Below the pieces are notes generated by a model. It was not told where the DNA came from. It searched no databases and was given only the letters and a program-made list of their open reading frames with translations. DNA of 64,000 nt from an uncultured Pelagibacteraceae bacterium (GTDB taxonomy: Bacteria; Pseudomonadota; Alphaproteobacteria; Pelagibacterales; Pelagibacteraceae), in the NCBI GenBank assembly GCA_902591185.1, contig CACIZU010000002.1, positions 1-64,000 of the forward strand, written 5' to 3'. The translations under genes and the position numbers were made by a program. Positions 1 through 64,000 of the stretch are shown one piece after another (positions within the stretch are counted from its first letter, which is position 1; every line of letters begins with the position of its first letter).

Positions 1-46
1 TAAGCTTACTAGAAAAGTAATTATGAAAAAATTTTTTTTTTCTAAA

Positions 47-652
47 TTAAGCATTAAATTTTAAAATTAAAAATATGATAACAAATATCAAAATTAACAA
101 TAAGCCCAAAATGGTAAACCATTTTGATCCGTGCTTATCCATGAATTCTGTAAACAAATCACCAAATTTATAAGATAGATATGAGATAAGGAAAAATCTT
201 AGACTTCTTGAGATTAAACTTACTATTATAAAGATTAATATGTTGAAACTAATTAATCCACTTGCGATAGTGAATGCTTTATATGGTAAAGGAGTAAAAC
301 CAGCTAAAAAAAGAATGCTTAACCAAGCAAGAAAACCTTCACCGTGAGACAGACTACTTTTTAAACTAATGACTTTGTTTTCGTACCCATAAAATTCAAT
401 TATATTCATTGCTATATCAAAAAAGATGGCACCAAGCACATAACCAAAAATACCTCCCAAGACTGAAAATACCGAAGCTATAAAAAAGATTTTTAAGTAA
501 TTTTTCTTTTTTGCTATAACCATAGGAATAATCATGACATCTGGCGGTATAGGAAAAAAAGAACTTTCAATAAACGATACAAGACCTAAAAAAAAGTTTG
601 AACTTTTATGTGCTGCTAAATTTAAACATTTTTTGTAAAGTCTATTAAACAT
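47..652 (-). CDS. YqaA/DedA-like (SNARE-associated family) membrane protein
   Basis: 201-aa ORF; 'FIESSFFPIPPDVMIIPMV' and several TM segments typical of YqaA/DedA proteins. Confidence 0.75.
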   Translation of the reverse strand: MFNRLYKKCLNLAAHKSSNFFLGLVSFIESSFFPIPPDVMIIPMVIAKKKNYLKIFFIASVFSVLGGIFGYVLGAIFFDIAMNIIEFYGYENKVISLKSSLSHGEGFLAWLSILFLAGFTPLPYKAFTIASGLISFNILIFIIVSLISRSLRFFLISYLSYKFGDLFTEFMDKHGSKWFTILGLLLILIFVIIFLILKFNA

Positions 653-715
653 TTTTTGGTTTTATTATAATTTTAGTTCTTATACTATTTAAAATATAAT
701 TAAATTAACATTAAA

Positions 716-800
716 GGGCGAATGGCGGAATTGGTAGACGCGCACGACTCAAAATCGTGTTTCACAAGAAGTGAGAGTTCGATTCTCTCTTCGCCCACCA
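716..800 (+). tRNA. tRNA-Leu (anticodon CAA)
   Basis: GGGCGAA...TTCGCCC acceptor, anticodon stem CACGA/TCGTG with loop CTCAAAA, long variable arm, encoded CCA. Confidence 0.95.
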
Positions 801-807
801 AAAGATT

Positions 808-2538
808 ATGAATTTAGATAATTTAAACAGTTTAATTGAGTTATTTTTTTATCAAGCAGATAAACAAAATAAAAAAAGTATTTTTTTGCAATGGTTAAAT
901 CCAAATAACAAAAAAACATATACATGGGAAGAAACACAAAAAAATATTTTAAAATTATCAAAAAAAATAAAAGAAAATATAAAAGAAGGTGACAGATGTC
1001 TTTTAGTGTCAGAGAATAGACCTGAGTGGTTTATTTCTGATTTAGCCATCATGTTATCTGGTGGAATTACAGTACCAGCCTATACAACTTATACAGAAGA
1101 GGATTATAAGTACTTAATTGAAGATTGTGAACCTAGCTTAATTATAGTTTCAAATAATGAAATGCTAAAAAAATTAAGCAATACCATTAATGAAAAAGAT
1201 TTTATTAAAAAAGTTATTACATTAGACGAAGTCGATAAAGTAATTAATAATTTAAATTTAGTTAGTAAAGAAAAATATTTAGACTTTAGCGGAATATTAA
1301 AAAATAATTTATTAGAAGAAGATAAAATCCAAAATAATAAATTAAAAAGAACTTCGCCTGCTTGTATAATTTATACTTCAGGAACTGGAGGAAATCCAAA
1401 AGGAGTAATCTTGAGTCATGGTGGTATTTTAAATAATCTTGTAGGAGCTTGTGAAATTATGAAACCACTATTTAATTCAAGGCCAGTATTTTTAACTTGG
1501 CTCCCTCTATCGCATTCCTATGAACACTGTGTACAATTTGCTCAGATAGCTGTGGGAGCAAAAGTTTTTTATGCTGAAAAAATAGAAAAACTTTTAGAAA
1601 ATATATCTGAAGCAAAACCTACAATAATGACAGCTGTTCCAAGATTTTATCAAAATCTTTATAACAAAATTAATATTAATTTAAAAAAACAAATAGGTTT
1701 TAAAGCTAAATTAATTGATGCAACTCTTCGATTGGGTAAGAAGAAATTATTAAATCAAAAAATGACCTTTTCTGAAAAATTACTAAATTTAATAGTTGAG
1801 ATATTAGTTAGAAAAAAAATAAAAAAGCAGTTTGGTGGAAATTTAAAAGCCTTTGTTTCTGGTGGAGGGGCTTTAGATAAAGAAATAGGAGAATTTTTGA
1901 ATTCTGTAGGACTACCTACACTTCAAGGTTATGGTTTAACAGAAACATCGCCAGTAGTAAGTTGCAATCCTATACATAAGATAAAAGTAGAAACTGTTGG
2001 ACCTCCTTTTAAAGGAAACCAAGTTAAAATTGCTGATGATGGAGAAATTTTAGTTAAAGGTGAAAATGTGATGTTGGGATATTGGAACAAAAAAGAAGAA
2101 ACCGACAAAGTAATTATTGATGGATGGCTTCATACAGGTGACATAGGAGAAATAGATAAGGAAGATGGGTATTTAAAAATTACTGACAGAAAAAAAGATA
2201 TTATTGTAAGTGCAGGAGGAGATAATATTTCACCAGCTAAAATTGAAAATATTATTACAAATGAACCGGAAATAGACCAATGTATGGTCTACGGAGATAA
2301 AAAAAATTATTTGGTTGCTTTAATAGTGCCTAGTAAAGATTTTTTAAAAGAAAAAGAAAAAATTAACAATGTAATTGAAAAAATAAATAAAAAATTAACT
2401 TTATTAGAAAAAATAAAAAGAATTCAATTGATAGATGAAAATTTTTCTATAGAAAATGGTTTAATGACACCAACAATGAAAGTAAAAAGAAAAAAAGTTA
2501 CAGAAAAATATAAAAATCAATTAGAAAAATTATATTAA
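808..2538 (+). CDS. AMP-dependent long-chain acyl-CoA synthetase/ligase
   Basis: 'IIYTSGTGGNPKGVILSH', 'GYGLTETSPVVS', 'GWLHTGDIGEID' AMP-ligase motifs. Confidence 0.9.
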   Translation: MNLDNLNSLIELFFYQADKQNKKSIFLQWLNPNNKKTYTWEETQKNILKLSKKIKENIKEGDRCLLVSENRPEWFISDLAIMLSGGITVPAYTTYTEEDYKYLIEDCEPSLIIVSNNEMLKKLSNTINEKDFIKKVITLDEVDKVINNLNLVSKEKYLDFSGILKNNLLEEDKIQNNKLKRTSPACIIYTSGTGGNPKGVILSHGGILNNLVGACEIMKPLFNSRPVFLTWLPLSHSYEHCVQFAQIAVGAKVFYAEKIEKLLENISEAKPTIMTAVPRFYQNLYNKININLKKQIGFKAKLIDATLRLGKKKLLNQKMTFSEKLLNLIVEILVRKKIKKQFGGNLKAFVSGGGALDKEIGEFLNSVGLPTLQGYGLTETSPVVSCNPIHKIKVETVGPPFKGNQVKIADDGEILVKGENVMLGYWNKKEETDKVIIDGWLHTGDIGEIDKEDGYLKITDRKKDIIVSAGGDNISPAKIENIITNEPEIDQCMVYGDKKNYLVALIVPSKDFLKEKEKINNVIEKINKKLTLLEKIKRIQLIDENFSIENGLMTPTMKVKRKKVTEKYKNQLEKLY

Positions 2539-2656
2539 AATTATTTTATAATTGGTTTATTAACCGCATAAACATTAACTAAATTAATAAATAAAATTTT
2601 AAAATAAAATAAAATAAAAATTAAATTTTTTTAAAATTTTCGTTTTAATTAAATAA

Positions 2657-2685
2657 TTGACATAACTTATATAAAAAAATAAAAA
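2657..2685 (+). promoter_or_regulatory. Candidate sigma70-type promoter upstream of the 31-aa basic protein gene
   Basis: TTGACA (2657-2662), 17-nt spacer, TAAAAA (2680-2685). Confidence 0.45.
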
Positions 2686-2696
2686 TAAGGTAATAG

Positions 2697-2713
2697 CGAA
2701 TCAATTTGATTCG
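2697..2713. repeat. Perfect 8-bp-arm palindrome in the leader of the basic small protein gene
   Basis: CGAATCAA-T-TTGATTCG. Confidence 0.8.
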
Positions 2714-2737
2714 TTTAACTTAAACAGGGAGCTAAAG

Positions 2738-2833
2738 ATGCCTAAGAAAAGAAGAAAAGCTGCAAAGAAAGCGAAAAAAGCTAAGAAAAGAAGAAAACCT
2801 GCAAAGAAAGCTAAGAAAAGAAGAAAAAGATAG
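2738..2833 (+). CDS. 31-aa Lys/Arg/Ala-rich basic small protein (histone-H1-tail-like), not in ORF track
   Basis: ATG..TAG encodes MPKKRRKAAKKAKKAKKRRKPAKKAKKRRKR; upstream AGGGAG SD-like sequence, promoter-like sequence and downstream hairpin terminator. Confidence 0.75.
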   Translation: MPKKRRKAAKKAKKAKKRRKPAKKAKKRRKR

Positions 2834-2851
2834 TAACTTAGTAATCTTTAC

Positions 2852-2893
2852 AAAAAACGCTTCTCATAACTTTTTGTGTGAGAGGCGTTTTTT
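2852..2893. terminator. Bidirectional intrinsic terminator
   Basis: AAAAAACGCTTCTCA ... TGAGAGGCGTTTTTT hairpin with T tracts on both strands, between convergent genes. Confidence 0.85.
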
Positions 2894-2894
2894 T

Positions 2895-3824
2895 TTATTC
2901 TTCTAAATGTTCGTCGTTATCAGAAATTGGTTCTTCACCTGGCAATTCAGTTGTAGAAGTTTTAGGAGCAGTTTCAACGGGTTTAACTTGTTCACTTAGG
3001 TTTCTTTTTAAGGCTTTATTAAGTTTTTTCTGGGTGTCCTCTAATGATACATTAAGAACAATTTTAAATTCAGATAAAATTCTTTCGTAAGCTTTTTCAA
3101 ATAATTGTCTTTCACTGTAAGATTGATCAACCATAAGATCATCACCTTTATTTAAGTCTCTTACAACTTCTGCTAATTCATAAATTTTACCAGATGAAAT
3201 TTTAGTTTCATATTCTTGTGCTCTTCTACTCCACATAGATCTTTTAATTTTCGGTTTACTTTTTAGAATAGATATACATTTATTGACTTGGTTGATTGTT
3301 GCTAAAGGTCTTAGGTGTAATTGTTTATTAACCGGAATCATACCGTTAGCTTTATCTTTTTCAAATTTTATCACATAAGTTTCTACATCAATTCCACCTA
3401 TGTTAATTTTTTTGAATTCTGTAATTTGACCAACACCATGTTTAGGGTAAACGGCATAATCTTTAATTTTATATTCTCTTTTTTCAGATTCTTGTTTTTT
3501 TACTTTTTTTATTTCAGGTTTAATCTCATTATTTTTAGAAATTCTTAAATTATCTTCTTTTGATTCTTCTTTTTTTATATTAACTGTTTTAGTAGTTTTT
3601 TTAACTTTAGCTTTTATAATTTTTTTAGACTTAGTTATTTTTTTTTTTATAATTACTTTTTTACTTTTTTTACCTTTAGCTTTAATAACTTTTTTAGACT
3701 TAGTTATTTTTTTTTTGACTTTTTTTTTAGTTTTATTCTTAAAGATTTTCTTTAAAATATTTTTCGTACTTATTTTTCTCATTTTTAAATTTTTCATGAT
3801 CCGCTGGTGGATCTTTTTTCTCAC
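2895..3824 (-). CDS. carD: CarD/CdnL-family transcription regulator with repetitive Lys-rich N-terminal extension (start uncertain)
   Basis: '[23 protein letters not shown]...' CarD domain; N-terminal repeats KKKITKSKK(V/I)IKAK(G/V)KK; start overlaps upstream fdxA. Confidence 0.85.
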
Positions 3825-4065
3825 TTATGTTGGGCCAGATTTCTGAAAACTTTTTATTAATCTCTAACCATTTTTCGTTACCAAGTTCAGTATCAGCAGT
3901 TATGGCATCAACTGGGCATTCTGGTTCACAAACGCCACAATCTATACACTCATCAGGTTTAATTACAAGCATATTTTTACCTTCGTAAAAACAATCGACT
4001 GGACAAACATCAACACAGTCGGTCAGTTTACATTTAATACAATTGTCGTTTACAATATAAGTCAT
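3739..4065 (-). CDS. fdxA: 7Fe/8Fe ferredoxin
   Basis: '[55 protein letters not shown]' cluster motifs; second Met used as likely start. Confidence 0.93.
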
Positions 4066-4478
4066 CACAAATTATGATTCTTTATTCTGTCTTTAATATC
4101 GCCCATTGTTTTGTTGTCAATATATAAGAGACCAGCGAGACGTCTCATTAAGTTTGTTTCATATATATCGGCATCTTTATTTGAGTAAATAATTGACCAT
4201 AAACTCTCAATGATTTTGATTTTGTCTTTTTCCGATAAGTTTTTAACTTCCCTTGTAAAATCTAAAATCTGATTAGAATTTTCTTCAATAATTTTTGCTT
4301 TTTTGATTGTTTCAGATAAATCTTCTTTAGCAGAGCCTAGCTCTAAAAGAGTTTTTTTAATAATTTCTTCTTCATTTTCAGTATAATTTTCATCTATTTT
4401 GGCAGCATGAATTAATAATGCACAAATTTTAATTAAAAAATTAGTTTCTGTGTTGTTATTATCTTTTTTAAAAAACAT
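4065..4478 (-). CDS. TerB-like (tellurite-resistance TerB fold) protein
   Basis: helical '[28 protein letters not shown]' pattern typical of TerB-like proteins. Confidence 0.6.
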
Positions 4479-4483
4479 TAAAA

Positions 4484-6967
4484 TTATCTAAGGTTTAAAT
4501 TTTTTAATATTTTAAATGGATTTTCACTTGAAGTCTTTTTTGTAAGAGTTTTCTTAAATTTTTTAACAGGATTATATTTAAAAAATGTTTCATCTTTTTT
4601 ATTGAATATTTTATATCCCATTTTCTGTAAAAGCTTTTTAAAATTGTCTTTACTGCAACCTAGAAGATTTAGCATCTCTGGTATCATTTTTATCTCTTTA
4701 TTTTCTTTTGAATCTGGAGAGTTTATAATTAACATAAATAGTCTTTCAAGAATGTCTATTCTAATAAATAAAGTATCAAATTTTTCAAATCCACAAAGAA
4801 GCATAAAATTTTTATTTTTATAGTCTTTGTCGTCTAAAAAATTTAAACCAAAAGTGGGTGGTTTCAAATTATAATATTTTTGATGAAAATTTTTCCATAA
4901 CAATGTTCTTAATGATACTGCCTCTGGTTTAATCAATTGATATAAAAAAATATGATATCTTCCAAATTTTACACCAAGCTCTCTCAAAATTTTTCTTTCA
5001 TTTTGGCCAAGAGTTTTTAAATACTCAGAAACTTGCTCTCTTTTTAATACCCCATTATTTTCATATAATTGATATGCCAAAGCTTTTATTGATGAATTTT
5101 TTTCTTTAAGATTTTTTAAATCAATTAGGCTTTTAAGAACTACATTAATTTTATTATGTATCCATTTATTAATGTATTCACTTAACTTTTGTTTTTGACT
5201 TTGTTCTATAATTTCATCAATAATAAGTTCAAAATTAGGATTTAAATAATCATTTCCAGTAGATAGTTTTGCTATAGGAAAATCATTCCAATATATTTTG
5301 AAGTCATCATTTAGGTCAATTAAGCCAGTATCGATAATTATTTGGATTCTTTTTTCAAGCTCAGGTCCAACTGACTGTCTCGCAGCTTTTTTTAGTGATT
5401 TAATATCTGTTTCTAATGCACCTTTTTTTAAATCTAACTTTAATTTAAGACCATTTATTTTTCCTATAAATTGATTATCAATCATAACATTATTGTTTTC
5501 TAAAATTTCTGTTTTAAATTCCATATCTTGTTTCAAGCCTCTCGCAAGAACACTTGCCCTTTTATCAATAAACGTTTTGGTAAGTTCTTCATGAAGTCTG
5601 TCTGAAAGTCTATCTTCTAAATGTTTTGTTTTTTCAATCCAATAGTCTTGGTTTTCTATCCAGTTATTTTTATTTGAAACATAAGACCAAGTCCTAACAT
5701 TTGCAATTCTATTTGATAAAGAATCGACATTTCCCTCTAATTTATCCAATTTTATTAACTGTAATCTCATAAATTCATCGGTAATTAGTCTTTTTTCACT
5801 ATTTAAGAATTTAAAAACATTACCAATAACCTCATAATGATTTCCGTAAGTTTTTTTTACAAAATCTGGTATTTGACAGCATTCCCAAAGAAGACTAAGT
5901 GTTTTTTTATCAAATTCTAAATTAATTAAATTTTTATCTTTTAAAAAATATTTAAGAGCTCTTTCATCTTCACATTCATGAATTTTTCTTAACCACTTCA
6001 TTTGAGGTTTTTCTTCTAATGATTTAATTAAACTAAAAGGATTATTAAAATTTAAATTCGAATTTCTCCAAAATAAAGTGCGAATTTCTTCAAATTTATG
6101 ATTTTCTAATAACTCCACATCTTCAGCAGTAATTTCTTTACAATCACCGGTAATTCCAAAGCTTCCATCGTTAAAATACCTTCCAGCTCTACCAGCAATT
6201 TGACTTATTTCAGATAGGTTTAGTTTTCTTAATTTTTTTCCATCAAACTTTTTAAGATTAGAAAAATAAACATAATTTAAGTCCATGTTAATTCCCATTC
6301 CTATAGCATCGGTTGCCACTAAAAAATCAACGTCACCTGACTGATAAAGTTCTACTTGAGCATTTCTTGTTTTAGGACTTAGTGATCCCATTACAATTGC
6401 TGCACCACCTTTTTGTCTTCTTATTAATTCAGCTATTGCATAAACCTCTTCTGCAGAAAAAGCTATTATAACTGTTTTTCTATTTATTCTTGAAATTTTT
6501 TTATGGCCTGTATAGGTAAGTTTAGATAAACGCTTTCTGTTTATAAATTCAATGTCTCCATCTAATTTTGAAATTATACTTTTAATAGTATTAGAACCCA
6601 TAAGCATTGTAAGTTTTTCACCTCTCATATTTAAAAGTCTATCTGTAAAAATATGTCCTCTTTCATGATCTGCACACATTTGAATTTCGTCTACTCCAAC
6701 AAATTCTAAATGTTTATCAATTGGCATTGATTCAACTGTGCATAAAAAATATTTGGCATTGTTTGGAATAATTTTTTCTTCACCTGTAATTAAAGCAACT
6801 TTGTCTAGGCTAATTTTGTTAATTACTTTGTCGTAAACTTCCCTAGCTAATAATCTAAGAGGAAAACCAATCATACCAGATTCAAAAGAGAGCATTGTTT
6901 CTATAGCAAGGTGGGTTTTGCCTGTATTAGTGGGCCCGAGAACAGCTGTGATTTTGTGTTTTGCCAT
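4484..6967 (-). CDS. SUV3-like ATP-dependent RNA helicase
   Basis: 'AVLGPTNTGKTHLAIETM', 'VDEIQM', 'ATDAIGMGINMDLNYVYF', 'QIAGRAGRY'. Confidence 0.9.
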   Translation of the reverse strand: MAKHKITAVLGPTNTGKTHLAIETMLSFESGMIGFPLRLLAREVYDKVINKISLDKVALITGEEKIIPNNAKYFLCTVESMPIDKHLEFVGVDEIQMCADHERGHIFTDRLLNMRGEKLTMLMGSNTIKSIISKLDGDIEFINRKRLSKLTYTGHKKISRINRKTVIIAFSAEEVYAIAELIRRQKGGAAIVMGSLSPKTRNAQVELYQSGDVDFLVATDAIGMGINMDLNYVYFSNLKKFDGKKLRKLNLSEISQIAGRAGRYFNDGSFGITGDCKEITAEDVELLENHKFEEIRTLFWRNSNLNFNNPFSLIKSLEEKPQMKWLRKIHECEDERALKYFLKDKNLINLEFDKKTLSLLWECCQIPDFVKKTYGNHYEVIGNVFKFLNSEKRLITDEFMRLQLIKLDKLEGNVDSLSNRIANVRTWSYVSNKNNWIENQDYWIEKTKHLEDRLSDRLHEELTKTFIDKRASVLARGLKQDMEFKTEILENNNVMIDNQFIGKINGLKLKLDLKKGALETDIKSLKKAARQSVGPELEKRIQIIIDTGLIDLNDDFKIYWNDFPIAKLSTGNDYLNPNFELIIDEIIEQSQKQKLSEYINKWIHNKINVVLKSLIDLKNLKEKNSSIKALAYQLYENNGVLKREQVSEYLKTLGQNERKILRELGVKFGRYHIFLYQLIKPEAVSLRTLLWKNFHQKYYNLKPPTFGLNFLDDKDYKNKNFMLLCGFEKFDTLFIRIDILERLFMLIINSPDSKENKEIKMIPEMLNLLGCSKDNFKKLLQKMGYKIFNKKDETFFKYNPVKKFKKTLTKKTSSENPFKILKNLNLR

Positions 6968-7141
6968 TTCTATCTTTAGTATACCTTTTTTTTTACCTAC
7001 CAGATATTGTTGGTGCTAAAGAACAAAAATAGACTAAAACATGACCGAATCGGAAGATAAAAAGTTCTCATTTTACTTATTAAGTATAGTTAGATTAGCA
7101 TAAATAAGATTAATTCTATAATAGTAATTTAACAAAATAAA

Positions 7142-9097
7142 ATGACCAAAAAACTTTGGCAAGCTTCTCTAAAACAAAAAAGAAATTCAAATTTATTTGA
7201 ATTTGAAAAATTTTTAGCAAAAAAATTTAATTATACCCCTGAGAAAAATTATAAAAAATTGTTTAATTGGACAATCAAAAATCCAAAGTTGTTTTGGTCT
7301 TCAATGTGGGAATATTCAAACCTCAAAGGTATTAAAAATGATAAATTTTATTTTCCCAAAGAAATTATTAAAAGTAAATTTTTAGTAAAATCTAAATTAA
7401 ATTATGCTGAAAACTTATTGTCAAAAAATGATAATTCAAAAGCAGTTACATTTATTAGCGAAAATGGATACCGAGAAGAAAAATCTTGGAAAGAATTGAA
7501 TAATAATACTTTAAAATTAATTAATTTTTTAAAAGAAATTAAAATTAAAGAAAAAGATAGAGTTGTAGCATATACAGTAAATCAAATAGAAACTGTAGAG
7601 AGTTTTTTAGCCACTAGCGCCATAGGTGCTATATGGTCTTCATGCTCTCCAGATTTTGGTACACAAGGAGTTATGGAAAGATTTTCTCAAATTAGACCAA
7701 AGTTATTAATTATTACTGACAGGTATTATTATAATGGTAAAGAGATAAATGTTCTTGAAAGATTGTCAACTATTCTTAAAAAAATTAAATCTATTAAAAA
7801 TGTTTTAATTATCAGTTATCCAAGTAAAAAAAATTTAAAACAAATAAAAATCAAAGGAATAAAAATCTTTTACTACAATAAGCTGAAAGATAAAAAAGAA
7901 AAAGAAATTACATTTAAGAAATTTGATTTTGATAAAGAACTAGCAATTTTATATTCAAGTGGCACAACAGGTAAACCAAAGTGTATATGTCATAGAGCTG
8001 GTGGAGTCTTGCTGCAACATCTAAAAGAACACAAACTTCACTGTAATGTAAAAGAGGGTGATAATGTTTTTTATTTTACCACTTGTGGATGGATGATGTG
8101 GAATTGGTTAATGACTTTTTTAGCATCAAAAGCCTCTATTGTCCTTTTTGATGGTTTTCCGATGCATAAAAAAAATGATTTATTGCTAAAAATAGCTGAG
8201 AAAGAAAAAATTTCTCTATTTGGTATAAGTGCTAAATACATAGACCAATTAAAAAAGCTTAACTTAAAGATCAAAAATAAATATAAACTAAAATATCTCA
8301 AAACCATTTGTTCAACTGGATCACCTTTATCCTCTGATGGTTTTGATTATGTTTATAAAAATATAAAAAAAAATGTTCATTTAGCATCCATTGCAGGTGG
8401 AACAGACTTAGTGTCATGCTTTGTATTAGGAAATATATATTCACCTGTTTATAAAGGACAAATTCAGAATAATGGTTTAGGAATGAACACGGATGTTTTT
8501 TCTGATAGAGGAAAATCTTTAATTAACAGAAAAGGTGAGCTAGTCTGTAAATCACCATTCCCATCAATGCCAATTTATTTTTGGAATGATAAAAATAATA
8601 AAAAATATAAGTCTGCATATTTTAAAAAATTTAAAAATATTTGGCATCATGGAGATTATGCAGAAAGAAAACCTAATGGTGGATATGTAATTTATGGAAG
8701 ATCAGATACTACGTTAAATCCCGGAGGTGTTAGATTGGGAACTGCAGAGATATACTCTGAAGTTGAAAAATTTAAAGAAATAAAGGAATCTATTGTTGTA
8801 GGACAATCTTGGGACAATGATGTTAGAATAATCTTGTTTATTATTATGAGTAAAAATTTTTCATTAACAGATCTGTTACTAAATAAAATAAAAAAACAAA
8901 TTAGAAAAAATGCATCACCAAGACATGTTCCAAGTAAAATAATTGTTGTAAAAGATATTCCCAGAACAAAAAGTGGTAAGATAGTTGAACTTGCAGTTAA
9001 AAGCACGATAGAAGGAAATAAGATTAAAAACATAGAAGCTTTAGCAAATCCAGAAGCCTTAAGGCAGTTTAAGAATTTAAAGGAGTTAAATAATTAG
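7142..9097 (+). CDS. Acetoacetyl-CoA synthetase
   Basis: 'ILYSSGTTGKPKCICHRAGGVLLQHLKEH', 'FYFTTCGWMMWNW', 'RHVPSKIIVVKDIPRTKSGKIVELAVK'. Confidence 0.92.
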   Translation: MTKKLWQASLKQKRNSNLFEFEKFLAKKFNYTPEKNYKKLFNWTIKNPKLFWSSMWEYSNLKGIKNDKFYFPKEIIKSKFLVKSKLNYAENLLSKNDNSKAVTFISENGYREEKSWKELNNNTLKLINFLKEIKIKEKDRVVAYTVNQIETVESFLATSAIGAIWSSCSPDFGTQGVMERFSQIRPKLLIITDRYYYNGKEINVLERLSTILKKIKSIKNVLIISYPSKKNLKQIKIKGIKIFYYNKLKDKKEKEITFKKFDFDKELAILYSSGTTGKPKCICHRAGGVLLQHLKEHKLHCNVKEGDNVFYFTTCGWMMWNWLMTFLASKASIVLFDGFPMHKKNDLLLKIAEKEKISLFGISAKYIDQLKKLNLKIKNKYKLKYLKTICSTGSPLSSDGFDYVYKNIKKNVHLASIAGGTDLVSCFVLGNIYSPVYKGQIQNNGLGMNTDVFSDRGKSLINRKGELVCKSPFPSMPIYFWNDKNNKKYKSAYFKKFKNIWHHGDYAERKPNGGYVIYGRSDTTLNPGGVRLGTAEIYSEVEKFKEIKESIVVGQSWDNDVRIILFIIMSKNFSLTDLLLNKIKKQIRKNASPRHVPSKIIVVKDIPRTKSGKIVELAVKSTIEGNKIKNIEALANPEALRQFKNLKELNN

Positions 9098-10324
9098 ATG
9101 TTAAAAGACTTAATAAAAAATTTAAAGCCATCCTCTACCTTGATGATCAATGAAACTTCAAAGCAAATGGAGGATCAAGGAAAGAAAATATTCAAATTTG
9201 GTTTTGGACAATCACCTTTTAGAGTACCACAAGATGTTGTTGAGGAGCTAAAAAACAATGCTTATCAAAACAAATATTTACCTATGCAAGGTCTTTTTGA
9301 ATTAAGAGAAGTAGTGGCAAAATATACCTCTAAAAAGAAAAATCATGAATACAATTCTGATAATGTAATTATTGGACCCGGCTCTAAAGAATTAATGTTT
9401 TTGCTACATGTTATTTTTGATGGTGAAATTATTTTGCCAGCCCCTAGTTGGGTTTCTTATGCACCACAAGCAATTTTGGGTAGAAATAAAATCCAAATAC
9501 TTCAAACAAAAAGAGAGAACAATTGGTTTCCTAGTGGTCAAGAAATTGAAGAAATAATTTTAAAAGATGAAAATAAAAATTACCTTTTATTTCTAAATTC
9601 ACCAAATAATCCCTCTGGACAAGTTTGTGAAAAATTAGATGAAATCTCAAATGTTGCCAAAAAACACAATCTTATAATTTTATCAGATGAGATATATTCT
9701 GAATTAACATTTAAAGAAAATTATAAATCTATCTCAAATTTTTGTCCTGAAAAAACAATTATAAGTACTGGTCTTAGCAAATGGTGTGGTGCTGGCGGAT
9801 GGAGATTAGGTTATTTTATAATACCCGATTCATTAAACAAAATAAATAAAATGATTAATGTATTAGCAAGCGAAACGTTTTCAGCAGTAAGTGCTCCTAT
9901 TCAATATGCGGCTATAAAAGCTTATGAAAATGATCATACAAAATATATTAGAAAGTCTAAAAATATTTTAAGTGCAGTTGGTAAATATGTTTACTCAAAT
10001 TTAAAGTCTAATAAAGTTTTGATAAATGAGCCACAAGGAGGCTTTTATTTATTGCCAGAATTTCTAAATAATAAATTTAAAACTTCATCGGAAATGTGTG
10101 ACAGTATATTAAAGCATACCGGAGTAGCATTATTACCAGGATCTGATTTTGGCTTTAACTCAAATAAAATGCTAGCAAGGTTAAGCTTTACAGATTTTGA
10201 TGGTCAAGAATTTATGGAACAAATTGAAGATAATCAAAAAGTTGATGACGTAATGATAAACAAATTTGCACCTAAAATAGTCGAAGGTGTCAATAAGTTA
10301 AAAAAATGGTCTGAATCAATATAA
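9098..10324 (+). CDS. PLP-dependent class I/II aminotransferase
   Basis: 'LNSPNNPSGQV', 'ILSDEIYSELTF', 'STGLSKWCGAGGWRLGYF'. Confidence 0.88.
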   Translation: MLKDLIKNLKPSSTLMINETSKQMEDQGKKIFKFGFGQSPFRVPQDVVEELKNNAYQNKYLPMQGLFELREVVAKYTSKKKNHEYNSDNVIIGPGSKELMFLLHVIFDGEIILPAPSWVSYAPQAILGRNKIQILQTKRENNWFPSGQEIEEIILKDENKNYLLFLNSPNNPSGQVCEKLDEISNVAKKHNLIILSDEIYSELTFKENYKSISNFCPEKTIISTGLSKWCGAGGWRLGYFIIPDSLNKINKMINVLASETFSAVSAPIQYAAIKAYENDHTKYIRKSKNILSAVGKYVYSNLKSNKVLINEPQGGFYLLPEFLNNKFKTSSEMCDSILKHTGVALLPGSDFGFNSNKMLARLSFTDFDGQEFMEQIEDNQKVDDVMINKFAPKIVEGVNKLKKWSESI

Positions 10325-10397
10325 AATCTTCCTATACATCCCTAAATATTTCCTGTTAAAATTAAAATATATAAATAACGATATAGGGGAAAAATAT

Positions 10398-11402
10398 ATG
10401 AAAAAAATAATTACATCTCTATCAAGTGCTTTATTGATCTTAGCAGCATCTTTATCTTTAACTGGTGTTGCAAAATCAGCAGAGTTCTTCACGATAGGAA
10501 CTGGAGGTCCTACTGGTGTATACTTCCAAACTGGTAACGCTATTTGTAAAATGTTACACAAATCAGCAATTGCTAAAGAACATGGAAGAAAAAAGGGTAT
10601 AGATAAAGCGTACAGATGTACTGCACCATCAACTGGTGGATCTAACTACAACATCGGTCAAATTGCAGCTGGAGAATTTCAATTTGGCGTTGCTCAATCT
10701 GACTGGCAATTTCATGCTGTAAATGGATCTAGTAAATGGGAAGGAAAACAGTTTAAAGGTTTAAGAGCTGTATTTTCTGTTCACAATGAACCTTTTCAAA
10801 TTTGGGCAAGAAAAAAAGCAAATATTAAAGATTTTGCAGGCTTAAAAGGAAAAGTTGTTAATATTGGTAATCCTGGTTCTGGACAAAGAGGAACTATGGA
10901 AGAACTTATGAAAGCAAAAGGTGTTGATAATAGTTTCTTTAAATCAACTACTGAATTAACTTCATCCGAACAAGTGAAAGCTTTATGTGATGGAAAAATA
11001 GATGCTTTTGGTTATTCTGTAGGATTTCCAAATGGTGCTATGGAGCAAGCAGCAACTTGTGCAGCAAAAGCTTCACCTATTAATTTAACAGGATCTGAAG
11101 TTCAAGGTTTGATTGATGGTGCTGATTATTATGCAAAAGCTGTAATACCGGCTGGTACTTACACAGGACAGAAAAAAGATGCTACTACTTTTGGTGTTAA
11201 GGCTACTGTTGTAACAAGTAATGCAGTTGAAGCTGATCTTGTTTATTTAGTAGTAAAAGCAGTATTTGAAAACTTTGATGATTTTAGAAAACAACATCCT
11301 GCTTTTGCTCCTTTGAAAAAGGAAGATATGATTGCTGATGGTTTGTCAGCTCCTTTACACGAGGGTGCTAAAAGATATTACAAAGAAGCTGGATTAATGT
11401 AA
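10398..11402 (+). CDS. TAXI-family TRAP transporter solute-binding protein
   Basis: signal peptide, 'FFTIGTGGPTGVYFQTGNAICKML', downstream fused TRAP permease. Confidence 0.9.
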   Translation: MKKIITSLSSALLILAASLSLTGVAKSAEFFTIGTGGPTGVYFQTGNAICKMLHKSAIAKEHGRKKGIDKAYRCTAPSTGGSNYNIGQIAAGEFQFGVAQSDWQFHAVNGSSKWEGKQFKGLRAVFSVHNEPFQIWARKKANIKDFAGLKGKVVNIGNPGSGQRGTMEELMKAKGVDNSFFKSTTELTSSEQVKALCDGKIDAFGYSVGFPNGAMEQAATCAAKASPINLTGSEVQGLIDGADYYAKAVIPAGTYTGQKKDATTFGVKATVVTSNAVEADLVYLVVKAVFENFDDFRKQHPAFAPLKKEDMIADGLSAPLHEGAKRYYKEAGLM

Positions 11403-11423
11403 TCTGATTACTTAATTAAATTA

Positions 11424-11454
11424 AAAGGCCTGATTTTTATCGGGCCTTTTTTTT
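11424..11454 (+). terminator. Intrinsic terminator/attenuator between TAXI binding protein and TRAP permease genes
   Basis: AAAGGCCTGA-TTTTTA-TCGGGCCTTT followed by T run. Confidence 0.85.
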
Positions 11455-11476
11455 ATAATAGAGTATCTTTTTTATA

Positions 11477-13798
11477 ATGAATCAAAGTATCAATGAAAAA
11501 ATAAAAAGTAAGATTAATGAAGATTTATCACCAACAAGAAATCTTACAGGATTACATTTAAAAATTGTTGCAGCAATTGCAATAATTTGGTCATTATTTC
11601 AACTTTGGTATGCTTCACCATTTCCTTTTATGCTTAATGTTGGAATGTTTAAAGGGCTTCCAGCTAGAGCTATTCATTTAGGTTTTGCTCTAACTTTAGC
11701 ATTTTTGATTTATCCGATTTCTAAGGGAAAAAAAATTTCTATTTTTGATATTTTAATTAGTTTTATTGCAGCTTTTTCATGTCTTTATATTTATTTTTTT
11801 TATGATCAACTTGTTGATAGAGGAGGTGTGCTCTTAAATATTACAATTGGGGAAAATTTTATAATACCTGTTGAATTAATTATTGGTAGTTGTGGTATTT
11901 TAATTTTACTTGAGGCAACTAGAAGAGCAATAGGTTTACCATTAGTTATTATTGCAGTTTGTTTTTTATTATTTTCTTATTATGGAAGGTATGCTCCAGA
12001 AATAATTTCACATGGAGGGCTTTCACTAAATAGATTAGTTGGTTTTCAATGGCTAGATCAAGAAGCTATATTTGGTATTCCTATTGGTGTATCAGTAGAT
12101 TTTATTTTTTTATTTGTTTTATTTGGTGCACTTTTAGAAACAGCAGGAGGTGGAAAATATTTTTTAGATTTAGCTTTTGCAATGGTTGGAAAAATGAGAG
12201 GAGGACCTGCAAAGGCAGCAATTTTAGGTTCTGGTATGACGGGTTTAATTTCAGGATCTTCAATAGCAAATACAGTAACAACTGGAACTTTTACTATTCC
12301 AATAATGAAAAAAACTGGTTTTTCTAAAGAAAAAGCAGGAGCAATAGAAGTTTCATCTTCAGTAAATGGTCAGATTATGCCACCAGTTATGGGAGCTGCT
12401 GCATTTGTTATGGCAAGTTTTATTGGTGTAACCTATTTTGAAGTTGTTAAACATGCTTTTTTGCCAGCAATAATATCTTATATCGCATTATTTTATATTT
12501 CACATCTTGAAGCTTTAAAATTAAATTTAAAAGGAATGGATGATTCAGATGTTCCTAATTTAAAAAAAACATTTTTATCAGGAGTTCATTTCTTAATTCC
12601 AATTTTTGTTTTGATATATATGTTAGTTTATTTAAGGTTTACAGCTTCTTATTCTATTTTTTATGCAACTGTTTCATTAATTTTTGTAAATTTAATTTAT
12701 TTATTGATAAAAGATTCTAATTCAAAAGATGCTCTTAAAGCTTGGTTTAATCAAACCATAGTTGGTTTTGAAAAAGGTGCATTAAATATGGTTGGTGTAG
12801 GAATAGCAATAGCCACAGCAGGTATCATTGTAGGAGCCGTAGGATCTACAGGCTTAAGTACAAATTTAATTATAGTTATAGAGTCTATTGCAAAAGATAA
12901 TGTTACAATATTATTATTTTTAACGATTATTTTATGTTTGCTTTTAGGAATGGGTTTACCAACAACTGCAAATTATGTTGTTGTTGCTTCATTGATGGCA
13001 ACAGTTTTAGTTGATGTTGGAAATGCTTCTGGTTTTATTTTTCCAATTATAGCAGTTCATTTGTTTGTTTTTTATTTTGGTCTAATGGCTGATGTAACTC
13101 CTCCAGTAGGTCTTGCATCCTATGCGGCGGCGGCTATTTCGGGTGGAGATCCTCTTAAGACTGGTTTTCAAGCTTTTTGGTATAGTTTAAGGACTGGAAT
13201 TCTTCCAATTGTATTTTTATTTAATCATGAATTGTTACTAATAGGTATTGAAAATATTTGGCATGGATTAATTGTAATTACAACTTCGTTATTAGGTATA
13301 CTTGTATTCACGTCGGCGACTCAAGGATGGTTTATTAATAGATTAAGATGGTACGAAATAATAGTTTTTCTTATAATTTCTATTTCTTTACTATCTCCTG
13401 ATTTTGTTCTTAATAAATTTTATCCAAAATATAATTATAAAGATATTAACGAAATTAATCTTGTTAAATTAGATCCTAGTAAAGAAGTACGTTTTAAAAT
13501 TACACGACCTAGTCCATATGGAGAAAGATATAAATTATTTATAATTGATAAAAATACTTTTGAATCCGAGTATGATATAGAAGAATATGGAATGAATTTA
13601 GTAAAACAAGATAATAGAATAGTTGTTGATACTTTAAAATGGAATGGAAAAGCTAAAAAAAGTGGATTTGAAATGGGTGATTATATAAGTGAATTTAAAA
13701 TAGAAAATTCAAATAGACCGAATAAAAGAATTATTTATCCAATAGCAATTTTATTATTAATCATATTTGGTTATTTAAACTATAAAAGAAAAATTTAA
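11477..13798 (+). CDS. TRAP transporter fused permease, with C-terminal DUF3394-like tail
   Basis: 'GKMRGGPAKAAILGSGMTGLISGSSIANTVTTGTFTIPIMKKTGFSKEKAGAIE' and many TM segments. Confidence 0.9.
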   Translation: MNQSINEKIKSKINEDLSPTRNLTGLHLKIVAAIAIIWSLFQLWYASPFPFMLNVGMFKGLPARAIHLGFALTLAFLIYPISKGKKISIFDILISFIAAFSCLYIYFFYDQLVDRGGVLLNITIGENFIIPVELIIGSCGILILLEATRRAIGLPLVIIAVCFLLFSYYGRYAPEIISHGGLSLNRLVGFQWLDQEAIFGIPIGVSVDFIFLFVLFGALLETAGGGKYFLDLAFAMVGKMRGGPAKAAILGSGMTGLISGSSIANTVTTGTFTIPIMKKTGFSKEKAGAIEVSSSVNGQIMPPVMGAAAFVMASFIGVTYFEVVKHAFLPAIISYIALFYISHLEALKLNLKGMDDSDVPNLKKTFLSGVHFLIPIFVLIYMLVYLRFTASYSIFYATVSLIFVNLIYLLIKDSNSKDALKAWFNQTIVGFEKGALNMVGVGIAIATAGIIVGAVGSTGLSTNLIIVIESIAKDNVTILLFLTIILCLLLGMGLPTTANYVVVASLMATVLVDVGNASGFIFPIIAVHLFVFYFGLMADVTPPVGLASYAAAAISGGDPLKTGFQAFWYSLRTGILPIVFLFNHELLLIGIENIWHGLIVITTSLLGILVFTSATQGWFINRLRWYEIIVFLIISISLLSPDFVLNKFYPKYNYKDINEINLVKLDPSKEVRFKITRPSPYGERYKLFIIDKNTFESEYDIEEYGMNLVKQDNRIVVDTLKWNGKAKKSGFEMGDYISEFKIENSNRPNKRIIYPIAILLLIIFGYLNYKRKI

Positions 13799-14829
13799 TC
13801 TACAAATGTTCTATTAAATTGATTTGAAACTCTAACAAATGTAGTGCATTTGCTTAATTGTTTTAGTGATGGAGCCCCTACATAAGTGCAACTACTTCTA
13901 ATGCCACCAAGAATATTTGAAATAGTATCTTTTATTTTACCTCTATATTTTACTCTTACAGCTCTTCCTTCACTACTTCTGTAATCAGAAAGTCCTCCAT
14001 AGTGTTTCTTATTGGCAACCATAGAGCTTGATCCATAAAATTCTATATATTTACTTCCATTTGATTTTACAATTTTACCTTTACCTTCATCGTGTCCAGC
14101 AAGCATTCCTCCAAGCATTACAAAATCTGCTCCACCACCAAATGCTTTTGAAACATCACCAGGACATGTACAACCACCATCAGCTATAATATGAGCACCA
14201 AGACCATGTGCAGCATCAGCGCATTCCATAACAGCACTTAATTGAGGATAACCAACTCCAGTTTGAATTCTAGTTGTACAAACACTTCCTGGTCCAATAC
14301 CAACTTTTACAATATCAGCTCCACTTAAAACTAATTCTTGGGCCATATCAGCAGTAACAACATTTCCTGCAATTATAGTTTTAGTTGGATATTTTTCTCT
14401 AACAGATTTTACAAATTTACTAAAATGTTCTGAATAACCGTTTGCAACATCTATACAAATGAAATTAAAAAAATTAAATTCTTTTAATACTTTGTTTAGA
14501 TTATCAAAATCTTCTTTTTTGATACCAATACTTAAGGCTAGATTTTTATAAATTGGTCTAATTTTTTTGAATTGTTTTAATTTTTTAACATCATGTTGTT
14601 TCGTTAAACAGGTAATCATTCCAAACTCAGATAGTTTTTCAGCTATACCTAACTCACCTACGCCATCCATATTAGCCGCCATAATTGGTATTCCTGACCA
14701 TTCATTATTACTATATTTGAAACGATAGGTTCTCATTAAGTTTACTTCTTTACGACTTGCTAAAGTACTTCGTTTAGGTCTGAACAAAACATCAGAGTAA
14801 TCTAATTTTAAGTCTTCTTCTATTCTCAT
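13795..14829 (-). CDS. guaC: GMP reductase
   Basis: 'LDYSDVLFRPKRSTL', 'AGNVVTADMAQELVLSGADIVKVGIGPGSVCTTR', short GMPR-type IMPDH/GMPR fold. Confidence 0.88.
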   Translation of the reverse strand: MRIEEDLKLDYSDVLFRPKRSTLASRKEVNLMRTYRFKYSNNEWSGIPIMAANMDGVGELGIAEKLSEFGMITCLTKQHDVKKLKQFKKIRPIYKNLALSIGIKKEDFDNLNKVLKEFNFFNFICIDVANGYSEHFSKFVKSVREKYPTKTIIAGNVVTADMAQELVLSGADIVKVGIGPGSVCTTRIQTGVGYPQLSAVMECADAAHGLGAHIIADGGCTCPGDVSKAFGGGADFVMLGGMLAGHDEGKGKIVKSNGSKYIEFYGSSSMVANKKHYGGLSDYRSSEGRAVRVKYRGKIKDTISNILGGIRSSCTYVGAPSLKQLSKCTTFVRVSNQFNRTFVD

Positions 14830-14921
14830 TAAGTTTATTTGATCTGAAATTTATGAATATATCAAACAAATATATTGGTTGTGGATAACTTTTAATTAAT
14901 CATAAAAATTGGATATTTTAA

Positions 14922-15347
14922 TTACTTACCAGAGCCTAATTTGGAGGGTTTTGTTGTTAAAATTTTCCATACCCCTGATCCTGAGCTAATAATTTTACCA
15001 TTACATTTTAATTCGCAAAATAAAAAAATAAGAGTATTTGTTTTTTTCAAAATTTTAGTAAATCCAGTTATTTCATCACCTGCTTTAGATGCACCTATAA
15101 ATTTTAAGTCTAAAGAAATAGTTACACATTGTGTATTATTTGCCGATCTATAAGCCGCAGTCCCTGCTCCAGCATCAATTAAAGCAGATAAATAACCACC
15201 ATGAGTTATCCCAGCAGCATTTAAATGATTTTCATTAATTATAGATTTAAACTCATATTCTGTTTCTGATATTGTTCTAAATAAAACACCACCATTGTGC
15301 TTCATAAAGCCTGGATTAATACTTATTTGTTCAAATTCGGCATTCAT
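14922..15347 (-). CDS. PaaI-type hotdog-fold thioesterase
   Basis: 'AAGITHGGYLSALIDAGAGTAAYR' hotdog motif. Confidence 0.85.
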   Translation of the reverse strand: MNAEFEQISINPGFMKHNGGVLFRTISETEYEFKSIINENHLNAAGITHGGYLSALIDAGAGTAAYRSANNTQCVTISLDLKFIGASKAGDEITGFTKILKKTNTLIFLFCELKCNGKIISSGSGVWKILTTKPSKLGSGK

Positions 15348-15466
15348 ATTTTTTTATAATACAAAAGTTAAAATTAATAAAACTATTAAAACAATTATAA
15401 AAAAAAATATAACTGATTTTTGTAACGAAACTTTAAATAACCAATCTAACATTCTACTATCCTTTT

Positions 15467-15543
15467 TGGTGGACCGCCCAGAACTCGAATCTGGAATCTC
15501 CCGGTTCGTAGCCGAGCGCCTTATCCAATTTGGCCAGCGGTCC
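15467..15543 (-). tRNA. tRNA-Arg (anticodon ACG)
   Basis: reverse complement GGACCGC...GCGGTCC-A-CCA; anticodon loop CTACGAA. Confidence 0.95.
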
Positions 15544-15703
15544 CTATTTATTTAATTTCTTAAACACACTAAAGTTACTGTATTTTTTGAATTTATTAAC
15601 AATTTTTGTTCAATTAAATACAGGTTTGCATAAAAAGTCTTATTAATGTGCTAATATAACATTAAATATACTTTTTTTTAGGTATATAAATCGTTTTAAA
15701 ATA

Positions 15704-18700
15704 ATGAGTAAAAAATTACTTGTCCCAGATATTGGAGATTTTGAGAAAGTTGAAGTTATTGAAATTCTTGTAAAACAAGGTGATCAAATAAATATAAACG
15801 ATCCAGTAGTCACAATCGAAAGTGATAAATCCAGCGTCGAAGTTCCTTCAATAATTTCTGGTAAAATTGAGTCTATAGCAGTCAAAGTTGGTGACAAAGT
15901 TTCTAAGGGTGATTTACTTTTAAATCTCAATTCATCTGATAAGATTTTAGAAGAGAAACCAATTCCTAAAGATACTGAAAATATTATTAAGCAAGCTGAA
16001 TCCTCAATGGCAAAAAAAAAAGTGGAAATTATAGCTTCTCAAAAACTAGCACAACAAAAAGAACAATCAATTATTGAAGTAACTAAAAGTGGTGATATTG
16101 ATCCTCTAGAAACTCAAGATTGGTTAGAATCTTTATCTGCGGTTATTTCAAAAGATGGCAACCAAAGAGCTCATTTTTTAATTAAAGAATTAATTAATAA
16201 AGCATATCGTGAAGGTGCAAATATTCCTTATACTCAAAACACTCCTTACATAAATACAATTCCACCTGAAGCAGAAGTAAAATCAAATGGAGATCAAAAT
16301 ATTGAAAGAAGAATTAGATCTTTAATTAGATGGAATGCAGCTGCAATGGTAGTAAGAGCAAATAAGAAATTCCCTGAATTAGGTGGACACATAGGTACAT
16401 TTGCATCAGCTGCCACTTTATATGATGTTGGGATGAATCATTTTTGGAGAGCAAAGAATAATAAATTTGGTGGAGATTTAGTTTACTTTCAAGGTCACAG
16501 TGCTCCAGGCATGTATGCTAGAGCATTTTTAGAAGGAAGATTAAACGAAAAACAATTAGATAGTTTTAGACAAGAAGTAAAACCAGGTGGACTTTCTTCT
16601 TATCCACATCCATGGTTGATGCCTAAATTTTGGCAATTCCCAACAGTCTCAATGGGCTTAGGTCCTATGCTTGCTATTTATCAAGCAAGATACATGAAAT
16701 ATTTAATAAATAGAGGACTTATAAAAGATGAAGGTCGAAAAGTTTGGGCATTTTTAGGTGATGGAGAAATGGATGAGCCTGAGTCAATGGGTGCAATTGG
16801 GTTAGCAGCTAGAGAAAAATTAGATAACTTAATATTTGTTATTAATTGTAATTTACAGAGATTAGATGGTCCTGTGAGAGGAAATGGAAAAATTATTCAA
16901 GAATTAGAAGGTAGCTTTCGAGGAGCGGGCTGGAATGTAATAAAAGTAATTTGGGGTTCTTATTGGGATTCATTGATTGCTAACGATAAAACTGGTCATT
17001 TAGTGAAAATTATGAATGAAACCGTTGATGGTGAATATCAAGCTATGAAAGCAAGAGATGGAGCTTATGTTAGAGAGAAGTTTTTTGGTAAATATTCTGA
17101 AACACAAGAATTAGTCTCTAGTTTATCAGATAAGGATATTTGGCGGTTAAATAGAGGAGGTCACGATCCTCATAAAGTTTATGCCGCTTATGACAAAGCT
17201 TCAAAAAATCAAGGAAGTCCAACAGTTATAATTGCAAAAACTATTAAGGGTTATGGTATGGGAAAATCTGGAGAGAGTGTAAATACTACTCACCAAACAA
17301 AAAAATTAGATGTTAATGATTTGATATATTACAGAGATCGTTTTGATTTACCATTAACCGATGAACAAGTTAGAAATATTGAATATTTTAAACCTGATGA
17401 TAAATCACCTGAGATTAAATATTTAAAAGAGAGAAGATTAAATTTAGGTGGCTTTATACCTGAAAGAACAACTTACGCAAAACCAATTAAGGCTCCATCA
17501 AAAGAAATTTTTGATTTTATGAAAGTATCTACTGGTAAAAAAGAAATGTCTACTACAATGGCAATGGTAAGGATGTTTACTAATTTATTAAGAGATAAAA
17601 ATATTTCACCACGATTAGTTCCAATAATTCCAGATGAAGCAAGAACATTTGGTATGGAAGGATTTTTTCAAAAAATGGGAATATATGCTCATGAAGGTCA
17701 AAAATATGAACCTGAAGATGCAGCTCAGTTAACTTCTTATCGTGAAGATAAAAGTGGTCAAGTATTAGAAGAAGGAATCAATGAAGCTGGTGCAATGTCA
17801 TCTTGGATTGCAGCTGCTACAGCATATACAAATCATGATATAGAAATGATACCGATTTATATTTTTTATTCCATGTTTGGTTTTCAAAGAATAGGAGATT
17901 TTGCATGGGCGGCAGGTGATAGCCAAGCAAGAGGTTTTTTAATTGGCGCTACAGCAGGAAGAACAACTCTTGCTGGAGAAGGGCTACAACACCAAGATGG
18001 TCATAGTCATTTAATAGCGTCAACAATACCTAATTGTGTAAGTTATGATCCAACTTTCCATTATGAGCTAGCGGTAATTTTTAGAGAAGGCATGAGAAGA
18101 ATGCATGAAAAGAAAGAAAATGTTTTTTATTACATTACGACAATGAATGAAAACTACTCGCATCCTGGTATGCCAAAAGATAAACATTGTGAAGAAGGCA
18201 TTCTTAAAGGAATGTATAAAATTAGAGAATTTAATAAGTTTAAAAAAACAACAATTCAACTTTTAGGCTCAGGTACAATATTGCGTGAAATGATATCTGC
18301 AGCCGAAGTTCTTCAAAACGAATATGAAATAGATAGTGAAATTTGGAGTGTAACTAGCTTTAATGAGTTGAGAAAAGATGGAATGGAAGTTGAAAGATAT
18401 AATCTTTTAAATCCAGATAAAGAAAAAAAAATTTCATACGTTGAAAAATGTTTAGGAAAATCCGAAGGACCAATAATGGCAGCCTCTGATTATATGAGAA
18501 TGAATTCTGATCAAATTAGACCATATACGAATAAAAGTTTTTATTCTCTTGGAACAGATGGTTTTGGAAGAAGTGATACTAGAAAAAAACTTAGAAAATT
18601 TTTTGAGGTAGATAAAGAACATTTTGTTACATATAGTTTAAGTATATTAGCTAAAGAACAGCTTATAGCTTCAAAATATGCGAAAGCAGCCATAAAAAAA

Positions 18701-18742
18701 TATAATATAGACGGCAATAAACCAATGCCGACCAAACTTTAA
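15704..18742 (+). CDS. aceE: Pyruvate dehydrogenase E1 (homodimeric AceE type) with N-terminal lipoyl domain
   Basis: N-terminus 'LLVPDIGDFEKVEVIEILVKQGD...TIESDKSSVEVPS' lipoyl domain; then 'RIRSLIRWNAAAMVVRANKKFPELGGHIGTFASAATLYDVGMNHFW' AceE. Confidence 0.93.
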   Translation: MSKKLLVPDIGDFEKVEVIEILVKQGDQININDPVVTIESDKSSVEVPSIISGKIESIAVKVGDKVSKGDLLLNLNSSDKILEEKPIPKDTENIIKQAESSMAKKKVEIIASQKLAQQKEQSIIEVTKSGDIDPLETQDWLESLSAVISKDGNQRAHFLIKELINKAYREGANIPYTQNTPYINTIPPEAEVKSNGDQNIERRIRSLIRWNAAAMVVRANKKFPELGGHIGTFASAATLYDVGMNHFWRAKNNKFGGDLVYFQGHSAPGMYARAFLEGRLNEKQLDSFRQEVKPGGLSSYPHPWLMPKFWQFPTVSMGLGPMLAIYQARYMKYLINRGLIKDEGRKVWAFLGDGEMDEPESMGAIGLAAREKLDNLIFVINCNLQRLDGPVRGNGKIIQELEGSFRGAGWNVIKVIWGSYWDSLIANDKTGHLVKIMNETVDGEYQAMKARDGAYVREKFFGKYSETQELVSSLSDKDIWRLNRGGHDPHKVYAAYDKASKNQGSPTVIIAKTIKGYGMGKSGESVNTTHQTKKLDVNDLIYYRDRFDLPLTDEQVRNIEYFKPDDKSPEIKYLKERRLNLGGFIPERTTYAKPIKAPSKEIFDFMKVSTGKKEMSTTMAMVRMFTNLLRDKNISPRLVPIIPDEARTFGMEGFFQKMGIYAHEGQKYEPEDAAQLTSYREDKSGQVLEEGINEAGAMSSWIAAATAYTNHDIEMIPIYIFYSMFGFQRIGDFAWAAGDSQARGFLIGATAGRTTLAGEGLQHQDGHSHLIASTIPNCVSYDPTFHYELAVIFREGMRRMHEKKENVFYYITTMNENYSHPGMPKDKHCEEGILKGMYKIREFNKFKKTTIQLLGSGTILREMISAAEVLQNEYEIDSEIWSVTSFNELRKDGMEVERYNLLNPDKEKKISYVEKCLGKSEGPIMAASDYMRMNSDQIRPYTNKSFYSLGTDGFGRSDTRKKLRKFFEVDKEHFVTYSLSILAKEQLIASKYAKAAIKKYNIDGNKPMPTKL

Positions 18743-18743
18743 A

Positions 18744-20003
18744 ATGTCAGATCAAGAGATTAAAGTACCAAATATAGGTCAATTTAAAGACGTTGAGGTT
18801 ATTGAGGTTTTAGTTTCAAATGATCAATTAGTATCAAAAAACGATCCTTTGATTACCATCGAAAGTGACAAATCTAGTGTTGAAATACCAGCTACATTTG
18901 GAGGAAAAGTTAAATCAATAATTGTTAAGGTGGGAGATAAAGTTTCAGAAGGAGATGTAATATTAATTCTAGAGAGCAATTTAGCATCTAAACAAGAAGT
19001 TAAAGAAGAGGATAAAATTATCGAACAGTCAAAAAAAGTTGAAATAAAAATACCAGAAAATACAAAAACTATAAAAAAAGAAAAAAAAAACAACGATATT
19101 GTATCTGCAAGCCCTAAAGTTCGTAAATTTGCAAGAGAGCTAGGTGCAGATATAAATCAGGTTTTAGGAAGCCAGGATGGTGGAAGAATTATTGAGGATG
19201 ATATTAAAAACTTCATATCTTCTAAAATAAATAATAAGTCAAAAGTTAAAGAAAAATTACCAAAGAAAATACAAAGTGAGTTTGAGCATGCTGATTTTGG
19301 TGAAATTGAAGTAAAGAATATACCAAGGGTAAAAAAATTAGCTTCAAATTATTTGGTTAATTCTTGGACAACAATTCCTCATGTAACAAATCATGATGAA
19401 GCAGATATTACAGAAATGGAAAGTTTTAGAAGTTCTTTAACAGATATTTATACAGGAGAAAAAATGAAAATTACTCCGTTAGCATTTATTGTTAAAGCAT
19501 TAGTTGCCTCATTAAAAAAATTTCCTAACTTCAATTCATCTATAGATGATATTGAAAATGGAAAAATGACAGTTAAAAAATATTATCATATTGGAATAGC
19601 AGTAGATACTCCAAATGGTTTAATGGTTCCAAAAATTAGAAATGCTAATAATAAAAAAATATCACTGCTTAGTAAGGAACTTAGAGAAGTTAGCGAACTT
19701 TGCAGAAATCTTAAAATTGATAAAAAAGAATTGTTTGGAGGATCTATGACAATTACTAGTTTAGGTGGAATTGGTGGATCATTTTTTACTCCAATAATAA
19801 ATTATCCTGAAGTTGCAATTTTAGGAATTGGTAAGTCGCAAAAAAAACAAATTTTTATAAATGGAAAATTTCAAACAAGAACTATGTTGCCAATTTCGTT
19901 ATCTTATGATCATAGAATTATTGATGGTGCTGAAGCTACAAGATTTAATAATGATATAAAAGAAAACTTGGGTAAGAATTTTGCCTACAAGTTAGCTGTC
20001 TAA
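18744..20003 (+). CDS. aceF: Dihydrolipoyl acetyltransferase (PDH E2)
   Basis: lipoyl domain 'TIESDKSSVEIPA', E1/E3-binding 'ASPKVRKFARELGADINQVLGS', catalytic 'LSYDHRIIDGAEATRF'. Confidence 0.93.
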   Translation: MSDQEIKVPNIGQFKDVEVIEVLVSNDQLVSKNDPLITIESDKSSVEIPATFGGKVKSIIVKVGDKVSEGDVILILESNLASKQEVKEEDKIIEQSKKVEIKIPENTKTIKKEKKNNDIVSASPKVRKFARELGADINQVLGSQDGGRIIEDDIKNFISSKINNKSKVKEKLPKKIQSEFEHADFGEIEVKNIPRVKKLASNYLVNSWTTIPHVTNHDEADITEMESFRSSLTDIYTGEKMKITPLAFIVKALVASLKKFPNFNSSIDDIENGKMTVKKYYHIGIAVDTPNGLMVPKIRNANNKKISLLSKELREVSELCRNLKIDKKELFGGSMTITSLGGIGGSFFTPIINYPEVAILGIGKSQKKQIFINGKFQTRTMLPISLSYDHRIIDGAEATRFNNDIKENLGKNFAYKLAV

Positions 20004-20009
20004 AAAATT

Positions 20010-20903
20010 ATGTCAAAAACTACTTCATTATTAAGTGCACTTTTGTGTACTTTTATTTGGGGAACTACTTTTATAGCTCAAGATACAGGCATGGATAACA
20101 TTGGCCCATTTACATTTAATGCAGTTAGATTTTTTATTGGGTTTTTAGCTATTACTCCTTTGGTTTTTCTATTTGAATTAAAAAAATTTAAATCAGAATT
20201 TAAATCAGACATTAAATCATTCTCTAATCTTTCATTTTTAATAGGGTTATCACTCTTTTTAGGTTCAGCTTTACAGCAAGTAGCACTTCTTTATACAGAT
20301 GTTGCTAATGCTGCCTTTTTTACAATTTTTTATGTTCCTATGGTTCCTATAATAATTTTTTTATTTAGACGAAGATCAATTCATTGGAGCGTATGGCCTT
20401 CCGTAGTTTTATGTTTAATTGGAGGGTATTTACTAACAAATTTTCAAAATGCAACAGTTAGACTTGGAGATAGCTTGGTAGTTCTAGGAGCTTTATTTTG
20501 GAGTACACATATTATTTTTACCGGTATCATTATAAAAAAATATGATCTTCCTTTAACGCTTGGCGCAATTCAAACACTTATTGTTTCTTTATTTTCTTTT
20601 ATAATTGGTTTGATTTATGAAGAGTTTATTTATGTAGATATTCTAAAGGAAATTGATTCTATTTTATATGCTGGACTTTTATCTGGAGGTTTTGCATTTG
20701 TTTTACAAATTTATGCTCAAAAAAATATAACCCCAGCCCCTGCAGCAATAATTTTTTCATTAGAAGGAGTATTTGCAACAATTGCAGCTTGGTACCTTTT
20801 GAACCAAATTTTAAATATTAATAATTTACTTGGATGTTTCTTTATCTTATCTGGTGTTTTGTTGTCACAACTATTACCTTTGGTTAAAAAAAGATATTCT
20901 TAA
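20010..20903 (+). CDS. EamA/DMT-family transporter
   Basis: 10-TM pattern, 'LLCTFIWGTTFIAQDTGMDNIGPFTFNAVRF'. Confidence 0.88.
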   Translation: MSKTTSLLSALLCTFIWGTTFIAQDTGMDNIGPFTFNAVRFFIGFLAITPLVFLFELKKFKSEFKSDIKSFSNLSFLIGLSLFLGSALQQVALLYTDVANAAFFTIFYVPMVPIIIFLFRRRSIHWSVWPSVVLCLIGGYLLTNFQNATVRLGDSLVVLGALFWSTHIIFTGIIIKKYDLPLTLGAIQTLIVSLFSFIIGLIYEEFIYVDILKEIDSILYAGLLSGGFAFVLQIYAQKNITPAPAAIIFSLEGVFATIAAWYLLNQILNINNLLGCFFILSGVLLSQLLPLVKKRYS

Positions 20904-21664
20904 TAGATTATTGTAAATAATATTAAAGCTATAATAATTCTATAAATAACAAAAGCATTCATAGAAAATTTGTTTATATAAATCAAAAAAAACTTTACCG
21001 TTAAAAAAGAAAAAATAAAAGAAGTGATTATTGCAACAATTACTAAATAGTTAAATTCAATAGACTGATTAAATAAATCTTTTAATCCTAAAAAACTTGC
21101 TCCTCCTAGTGCTGGGATGGAAAGAAAAAATGATATTTTACTAGAGTCTAGTCTATTAAATTTTAAAATTCTTGCAGCAGTAATAGTTATACCTGCCCTA
21201 CTTACTCCTGGAAGAAGTGAAAGTATTTGAAACAAACTTATAAAAAAAATTGATTGAAAGTTTAAATTTGCAGAAATTTTTTTATCAAAACGACTTTTAT
21301 CTGCAAAATATAAAATAATTCCAAAAATTAAAGTTGTCCAAGCAATTACTTTGATATTTCTTAAATTATAAATGATACCAGTTGAATATAGAATATAACC
21401 AACAACTATTAATGGAATTGATCCCAATACGATGAGGCCTAAAAGTCTTTTATTATTTTTTATATCTAGCAACTCTTCTCTAAAAAAATAAATAATTGCA
21501 AATAAAGAACCTAAATGAAGACTTATATCTATTAATAGAGAGCTAGATTTAAATTCATACAAACTTGAAACTATTATCAGGTGTGCTGAGGAGCTTATGG
21601 GTAAGAATTCCGATATACCTTGAATAGCAGAAAGTAATAAAACTTCTATAATATTTTGTAACAT
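20900..21664 (-). CDS. uppP: Undecaprenyl-diphosphatase
   Basis: 'ALQGISEFLPISSSAHL' equivalent (AIQGISEFLPISSSAHL) and 'SLLPGVSRAGITITAARIL'. Confidence 0.95.
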   Translation of the reverse strand: MLQNIIEVLLLSAIQGISEFLPISSSAHLIIVSSLYEFKSSSLLIDISLHLGSLFAIIYFFREELLDIKNNKRLLGLIVLGSIPLIVVGYILYSTGIIYNLRNIKVIAWTTLIFGIILYFADKSRFDKKISANLNFQSIFFISLFQILSLLPGVSRAGITITAARILKFNRLDSSKISFFLSIPALGGASFLGLKDLFNQSIEFNYLVIVAIITSFIFSFLTVKFFLIYINKFSMNAFVIYRIIIALILFTIIY

Positions 21665-21771
21665 TGTATCTACGTAGCTTATAAAATATTTATTTAAAAC
21701 AATTCGATTTAAACATGTTAGTTATGCATTTATTAAAAATCTGTTATTTTTTACTATTATTTAACATAAAA

Positions 21772-21790
21772 AGGTCATAATAGTTGACCT
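21772..21790. promoter_or_regulatory. Inverted repeat upstream of gltD (possible operator)
   Basis: AGGTCA-TAATAGT-TGACCT. Confidence 0.4.
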
Positions 21791-21846
21791 ATTTTAAGCT
21801 TTATTTAATAAAAACAATATATATCTTGCTGTAAATTATTATAATT

Positions 21847-23286
21847 ATGACTGATAAAATGCTTAAATTTGTTAAAATAGGTCAGCAAACTCCACCTAAA
21901 AGAGAGATAAATCAGAGAAAAAAAGATTTTAATGAGATATATGATGAATTTATTAATGATAAAGCCAAAGAACAATCGAGCAGATGTTCTCAATGTGGTG
22001 TTCCATTCTGCCAAGTTCATTGCCCTCTAAGTAATAATATACCTGATTGGCTCAAATTAACAGCAGAGGGAAGACTTAAAGAGGCTTATGAATTATCTCA
22101 AAGCACAAATAACATGCCAGAAGTTTGTGGCAGAATATGTCCGCAAGACAGATTGTGTGAAGGAAATTGTGTAATTGAACAATCTGGTCATGGAACCGTT
22201 ACAATTGGCTCGATGGAAAAGTATATTACCGACAATGCATGGAAACAAGGATGGATAAAACCTATCAATGTATTAAACGAAAAAAAAAAAAGTGTTGGAA
22301 TAATTGGTGCAGGTCCAGCTGGGTTAGCAGCAGCAGAACAATTAAGAAAAGATGGCTATAAAATTACTGTTTATGACAGATATGATAGAGCAGGTGGACT
22401 ATTAATTTATGGAATTCCAAATTTTAAATTAGAAAAAGAAGTTGTTGAAAGAAGAACAAAACTTTTAAAAGACGGAGGAATAGAATTTGTTCAAAACTTT
22501 GAAGTTGGAAAAGACGCAAGTTTAGAACAATTAAGAAAAAAACACGAAGCTATATTAATTGCAACAGGAGTTTATAAAGCTAGAGAAGTTAAGTTGCCTG
22601 GAAATGATTTAGAAAATATTTTTCCTGCAATGGACTTTCTAACAGCATCAAACAAAAAAGGTTTAGGTGATAAGGTGGAATTATTTGATAAAGGAATTTT
22701 GAATGCAGAAGGTAAAGATATTGTAGTTATTGGAGGTGGAGATACAGCAATGGATTGTGTTAGAACTTCGATAAGACAAAAAGCTAAATCTGTTAAATGT
22801 TTATATAGAAGAGATAAAGAAAATATGCCTGGCTCTGCTAGAGAAGTTGCTAATGCTGAGGAAGAGGGTGTTAAATTTGTTTGGTTGTCAAGTCCAAAAG
22901 AATTTAAAGGAACAAATAAAGTAGAAAAATTATTAGTTGACCAAATTAAATTAGGTGAACCAGATGAAAGTGGGAGAAGAAAACCTGAGGTACAAAAAGG
23001 TTCAAGTTTTGAGATAAAAGTTGATATGGTAATAAAAGCACTAGGTTTTGACCCAGAAGATTTACCAAGACTGTTCGAATCGAATGAATTGCAAGTAACA
23101 AGGTGGGGAACAATTAAAACAGACTTTGATACAATGGAAACAAATCTTAAAGGAGTTTTTGCAGCTGGCGATATAATTAGAGGTGCATCATTAGTTGTTT
23201 GGGCAATAAAAGATGGAAGAGATGCAGCAATTTCAATTAGGAAACATTTAGAGAATAACCATTTAAAACAGCCAAAAGTAGCTTAA
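21847..23286 (+). CDS. gltD: Glutamate synthase small subunit
   Basis: 'SRCSQCGVPFCQVHCPLSNNIPDWLKL', 'GIIGAGPAGLAAAEQLRKDGYKITVYDR'. Confidence 0.95.
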   Translation: MTDKMLKFVKIGQQTPPKREINQRKKDFNEIYDEFINDKAKEQSSRCSQCGVPFCQVHCPLSNNIPDWLKLTAEGRLKEAYELSQSTNNMPEVCGRICPQDRLCEGNCVIEQSGHGTVTIGSMEKYITDNAWKQGWIKPINVLNEKKKSVGIIGAGPAGLAAAEQLRKDGYKITVYDRYDRAGGLLIYGIPNFKLEKEVVERRTKLLKDGGIEFVQNFEVGKDASLEQLRKKHEAILIATGVYKAREVKLPGNDLENIFPAMDFLTASNKKGLGDKVELFDKGILNAEGKDIVVIGGGDTAMDCVRTSIRQKAKSVKCLYRRDKENMPGSAREVANAEEEGVKFVWLSSPKEFKGTNKVEKLLVDQIKLGEPDESGRRKPEVQKGSSFEIKVDMVIKALGFDPEDLPRLFESNELQVTRWGTIKTDFDTMETNLKGVFAAGDIIRGASLVVWAIKDGRDAAISIRKHLENNHLKQPKVA

Positions 23287-26200
23287 TGAAAAATTTTAAA
23301 AAAAATTATGATCTATTAAAAAAGAACCATGTGTACTCTGAAGATATGGAACATGATGCATGTGGAGTTGGTCTGATTACATCTACAGAAGGGAAAAAAT
23401 CACGTAAAGTAGTTGAGTATGGAATAGAAGCTTTAAAAGCTGTTTGGCACAGAGGGGCAGTAGATGCAGATGGGAAAACAGGTGATGGCGCAGGAATACA
23501 TGTAGAAACACCAAAAGATTTTTTTATAGAAAAAATAGAACTTACTGGTCACACACACGATAGTTCAGAAATATGTGTTGGAATGATTTTTTTACCAAGA
23601 AATAATTATTCGGCTCAAGAAAGTTGTAAAACAATTGTTGAGAGTGAATTAACAAAAAATAATTTTAGTATTTATGGTTGGCGACAAGTTCCTGTAGATC
23701 CAAAAGTTTTAGGCGAAAAAGCATTTCAAACTATGCCTGAAATTATTCAAGTTCTGTTTAAATCTAATAATCCGGAGTTATTAAATAAAGATCTTGAAAG
23801 AAAAATTTATGAAACAAGAAGAAAAATAGAAAACAAAGCTTTTCAAATGTCTTTGAATAATTTTTATATTTGCTCACTTAGTTCAAAATCAATTATTTAC
23901 AAAGGAATGTTTTTAGCTGAAGCTATTTCAGATTTTTTCTTAGATTTAAAAGACGAAAGATTTATTTCAAGATATGCAATTTTTCATCAAAGATTTTCCA
24001 CGAATACTGCTCCAAGTTGGAATTTAGCCCAACCATTTAGAGCAATTGCACATAATGGAGAAATAAATACATACCACGGAAATAAAAACTGGATGAAAGT
24101 TCATGAACAAGAAATGAACAGCCCACTTTTTGATGATATAGAAAATTTAAAACCTGTGATTCAGCAAGGTGCATCAGACTCTGCGGCACTAGATAATGTT
24201 TTTGAATTATTAAATATTTCAGGTCAGCCAGCTCCATTAGCAAAATTAATGCTAATACCTGATGCATGGTCGAAAAAAAATAAAACTTTATCTAAAAATC
24301 ATCAACAACTGTTTAATTTTTTAAATAGTACCATGGAACCTTGGGATGGACCTGCTGCAATTGCTGGAACAGATAATGAATGGGTGATTGCTGCGAACGA
24401 TAGAAACGGATTGAGGCCGCTTAGATATACAATTACTAAAGATAAATTGTTATTTGCTGGTTCTGAAACAGGCATGATTGAGCTTAATGAAAAAAAAATT
24501 TTAACTAAAGGGAGATTGGGACCCGGGGAAATAATTGGTGTTAGAATTGAAAAAGGAAAAGTATTTACTAATAGCAAAATTAAAGATTATTTAGCTAAAG
24601 AATATAAGCATTTTAACTCACAGATTATTGATTTAGATGACAAAATTAAAATTTCTGGAGAAAAAAATTCTTTTTCTGGAGATGATTTGAGAAGAAGGCA
24701 ATATACTTTTGGAATAAGCTTAGAAGATCTAGAGCTGATTTTGCACCCAATGACGGAAGATGCAAAAGAGGCAATAGGTTCTATGGGTGACGACACTCCG
24801 TTAGCTGTATTATCTGAAAAATATAGGCCCTTGAATCATTTCTTTAGACAAAATTTTAGTCAAGTAACAAATCCTCCAATTGACTCTTTGAGAGAAAATA
24901 AAGTAATGAGTTTAAAAACTAGATTTGGAAACCTAGGAAATATTTTAGATTTTGATAATTTAACCAAACAAAATATTTATGTTTTGAATAGTCCAATTTT
25001 ATCAAATTCTCAATTTGATAAGTTTATTAATTTTTTTGGTAAAAACTCATTAGTTATTGATTGCACTTTTTATAAAAATCAAAGTTTATTTGAATCAATA
25101 AAACAAATTCAAAGAGATGCGGAAATTGCAGCAAGAAAAGGTGTTACACAATTAATTCTAAGTGATAAGGAGTTATCAAATTCAAAACTTCCAATTCCTA
25201 TGTTGTTGTGTGTAGGTGCAATAAATTCTTTTTTAATTGAAAAAAAATTAAGAGGATATGTTTCTATTAATGTTCAATCCGGTGAAGCTTTAGATACCCA
25301 TTCTTTTGCTACTTTAATTGGTGTTGGGGCAACTACTGTTAACCCTTACCTTGCTTTTGATAGTCTATATCAAAGGTATGAAAAAAAACTATTTGGACAA
25401 TTTAGTTTTAATGAGTGTGTTGCGCGTTATATTAATTCAGTTAATGCAGGTCTATTAAAGATTATGTCTAAAATGGGAATTTCTGTTTTAAGCTCATATA
25501 GAGGTGGTTGTAATTTTGAAACAGTAGGCTTAAGCAGAACAATTGTTGCAGATTATTTCCCTGGAGTGGTATCTAAAATCTCTGGAATTGGATTAACTGG
25601 TATAGAAAAAAAAATTAGATCTATTCACAAAGAAGCATTTGAGAGTTCAGAGACAATTTTACCAATAGGAGGTATTTATAGATATCGTAAAAATGGTGAA
25701 ACACATCAATATCAAGGTAAATTAATTCATTTGTTACAAAGCGCAGTAGAATCTAATTCTTATGACGCCTATAAAAGATATGCTGAAGGAATATATAATT
25801 TACCTCCAATAAATTTAAGAGACTTAATAGATTTTAGGACAAAAAAATTAAAGAGATCTATTGAAATTTCAGAGGTCGAACCAATTCCAAATATTCTTAA
25901 AAGATTTGGAAGTGGGAGTATGTCTCATGGAGCATTGTCAAAAGAAGCTCACGAAACATTAGCAACTGGTATGAATAGAATTAAAGGTGCTTCTTGTAGT
26001 GGAGAAGGTGGAGAAGATGAAAGTAGATTTAAAGTATTAGATAATGGAGATAGTGCAAATTCACGGGTTAAACAAATAGCTTCAGCTAGATTTGGTGTAA
26101 CAGTGAATTATTTAAATAACTGTAATGAAATTGAAATTAAAATTGCTCAAGGCGCAAAACCAGGTGAAGGAGGACAATTACCTGGATTTAAAGTGACGGA

Positions 26201-27791
26201 AGAAATTGCAAAGTTAAGACATTCAACACCCGGAGTGACTCTTATTTCTCCACCACCTCATCATGATATTTATTCTATAGAAGATCTCGCGCAACTTATA
26301 TACGATTTAAAACAGATTAACCCTAAAGCAAGAATTGGAGTTAAGCTTGTAGCATCTTCAGGAGTTGGAACAATAGCTGCTGGAGTGGCAAAAGCAAAAG
26401 CAGATATAATATTGATTTCAGGACATAATGGTGGGACAGGCGCAACTCCTCAAACAAGTGTTAAGTATGTCGGTATTCCATGGGAAATGGGATTAACAGA
26501 AGCTAACCAAGTTTTAACTTTAAATAACTTAAGACACAAAGTCACTTTAAGAACAGATGGTGGAATTAAAACTGGTAGAGATGTGATTATAGCGGCAATG
26601 ATGGGTGCTGAAGAGTATGGTGTAGCAACCACAGCTTTAGTTGCAATGGGATGTATTATGGTTAGACAATGTCATTCAAACACATGTCCAGTTGGTGTTT
26701 GTACACAAGATAAAAAACTTAGAGAAAAATTTACAGGAACACCTGATAAAGTTGTTAATTTGTTTACTTTTATCGCAATAGAAGTGAGAGAAATTTTAGC
26801 AAAATTAGGTTTTAAATCTTTAAACGAAATAATTGGAAGAACAGATCTATTAAGACAAGTTAGTAAAGCTTCTCCTAATTTGGATGATTTAGATTTAAAT
26901 CCTCTTTTTGTTCAAGCAGATTCTGGAAGCAATAAAAGATACTGTGAAAGTCAGGAAATAAATTATGTACCAGATACACTTGATCAAGAAATTTGGCCTG
27001 AAATAGAAAATGCTTTAGATAACTCAAATAAAATAGAAAAAGAATATACCATAAAAAATACTAACAGAGCTGTTGGAACAAGAATCTCTCACCATCTTTA
27101 TAAAAAATATGGATATGAAAATCTTGATGAAAATTTTTTGGTTCTAAATTTTAAAGGATCAGCTGGCCAATCTTTTGGAGCATTTTCAGCAAAGGGTTTA
27201 AAACTTGTTCTTAAAGGAGATGCTAACGATTATGTAGGCAAAGGATTATCTGGTGCAACGATTTCAATTAAAATATCTGACGAGAGTAATTTAGTATCGA
27301 ATGAAAATACAATATTAGGTAACACTGTTTTGTACGGCGCAACTTCAGGAAAATTATTTGCAGCAGGTCAAGCAGGAGAAAGATTTGCAGTAAGAAACTC
27401 AGGTGCAACTGCAGTAATTGAAGGTTGTGACTCTAATGGATGTGAATACATGACGGGAGGAACTGTAGTGATATTAGGAGAAGTAGGAGATAATTTCGCA
27501 GCTGGAATGACGGGTGGTATGTCATTTATTTATGATAAATCTGAACAGTTTGAAAAAAAGGTTAATCAAGAGTCAGTGATTTGGCAAAATGTTGAAACTG
27601 ATTATTGGAAAGAATTTCTAAAAAATTTACTTACTGAACATTTTAATGAAACTGGATCAGATTTATCAAAAAAATTGATCGATAATTATAATGAAGAAAT
27701 AAATAATTTTGTTCAAGTGTGTCCTAAAGAGATGGTAAATAAATTGGAAAATGTAATAAGTCTTAAGGCTAAAATTAAAGAAGTAAGCTAG
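23286..27791 (+). CDS. gltB: Glutamate synthase large subunit
   Basis: Class II GATase N-terminus, 'ISPPPHHDIYSIEDLAQLIYDLK', 'GHNGGTGATPQTS', gltB C-terminal repeats. Confidence 0.97.
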   Translation: MKNFKKNYDLLKKNHVYSEDMEHDACGVGLITSTEGKKSRKVVEYGIEALKAVWHRGAVDADGKTGDGAGIHVETPKDFFIEKIELTGHTHDSSEICVGMIFLPRNNYSAQESCKTIVESELTKNNFSIYGWRQVPVDPKVLGEKAFQTMPEIIQVLFKSNNPELLNKDLERKIYETRRKIENKAFQMSLNNFYICSLSSKSIIYKGMFLAEAISDFFLDLKDERFISRYAIFHQRFSTNTAPSWNLAQPFRAIAHNGEINTYHGNKNWMKVHEQEMNSPLFDDIENLKPVIQQGASDSAALDNVFELLNISGQPAPLAKLMLIPDAWSKKNKTLSKNHQQLFNFLNSTMEPWDGPAAIAGTDNEWVIAANDRNGLRPLRYTITKDKLLFAGSETGMIELNEKKILTKGRLGPGEIIGVRIEKGKVFTNSKIKDYLAKEYKHFNSQIIDLDDKIKISGEKNSFSGDDLRRRQYTFGISLEDLELILHPMTEDAKEAIGSMGDDTPLAVLSEKYRPLNHFFRQNFSQVTNPPIDSLRENKVMSLKTRFGNLGNILDFDNLTKQNIYVLNSPILSNSQFDKFINFFGKNSLVIDCTFYKNQSLFESIKQIQRDAEIAARKGVTQLILSDKELSNSKLPIPMLLCVGAINSFLIEKKLRGYVSINVQSGEALDTHSFATLIGVGATTVNPYLAFDSLYQRYEKKLFGQFSFNECVARYINSVNAGLLKIMSKMGISVLSSYRGGCNFETVGLSRTIVADYFPGVVSKISGIGLTGIEKKIRSIHKEAFESSETILPIGGIYRYRKNGETHQYQGKLIHLLQSAVESNSYDAYKRYAEGIYNLPPINLRDLIDFRTKKLKRSIEISEVEPIPNILKRFGSGSMSHGALSKEAHETLATGMNRIKGASCSGEGGEDESRFKVLDNGDSANSRVKQIASARFGVTVNYLNNCNEIEIKIAQGAKPGEGGQLPGFKVTEEIAKLRHSTPGVTLISPPPHHDIYSIEDLAQLIYDLKQINPKARIGVKLVASSGVGTIAAGVAKAKADIILISGHNGGTGATPQTSVKYVGIPWEMGLTEANQVLTLNNLRHKVTLRTDGGIKTGRDVIIAAMMGAEEYGVATTALVAMGCIMVRQCHSNTCPVGVCTQDKKLREKFTGTPDKVVNLFTFIAIEVREILAKLGFKSLNEIIGRTDLLRQVSKASPNLDDLDLNPLFVQADSGSNKRYCESQEINYVPDTLDQEIWPEIENALDNSNKIEKEYTIKNTNRAVGTRISHHLYKKYGYENLDENFLVLNFKGSAGQSFGAFSAKGLKLVLKGDANDYVGKGLSGATISIKISDESNLVSNENTILGNTVLYGATSGKLFAAGQAGERFAVRNSGATAVIEGCDSNGCEYMTGGTVVILGEVGDNFAAGMTGGMSFIYDKSEQFEKKVNQESVIWQNVETDYWKEFLKNLLTEHFNETGSDLSKKLIDNYNEEINNFVQVCPKEMVNKLENVISLKAKIKEVS

Positions 27792-28531
27792 ATAATTAAT
27801 TGAAGTTCTTTTAATATTCTTCTAAGCCATTTTTTTTCTGACAAACTGTGATCGCCACCTTTTATTATTAGTAGCTTTTTTTTTGCATTTTGAAAAATTT
27901 TTAAAACTTTTCTAGAATAGGATACTGGAACAACTTCATCTTTTTGACCATGAATCATTGTGATCTTTATTTTAGAGTTTATTTTTTTGTTAAAAACTCT
28001 ATTCTTTCTTCCATCTTTTATTAATTGGTGAGTAATTGGGTACTCATAATTTCCATGTTTAAGATGATATATGCCGTTTTTAATTATTTCAGCTTTCATT
28101 TTTTTTGTAAATTTTTTCCACATTAAGTTTTCTAAAAACTCTGGAGCAGACCCTATTCCTAAAAAACTATTAATTTGATTTTTAAATTTTTGAAATTGTT
28201 TTAGGGCTATCCAAGCTCCCATACTTGATCCAATAATAGTAAAACTATTTTTCTTAACGTATTTTTTTATTAAAGCTGATGTTTCTCTACTCCATTTGGT
28301 TATATTTCCATTCGTAAAATTTCCTGATGATTTTCCATGTCCAGAGTATTCTAGAGATAAAAAACTTAGTTTATTTTTTTTTGCAAATTTTAAAAATGCA
28401 TTTGGTTTTTTACCCTCTAAATCAGACATGAAACCATGCAAAAAAACAATAAATGATGTATTTTTGTATGTATTGCAAATATATCTTATTTTCTTGGTTT
28501 TTGAAATTTGGTGATATTTGAAATTATTCAT
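27788..28531 (-). CDS. Alpha/beta hydrolase
   Basis: 'FLHGFMSDLEG', 'IIGSSMGAWIALK' (GxSxG nucleophile elbow), C-terminal 'GGDHSLSE'. Confidence 0.85.
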   Translation of the reverse strand: MNNFKYHQISKTKKIRYICNTYKNTSFIVFLHGFMSDLEGKKPNAFLKFAKKNKLSFLSLEYSGHGKSSGNFTNGNITKWSRETSALIKKYVKKNSFTIIGSSMGAWIALKQFQKFKNQINSFLGIGSAPEFLENLMWKKFTKKMKAEIIKNGIYHLKHGNYEYPITHQLIKDGRKNRVFNKKINSKIKITMIHGQKDEVVPVSYSRKVLKIFQNAKKKLLIIKGGDHSLSEKKWLRRILKELQLII

Positions 28532-28573
28532 AATCGTTTATATGTTTTATCTATTAATATATAATCATATCAA

Positions 28574-29728
28574 ATGTCATCTAATTTAAAAGTTTTACAA
28601 GTAATACCTAAATTAGGTTTTGGGGGAGCAGAAACAGGGTGTTATGATGTTGCTCATTATCTACCAGAAAATAATTGTGATTCCTTTATTGTTACTAGTG
28701 GAGGAGAATTATTAAAATTTATCGATAAAAAAAAAGTAAAAGTTATTAGATTGCCTGTTCATAGTAAAAATCCATTATTAATTATAATAAATTTTATTGC
28801 GTTGGTTGGAATTATTTTACTTAATAATATTTCTATTGTGCATGCTAGAAGTAGAGCCCCAGCATGGTCATGTTTATTGGCAACAAAAATTACAGGCAGA
28901 AAATTTGTTACAACTTTTCATGGCACTTATAACTTTAAAAATAATCTAAAGAAATTTTACAATTCGGTCATGGTAAGATCTCATCTGATTATTGCTGGAT
29001 CAAATTTTATTTTTTCTCATATTAAAGAAAATTATTCAAAACATCTTAGTGCTAAAAAAAAACTTATGGTAATTTTTAGAGGGATTAATGTAGATTACTT
29101 CGATCCTTCAACAAAAATTGAAAGTGATGAAAAAAAATTATTGAAAAAATGGGATATAGAAAAAAATAAAAAAATTTTACTCTTGCCTGGAAGACTTACA
29201 TCTTGGAAAGGACAAGAGGTTTTTATTGAGGCTGTTAATCTAGTCAATATACAGCTTGGGTATGAGGCTTTTTATGCTGTTATTCTTGGTAGTAATCAGG
29301 GTAGAGATTTATATAAAAAAAAACTAATTAGACTTTCTGAACAATATAGAATGATAAAACAGATTAGATTTATTGATCATTGTAAAGATATGGCTCTAGC
29401 ATATAAAGTTTCAGATATTGTAGTTTCGGCATCAATAGAACCCGAGGCCTTTGGAAGAGTAGCTGTAGAAGCTCAATCAATGGAAAAACCAATAATAGCA
29501 AGTAATATTGGCGGTTCTAATGAAACTATAGTTGATGAAAAAACAGGCTTTTTATTTGAGTCTGGTAGTGCAAAATCATTAAGTCAAAAAATTTTAAAAG
29601 CACTTTCATTGAATGAAACTGCATTAAAATCAATTGGTACAGAGGGAAGAAAAAATATAATTCAAAAATTTAATGTTGAAAAAATGTGCTTTTCTACTTA
29701 TTCAGAGTATAAAAGAATATTAAATTAA
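28574..29728 (+). CDS. Glycosyltransferase family 4 (group 1)
   Basis: 'PKLGFGGAETGCYDVAHYL', 'LPGRLTSWKGQEVFIEA', 'EPEAFGRVAVEAQSMEKPIIASNIGGSNETIV'. Confidence 0.92.
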   Translation: MSSNLKVLQVIPKLGFGGAETGCYDVAHYLPENNCDSFIVTSGGELLKFIDKKKVKVIRLPVHSKNPLLIIINFIALVGIILLNNISIVHARSRAPAWSCLLATKITGRKFVTTFHGTYNFKNNLKKFYNSVMVRSHLIIAGSNFIFSHIKENYSKHLSAKKKLMVIFRGINVDYFDPSTKIESDEKKLLKKWDIEKNKKILLLPGRLTSWKGQEVFIEAVNLVNIQLGYEAFYAVILGSNQGRDLYKKKLIRLSEQYRMIKQIRFIDHCKDMALAYKVSDIVVSASIEPEAFGRVAVEAQSMEKPIIASNIGGSNETIVDEKTGFLFESGSAKSLSQKILKALSLNETALKSIGTEGRKNIIQKFNVEKMCFSTYSEYKRILN

Positions 29729-31639
29729 ATGCCCATAATTACATTACCAGATGGAAATAATCTAAATTTTCCAAATAAAGTGACAGGTCTTGATATTGCT
29801 GAAAAGATTGGTAAGTCGCTTGCCAAGCAAGCCATGATTATAAGTGTTAATGGTGAGTTAAAAGATTTAGATTATATAATTGAAAAAGATTGTTCAGTTA
29901 AAATATTTACATCTAAAAATCCAGAGGGTTTAGAAACAATACGGCATGATACGGCTCATATTTTAGCAATGGCTGTTCAAGAGTTATTTCCAGGCACACA
30001 GGTAACTATTGGCCCAGTTATTGAAAATGGTTTTTATTATGATTTTGCAAGAAAAGAATCTTTTACAGAAGATGATTTGATTAAAATTGAAGATAAAATG
30101 AAAGAGATTGTTGATAGAGATGAAGTTACAAAAAGAGAAGTTTGGGAGAGAAATAAAGCAATTTCTCATTTTAAGAAAAAAGGAGAAGTTTACAAAGCAG
30201 AATTAATTGAAGCGATACCAGAAAATGAAGATGTATCAATTTACTTTCATGGAGATTGGCACGATCTTTGTAGAGGACCACATCTTTCCTCTACAGGTAA
30301 AATTGGTAAATATTTTAAACTTACTAAAGTTGCGGGTGCTTATTGGAGAGGCAACTCTAACAATGAAATGCTTCAAAGAATATATGGAACTAGTTGGGCA
30401 AATCAAAAAGATCTAGATGAATATTTAAAAAGAATTGAGGAAGCAGAGAGAAGAGATCACAGAAAATTGGGTAAAGAAATGGACTTATTTCATTTTAGAG
30501 AAGAAAGTCCAGGCTCAGTATTTTGGCACGAAAAAGGATGGGCTCTTTTTCAAAAGTTAATTAATTATATGAGAAGTAAACAAGACTTTGCTGGTTATAA
30601 AGAAGTCAATACACCTGAAGTTTTAGATAGATTGTTATGGGAGAAATCAGGCCATTGGGAAAAATATGGAGAAAATATGTATACATCTGAAACTCCGGAT
30701 GAAAAAGTTTTTGCTATAAAACCTATGAATTGTCCAGGTCACATCCAAGTTTTTAATCAAGGATTAAAAAGTTATCGAGATCTCCCATTAAGAATTACAG
30801 AGTTTGGAAAAGTTCATCGTTATGAACCATCTGGTGCATTACATGGTCTACTAAGAGTTAGAGCTTTTACACAAGATGACGCACATATTTTTTGTTCTGA
30901 GGATCAAATTACAAGCGAATGTTTAAATGTAACCAATTTAATTTTAGATATTTATAAAGATTTAGGTTTTGAAAATGTAATACTTAAATATGCAGATAGA
31001 CCTGAAGTTAGAGTTGGTGATGATGAAGTTTGGGACAAAGCTGAAGCTTCATTGCTTGAAGCTGTGAAAGCTTCAAAACTTGAATATAGCATTAATAAAG
31101 GAGAAGGTGCATTTTATGGTCCAAAAATTGAGTTTGTTTTAAGAGATGCGATTGGTAGGGATTGGCAATGTGGAACTTTACAAGTCGATTTAAACTTGCC
31201 AGGGAGATTAGATGCTGCATATATTGACAAGGATGGTTCAAAAAAAGTTCCTGTAATGCTTCATAGAGCATTATTTGGTTCTTTAGAAAGATTTATTGGA
31301 ATATTGATTGAACATTATGCAGGTAAATTTCCTTTCTGGATTTCTCCTTTACAAACTGTTGTAATACCAATTTCTGAAGAATTTGATGATTATGCAAAAG
31401 AGGTATCAAAAAAAATTAAAGAAGTAGGTCTAAGTTCTGCTGTTGATTTAAAAAAACATAATTTGAATTATAAAATAAGAGATCATTCATTAGCAAAAAT
31501 ACCGCTTTTGTTAATTTGTGGTAAAAAAGAAGTTGACTCCAATTCAGTAACGATTAGAAGATTAGACTCTAATAAACAAGAAAATATGGATTTGGATTTA
31601 TTCTTAGAAACTTTCTCCGCTTTAAACAAAGCATCATAA
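29729..31639 (+). CDS. thrS: Threonyl-tRNA synthetase
   Basis: TGS domain, 'RHDTAHILAMAVQELFPGTQVTIGPVIENGFYYDF', 'KPMNCPGHIQVF'. Confidence 0.98.
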   Translation: MPIITLPDGNNLNFPNKVTGLDIAEKIGKSLAKQAMIISVNGELKDLDYIIEKDCSVKIFTSKNPEGLETIRHDTAHILAMAVQELFPGTQVTIGPVIENGFYYDFARKESFTEDDLIKIEDKMKEIVDRDEVTKREVWERNKAISHFKKKGEVYKAELIEAIPENEDVSIYFHGDWHDLCRGPHLSSTGKIGKYFKLTKVAGAYWRGNSNNEMLQRIYGTSWANQKDLDEYLKRIEEAERRDHRKLGKEMDLFHFREESPGSVFWHEKGWALFQKLINYMRSKQDFAGYKEVNTPEVLDRLLWEKSGHWEKYGENMYTSETPDEKVFAIKPMNCPGHIQVFNQGLKSYRDLPLRITEFGKVHRYEPSGALHGLLRVRAFTQDDAHIFCSEDQITSECLNVTNLILDIYKDLGFENVILKYADRPEVRVGDDEVWDKAEASLLEAVKASKLEYSINKGEGAFYGPKIEFVLRDAIGRDWQCGTLQVDLNLPGRLDAAYIDKDGSKKVPVMLHRALFGSLERFIGILIEHYAGKFPFWISPLQTVVIPISEEFDDYAKEVSKKIKEVGLSSAVDLKKHNLNYKIRDHSLAKIPLLLICGKKEVDSNSVTIRRLDSNKQENMDLDLFLETFSALNKAS

Positions 31640-31645
31640 AATTAA

Positions 31646-32191
31646 GTGGCAGACTTTAAACAAAATTACTTTCAAAGAAGAACTAAAGATCGAGGCCCAA
31701 GATCTAACAATAGAATTTCGTCTCCGGATGTTCAAGTTATAGCAAGTGATGGTGCAAATCTTGGTGTGATGAATACGAATGAAGCTATCTCAATGGCAAA
31801 AAACCAAGGATTAGATTTAATTGAAATAGCCGCTAATACTAATCCACCTGTTTGTAAGATAATGGATATGGGTAAATATAAGTATGATGCTCAAAAAAAA
31901 GCAAATCTTGCCAAAAAGAAACAAAAAATTGTTTTACTAAAAGAAATTAAAATGAGACCTGTGACTGAAACTCATGATTATGAATTTAAAGTAAAAAATG
32001 CAAAAAAATTTATAGCAAAAGGAGATAAAGTAAAATTTACAATTAGATTTAAGGGTCGAGAGCTTCAACACTCACATTTAGGAAATGAGTTAATGAGTAA
32101 AATCAAAGATGACATGAAGGATATTGGGAAGGTAGAATTGCACCCTAAGTTCGATGGAAAACAAATGATCATGGTAATTCAGCCTTTATAA
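31646..32191 (+). CDS. infC: Translation initiation factor IF-3 (GTG start)
   Basis: 'NTNPPVCKIMDMGKYKYDAQKKA', 'KEIKMRPVTETHDYEFKVKNAKKFI'. Confidence 0.95.
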   Translation: MADFKQNYFQRRTKDRGPRSNNRISSPDVQVIASDGANLGVMNTNEAISMAKNQGLDLIEIAANTNPPVCKIMDMGKYKYDAQKKANLAKKKQKIVLLKEIKMRPVTETHDYEFKVKNAKKFIAKGDKVKFTIRFKGRELQHSHLGNELMSKIKDDMKDIGKVELHPKFDGKQMIMVIQPL

Positions 32192-32244
32192 GCTTTAATA
32201 TAGGTTGTAAATTTATATCAATCTTTGTATAACACCGCAGAATT

Positions 32245-32451
32245 ATGCCAAAATTAAAAACAAAAAGCTCTGCAAAAAAAAGATTTAAAATATCTGCAAA
32301 GGGGAAGGTTATTACAGCACAAGCTGGTAAAAGACACGGCATGATCAAAAGAACTAATTCTCAAATAAGAAAATTAAGAGGCACAACAACGATGTCAAAA
32401 CAAGATGGAAAAATTGTTAAGTCATACATGCCGTACAGTTTAAGAGGTTAA
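32245..32451 (+). CDS. rpmI: 50S ribosomal protein L35
   Basis: '[33 protein letters not shown]'; position in infC-rpmI-rplT operon. Confidence 0.95.
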
Positions 32452-32453
32452 TA

Positions 32454-32810
32454 ATGGCAAGAGTTAAAAGAGGTGTAACCAGTAAAGCTAAACATAAAAA
32501 AGTTTTAAAAGCTGTAAAAGGTCAATGGGGCAGAAGAAAAAACACGATTAGAGTTGCAAAGCAAGCAATGGAAAAATCTATGCAATATGCTTACAGAGAT
32601 AGAAGAAATAAAAAAAGAGATTTTAAATCTTTATGGATACAAAGAATCAATGCTGGTGTTAGATCTGAAGGAATGACGTATTCTAAATTTATTAATGGTT
32701 TAAGCAAATGTGGCATTGTAATTGATAGAAAAATACTTGCTGAAATTGCTTACGATAGTCCTGAAGCATTCAAAACAATTGTACAAAAAGCTCAATCAGC
32801 TTTAAATTAA
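32454..32810 (+). CDS. rplT: 50S ribosomal protein L20
   Basis: '[70 protein letters not shown]'. Confidence 0.97.
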
Positions 32811-32853
32811 TCTTCTCTATTGTTTTTATTTCTTAAGGAAATAATCTACCAAT

Positions 32854-33921
32854 ATGTCAGACATAAAAAATATTCGAAATGACTATTTAGCTAAACTTAA
32901 GCTATCATTAAGTTTAGAAGAAATTAATCAAATCAAAACAGAGCTATTTGGCAAAAATGGTTTGATTTCTTCTCAATTTAAAAATATTGGATCTTTACAA
33001 GAGACAGATAGAAAAAAATTTGCATCAGATCTAAATCAAATTAAGGACGATTTACAAAATTTAATAACAAATAAAATTAATGAAATTGAATCAAAAAAAA
33101 TAAATAAAAAATTAGAAAAAGAAAAAATTGATGTAACTCTTCCTGAGCGTTCATTTGTTAGAGGTAAAATTCATCCTGTTTCACAAACAATAGATGAAAT
33201 TTCATCAATCTTTTCCGAAATAGGTTTTAGTGTTGAAGAGGGCCCAGATATTGAAAATGAATATAATAATTTTACAGCTCTAAACACTCCTGACAATCAT
33301 CCAGCAAGAGATATGCATGACACATTTTATCTTGATGAGAATAAAGAAATTTTATTAAGAACTCATACATCTCCAGTTCAAATTAGAACAATGTTAAAAG
33401 ATAAACCTCCATTTAAGATTATTGCGCCAGGGAGAACTTACAGGTCTGACAGTGACCAAACACATGCACCGATGTTTCATCAAGTAGAAGGTTTGCATAT
33501 AGACAAAGATATAAATATGGGACATCTAAAGGGCTGTTTAAATTATTTTATTAAAGAGTTTTTTGAAGTTGAAAAAATTAAAATGAGATTTAGACCAAGT
33601 CACTTTCCATTTACTGAACCATCAGCAGAAGTAGATATTGGTTATGAAATTAAAGATGGGAAAATAGTTATTGGAGAAGGAGACCAATGGCTTGAAATCT
33701 TAGGGTGTGGAATGGTTCATCCTAATGTTTTGAAAAATGTGAAAGTTGATCCATCAAAGTATCAAGGATATGCATTTGGAATTGGGATTGATAGATTGTC
33801 GATGCTTAAATATGGTATTAATGACTTAAGAGCTTTCTTTGATTGTGATTATAGATGGTTAAATCATTTTGGTTTTGATCCTTTAGATGTACCAACAAAT
33901 TATAGAGGTTTGAGTCGATGA
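32854..33921 (+). CDS. pheS: Phenylalanyl-tRNA synthetase alpha subunit
   Basis: '[54 protein letters not shown]'. Confidence 0.97.
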
Positions 33922-36326
33922 AAATCACATTTGATTGGTTAAAAGATCATTTAGATACAAAATTAAAAGAAGAAAAGCTTTTAAAGCAGCTGACAAATAT
34001 TGGGCTTGAGGTTGAAAGCGTAGAAAACTTATCTGCTGGTCTTGATTTATTCAAAGTATCAAAAATACTAAAGACAGAAAAACATCCAAATGCAGATCGA
34101 CTTAAAGTTTGCGATGTTGATGTGGGAGAAAAAGAAATCAAAAAAGTTGTATGTGGTGCACCTAATGCAAGAGAGGGATTGATAACAATATATGCTCCCC
34201 CTGGAGCCGTTGTTCCAAAAAGTAAAGTAAAATTAGTGGTGGCTAAAATTAGAGATGTTATTTCTTATGGAATGCTTTGTTCTGAGTCAGAATTAAATTT
34301 GTCTGATGAAAGTGATGGAATAACAGAATTATCATTAAAAAAATATGAAAAGAGTATTGGAAAAAGTTATTTTTCAAAATCAGACTCTAATCTTATAGAT
34401 CTTTCAATTACCCCTAATAGACCAGATTGTCTTGGCGTAAGAGGAATAGCAAGAGACCTTGCTGCTTCAGGTTTTGGAAAATTAAAAAATTTAAAAGAAA
34501 AAAAAATTAAGTCAATCACCAAGCAAACTTTAAAAGTAAAAATTAATAAAGAAAAAAATCAAGGATGTAGTTCTTTTGGAAGTTGTTTAATTACTAATGT
34601 AAAAAATAATGAAAGTCCTAAATGGCTAAAAGATAAATTAGTTTCAATTGGGCAAAAGCCAATTTCAGCAATAGTAGATATTACTAATTATGTAATGTTT
34701 GATATTAATCGTCCATTACACGCGTATGATGCTGATAAAATTGAAAAAGGCATTGTAGTTCGAAACTCAAAATTTGGAGAAGAATTCACAGCTTTAGATA
34801 ACAAAAGTTACAAATTAGATGATGGGATGTGTGTGATAAGTGACGGTAAGGGTGTATTGGGATTAGGCGGAATTATTGGAGGCACAAGGTCTGGTACTGA
34901 ATTTAATACTAAAAATATTTTATTAGAGTCAGCATATTTCAAACCCAGATCTATTAGAAGCACATCAAAAAAACTAAACCTAGATACAGATGCAAAGTTT
35001 AGGTTTGAAAGAGGTATTGATCCATTATCTATTGAAGATGGATTAAATAAAGCGGCATTATTAATTAAAGATATTTGTGGTGGAGAGATTAGTAAAATTG
35101 ATATTCAAAGAATTGAAACAAGTAAAATTAAAACTATTAAATTTGACACTAATTTATTTGAAAAAATAACTGGATTTAAAATTTCAACTAAGGAAATGTT
35201 AAAAATCTTAGAAGACCTTGGTTTTAAAATTAAAAAAGAAAAAAAATATTTAAAATTAACTATTCCAACATGGAGACCAGATATTTCACAAGAAATAGAT
35301 ATTATCGAAGAGTTAGTAAGAATAACCGGTTATGATAAGATAAAAATTATAGATCCAATTAAAGAAAGAACTAAATCTACTCTAACTCAGTCACAAAAGT
35401 TATTTCATTTTTTACAAAGAGCAATTGCTTCTAAAGGTTATTTAGAGGCAATAACATGGTCATTTACTGATTCAAATTATAATGATTATTTTAAAGATAA
35501 GAATAAAGAAATAAAAATTGTAAACCCCATAAGCTCAGAGCTGGGAGTTTTGAGAAATTCAATATTTTCAAATTTAATTATGTATATGAACAAAAATCTG
35601 GATAGAGGCTTTAAAGATTTATCTATATTTGAAATAGGTCCTATTTTTACTGGTTCGAATCCAGGTGAACAAAACACCGTAGCCTGTGGTTTGTCAGCGG
35701 GTAAAAGGTCAAGATTATCATGGATTGAAAAAGAGAGAAATGTTGATTTATTTGATGTTAAAAGAGATGTAGTTCAAACTTTAGTTGAAGCAGGATACAA
35801 TTCAGATAAATTTTTCATAGATAGTGAAACACCGAATTATTACCATCCAGGTAAGTCAGGTAGATTATTTTTAAATAGAGGAAAAGATCAAATAGCAGCT
35901 TATTTTGGTGAAATTCACCCCAATATTTTAAAAATGATAGATATTAAAACAGAGTCTTTAGTAGGTTTTGAAATTTTTTTAGATAATTTAAAATTACCAA
36001 AAAAAACATTAAATGATCAAAAAACTAAATTTGAAGTCTCAGATTATCAAAAATCTGAGAGAGATTTTGCGTTTATAGTTAATAAAGAGGTTAAAGCTCA
36101 AGATTTAATTAATGCTGTTTCAAGTGTAGATAAAAAATTAATTAGTAATATTAAAGTTTTTGATATTTATGAGGGTGAAAATATTCCAGAAAATCAAAAA
36201 TCAATAGCAATTAGTGTAACTATACAATCATCTGAAAAAACATTGAATGATAACGATTTAGAAAACATTAATAATTCAATAATTAAAACAGTTGAAAACA
36301 AAACTGGCGCAAAGATACGTTCTTAA
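33918..36326 (+). CDS. pheT: Phenylalanyl-tRNA synthetase beta subunit
   Basis: '[19 protein letters not shown]', B5 and FDX-ACB domains; ATGA overlap with pheS. Confidence 0.97.
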
Positions 36327-36331
36327 AGCAA

Positions 36332-38143
36332 ATGAGTAATATTGATAATATTAGAAATTTTGCGATTATTGCTCATATTGATCATGGCAAATCTACAATA
36401 GCAGATAGAATAATTCATAACTGTGGTGGGCTTACCGAAAGAGAAATGAAAGCTCAAGTATTAGATTCAATGGATATTGAACGTGAAAGAGGAATTACAA
36501 TTAAGGCTCAAACAGTAAAACTTAATTATAAATCAAAAGATGGTAAAGATTATATTTTAAATATTATCGACACACCAGGTCATGTTGATTTTAGTTATGA
36601 GGTAAGTAGATCTCTTTATGCTTGTGAGGGATCAATTTTAATTGTTGATAGTACTCAAGGAGTAGAAGCCCAAACGCTTGCAAACGTTTATCAGGCTTTA
36701 GATATTAATCATGAAATAGTACCAGTTTTAAATAAAGTTGATCTTCCAGCATCAGATTTAGATAGAACAAAAAAACAAATCGAAGAAGTGATAGGTATTG
36801 ATACGGAAAATGCTATTCCTTGTTCTGGAAAAACAGGTGAAGGTATAGAAGATATTTTGGAGCAAATTATTACAATCTTACCTGGTCCTAAGGGCGAAAG
36901 TTTAGGTGATTTAAAATGTTTATTGATTGATAGTTGGTATGACACATATTTAGGAGTTGTTATTCTCGTAAGAGTTATTGACGGTAAAATTTCAAAAAAT
37001 ATGAAAATTAAAATGATGTCCACTAATCAAGAATATATTGTTGAAAAAGTTGGTGTATTTACTCCTAAAGCTACAGATATCAATGAATTAAATGCTGGAG
37101 AAATAGGCTTTATAACAACTGGAATAAAAGTTTTATCTGAAACAAAAGTTGGTGATACAATATGTGATGCTGTAAAACCTTTAAAGCAAGAGCTCCCTGG
37201 TTTTAAACCAAGCAAACCTGTAGTATTTTGTGGATTATTTCCCGTAGATAGTTCTGAGTATCAAAAATTAAAAGATGGTTTAGCTAAACTACAATTGAAT
37301 GATGCAAGTTTTTCATTTGAACCTGAGTCTTCTTCAGCATTAGGACTAGGATTTAGATGTGGGTTTTTAGGATTACTTCATTTAGAAATTGTTACAGAAA
37401 GATTAGAAAGAGAATTTGATGTAAATTTATTAACAACAACGCCAGGAGTTGTTTATAAAGTTCACATGAATAATGCAAACATTATTGATCTTCATAATCC
37501 TTCAAGTTTACCAGACCCAACATTAATTAAGCTAATTGAAGAACCTTGGATAAAAGCAACAATAATTACTCCAGATGAATATTTGGGCTCGATAATAAAA
37601 ATGTGTCAGGATAAAAGAGGAGTGCAAACCAATTTAAGTTATTCTGAGAATAGAGCTGTTGTAAATTATGAGTTACCTTTAAACGAAGTGGTTTTTGATT
37701 TTAATGATCGTTTAAAATCAATGTCTAGTGGATATGCTAGTTTTGATTATGAAATTATTGAACATAGAGAGGGTGATTTGGTAAAACTTGGAATTTTAGT
37801 TAATGCAGAGCCAGTAGATGCACTAGCAATGATGATTCATAAAGATTTTGCTCAAAGAACAGGAAGAGAAGTTTGTGAAAAGCTAAAAGATTTAATTCCA
37901 AGGCATAATTTTATGATACCAGTTCAAGCTGCAATTGGAGGCAAAATTATAGCAAGAGAAACTATTAAAGGTTTTAAAAAAGATGTTTTAACTAAAATTC
38001 ATGGTGGTGGAGCCACGGATAGAAAAAGAAAACTTCTTGAAAAGCAAAAGAAAGGTAAAGCTAGATCAAAACAATTTGGCAGAGTGGAAATTCCTCAGGA
38101 AGCATTTATTGGCGTATTAAAAATAAGTAAAGAAAAACAATGA
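36332..38143 (+). CDS. lepA: Elongation factor 4 (LepA)
   Basis: '[20 protein letters not shown]', '[27 protein letters not shown]'. Confidence 0.98.
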
Positions 38144-38191
38144 TTAATTTGATAGTTATTAGATATATTTAATACCTTAGTTTGTAAGCTT

Positions 38192-38599
38192 ATGATTATA
38201 TATTCAAATAAAAAAAAAAATAAAATTTTGGGTGTTTTACATAGGTCTAAAAAAATTTCGAATAAAAGAAATAATATTTCTCCAATTAATGAATATCTTC
38301 AAATTTCAAGTCAAAAATTAAAAAAAGGTGATTATATAAATCCTCATGTTCATCTAAAAAATAAAAGAATAATATTTAGCACTCAAGAGGCATGGTTTGT
38401 TTTAAAAGGAAAATTATCTGTAAAAATTTTTGATATAGATAAAAAAAATATTAAAAATCTCATTTTAAATAAAGGAGATATTTATGTTTTTTTTTGTGGG
38501 GGTCATTCATTCAAAGTTTTAAGTAATAATGCAGAATTTTATGAAATAAAAAATGGCCCTTATCAAAAAAATGTAAAAGACATTGAATATTTTAAGTAA
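38192..38599 (+). CDS. Small cupin-like protein at start of polysaccharide island
   Basis: 'GDYINPHVHLKNKRIIFSTQEAWFVLKGKLSVKIFDID...NKGDIYVFFCGGHSF' cupin-type motifs. Confidence 0.6.
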   Translation: MIIYSNKKKNKILGVLHRSKKISNKRNNISPINEYLQISSQKLKKGDYINPHVHLKNKRIIFSTQEAWFVLKGKLSVKIFDIDKKNIKNLILNKGDIYVFFCGGHSFKVLSNNAEFYEIKNGPYQKNVKDIEYFK

Positions 38600-38649
38600 T
38601 TTTTGTGAATTAAGTTTTTTAATTTAGCAAATAGTATATTAATTCGATT

Positions 38650-39624
38650 ATGAAAAAAAAAGCATTTATTACAGGAATTAATGGCCAAGATGGAAGTTAT
38701 TTATCAAATCTTTTAGTAGAAAAAGGCTATAAAGTTTATGGTTTGGTTAGAAGAAATTCAATTAATGAACATCAAACAACAAGACTTGATCTATTAAATA
38801 ATAAAATTGATTTAAGTTATGGAGACTTGTTAGACGAAAGCTCCTTGGAAAGTAAAATCAGAAAAATTAAGCCAGATGAAATTTATAATTTAGCTGCGCA
38901 ATCACATGTAAAAGTTAGTTTTGAAATACCTCAATTTACAGTAAAAACAAATGCAATCGGTGTCTTAAATATGTTAGAGGCATTTAGAAAATTTTCTGCA
39001 AAAGGAAGATTTTATCAAGCTTCATCATCAGAAATGTTTGGAGTAAATGTGGATAAAGACAAATTTCAAAGAGAAACAACAGAACTTGCTCCTAATAGCC
39101 CATATGGATGTTCTAAAGTTTTTTCATTTTATTTAACAAAATTTTACAGACGAGCATATAAATTATTTGTGTGTAATGGTATTTTATTTAACCACGAGTC
39201 ACCCTTTAGAGGTACAAATTTTGTAACTAATAAGATTGTGAAAGGAGCAGTATCAATAAAACTTGGATTGCAAAATAAATTAGAGCTAGGCAATTTAGAT
39301 GCTTGTCGTGATTGGGGTCACTCGAAAGATTATGTAGAAGCAATGCATAGAATTATAAATCATAAGGTTGCAGATGATTTTGTTGTGGCATCTGGAAAAA
39401 CTTTTTCTGTTAGGGATTTTTGTAGTATCACATTCAAAAAATTAGGGTTAAATTATAAAGACTATGTAGTACAAAATAAAAAATATTTTAGGCCTGGAGA
39501 AGTGCCTTTCCTAAAAGGCGATGCGAGAAGAGCAAGAAAAATTTTAAAGTGGAAGCCAAAGTATACAATATATGCTTTGATTGATGAAATGATAGAAAGC
39601 TGGAACAAAACATTAGAAAGATAA
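38650..39624 (+). CDS. gmd: GDP-mannose 4,6-dehydratase family protein
   Basis: 'FITGINGQDGSYLSNLLVEKGYKVYGLVRRNS', 'QASSSEMFG', 'YGCSKVF', 'NGILFNHESP'. Confidence 0.9.
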   Translation: MKKKAFITGINGQDGSYLSNLLVEKGYKVYGLVRRNSINEHQTTRLDLLNNKIDLSYGDLLDESSLESKIRKIKPDEIYNLAAQSHVKVSFEIPQFTVKTNAIGVLNMLEAFRKFSAKGRFYQASSSEMFGVNVDKDKFQRETTELAPNSPYGCSKVFSFYLTKFYRRAYKLFVCNGILFNHESPFRGTNFVTNKIVKGAVSIKLGLQNKLELGNLDACRDWGHSKDYVEAMHRIINHKVADDFVVASGKTFSVRDFCSITFKKLGLNYKDYVVQNKKYFRPGEVPFLKGDARRARKILKWKPKYTIYALIDEMIESWNKTLER

Positions 39625-41366
39625 TGTTTTTTAATTTTATCTCATTTATATCAATTTATATTTTTTTTTTTACAATAATTTTATCAGCTGGCAAAATAGC
39701 AAATAATTATATCTTACAATTTAAAAACCTAAGTTTAGGTGAGCATGGCATATTAGGTTTTATAATTTTTTATTTTTTAAGTTTATGTATTCACTTTTTT
39801 TTTGCGATTAATGATTTAATAATTTTTTCTGTTTTTCTCATACTAATAATTTTCTTCGTAAGAAATTTTAGAAATATTCTAAAAATAAATAAAATTAGTA
39901 ATTTAAAGTTATTTATTACTTTTTTAATTTTTTTAATAATATCAATCACGAATAATCATCATGATGATTTATATATATTCCAGCTTCCTATTATAAATTA
40001 TATGCAAAATTATAAGATTGTTTTTGGCTTAATTAATTTGAATGATTTTATCGGGCAAGGTCATAGCTTTTATGAGATTATGTCACTTTTTAAAATTCCG
40101 ATATACGAAAATAGAGCATACTTTTTATTACCGATAATATTTTTACATTTTTTTGTAATTTTTTTGTTCGAATCTCTTGAAATTGAAAAAAATAAATTTG
40201 TAAAATATTTTATTTATTTTGTTATCGCTTTATTAATCATTAGATTCAATAGAAGTAAAGAATATGGAACAGATCTGCCAATTTTATGTTTACTATTTTA
40301 TATTCAAATAAATTTTTTTCGCTTTTTAAACTCCAAAAATATTGAATATTTTTTTAAATCTATTTTAGCAAGTTTGTTCTGTATAATTTTAAAACTTTAT
40401 GGAGTTCTTTCTATATTTTATGTGTTTGCTTTTTTGCCTTTACTTAAAAAGGATGTGTTTAGAATATTTGAGAAAAAAAAATATATATTTTTTATTTTAT
40501 CAATATTCTTCTTAACTATAACAAAAAATATCATAGTTTCGGGATGTATGTTTTATCCAATTTCTGAAATCTGTTTAGATAAAAAGTATGCTAACTGGTC
40601 TATAGGAAGGGAGATAGCAGAAAAAAGAAATGAATTTTATAGTGCCCAAGTTTTTGGATGGAGATCTTATACAAAAAATATTAATCAAGGAAAATTTATA
40701 TCTGCAAAAGGATATCTTGAAACGAATGCAGTTGAAAAAATTAAAGGCTTAATGACTGATAAAGATTTAGAAAAAATTATTACTGGGATTGTGATAGTTT
40801 TTTTATTCATACTAATCTCAGTATCATCAAAAAATAAAATTAAAATCGATAAAATAAAACGATATCCTAACTTAATAATATTATTATGTTTTTTTATACC
40901 ATTTATGATTTGGTCGATTAAGTTTCCACAAAGTAGATATGGATATTTTTCATATGTTTCCTGCTTATTTTTTTATATATCATATCGATATTTTAATTTA
41001 GGAGAAATAAATAAAAAATCTGTAAAAATTTTTTTTTCAATATTATTAATTTTTCTTTCAACTAAGAATATTTTAAGAATTCATAGTGAAATTCAAAATA
41101 ACAATAATAATATAAATCAATATCCAATAAAAAAATTTAAGTCAGATGATTATATCGTAAAATTAATAGATAATATTAAATTTAATATTCCAAAAAACTC
41201 TTTTATGGAGTGCTCAAATATACCAATGCTATGTCTTGCAAATCAAAAGATGATTAAAAAAGCAAAAGTATATAATGGATATTATTTTCTAGAAAATAAT
41301 TCATCGGAATTAAGACGGCATATAAGTTCTTCTGCTTATTATGATATGATAGAAACTAATAATTAA
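39624..41366 (+). CDS. Polytopic membrane protein, probable polysaccharide-biosynthesis/GT-C-like
   Basis: 580 aa, many TM segments, 'NHHDDLYIFQLPIINYMQ' and location in glycosyltransferase cluster. Confidence 0.5.
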   Translation: MFFNFISFISIYIFFFTIILSAGKIANNYILQFKNLSLGEHGILGFIIFYFLSLCIHFFFAINDLIIFSVFLILIIFFVRNFRNILKINKISNLKLFITFLIFLIISITNNHHDDLYIFQLPIINYMQNYKIVFGLINLNDFIGQGHSFYEIMSLFKIPIYENRAYFLLPIIFLHFFVIFLFESLEIEKNKFVKYFIYFVIALLIIRFNRSKEYGTDLPILCLLFYIQINFFRFLNSKNIEYFFKSILASLFCIILKLYGVLSIFYVFAFLPLLKKDVFRIFEKKKYIFFILSIFFLTITKNIIVSGCMFYPISEICLDKKYANWSIGREIAEKRNEFYSAQVFGWRSYTKNINQGKFISAKGYLETNAVEKIKGLMTDKDLEKIITGIVIVFLFILISVSSKNKIKIDKIKRYPNLIILLCFFIPFMIWSIKFPQSRYGYFSYVSCLFFYISYRYFNLGEINKKSVKIFFSILLIFLSTKNILRIHSEIQNNNNNINQYPIKKFKSDDYIVKLIDNIKFNIPKNSFMECSNIPMLCLANQKMIKKAKVYNGYYFLENNSSELRRHISSSAYYDMIETNN

Positions 41367-42081
41367 TATTTATTAATCTTAATTTAATTAGTCCGATTAT
41401 ATTTCTCAAAGCAATTGATGGTATCTTGCTTAAATGAAAAACATTTGTATTACCACTAATTCTTATTCTATGATTAATTTTTATTTGATGAATTTTAATA
41501 TTTTTTTTTAAGCAAATAGCTACAAACCCCCACCAAAATCCCTCTACCATAAATTTCAAAAATGGGTTTATCTTTTTTAAAAAACTTGATTTGCAAAAAA
41601 TATAAGGGCAACTAGGATCATGAATATTTGAAAAAAAAAGAATCCGATGAAATAATAAGAAAAATTTTGACATGAGTAGCCTCTGTAGACTATCACTTCT
41701 TTTGAACCTGTGACCTATAATTACACTATCACTTAAAAGAAATCTTTTATTCCAAAACTTTTTAAAATCTTTTGGATCACACTGACCATCAGAGTCAACA
41801 CTTAAAATATATTCTCCTTTTGCAATTTTTATAGAAGACCTTACTGCATTTGCATAACCTCTTTTTTTATTTTTAATATTAGAAACAAATTTTTTTTTAT
41901 TTTTAATTAATATTTTTTTTAAGACTTCTTTTGTCTTGTCAGTACTCCCATCTTCTGCAATTATCATTTCATAATTTATTGATAACTTATCAAGTGTATT
42001 TTTCCATTCTAATAAGGTCTTTTCTATTGTTTTTTCTTCATTATAAATTGGAAATATTATTGAAAGTTTTTTTATGTTCAT
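41356..42081 (-). CDS. Glycosyltransferase family 2
   Basis: 'LSIIFPIYNEEKTIEKTLLEW', 'IIAEDGSTDKTKEVL', 'ILSVDSDGQCDPKDF'. Confidence 0.9.
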   Translation of the reverse strand: MNIKKLSIIFPIYNEEKTIEKTLLEWKNTLDKLSINYEMIIAEDGSTDKTKEVLKKILIKNKKKFVSNIKNKKRGYANAVRSSIKIAKGEYILSVDSDGQCDPKDFKKFWNKRFLLSDSVIIGHRFKRSDSLQRLLMSKFFLLFHRILFFSNIHDPSCPYIFCKSSFLKKINPFLKFMVEGFWWGFVAICLKKNIKIHQIKINHRIRISGNTNVFHLSKIPSIALRNIIGLIKLRLININY

Positions 42082-42167
42082 AATCTAGTATAATTAACTA
42101 CATTAGAAAATAGCAATTTCAAGATTAATAAAAAAACTTATATATAGATAAAATAATTAAAAAATTT

Positions 42168-42983
42168 TTGTTAGAAATGTCTGCAACTAAAAAAAAAATA
42201 TTTATCTTATTTTCAGGAGAAATGCGTTTTTTCTATGAAAATATTTTATCAATAAATGAAAGTTTAAATGATTATGATAAAATATTCCTTTTTTATCCGT
42301 GGAATCATCAAAGTGAAGTAATAAAAAAATTTAAGAAATATTATACCAAAAATCATATAAATTATATTTCAGAGAATAATTGGGACAAAATTTTAGAAAA
42401 AATTAAATATCCGGATAACGCAGCAAGTATTTCAGGAGGGTTATTTTTTATGTGGGATGCACTTACACAATCCTTTTCTAAGTTAAAACATGATCTGAAT
42501 GATAATGATTTAATACTAAGATTTAGATCAGATATTAAGATTAATTCAAAAAAACTAAATTTAAATTTAGATAATGTAAAAAACAATACACTTTACATAC
42601 CTGATTGTTATCATTGGAATGGTTATAATGATCAAGTTTTTTTATCAAAAGTTAAGACATTAAGTAAGTTTAGTAATTTTTTTGAATTTGTTAATAAATC
42701 AATAGAAAAAAATTATTTCATATGCCCAGAATATATTTTCTATAAATTTCTTAAAAAAGAAAAAATCAATACTATTTTTTTTGAATTTGATTACCAAATT
42801 TTGAAAAATAAAAAAATAGTAGAAAATAAAGATATGCTTGTAAAAGGAGGAAAAAGCTATATTCCAATAAAAGATAAAATTACAATAAAAATTTTAAAAA
42901 TTTTATATAAATTTAGAAATTTTAAAGAATTTTATTTAAAAAAAAAGAAAAGGAATAAAAATCAAAACTTATTTTATGACTAA
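42168..42983 (+). CDS. Putative glycosyltransferase-like protein (WavE-like)
   Basis: 'IFILFSGEMRFFYENILSINESL', 'NDLILRFRSDIKIN' resemble WavE-type proteins; start uncertain. Confidence 0.5.
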   Translation: MLEMSATKKKIFILFSGEMRFFYENILSINESLNDYDKIFLFYPWNHQSEVIKKFKKYYTKNHINYISENNWDKILEKIKYPDNAASISGGLFFMWDALTQSFSKLKHDLNDNDLILRFRSDIKINSKKLNLNLDNVKNNTLYIPDCYHWNGYNDQVFLSKVKTLSKFSNFFEFVNKSIEKNYFICPEYIFYKFLKKEKINTIFFEFDYQILKNKKIVENKDMLVKGGKSYIPIKDKITIKILKILYKFRNFKEFYLKKKKRNKNQNLFYD

Positions 42984-44109
42984 AAATTTTTTAATTTTAA
43001 TGTCAGGAGGAACAACTCCAGTTATTAATTCAACATTAGTTGGTATTATTGAAAAAATAAAAAAAAAATCTTCTAAAATTAAAATTTTTTCTGGACAACC
43101 TGGAATTGATGGAGTTTTAAAAAATAGATTTATAGATTTAACAAAGTTCACTAAATCTAAATTGAAGGTTATTTCAAAAATACCAGGATCTCATATAGTG
43201 GGAACTACAAGATTAAAAAAACTTAATATTAGAGAGATAAATCTTTTAAAAAAAAATTTAATAAATAAAAAAATTGATAATATTATTAATATTGGAGGCA
43301 ATGGAACTCTTCAACAAACAATAGACTTATCAAACCGTTTAAGAAATTTTAATTTTATATCTTGTCCAAAAACAGTTGATAATGATCTTGGGGATATAAA
43401 TTTCAATAAGATGTTGTGTAATCCTGGGTTCTCTTCATGTATCAGTATTTGGAAATTTTTTTTAGAGATGATCAACTTAGAAAATATAGGTGCAAAATCT
43501 CATGATAAGATTATTATTTCACAAACTTTTGGAAGAGAAACTGGTTTTATTTGTGGGGCCATTAGATATTGGGATCAAAAAAGAAAATTACCTATAATGT
43601 TATTATTACCCGAAGATAAAAAAAATTATTCAGAGATATTATTGTATGCAAAAAAACAAATTAAAAAATTTGGTCGTTTAATGATTTTTTTGTCTGAAGG
43701 ATACAACTTAAGTAATATTGTTCCTAAATATGACAAAAGTGGTCAAATAATGTATGGATCAAGTGGAACATCAAGTGCACAAATTTTATTAAATAAATTA
43801 AACAAGAATGGTATTCAATCAAGAATATTTAATCCAACAATTTTACAAAGAGTTTTTAGTTTTAAAAATCAAGTTATAAATAAGAAAGATAATTTATTTG
43901 CAAAAAATGTTGGAATTTGTGCAGTGAAGCTTCTTTTAGCAAATAAAAAATCATATTTGATTGGTTTATCTGATAAAAATAAAATTAACCCAATATCTTT
44001 TAGTGATTGTAAAAAATATAGTAGAAAAATGCCAGTAAGATTCATTAAATCTGGTTCGTTTGATGTATCAAATGATTATATAAAGTATTTAAATAAAGTG
44101 ATGAAATAA
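42976..44109 (+). CDS. Phosphofructokinase-fold kinase of unknown substrate
   Basis: 'LMSGGTTPVINS', 'NIGGNGTLQQT' (GGDGT-like), 'CPKTVDNDLGD', 'QTFGRETGFICGAIRYW'. Confidence 0.85.
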   Translation: MTKNFLILMSGGTTPVINSTLVGIIEKIKKKSSKIKIFSGQPGIDGVLKNRFIDLTKFTKSKLKVISKIPGSHIVGTTRLKKLNIREINLLKKNLINKKIDNIINIGGNGTLQQTIDLSNRLRNFNFISCPKTVDNDLGDINFNKMLCNPGFSSCISIWKFFLEMINLENIGAKSHDKIIISQTFGRETGFICGAIRYWDQKRKLPIMLLLPEDKKNYSEILLYAKKQIKKFGRLMIFLSEGYNLSNIVPKYDKSGQIMYGSSGTSSAQILLNKLNKNGIQSRIFNPTILQRVFSFKNQVINKKDNLFAKNVGICAVKLLLANKKSYLIGLSDKNKINPISFSDCKKYSRKMPVRFIKSGSFDVSNDYIKYLNKVMK

Positions 44110-46199
44110 TGAAAATAGGCATAGCTGTTTTAGCGTATAATAGGCCCAAGCATTTAAAAAGAGTTATTGATGCAATTGTTAAACAGAAAATTGAATCAAT
44201 AAATGTTTACATAGATGGTGCAGCTGATAAGGAAATATATAAAAACCAAGAAAAAATATTTAAACTATTAAAAAATTACAAATCTAAAATTTTAATTAAT
44301 TTAATTAAACAACCTAAAAATAATGGTTTAGCCTTCTCGGTTACAAATGCAGTAACTAGTGAATTAAAAATCAATGATGCAGTTATATTATTAGAAGATG
44401 ACTGTGTTCCTTTGAGTGGTTTTTTTGACTATATGTTTAGTGGGTTAAAAAAATATCGTTCATCAAAAAACGTTAGAAGTATATGCTCGTACAATAATCT
44501 TGAAACTAAATCAGATGACGCCTTTTTTTTAAAACGGTTTAATCCTTGGGGGTGGGCAACTTGGAAAGATAGATGGAAAAAACATAATTTTGAAATAAAA
44601 AATACAATTACTCAAATAAAAAATAATGGAACTATAGATAGTTTGCCTTTAGATTTAAAATCCTATTCTGAAAATAGTGAAATAATTAATGGCACGCAAG
44701 ATATTTGGAGTCTTTCTTGGACACTTACACACTATTTGGATAATTCTCTTATACTCTATCCTTCGCATTCATATATTGAAAATATTGGATTTGATGGAAC
44801 AGGTGTTCATTGTTCTTCTACTAATATATTTAAAATAAATCATAAAAATAAAAAATGTATTCTTCCGAAAAAAATTAATTTTAATTTACAGAATGAAACA
44901 AAATATAATTCATTCTTAATAGAAAATTCATTTAGAACTTTTTTAAAGAAAAAAAAATTAGATCTGGTTGAACCATATGTATTTATAAGAAATAAAGATT
45001 ATATATTAGGCAATCAAATAAAATTTTACATAGAAAAATTTGTTAACTCTACTCCCATATTTGATATACACACACACTTATTTCCATCAAAATTTAAAAA
45101 ATATTATAATGTAGGTTTAATTAAACTTTTAAATTATCATTATTTAAAAGCTGAACTTTTCTCATTAGGAAATATAAAAATAAATTATTTTAATAAGTTA
45201 AATGATAATAAAAAAGCAAGAATAATTTGGAATAATTTATTTTTAAACAGATATCCTTTATCTACTGCAACACAAGGAGTTTTAAGAATTTTAAAAATTT
45301 ATGGTGTTGACGATGTTAACCAAAAATTTGAAAAAATATTAAAAATTACCAACGAAAATCAACTTTCCGAAGGGGATATTTTTAGTATCACAAATATAAA
45401 GCAGGTAGTTATGACAAATAATCCTTTTGAAAAAGATGAAAAAAAAATTCTTAATTTGAATAAAGATAATAGATATTTACCTTCAATAAGAATTGATGAC
45501 TTGTTTTTAAAACCAAAAAATAAAAAAGATTTTTTAATGTCCTCTTATCTTTCAAATCATGAGAAAATAAAAAAAACAATTAATGAAATTAAAAAAATAT
45601 TAAAAATTAACAGACCTTCTTATTTTTCATTGTCATCAGAAAATTTTGATGAATTTAAAAATGATTTATTTTTTGATAATTTTTTACCATTATTAAGACA
45701 ATCTAAAACACCAATGATGTTATTAATTGGAGTTAAAAGAGGTGTTAATAAATTATATAATGATGCAGGTGATGGCATTGGTACAATGAACCTAAATAAT
45801 TTAGAAAAAATTTTAAGTAAATTCCCAAATAATAATTTCTTAATATCATGTCTTGATTATAGAGATCAATTTAGACTGAACGTTTTAGCAAGAAAATTTC
45901 AAAATTTGAAAATAGTTGGTTTTTGGTGGTTTAATAACAATGAAAGCATAATAGAAAATTTATTAAAACAAAGATTTGAATTATTGGGAGATAATTTCAT
46001 ATTACAACATTCGGATGCGAGGATAGTGGATCAATTAGTTTACAAATGGTTAGATTTCAAAAGTATTTATATTAAAGTAATGGTTGAAAAATACCATAAG
46101 CTCTTAAGTTTAGGATATAAAATTAAAGCAAGTGATTTAGAAAAGAAAATAAATTTTCACTTTGAAGAAATGCCCCAAAAAAATATTAGATTAAAATGA
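44109..46199 (+). CDS. Bifunctional protein: N-terminal family-2-like glycosyltransferase + C-terminal uronate isomerase (UxaC)-like domain
   Basis: aa 1-~300 'IGIAVLAYNRPKHLKRVIDAI...LLEDDCVPLSGFF...NPWGWATWKDRW'; aa ~310-696 'FDIHTHLFP', 'VVMTNNPFEKD...YLPSIRIDDLF', 'IVGFWWFNNN', 'LQHSDARIVDQLVYKW'. Confidence 0.8.
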   Translation: MKIGIAVLAYNRPKHLKRVIDAIVKQKIESINVYIDGAADKEIYKNQEKIFKLLKNYKSKILINLIKQPKNNGLAFSVTNAVTSELKINDAVILLEDDCVPLSGFFDYMFSGLKKYRSSKNVRSICSYNNLETKSDDAFFLKRFNPWGWATWKDRWKKHNFEIKNTITQIKNNGTIDSLPLDLKSYSENSEIINGTQDIWSLSWTLTHYLDNSLILYPSHSYIENIGFDGTGVHCSSTNIFKINHKNKKCILPKKINFNLQNETKYNSFLIENSFRTFLKKKKLDLVEPYVFIRNKDYILGNQIKFYIEKFVNSTPIFDIHTHLFPSKFKKYYNVGLIKLLNYHYLKAELFSLGNIKINYFNKLNDNKKARIIWNNLFLNRYPLSTATQGVLRILKIYGVDDVNQKFEKILKITNENQLSEGDIFSITNIKQVVMTNNPFEKDEKKILNLNKDNRYLPSIRIDDLFLKPKNKKDFLMSSYLSNHEKIKKTINEIKKILKINRPSYFSLSSENFDEFKNDLFFDNFLPLLRQSKTPMMLLIGVKRGVNKLYNDAGDGIGTMNLNNLEKILSKFPNNNFLISCLDYRDQFRLNVLARKFQNLKIVGFWWFNNNESIIENLLKQRFELLGDNFILQHSDARIVDQLVYKWLDFKSIYIKVMVEKYHKLLSLGYKIKASDLEKKINFHFEEMPQKNIRLK

Positions 46200-46927
46200 T
46201 CTGGATCTTACCAATGGCAGGGAAGGGTACAAGAACAAACTCTCTAGGTAAATTTAAGCCATTTATTAAAGTCAATGGAAAAAAAATAATTGAATGGTTT
46301 TTGATTAGCATAAAACATAAAATTAAAAAAAATGATACTATTTTTTTGATAACAACAATTGAATATGAAAAAAAATATAATTTTCAAAAAAAAATGAAAA
46401 TAATTTTTAAAGAAAAAAAATTAAAAACTAAAAATTTTATTTTTAAATTTATTGATAATACACCAAATGGACCAGCATTCACAATAAACTCAATTAAAAA
46501 TTTTTTAAAAAATACTAAAACACCATGCGTAATAATTAATCCAGATCAGTTTATTGACTTTGATTTACCAAAAAAAATTAATAAAAATAATTTATACATA
46601 CCTTTGCATTTTAATAATCATGGTAACTCTAGCTATGTGAAACTAAACCAACAAGGTAATATTGTTGAAATTAAAGAAAAAACTTTAATATCAAATTATG
46701 CAAGTAGTGGTGTATACATTTTTGCTTCTTCAGAATTACTTAAAAAGATTCTGAGTTTAATTGGTGAGATCAAATCTAAAAAAGAGATTAATATGAGCGA
46801 CTTAATTAATTTATTTATTAAAAGAAATAATAAGAAAGTTAATCCTATTAGCACATTAATCAAATATGATTTAGGAAATATTAAAAGTATAAAAGATTTT
46901 CCAATAAAAGATATTAAAGTAAATTAA
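46196..46927 (+). CDS. Sugar-phosphate nucleotidyltransferase
   Basis: 'WILPMAGKGTRTNSLGKFKPFIKVNGKKIIEWFL' NTP_transferase motif. Confidence 0.8.
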   Translation: MIWILPMAGKGTRTNSLGKFKPFIKVNGKKIIEWFLISIKHKIKKNDTIFLITTIEYEKKYNFQKKMKIIFKEKKLKTKNFIFKFIDNTPNGPAFTINSIKNFLKNTKTPCVIINPDQFIDFDLPKKINKNNLYIPLHFNNHGNSSYVKLNQQGNIVEIKEKTLISNYASSGVYIFASSELLKKILSLIGEIKSKKEINMSDLINLFIKRNNKKVNPISTLIKYDLGNIKSIKDFPIKDIKVN

Positions 46928-48820
46928 ATGTGTGGAATAATAGGTATTTATCAAGAAAACAGAGACAACAGTCGTCAATTATTAGATTCAATTGGAAGCA
47001 TCAAGCATAGAGGACCAGATCATACTGGAATTTGGTATAATAAGAATATATCTTTAGGTAACACAAGACTTAAGGTTGTTGATTTAGATGAAAAATCAAA
47101 TCAGCCATTTATTTCACGGAACAAAAGATATATAATGGTTTTTAATGGTGAGATATATAATCATCACATACTAAAAAAAAAATTTAAGATTTTTACAAAA
47201 ACTCAAAGTGACACAGAAGTCATAATCGAACTTTTTTCCAAAATTAGAGAAAGATGCTTTAGTTTATTAGATGGAATGTTTTCTATAGCAATATTTGATA
47301 ATCAAGAGTGTAGGTTATATTTATCTAGGGATCCCTTCGGAATAAAACCTCTATACTATTCTTTAAAAAATAATAAATTTATTTTTTGTTCGGAGATAAA
47401 AGGCATCATAAGTCAAAAAACTAAATATATTCAGAATGATAATAGCATTATTAATTTTGTAAAGTGGGGTGGTTTAGATCATTCTAATGAAACTTGGTAC
47501 AAAAATATCAAAAATGTTAGTCCGGGATCGACATTGGTAATAGATAGAAAATTTTCTATCTCAGAAAAAAAATATTATTTTTTTAGTGAAAATGTAAAAA
47601 ATAAAAAAATTGATCAAGATAATATTCCTTTACAATTTAAAGCTTTGCTAAAAAAATCAGTTAAAGAACAATCAAAAACAATCAGATCTATAGGAACAAA
47701 TTTATCTGGAGGAGTTGACTCGTCAATATTAACATTATTTTTGAAAGACAATAAAAAAGAGATTAATACTTACACTTTTGGTTATAATGAAAAAAAATAT
47801 GATGAAAGAAAATATGCAAAAAAGGTTTCAAAAAAATTAAACTTAAAAAACTTTACATCTATTTGTTCATCGAAAGATATAAATAAAAACTTCATAAACA
47901 CTCTGATCATGGAAGATGAACCATTTTCATCATTTAGACAAGTATCCCATCACAAACTTTATGAAGATTATAAGAATGATGGATCTACCGTTATCCTAGA
48001 AGCTAGTGGTGGTGATGAAATTGGAGCAGGCTATGCAGGTTTTCTTTGGCCACTATATTTAGATCAATTAAAAAAAGATGGTCATAATAAAGCTTGGTCA
48101 AATTTGTTGAAAAATTTAAATTTAAAAAAAAATAGTATTGAACAAATTTTTAATTTTGTAACTGCAGGAATAGAAAATCAAAAAAATTATGGGGTATGTA
48201 CATCTGATGGTCAAAGAATTATTAAGAATAATTTAATTAGCAATAGTTATGAAAAAAAATATGATAAGGGACCACCAATATATTCAAAAGATTTTGAAAG
48301 TTATCTTCAAAATTCTCAGTATATTGAACTTTTCCACACAAAACTTCCAAGGGGATTGAGATATGTTGATAGAGCATCATCTGGAAGTGGGAGAGAAGCT
48401 AGAGTGCCTTTATTAACAAAAGAATTAGTGGAATTTTGTTTTGCGATCCCAAATAATTTTAAAATTCGAGATGGAGAATTAAGATGGTTTATGAAAAAAT
48501 CTATGAAATATATAACAAATAACTTTATCAATTTAAAAAATAAAAGAAGCGTTGCAGATCCCCAAAGAGATTGGTTGAGAAAAGATTTTAAAACAATTGT
48601 TTTTGAATTATTTAATTCAAAAAAATTTGGCAATAGAGGAATATTTGACCAAAACGAAGTTGTTAAAAATTATGAATATTTTTTAAAAAAAAAGGATGCT
48701 CATAGTTTAGGTGTATTCCAAATTTTTATTACAGAAATATGGTTAAGACTTTTTATTGATAGCAAGCCTTCATATTTTAAAGATGCCAAACTTGATGAAT
48801 TTATTTATGAAACAAATTAA
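46928..48820 (+). CDS. asnB: Asparagine synthase (glutamine-hydrolysing) family amidotransferase
   Basis: '[14 protein letters not shown]' with Cys2, '[11 protein letters not shown]', '[17 protein letters not shown]', '[12 protein letters not shown]'. Confidence 0.92.
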
Positions 48821-48827
48821 TTTTAAG

Positions 48828-48917
48828 GGAGAGGTGGCCGAGTGGTTGAAGGCGCACGCTTGGAAAGCGTGTATAGGGGAAGCTCTATCGCGGGTTCGAA
48901 TCCCGCTCTCTCCGCCA
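48828..48917 (+). tRNA. tRNA-Ser (anticodon GGA)
   Basis: GGAGAGG..TCTCTCC acceptor, anticodon stem CACGC/GCGTG with loop TTGGAAA, long variable arm, T stem GCGGG-TTCGAAT-CCCGC, encoded CCA. Confidence 0.96.
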
Positions 48918-48970
48918 GAAGAATATTTAGATTATAAAAAATCTGATTTATTTTTTTAAAATATTATATT

Positions 48971-50011
48971 ATGAAAATTTGTATATTTTATACTTCACCA
49001 AAACTTGGAGACATAATTCTACAATTGCCATTTATAAAATCAATTTCTAATTATTATAAAACAGAGGTTACTCTTTGTATTAATTCACATATAAAAATTA
49101 AAAGTATATTAGAAAATCAAAAATATATTTCTAATATTATAGAAAACCCTTTCAGAAGAGGAAGATTTTTTTTCCAAGATATTTTAAAATTAAAACAAGA
49201 TTTAAATAAAGAAAATATCAACTATGCCTTCATTTTAGAAAAAACAAAAGGCCCTGCCATTGCTTGTAAACTTGCTAGAATAAATAAGATTTATGGTTTT
49301 GGAATTGGGTCTCAAAAGTATTTAGTAAGCAACTCTGATAGATTAAATAAAAATGATTTAAGATATAATTATACTGAACAATCAATAAAATTCTTAAATA
49401 ATTTAAAAATTTCTCATAATTTCAAAGATAAATTCATAATTTTAAAAAATGAAAATAAAAGTAATTTTATCAAAATTTATCAACATTTACCAAAACCTTG
49501 GGTTTGTTTTGCTGTAGATTCAACTGAAGTAAATAGAATTTGGCCTCAAAAAAATTTTGCTGAATTAGCTGATAAATTATTTGAAAAAAAATTAGCAAAA
49601 ACTATATTTGTAATTAATCATGAAAATCACAAACAATACTTTCAAGAAATAGTAAAAAATTCAAAATATGAAAATCAATTTATTAATTGTAAATCTTTGG
49701 ATAGATCTCAGATAATACATTTAATAGATGTTTGTGAATATTTTGTTGGTATCGACTCAGGCCCGTCTTGTGTAGCTGGAGCTTTAGATAAAAAAACTTT
49801 TTGTATAATTGGACCTACGGATGCAACTTTACCTAGATTTAATTCTATGGTTAAAATAAAAAGTGATATTTACGACTCCTCCCGGGAGATTGGAATTAAT
49901 AGATGTGGAGATAATTTTTTACAAGATAATAGTGAAGTAAAAACTATAAAAGTTCAAAAAGTTTTTGAAGAGATTAAATCTCATCTTCAAGATAAAGAAT
50001 ATAGTGAATAG
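48971..50011 (+). CDS. Glycosyltransferase family 9 (heptosyltransferase-like)
   Basis: 'SPKLGDIILQLPFIKSI', 'WPQKNFAELADKL', 'YFVGIDSGPSCVAGAL'. Confidence 0.82.
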   Translation: MKICIFYTSPKLGDIILQLPFIKSISNYYKTEVTLCINSHIKIKSILENQKYISNIIENPFRRGRFFFQDILKLKQDLNKENINYAFILEKTKGPAIACKLARINKIYGFGIGSQKYLVSNSDRLNKNDLRYNYTEQSIKFLNNLKISHNFKDKFIILKNENKSNFIKIYQHLPKPWVCFAVDSTEVNRIWPQKNFAELADKLFEKKLAKTIFVINHENHKQYFQEIVKNSKYENQFINCKSLDRSQIIHLIDVCEYFVGIDSGPSCVAGALDKKTFCIIGPTDATLPRFNSMVKIKSDIYDSSREIGINRCGDNFLQDNSEVKTIKVQKVFEEIKSHLQDKEYSE

Positions 50012-50054
50012 TGATCTAGGGTAAATTTCTATAATGATAATTTCCTCTAAAATT

Positions 50055-50975
50055 TTAAATTGAGCTAAGTATTTTTTGAATAATATTGTCAGGTTTTAAA
50101 CGGTAGGTATTGTAATATTTATTTTTTTTATTAATAATTTTGCTTTCAGGCAGAGTATGGAGAGGCGTGTAAATTGCATGAATTTTTTTTTTTAAAGCTG
50201 AGCCTAAGCAAATTGGTCCAGTCTCGTTACCTATAACAATATTACATGAATAGATTATATTAATTATTTCAGAAATTTTTCTTTTATATGTAAATTCAAT
50301 GTTTTTTGATTTTTTCATTTCTAAAGGAAAGTATTTTAAAAAATATTTTTTATTAGGTGAGAAATTTATATAAATCTTATTTTTTTTAAATAATTTTTTT
50401 ATTAACTTAATAAAATTTATTATTGGCCAATTATTTTGATCATGATGAGAGTCTATAACTATAAAAATTTTTTTCTTTTTCGATTTGTTATTTATTTTAA
50501 GATTCTGTCTATTTAATAAAAAACTATTATCTCTTTTAGTGAGCTTGAGATTTAATGTATATTTTAAAATTCTTTCTGACAAAGTTAAATGATTTAATGA
50601 TTTATCTTTATTTATAATAAAATTACCAGTTCCAAATATATATTTTTTTTTTGCATTACATAATAAAGTGGGAATTATCAATCTTTTTGTATTGGATGTT
50701 AGAAAAACATATTTTGGGTTTAGATCATTTATTTTTTTTTTAAAATCAAAAAAATTATTAATTGTTTTTAAAAATCCATATCTATGATTGTCAAACTCTA
50801 TTATCTTTTTATAAAAAATTTCATTTTTAAAAACCTCTTTTGCTTGGTTAACTTTATTTGAAAGAATATAAATTTTTTTACCAAAAGTTTTATATAAAGA
50901 TTTTAAAAGTGGTAAATGATATATTAAATCACCTATACCTCTTGCACCAATTATAACTAAAATTTTTTTTTTCAC
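50055..50975 (-). CDS. Glycosyltransferase family 9 (heptosyltransferase-like)
   Basis: 'VIIGARGIGDLIYHLPLLKSLYKTFG', 'IVIGNETGPICLGSAL'. Confidence 0.82.
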   Translation of the reverse strand: MKKKILVIIGARGIGDLIYHLPLLKSLYKTFGKKIYILSNKVNQAKEVFKNEIFYKKIIEFDNHRYGFLKTINNFFDFKKKINDLNPKYVFLTSNTKRLIIPTLLCNAKKKYIFGTGNFIINKDKSLNHLTLSERILKYTLNLKLTKRDNSFLLNRQNLKINNKSKKKKIFIVIDSHHDQNNWPIINFIKLIKKLFKKNKIYINFSPNKKYFLKYFPLEMKKSKNIEFTYKRKISEIINIIYSCNIVIGNETGPICLGSALKKKIHAIYTPLHTLPESKIINKKNKYYNTYRLKPDNIIQKILSSI

Positions 50976-51018
50976 TTATATAATTAATATATTATAAGTT
51001 AATTATTATCTAAATATT

Positions 51019-51819
51019 ATGATTATAAATTCTAAATATAATTTTTTAAAACCTTTTAAAGTTAAAAAATTAGTAAGGTTAGGTAGAAATTTTGATGGAG
51101 GATATCTTGTTTGTGGTGATACATTGCAAAATTGTGAAAACTTAATTACTCTTGGAGTAGGAGATGATCTTTCTTTTGAAAGAGATTTTGAAAAAAAAAT
51201 TAATTCTAAAACAATTCAACTATATGATTACACTGTTAACAATGGTTTGTTTTTAAAAATTATATTAAAATATTTTAGAAGATTAATTACATTTCGGACT
51301 AGGGTAAATAATTTCACTTACAGTATTAGAAATTATATTAATTATTTAAAATTTCTTAAAAAAAAAAACGTAATTTTACGTAAATTCAGAGTTGTTAAAA
51401 ATAAGAAGTATTACAACGATGTAAGTTTAAAAAGTATTTTTAAAAAAATAAATAGTAATAATAATTTATTAAAAATGGATATAGAAGGCGGTGAATATCA
51501 GTTAGTAGAAGATATAATTATTTATAATTTAAAAATTAAAATGTTAATTGTTGAGTTTCACCATATAAATAAAAATAAAAAATTATTTACTGAATCTATT
51601 AAAAAACTTAAAAAGAAATTCGATATAATACATATTCATGCAAACAATTATAAATTTAAGAAGAATTCTGAGGATATATTTGATTCTCTTGAAATTACTA
51701 TGGTCAATAAAAAAATAAATAAATATCGTAAAAATTTTAGAGAAAATTTTCCTATTAAAAATTTGGATTTTGAGTGTTTTCCTGACAGAAAAAAAATAGT
51801 TTTTTCTTTTAAAAATTGA
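51019..51819 (+). CDS. FkbM-like methyltransferase domain protein
   Basis: 'LVRLGRNFDGGYLVCGD', 'LLKMDIEGGEYQLVEDI'. Confidence 0.65.
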   Translation: MIINSKYNFLKPFKVKKLVRLGRNFDGGYLVCGDTLQNCENLITLGVGDDLSFERDFEKKINSKTIQLYDYTVNNGLFLKIILKYFRRLITFRTRVNNFTYSIRNYINYLKFLKKKNVILRKFRVVKNKKYYNDVSLKSIFKKINSNNNLLKMDIEGGEYQLVEDIIIYNLKIKMLIVEFHHINKNKKLFTESIKKLKKKFDIIHIHANNYKFKKNSEDIFDSLEITMVNKKINKYRKNFRENFPIKNLDFECFPDRKKIVFSFKN

Positions 51820-51925
51820 TTTTGTTTTAATGGGTTTTTAAACACTTAATTATTATATTTAATGAATAGTAATTAAGATATAAATATTTTTAAATAGGTT
51901 ATCATTAAAAAAATGATATAATTAA

Positions 51926-54001
<2,076 letters not shown>

Positions 54002-54003
54002 TA

Positions 54004-55284
54004 ATGAAGTTTTTTGAAACTTCTAAGTATCATTTATTAAAAAAATCAACTTATATAAGTTTAAGATGGATAGGTATAATTGGTCAATTTATATCAGTTA
54101 ACTTTGTTTATTTTTTTTTAAATTTTGAATTTGATTGTTTTACTTCTAATTTAATAATAATTTTAGGAATTTTAAGTAATTTATATTTAATTTTTATTTA
54201 TAAAAAAACTCAATTATCAGACAGATCAGCATTTCTTTTTTTAGTTTTAGATATATTCCAATTAGGAGTTTTGCTTTATTTAACAGGAGGTGTTAATAAT
54301 CCTTTTGTAATCTTTTTATTAATTCCAAGTGTTTTTTCATCATCAAATTTGAGCTTTAAAACAAATATTTTGCTTGTATTTTTAACCACTTTTATAATTA
54401 TTTTTCTCACATTTTACTCAGAAGATTTACCTGGTCCTATAAGAGATCATTTTCATATAAGTCCATATTATCATTATTCTATTCCAGTTTCTTTAATAAT
54501 TGCTTTAATTTTTTTAAATTATTTCGCTATGACATTTGGAGCACAATCTCGTCTAAGAAAAGAAGCTTTGGCAAAAATGGAAGAAGTAATGGCAAAAGAG
54601 CATGAGCTTTTATCTTTAGGTGGCCAAGCCGCTGCCGCTGCACATTCTTTGGGTACCCCACTTTCAACAATCAAGATTATAACGCAAGAACTTGTAAAAC
54701 AATTTAAAGGACAAAAAGATCTTAAAAAAGATATTGAGCTTTTGTTAAGCCAAGTAGAAAGATGTAATCAAATTCTAAAACGTTTAAGTTTAAATCCTGT
54801 AGAAGAGGATAATTTTATTGATAAAGATCTCACAATGAGAGATTACTTAAGTGAAATTATCTCTTCATTTAGAGAGATTAGTAAAAAAAATTTTAATTTT
54901 AATTTTGATCAATACTCAAATGATAAAAAAATAACAAAATCAATAGAAATTGTTTATGGTTTAAGAAATTTTATTGGTAATGCTAATAAATTTTCAAAAG
55001 AAAATGTTTATATAAATTTAAAAAGTGATAGTGAAATTACTGAAATTATAATTGAGGATGATGGCAATGGTTACCCAAAGGATATATTGCCAAAGATTGG
55101 AGAGCCATATTTAAGATCTAATGATTCAATAGAAAAGTCAAACACTGGACTTGGACTTGGATTATTTATTGGAAAAACACTTTTAGAAAAAAACTTTGCA
55201 TCTATAAATTGTAGGAATTCTAAAACTAGAAATGGTGCAGAAGTTATTGTCAGATGGAATAACAGAGATCTATTTAATATTTAA
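54004..55284 (+). CDS. regB: RegB/PrrB-type redox sensor histidine kinase
   Basis: '[13 protein letters not shown]' (GGxxNPF), H-box '[13 protein letters not shown]', '[15 protein letters not shown]'. Confidence 0.88.
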
Positions 55285-57077
55285 TGAAATTTTTTTTTTG
55301 TATCAAACAAAGAGCTTAATTGAGATATCATTACATCACCCAACTCATTTACATCGGTAATTTTTATTGCTTTATTATAATATCTAGAAACGTCATGACC
55401 AATCCCAATTGCTAAAACCTCTATATCAGTTTTATTTTCCATAAATTTTACAATTTTCTTAAGATGTTTTTCTAAAAAGTCACCTGAATTGACAGAAAGA
55501 GTGGAGTCATCAACTGGTGCTCCATCAGAAATGACCATTAATATTTTTCTTTCTTCTTTTCTTTTCTTAATTCTATTGTAAGCCCACGAGATTGCCTCTC
55601 CATCTATATTTTCTTTGAGTAAACCTTCTTTAAGCATTAGACCTAAATTATTTTTAGCTTGTCGCCAGTGTGTGTCAGCACCTTTATATATTATGTGCCT
55701 TAAGTCGTTTAATCTTCCAGGTGTTTTAGGTTTGGAATTTTTGTTCCACAGCTCTCTACTTTGTCCCCCCTTCCAGTTTTTGGTAGTAAAACCCAAAATT
55801 TCAACTTTAACTGAACATCTTTCTAAAGTTCTAGATAATATGTCGGCACAAATTGCTGCAATGGTAATCGGCCTGCCTCTCATAGAGCCAGAATTATCGA
55901 TTAGTAAAGTTACTATTGTATCTTTAAATTCTAAATCTTTTTCTTTTTTAAACGAAAGAGAATTATATGGATCCATTATAATTCTTGGTAATTTTGAACT
56001 ATCAAGCAAACCTTCTTCTAGATCAAATTCCCATGTTCTATTTTGTTTAGCAAGTAATTGTCTTTGAAGTTTGTTTGCAAGTTTGGTTATGATATCTTGA
56101 AAACCAACTAATTGTTGGTCTAAAGTTCTTCTTAGTTTTAATGCTTCTTCAACATTCTCTAAATTTTCAGCTTTTGTAATTTCATCGTATTGTGAAGTAA
56201 AAATCTTGTAATTAAGATTGATATTATCAATATTTTTTTGAACAATTTGTTCTGAGCTTTTTTCATCTGATTCGTTATCTGAAAGCTGTTCATCTAGACT
56301 AAATTCATCAATATTATAATCGGCATCTAAAGAAGCTTGTGTTTCTTGATCATTGTTTTCATCTTTATTATCTTCAGATTCTTTATCCCGATCATCATTT
56401 GAAGGATTGTCTTGTCCTTGATCTTGGTTTTCTTCTTTTCTTTCATCATTTTCTTCACTTTGAAAGATATCCATTTCTTCTAAAATCTCTGAAAATCTTG
56501 AACTATAGTTATTTTGATTTTCTAAATTTTCCTGTAAGAATTTTTTGTGTTTATCTATTGATTTTTCAAAGTCTTTTTCCCAGAAATTTAACATTTTAGT
56601 TGTCAAAGAATTTAATTTAATTTGATGAAAGTTTTTAAGCATATAAAGCTCAAATGCCTCAGCAATAGGAACATCTTCTTTAGTTTTTAATTGATTTTTT
56701 TTATGATTGATTATTTGAGCATAATTTTCATTAAAATTTTTTTTTATTCCTCTAAGCATTTTTCCACCTAATGATTCATATCTGATTTTTTCAGCAATAT
56801 TATAAAGTGATCTTGATGAAGCATTAGTTGGTAAATTTTTTCTATAGATAGCATCATTAGAAAATTTTTTTTTTAGAGCAGCCGAATCTGTTTCAGCACG
56901 TAATCTAATAAGGTCACTTAGATTTGTTAAATTATCAATTTCAAATGTACTTAAATCTTTTGATTTTTTATTTTTAGAAGATTTATTAATTAAAGTAAAA
57001 TCATCAGAAATTACTTTTGCAGTTGATGTTAAAGCAAGTCTGAACTTTTCTTTTAAGTTAGTTTCTTTGTTGTTCAT
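55281..57077 (-). CDS. cobT: CobT-like cobaltochelatase subunit / VWA-domain protein
   Basis: acidic low-complexity middle, MIDAS '[18 protein letters not shown]', adjacent cobS. Confidence 0.92.
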
Positions 57078-58052
57078 TTAAATTTGAATATTTGCCAATG
57101 ACTCTGGCAATTCTTCACCAAAACATCTTTGATAATATTCTGCGATAGTATTTTTTTCTATGTCATCGCATTTATTAAGGAAAGTTACTCTAAAAGCATA
57201 ACCTGTATCTTTAAAAATTTCTGAATTTTCAGCCCAATGCATAACAGTTCTTGGACTCATTACTGTTGAAATATCACCTGCAATAAATCCTTTTCTAGTC
57301 AAAGAGGCTACTTTAATCATGTTAGCAACTTTTTCTTTACCTTTTGCGTTATTAAGATTTTTATTTTTTGCCAAAACTATATCCAATTCTCTTTCAAGGC
57401 TAAGATAGTTTAAAGTTGTTACAATATTCCATCTATCCATCTGTCCTTGATTTATTTGTTGAGTTCCGTGATAAAGGCCGGTTGTGTCACCGAGACCAAC
57501 CGTATTAGATGTGGCAAATAATCTAAAAAATTTATTTTGTTTAATAACTTTATTTTTATCTAGTAATGTGAAATTACCTTCAGCTTCTAAAACTCTTTGA
57601 ATTACAAACATTACATCTGGCCTTCCAGCATCATATTCATCAAAAACAAGAGCCACAGCGTTTTGTATAGACCAAGGTAAAATCCCTTCATTAAATTGGG
57701 TGACTTGTTTCCCATCTTTGAGAACAATCGCGTCTTTTCCAATTAAATCTATTCTACTCACATGACTGTCTAAGTTAACACGTATACAAGGCCAATTTAA
57801 TCTCGCTGCAATTTGTTCTATATGAGTAGATTTTCCAGTTCCATGATATCCTTGAACCAAAACTCTTTTATTGTAAGCAAATCCAGAGATGATTGCTAGA
57901 GTGGTATCTCTATCAAATTTGTAACTTTTATCTATTTCAGGAACATATTCATTTTTTTTTGAAAAAGCATCTACTTCCATTTCGGAATCAATTCCAAAAG
58001 TTTGTTTTAATGAAATTTTAATATCCGGTTGTATGTTAAGATTTGGTGTCAA
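57078..58052 (-). CDS. cobS: CobS-like cobaltochelatase AAA+ ATPase
   Basis: '[51 protein letters not shown]'. Confidence 0.94.
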
Positions 58053-58569
58053 TTTTTTCTCTATATGTGTTTTTAAGTTGTGTATAAGCTAGCGTAATTA
58101 GTTTTAGTTTTTCCTCGTATTTTTTGTTCCCAGAATTCATATCAGGGTGAAATTTTTTGACAAGCACTTTGAATTTATCCTGTATTTTTTTCCATTTTAA
58201 ACCTACAGAAACCCCTAATATACTAAAAGCTTTGATATCTCTATGATTAAATTTAAATTGATGCATATGATCATAGTCGTCATTAATTTTATCTTTATCG
58301 AATTCTTCTCTCAGAGTGTTATTCCAAAGTACTTTAAAGAAATTATCTGAAGAGCTAAAACTTTGTGTGGGCTTATGCCAGATCATATCAGACTTTAAAA
58401 AATTCAAAACTTGATCATCATTCATTCCTGAAAAATAATTCCAATTTTTATTAAATTCCTTTACATGTTCAAGACAAAGCATTCTATACTTTTTGCTATT
58501 ATCTTTTTCAATTGGTGCCTTATAATTACCAATTTCATTACAATTATTCCAGTCACAAATATTTTTCAT
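58036..58569 (-). CDS. DnaJ-domain protein
   Basis: C-terminal J-domain '[53 protein letters not shown]' (HPD). Confidence 0.88.
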
Positions 58570-58586
58570 GATATATAATAATATTT

Positions 58587-58847
58587 ATGGATATAAATCA
58601 GTTAATTGCAATTATAAAAAACAAACTACAAAATCAAATTGATATTGAAAGTATTAATATTGACGACAAATCATTTCTTCATAAAAATCATGCCAGTGAT
58701 CAAGAGGGTAAATTTCATTTAAAGATTACCTTAAAATCTCTTGAACTAAAAAAATTGTCTAAAATAGAGAGCAACAAAAAGGTTTATAAAGTTTTAGATC
58801 AAGAATTAAAAGAATTTATACACTCAATACAAATTTTAATTACTTAA
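58587..58847 (+). CDS. bolA: BolA family protein
   Basis: 'IESINIDDKSFLHKNHASDQEGKFHLKITLKS'. Confidence 0.85.
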   Translation: MDINQLIAIIKNKLQNQIDIESINIDDKSFLHKNHASDQEGKFHLKITLKSLELKKLSKIESNKKVYKVLDQELKEFIHSIQILIT

Positions 58848-59942
58848 TTCTTTTTTTAAAAATAAACCTACTCTTTTTTTGCTAAATTCTTTATTAATTA
58901 AAGGAGAACCAATTTTTTTTAATAAAACAAGATTAATTTTATTTGAATTATTTTTTTTATCTTTAAGCATAAAGGATAGAATTTTATTTAAATCTTTAAC
59001 TTTAAAAAATTTATTTAAATTATATGGTAAGTTACAGTTGTAGATATGATTTATAATTGAATTACGCTCTTTTTTTTTGAGCAAATTGTTCTTTAAACTA
59101 AAATTTAAAGCTGTTTTCATTCCAAAAATAACTGCTTCTCCATGATTTAGTTTTTTTGAATAACCTAAGGATGCTTCATAAGCATGAGCAAACGTGTGTC
59201 CAAAGTTTAAAATTTTTCTTAATCCTTTCTCTTTCTCATCTTTTTCAACAATATTTCTTTTGATTTTACAGCTTTCATGAATAGTTTTTTCAATAAATGG
59301 AGATGAAAGATTAAATATTTTTTTACTATTTTTATTTAAAAAATTATAAAAATTTTTATTAGCAATTAGAGAATGTTTTAAAATTTCACCATAACCACAA
59401 ATTATTTCTCTTTTTGGAAGAGTTTTTAGAAATTGAATATCAGTAATAACTAAATTTGGTTGATAGAAACTGCCTATTAAATTTTTTCCATATTTAGTAT
59501 TTACTCCAGTTTTTCCTCCGATAGAGGAATCAACTTGAGATAAAAGAGTAGTTGGCACATTTATAAATTTCATGCCCCTCTTAAATAAGCTAGCTGTAAA
59601 ACCACTTACGTCACCTGTTATTCCGCCACCTATAGAAATTAAACAGTCGTTCCTAGAAAAATTTTTATTTAGCAAGATATTTAAAATTTTGTTTACACTA
59701 TTCATATTTTTATTAATTTCACTTGCTTTAAAAAAATAAACATAGACATTTTTTTTATTTAAGGATTTTTTAACTTTAGAAATAATTTTTTTTGAAATTT
59801 TTTTGTCAACGATAAGCAAACATTGTTTGAAGTTAAGTGAATTATCTTTGATAATTTTTGAAATACTCGATATCAAGTTAGATCCAATTATAATTGGATA
59901 AGCTTGAGTTTTTGTTTTAATTTTTAACTTAATTTGTCTCAT
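58836..59942 (-). CDS. aroB: 3-dehydroquinate synthase
   Basis: 'SIGGGITGDVSGFTASLFKRGMKFINVPTTLLSQVDSSIGGKTGVN'. Confidence 0.96.
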   Translation of the reverse strand: MRQIKLKIKTKTQAYPIIIGSNLISSISKIIKDNSLNFKQCLLIVDKKISKKIISKVKKSLNKKNVYVYFFKASEINKNMNSVNKILNILLNKNFSRNDCLISIGGGITGDVSGFTASLFKRGMKFINVPTTLLSQVDSSIGGKTGVNTKYGKNLIGSFYQPNLVITDIQFLKTLPKREIICGYGEILKHSLIANKNFYNFLNKNSKKIFNLSSPFIEKTIHESCKIKRNIVEKDEKEKGLRKILNFGHTFAHAYEASLGYSKKLNHGEAVIFGMKTALNFSLKNNLLKKKERNSIINHIYNCNLPYNLNKFFKVKDLNKILSFMLKDKKNNSNKINLVLLKKIGSPLINKEFSKKRVGLFLKKELSN

Positions 59943-60441
59943 AAATTTTTAAAATTTTGTTAACAATTTCATTTTTAGATAGATTATCACATTTAATTTC
60001 ATGTAAAGCTTTAGAATAAATGTTAGATCGTTTTTTTATTAAATCAATTAATTCATTATCTGTTGCATTAAAAGCCAAAGGTCTTTTTTTGCTATTTTTA
60101 ATTCTATTTATCAATATTTTATCGTCCCAATTTAGCCAAAAAGAGAAATGATTTTTTAAAATCTCTTTTCTTATATTTTTATTTATAAATGATCCACCTC
60201 CAATAGAAATAACTGTCGAACTTAATTTCAATTTTTTTAAAGTAATTTCCTCTTCAAATTTTCTAAAATAGGCTTCACCCTTGGTTTCAAATATTTTTTT
60301 AACAGATATTCCTAATTCTTTTTCAATTTCTTTATCAATATCGACGAAATCTAATTTTAATTTTGTTGCAATGAGTGAACCGATAGAACTCTTTCCAGAT
60401 CCCATCATTCCTAAAAAAACAAGATTTTCTTTTGATTTCAT
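59929..60441 (-). CDS. aroK: Shikimate kinase (start trimmed from ORF-track 60504)
   Basis: 'MKSKENLVFLGMMGSGKSSIGSLIATKL' P-loop; 'VDIDKEIE'; 'VISIGGGSF'. Confidence 0.92.
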   Translation of the reverse strand: MKSKENLVFLGMMGSGKSSIGSLIATKLKLDFVDIDKEIEKELGISVKKIFETKGEAYFRKFEEEITLKKLKLSSTVISIGGGSFINKNIRKEILKNHFSFWLNWDDKILINRIKNSKKRPLAFNATDNELIDLIKKRSNIYSKALHEIKCDNLSKNEIVNKILKIYETN

Positions 60442-60498
60442 AAGTTTCTTTATTGAAAAAACACAAATATGTCTTAATTTGAAATTAACTAAAGTTAT

Positions 60499-60681
60499 AT
60501 GCAATTTAATAAAATTACAAGTTCAGGCAAAACTAATATAGCTGTACTAGTCGTTAAATCTATTATTGGGCTTGCAGTTATTTTAGGTCTTGTTTTTTTT
60601 CTTAATAAAATTGATTTTCCAGCCCCAAAAAAAGAAATAGAAAAAATTATCCAAAATGAAAATTTTAAAATTGTTAAATAA
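60499..60681 (+). CDS. 60-aa single-pass membrane small protein
   Basis: single hydrophobic helix 'IAVLVVKSIIGLAVILGLVFFLNKI'; overlaps the next ORF by 26 nt. Confidence 0.55.
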   Translation: MQFNKITSSGKTNIAVLVVKSIIGLAVILGLVFFLNKIDFPAPKKEIEKIIQNENFKIVK

Positions 60682-62410
60682 GAAAAATTTATCAATTATA
60701 ACTATTTACTTACTGTCATCTATCTCTCTAATTGCCGAGAATAAGCCCATAGATATTTGGAACATAGAAAAAAAGGAGGTAGAAGTTGCTACTGAAGAAA
60801 TTTTATCGCTAGAAAAAATATCTGAAAACAGTATTTATAAAATGCAAGCAGATAAAAAAAAAAATTCTATTAAATTAGATCAAGAATTAGACTCAAAAGA
60901 AATTAAAATTGCAGGATTATATGATCCAGAAGAATATGGCTTGAGTATTAATATGTGGTCAAATTCAGATGGTTTAAAATTAAGAAATCTTTTTGATAAA
61001 ATAAATAAGTATAATCTATCAAAAGATGCTTCTGAAATTCTTAATATCTCAATGTTGACGAATGCATATTATCCAAATCAAAATATTACAGAACAAGAGT
61101 TTTTAAATTTTAAATCAGAATGGTTAATTAAAGACTCAAACTTTGAACTGATTGAAAAATATCTAATAAAAAATCAAATTATAAATTTACATCCAAATTT
61201 GACTAGATATTTGGTTGACAGATATTTATCACAATCAAATGTAAAAAAATCATGTGAAATTTTTTCTAAGATAAACGAACCTATTGAAGATGATTACTTA
61301 TCAAAATTTAATTTATATTGTTTAATCAATTATGGTAGAAATGAAGAAGCACAACTAATTTTAGATTTAAAAAAAGAGTTAGGTTTTCAAGATGATTATT
61401 ATGAAGAAAAAATTAATTATTTATTTGGTTATATAGAAGAGGTTAATAAAGAAATTTCAGAAAAATCTATTTTAGATTTTCATTTAGCTCATAGAACTAA
61501 TACTGAATTTTCTTATGAGCCTAACAAGGAAACACCAAAATTAATTTGGAAATATCTATCAACATCAAATTTACTTTATAATATTCAGGATATTGAAATT
61601 ACTGATTTTGATAAAATTTCAACAATAGAAAAAGCTACTCATGATAAAAATTATTCAGAAGAAGAGTTATTTGAGTTTTATAAGCGATTTCAATTTAGTT
61701 TAAATCAATTACTAAATACCAAAGAGTCTTATAAATCTTTATTTCCAATAGAAGGAAGAGCTCTTGTGTATCAAAGGTTGCTTTTAACTGAAGAGCCAAA
61801 GTTAAAACTTGAGTTGATTAAAATTTTAAAGGATATATTTGAAGAAGAAGGTATCGGTAATGCATTTGATGAAGAATTGAAAAATTTTTTAAACCAAATA
61901 GATGAAGAAGATATCCCATCTAATTTCACGACTTTTTATAATGATAATGTTAAAAATGAAGATGTCATTGATAAAAAGATTAAATTTAATAACAAAGTTT
62001 TACATCAATCTAAGTTAGTAAATTATTTTAATGGAGATTATGCAAAATCTAAAGTTGAGGAAGATCTAAATAAATTTTTAAAAAAAATTAAAAAGGATAA
62101 AAAATATTTCTTATCTAAAAAAGATATAATTTTTATTGAAGCATTAAAATCAGATGGAATAAAAATTTCAAAAAAATATGAAGGTCTATACGAAATAAAT
62201 AAATCTGAAATGCCAGCAGATATCCAGTTAATGATAGATAATAAAGAAATAGGAGCAGCATTATTAAGAGTTGTAGAAGTGATTGGTCCAGAAAAAATAG
62301 AAGATATTGACGATGATACTGTTTATTTTATAATTAATACTTTAAATCAATTAAATGTTGATTTAATTAGAAATAAACTTTTGCTAAAAGTTCTTCCTTT
62401 AAAAGTTTAG
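60656..62410 (+). CDS. Uncharacterised protein with N-terminal signal/TM sequence
   Basis: 584-aa ORF, hydrophobic N-terminus followed by helical repeat-like sequence; no family recognised. Confidence 0.8.
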   Translation: MKILKLLNKKNLSIITIYLLSSISLIAENKPIDIWNIEKKEVEVATEEILSLEKISENSIYKMQADKKKNSIKLDQELDSKEIKIAGLYDPEEYGLSINMWSNSDGLKLRNLFDKINKYNLSKDASEILNISMLTNAYYPNQNITEQEFLNFKSEWLIKDSNFELIEKYLIKNQIINLHPNLTRYLVDRYLSQSNVKKSCEIFSKINEPIEDDYLSKFNLYCLINYGRNEEAQLILDLKKELGFQDDYYEEKINYLFGYIEEVNKEISEKSILDFHLAHRTNTEFSYEPNKETPKLIWKYLSTSNLLYNIQDIEITDFDKISTIEKATHDKNYSEEELFEFYKRFQFSLNQLLNTKESYKSLFPIEGRALVYQRLLLTEEPKLKLELIKILKDIFEEEGIGNAFDEELKNFLNQIDEEDIPSNFTTFYNDNVKNEDVIDKKIKFNNKVLHQSKLVNYFNGDYAKSKVEEDLNKFLKKIKKDKKYFLSKKDIIFIEALKSDGIKISKKYEGLYEINKSEMPADIQLMIDNKEIGAALLRVVEVIGPEKIEDIDDDTVYFIINTLNQLNVDLIRNKLLLKVLPLKV

Positions 62411-62435
62411 AAATTATAATAAAATAAACTCATTA

Positions 62436-62951
62436 ATGGCTATTAAAACTATCATAATCGAACCAAATAAATTGCTTAGACAGATTTCAAAACCTGTCAA
62501 GAATGTTGGTAAAGAAGAACAGCAACTCATGGATGAAATGTTGGAAACAATGTACGACGCTAATGGAATAGGTCTTGCAGCAATTCAAATAGGTATTCCA
62601 AAAAGAATTATAGTAATGGATATTGGTAAAGATGAAAAAAAAGAACCCAGATATTTTGTTAATCCAATTATTTTGAATAAAGATCCAATTAAAAATACAC
62701 ATGAAGAAGGATGTTTGTCGGTGCCAGAGCAATTTGCGGAAATAGATAGACCAAGTAAATGCGAGGTAGAGTATCTTGATTATAATGGAAAAAAACAATT
62801 ATTAAAAGCTGATGGACTACTTGCAACATGTATTCAGCATGAAATGGATCATTTAGAAGGAATATTATTTATTGATTACCTATCAAAATTAAAAAAATCC
62901 ATGATTATAAAAAAACTATCTAAATTAAAATCAAATACTGCAGTCTTTTAA
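62436..62951 (+). CDS. def: Peptide deformylase
   Basis: 'GIGLAAIQIG', 'EEGCLSVPEQ', 'CIQHEMDHLEGILFIDYLS'. Confidence 0.97.
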   Translation: MAIKTIIIEPNKLLRQISKPVKNVGKEEQQLMDEMLETMYDANGIGLAAIQIGIPKRIIVMDIGKDEKKEPRYFVNPIILNKDPIKNTHEEGCLSVPEQFAEIDRPSKCEVEYLDYNGKKQLLKADGLLATCIQHEMDHLEGILFIDYLSKLKKSMIIKKLSKLKSNTAVF

Positions 62952-62954
62952 TTG

Positions 62955-63878
62955 ATGGCAAAAAAGATTGTTTTTATGGGCACGCCAATGTTTGCTGTAC
63001 CCATTTTGAAATCATTATATCAAAATGGTTATCCAATATCAGATGTATATACACAACCTCCTCAAAAATCACAGAGGGGACAGAAAATAAATAAATCGCC
63101 CATACAAGGTATTGCCGAAACTTTAAATTTAGATTTTAGAACTCCAAAATATTTAAAAGATAATAATGAAGAATATGAATATTTTAAAAGTATAGATGTT
63201 GATCTTGCAATAGTTGTTGCTTATGGACAAATCATTCCAAAAGAATTTCTAAGTTTAACTAAAAAAGGATTTATTAATATTCATGCATCTCTTTTGCCAA
63301 AATGGAGAGGAGCAGCGCCTATACAAAGATCTATAATGAATCTTGATAAAGAGACAGGAATTAGTGTTATGAAAATAGCAGAACAACTTGATACAGGTCC
63401 AGTATGCAATACTTATAAAATAAATTTAGAAAACAATTTAAACGCCAGTGATGTTGCCGACAAATTATCTTCAATAGCAGCTGAGAAAATATTAGATAAT
63501 ATTGATAATATTTTGGAAGATAAAGCAAAATTTATTGATCAAGATAATTCAAAAGCAACATATGCATCTAAAATTCAAAAGACTGAAGGTGAAATAAATT
63601 GGAATAATGAGGCAAAAATTATTATTGGAAAAATAAATGGTTTATATCCTGTGCCAGGTGCATTCTTTATATATAAAGGAGAAAGATACAAAATTTTAAA
63701 AGCAGAAATTGGTGATGGTATTGGAAAACCAGGAGAAATTATTTCTGATTATTTAGAGGTTGTTTGTGGGGGTAAACAGACAATAAAAATTAAAGAAATA
63801 CAAAGACAAGGAAAAAAGCCTCAAAATATTGGTGAATTTAGGCTTGGTTCGCAAATAAAAAAGGGCACAGTTATTTAA
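62955..63878 (+). CDS. fmt: Methionyl-tRNA formyltransferase (ATG at 62955; track starts at the TTG before)
   Basis: 'KIVFMGTPMFAVPIL', 'INIHASLLPKWRGAAPIQRSIM'. Confidence 0.97.
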   Translation: MAKKIVFMGTPMFAVPILKSLYQNGYPISDVYTQPPQKSQRGQKINKSPIQGIAETLNLDFRTPKYLKDNNEEYEYFKSIDVDLAIVVAYGQIIPKEFLSLTKKGFINIHASLLPKWRGAAPIQRSIMNLDKETGISVMKIAEQLDTGPVCNTYKINLENNLNASDVADKLSSIAAEKILDNIDNILEDKAKFIDQDNSKATYASKIQKTEGEINWNNEAKIIIGKINGLYPVPGAFFIYKGERYKILKAEIGDGIGKPGEIISDYLEVVCGGKQTIKIKEIQRQGKKPQNIGEFRLGSQIKKGTVI

Positions 63879-64000
63879 ATGGCTAGGTATCAACTCCTTA
63901 TTGAATATGTGGGTACAGATTTTAGAGGGTGGCAAATTCAAAAAAAAGGATCAACTATTCAAGGGCTTATTCAAGAAAAACTCACAAAACTTCTAAAAGA
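63879..64000 (+). CDS. truA: tRNA pseudouridine synthase A, partial at window edge
   Basis: '[40 protein letters not shown]'; ATG overlaps fmt stop. Confidence 0.85.

Follow-up and report, generated by a model that had tools for sequence, protein, structure and literature searches.

We identified a protein in an uncultured Pelagibacteraceae bacterium (assembly GCA_902591185.1, contig CACIZU010000002.1, positions 1 to 64,000; this whole stretch of 64,000 nucleotides is called the window) in which a glycosyltransferase (GT) was fused with a uronate isomerase-type domain. The gene (44109-46199, + strand) is a single unbroken open reading frame of 696 aa, as a first-pass annotation made from the sequence had described it. 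It comprises a GT-A-like half (44109-44999, +; about aa 1-297, including a linker) and a Bh0493-type uronate isomerase half (45024-46190, +; about aa 306-694; assigned by phmmer and Foldseek). Motif positions listed in that annotation agreed with ours to within one residue: EDDC starts at aa 96 and WGWATW at aa 147 in the GT half, followed by H321-T322-H323, R461 within SIRIDD, G604-F-W-W-F608 and D636/R638. The fusion gene is part of a tightly packed cassette. It is preceded by a phosphofructokinase (PFK)-like kinase (42976-44109, +; 377 aa), whose stop codon and the fusion gene's start codon overlap (TAATG), and is followed by a sugar nucleotidyltransferase (46196-46927, +; 243 aa; PF00483, E 4e-9), with which it shares a 4-base overlap, and by an Asn-synthase-like amidotransferase (46928-48820, +; 630 aa; TIGR01536, E 3.5e-99). 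The cassette stops 8 bases short of a tRNA-Ser gene (48828-48917, +), which marks its edge and possibly an island boundary, and is located between lepA- and gyrB-like genes.

Glycan genes surround the cassette in the window, forming an island. The same island includes genes for a WbuC-type cupin (38192-38599), a GDP-mannose-dehydratase-like protein (38650-39624) and a membrane protein of the LIC_10190 family (39624-41366; NF047510, E 1.5e-35). The gene upstream of the kinase (42168-42983) was compared with its positional counterpart in a second fusion-containing genome (L025, see below), and the two were not similar. UDP-glucose-dehydrogenase-family genes were present in the genome. On contig C18 of G000, two equal-scoring dehydrogenase matches were found in opposite orientation (4965-5261, +; 13204-13500, -), which suggests an inverted duplication and perhaps a chimera formed during amplification.

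The C-terminal half had been likened to UxaC. Its uronate isomerase fold was confirmed, but the relative is Bh0493 of Bacillus (Halalkalibacterium) halodurans rather than canonical UxaC: PF02614 (UxaC) had no match above the Pfam cut-off in the 696-aa protein and was not found anywhere in the genome, whereas control genomes were positive. When all PDB sequences were searched with phmmer, residues 308-681 matched Bh0493 (2q08) with an E-value of 1.4e-70 and 35% identity. An AF2 model of this half, with pLDDT mostly >90, was compared with solved structures, a check the first-pass annotation had proposed; Foldseek returned Bh0493 chains (2qee and 3hka) as best matches (E ~5e-32, TM(target) 0.84-0.88), including 3hka, a complex with D-fructuronate. 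We then compared nine active-site positions (H26, H28, H49, Y50, R170, W325, W326, D355 and R357 in Bh0493). All nine were identical. The HxH motif (H321/H323, 45069-45077, +) and D636-A-R638 (46014-46022, +), both predicted beforehand to be active-site elements, aligned with H26/H28 and D355/R357, respectively, while H344/Y345 (45138-45143, +) corresponded to H49/Y50 and R461 (45489-45491, +) to R170. The same nine positions were invariant across the window protein, the remaining fusions and both the phage and the solo isomerases, even though overall identity of the isomerases dropped to about 31%. By family, this half is a divergent Bh0493-type uronate isomerase, and it is predicted to interconvert hexuronate and ketohexuronate.

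The GT half was less clearly classified. It had been called GT2-like and contains the EDDC and WGWATW motifs, but its match to PF00535 (E 0.005, 17.3 bits) falls below the cut-off of 23.3, so it was not assigned to GT2. In profile searches its best solved match was a GT13 enzyme, POMGnT1, at a weak E-value of 0.006. Residues 120-295 were mostly modelled poorly by AF2.

The kinase belongs to the PFK family (PF00365, E 9e-28; catalytic TVDND motif), and its structure model matched the PPi-dependent PFKs 3k2q and 3hno. PKTVDND and GR are kept, as are K178, R283 and R292 of the C6-anion site, residues that cannot tell a phosphate from a carboxylate. In PFKs, an aspartate at the position of Gly104 of the E. 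coli enzyme selects PPi. Cassette kinases have GG(N/S)GT where 3k2q has GGGDS, so the PPi-selecting aspartate is missing; in the PFK literature, the GG(N/S)GT loop goes with ATP rather than PPi. Phylogenetic analysis separated six cassette kinases (SAR11 and phage) from five other PFKs with 100/100 support. Plasmid matches to the kinase were distant and mostly annotated as PFKs; the viral PFK-like matches L130, L132, L133 and L136 were PFK homologs without the cassette. For the nucleotidyltransferase, the best solved match in profile searches was an NDP-sugar pyrophosphorylase (4evw, E 4e-11). Wider relatives (G457, G1049, G1298, G1192 and G1177) belonged to a different capsule trio that lacked such a kinase or isomerase. 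This trio of a HAD-like protein, a ~510-540-aa protein and a 234-248-aa nucleotidyltransferase recurs in several Pseudomonadota (L165-L169); in L165, L167 and L168 it is found around 6.4-9.1 kb in glycan-type surroundings.

The isomerase domain occurred in the same setting in four other Pelagibacter-type genomes; GT sequence was present in three of them, and the fourth is cut by a contig end. Full-length fusions (54-55% identity) were detected in AG-911-N14 (L024, the same as G179) and SCGC AAA795-E22 (L025), so the search for this fusion in other genomes, also proposed at the outset, was positive. In AH-324-N05 (L026), the fusion is interrupted by a contig end with part of the GT present, and in AG-325-E22 (L023) a contig end cuts away all but the linker and isomerase domain (83% identical). 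The isomerase domains of the five SAR11 genomes formed one clade (support 100/99). The fusion is rare. A whole-protein search of 297 family genomes yielded one other full-length copy. With the kinase as query, 399 genus genomes gave one strong match besides that of the window (G721, on a contig matching that of L025 in number and length) and 298 order genomes gave one (G179). Other SAR11 genera gave weak PFK matches (E ~1e-18), which we treated as ordinary PFKs, and an apparent stand-alone match in G209 was spurious, falling within a GT4-like gene. Gene order in L024 was the same as in the window (kinase, GT-isomerase fusion, nucleotidyltransferase, amidotransferase); L025 contains the kinase, the fusion and the beginning of the nucleotidyltransferase, and the L023 and L026 contigs show whatever portion of the cassette they contain. 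In L025, the nucleotidyltransferase start runs into an 1850-aa open frame (9152-14704), which may reflect unknown bases in a scaffold gap. The nucleotidyltransferase gene was conserved in L023, L024 and L026 as well as in phage cassettes. The amidotransferase, a candidate for carboxylate amidation, adjoins the cassette in the same three SAR11 contigs and is absent from the cassettes of phages L103 and L105. In L024 and L026 the cassette borders an rRNA operon, whereas in the window it borders tRNA-Ser; therefore, at least two island sites are used. We conclude that this is a genuine fusion of a GT with a uronate isomerase-type domain, with active-site residues intact, inside a glycan gene island.

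Searching viral contigs with the kinase and the nucleotidyltransferase yielded three contigs (L103, L104 and L105). L105 contains an unfused version of the cassette, with kinase (3000-4208), GT (4183-5064), solo isomerase (5061-6062; E 9e-29 to Bh0493) and nucleotidyltransferase (6001-6747) in this order; the GT and isomerase genes overlap by ATGA, and the solo GT is 28-32% identical to the GT half of the fusions. In L103 the kinase comes first, followed by the GT, then by a KduI/IolB cupin (PF04962, E 6e-46, 157 bits versus a cut-off of 23.9) and last by the nucleotidyltransferase, again with overlapping genes. Both contigs bear a T4-type Gp23, and L105 also encodes a phage DNA polymerase; each of these two variants is represented by one contig. 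L104, which lacks Gp23 and is perhaps non-viral, has the kinase and nucleotidyltransferase genes adjacent, with no isomerase between them. Cupin-type KduI/IolB and TIM-barrel Bh0493 have unrelated folds. E. coli KduI has been reported to convert glucuronate and galacturonate, and the authors propose isomerization (PMC3578941). Occurrence of KduI/IolB in the isomerase slot of L103, flanked by GT and nucleotidyltransferase, speaks for a need for the isomerase reaction as such, and of all our evidence this swap points most strongly to the reaction being important. INPHARED phages gave no match to the window kinase or to the isomerase of L105 at an E-value limit of 1e-5, and none to the L103 nucleotidyltransferase at a limit of 1e-3; matches to the L103 kinase and KduI were distant (about 22-27% identical).

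Additional features were observed on these contigs. The DNA polymerase of L105 (10392-12029) has, as judged by eye, an intein-like insertion at the DTDS motif, between VYIDTDSIV and FIANDILVHNS. Directly upstream of the L105 cassette is a gene of the KdsA/DAHP-synthase-I family (998-1738; PF00793, E 8e-47), which may feed another sugar-acid pathway. In L103 (176-4407) and L104 (1547-5060), genes for a DegT-type aminotransferase, a NeuB-type synthase, a xylose-isomerase-like TIM barrel and an SDR lie beside the kinase, suggesting an additional nonulosonate-like pathway.

The nearest alphaproteobacterial solo homologs of the isomerase (L027-L030, about 42-43% identical) are encoded within a few genes of UxuA, a reductase of the mannitol-dehydrogenase family, a GH31 enzyme and an ABC transporter, and a member of this reductase family is also encoded just before Bh0493. 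Since these solo homologs occur in uronate-catabolic loci, the isomerase step looks recruited from catabolism.

We propose, with a probability of roughly 55%, that the cassette makes and uses an activated ketouronate, that the fusion protein is a bifunctional enzyme of glycan assembly, and that its isomerase half was recruited from hexuronate catabolism. In such a pathway, the active isomerase half would convert a free hexuronate of the glucuronate/galacturonate type to a ketouronate of the fructuronate/tagaturonate type; the PFK-like kinase would phosphorylate this ketose, with the C6 carboxylate of the substrate standing in for the phosphate at C6 of fructose 6-phosphate; the nucleotidyltransferase would activate the sugar phosphate; and the fused GT would pass the activated sugar to a surface glycan. 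In SAR11, the carboxylate may also be amidated by the Asn-synthase-like enzyme. Sequence and structure prediction show the fold and active-site residues of the isomerase half, the families of the neighboring genes, the conserved order, the unfused arrangement in phage and the KduI/IolB replacement; the exact sugar, the direction of the reaction, the phosphorylated position, the nucleotide, the acceptor and a channelling role of the fusion are inferred. The first-pass annotation had read the fusion as coupling the isomerase to glycan assembly, perhaps for making or checking an unusual uronic/ulosonic residue. The coupling is supported, but it is better demonstrated by the conserved cassette than by the fusion alone, because GT and isomerase are separate in phage L105. 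Making such a residue fits the data and is sharpened by the KduI/IolB replacement; we found no support for checking. The fusion is most simply taken as biosynthetic rather than catabolic. The weak point of the pathway is the phosphorylated position: PFK chemistry phosphorylates the C1-OH, which is not the anomeric position, and a conventional NDP-sugar donor would therefore need a changed kinase site or sugar-phosphate transfer. The L104 kinase-nucleotidyltransferase pair lacking an isomerase, the weak classification and poor modelling of the GT half and the single contig behind each phage variant also count against it.

Other explanations were considered. It is conceivable, although we regard it as rather unlikely, that the cassette is biosynthetic but its isomerase uses another substrate or runs in reverse, producing an aldose uronate from a ketose or acting on a deoxy or phosphorylated sugar acid, so that the kinase and nucleotidyltransferase would work on a different intermediate. 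This would agree with the usual C1 chemistry of the kinase, which yields no anomeric phosphate, and with the substrates for which KduI/IolB enzymes are mainly known, deoxy-keto-uronates and 5-deoxyglucuronate; however, the nearest solo homologs reside beside UxuA and a fructuronate-type reductase, which implies an ordinary hexuronate, the active-site positions are the same as in Bh0493, and a PFK-family kinase suits a ketose. An improbable reading is that the domain is catabolic and feeds scavenged uronate to central metabolism, its joining to a GT being incidental. Although every characterized relative and the nearest solo homologs are catabolic, linkage to kinase, GT and nucleotidyltransferase is conserved across SAR11 and phages, the gene is located within a glycan island, and no UxuA relative was found in the 73% complete genome (a search that had no positive control).

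Fused domains are inactive in some cases, and the C-terminal half might likewise lack catalytic activity and serve the GT as a scaffold or binding domain. We consider this very improbable, as the checked active-site positions are all conserved in fused, solo and phage forms although overall identity drops to about 31%, and replacement of a scaffold by an unrelated isomerase, as in L103, would make no sense. Finally, the adjacent L105 genes with their ATGA overlap illustrate how one indel could join two neighboring genes, and the fusion could in principle be a sequencing error of this kind. Its recurrence in separate genomes shows that it is not an assembly artefact; the independently assembled copies are about 54% identical and have an alignable linker region, which refutes this explanation and leaves it a negligible chance.

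The preferred reading, an activated ketouronate made and used by the cassette, links textbook catabolic and glycolytic families (hexuronate isomerase and PFK) to a nucleotidyltransferase and a GT. If true, activated ketouronates would be a new kind of sugar donor, made by members of one of the most abundant groups of bacteria and by marine phages; SAR11 surface glycans would be predicted to contain an uncharacterized acidic residue, and phages would be shown to bear a complete sugar-activation module. That a marine phage has the gene set without the fusion points to a route, not described before, to an unusual acidic glycan sugar, and we found no account of such a pathway in the open-access literature. 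More tentatively, a new nucleotide-sugar route via a ketouronate could be common to SAR11 glycan islands and T4-like marine phages, with either unrelated isomerase (Bh0493-type or KduI/IolB) serving in step one and with isomerase and GT fused in SAR11. The phage sugar might be destined for DNA, the virion or the host surface. Owing to the two-isomerase swap, four small soluble enzymes are enough to put the central claim to the test.

Components of the cassette resemble known systems in part. Bh0493 (structures 2q08, 2qee and 3hka; Nguyen et al. 2008, as cited in PMC2684587) shares with the fused domain its fold, domain length, nine active-site positions and 35% identity, but it is free-standing and encoded beside a mannitol/altronate-type dehydrogenase gene in a catabolic setting, whereas here the isomerase is fused with a GT in a glycan cassette. 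KduI/IolB shares uronate aldose-ketose isomerization and the isomerase slot of the L103 cassette, but has an unrelated cupin fold and is normally catabolic. The PPi-PFKs 3k2q and 3hno have the same fold, TVDND and GR motifs and PKT lysine as the cassette kinases, which differ in forming a separate clade, in their GG(N/S)GT loop and in being encoded in glycan or phage cassettes. GDP- and ADP-heptose are synthesized by an isomerase-kinase-nucleotidyltransferase-GT route. The proposed pathway would follow the same logic (isomerize, phosphorylate, activate, transfer); however, the heptose routes use other enzyme families throughout and start from sedoheptulose 7-phosphate, whereas the cassette would use a uronate, with the isomerase fused to the GT.
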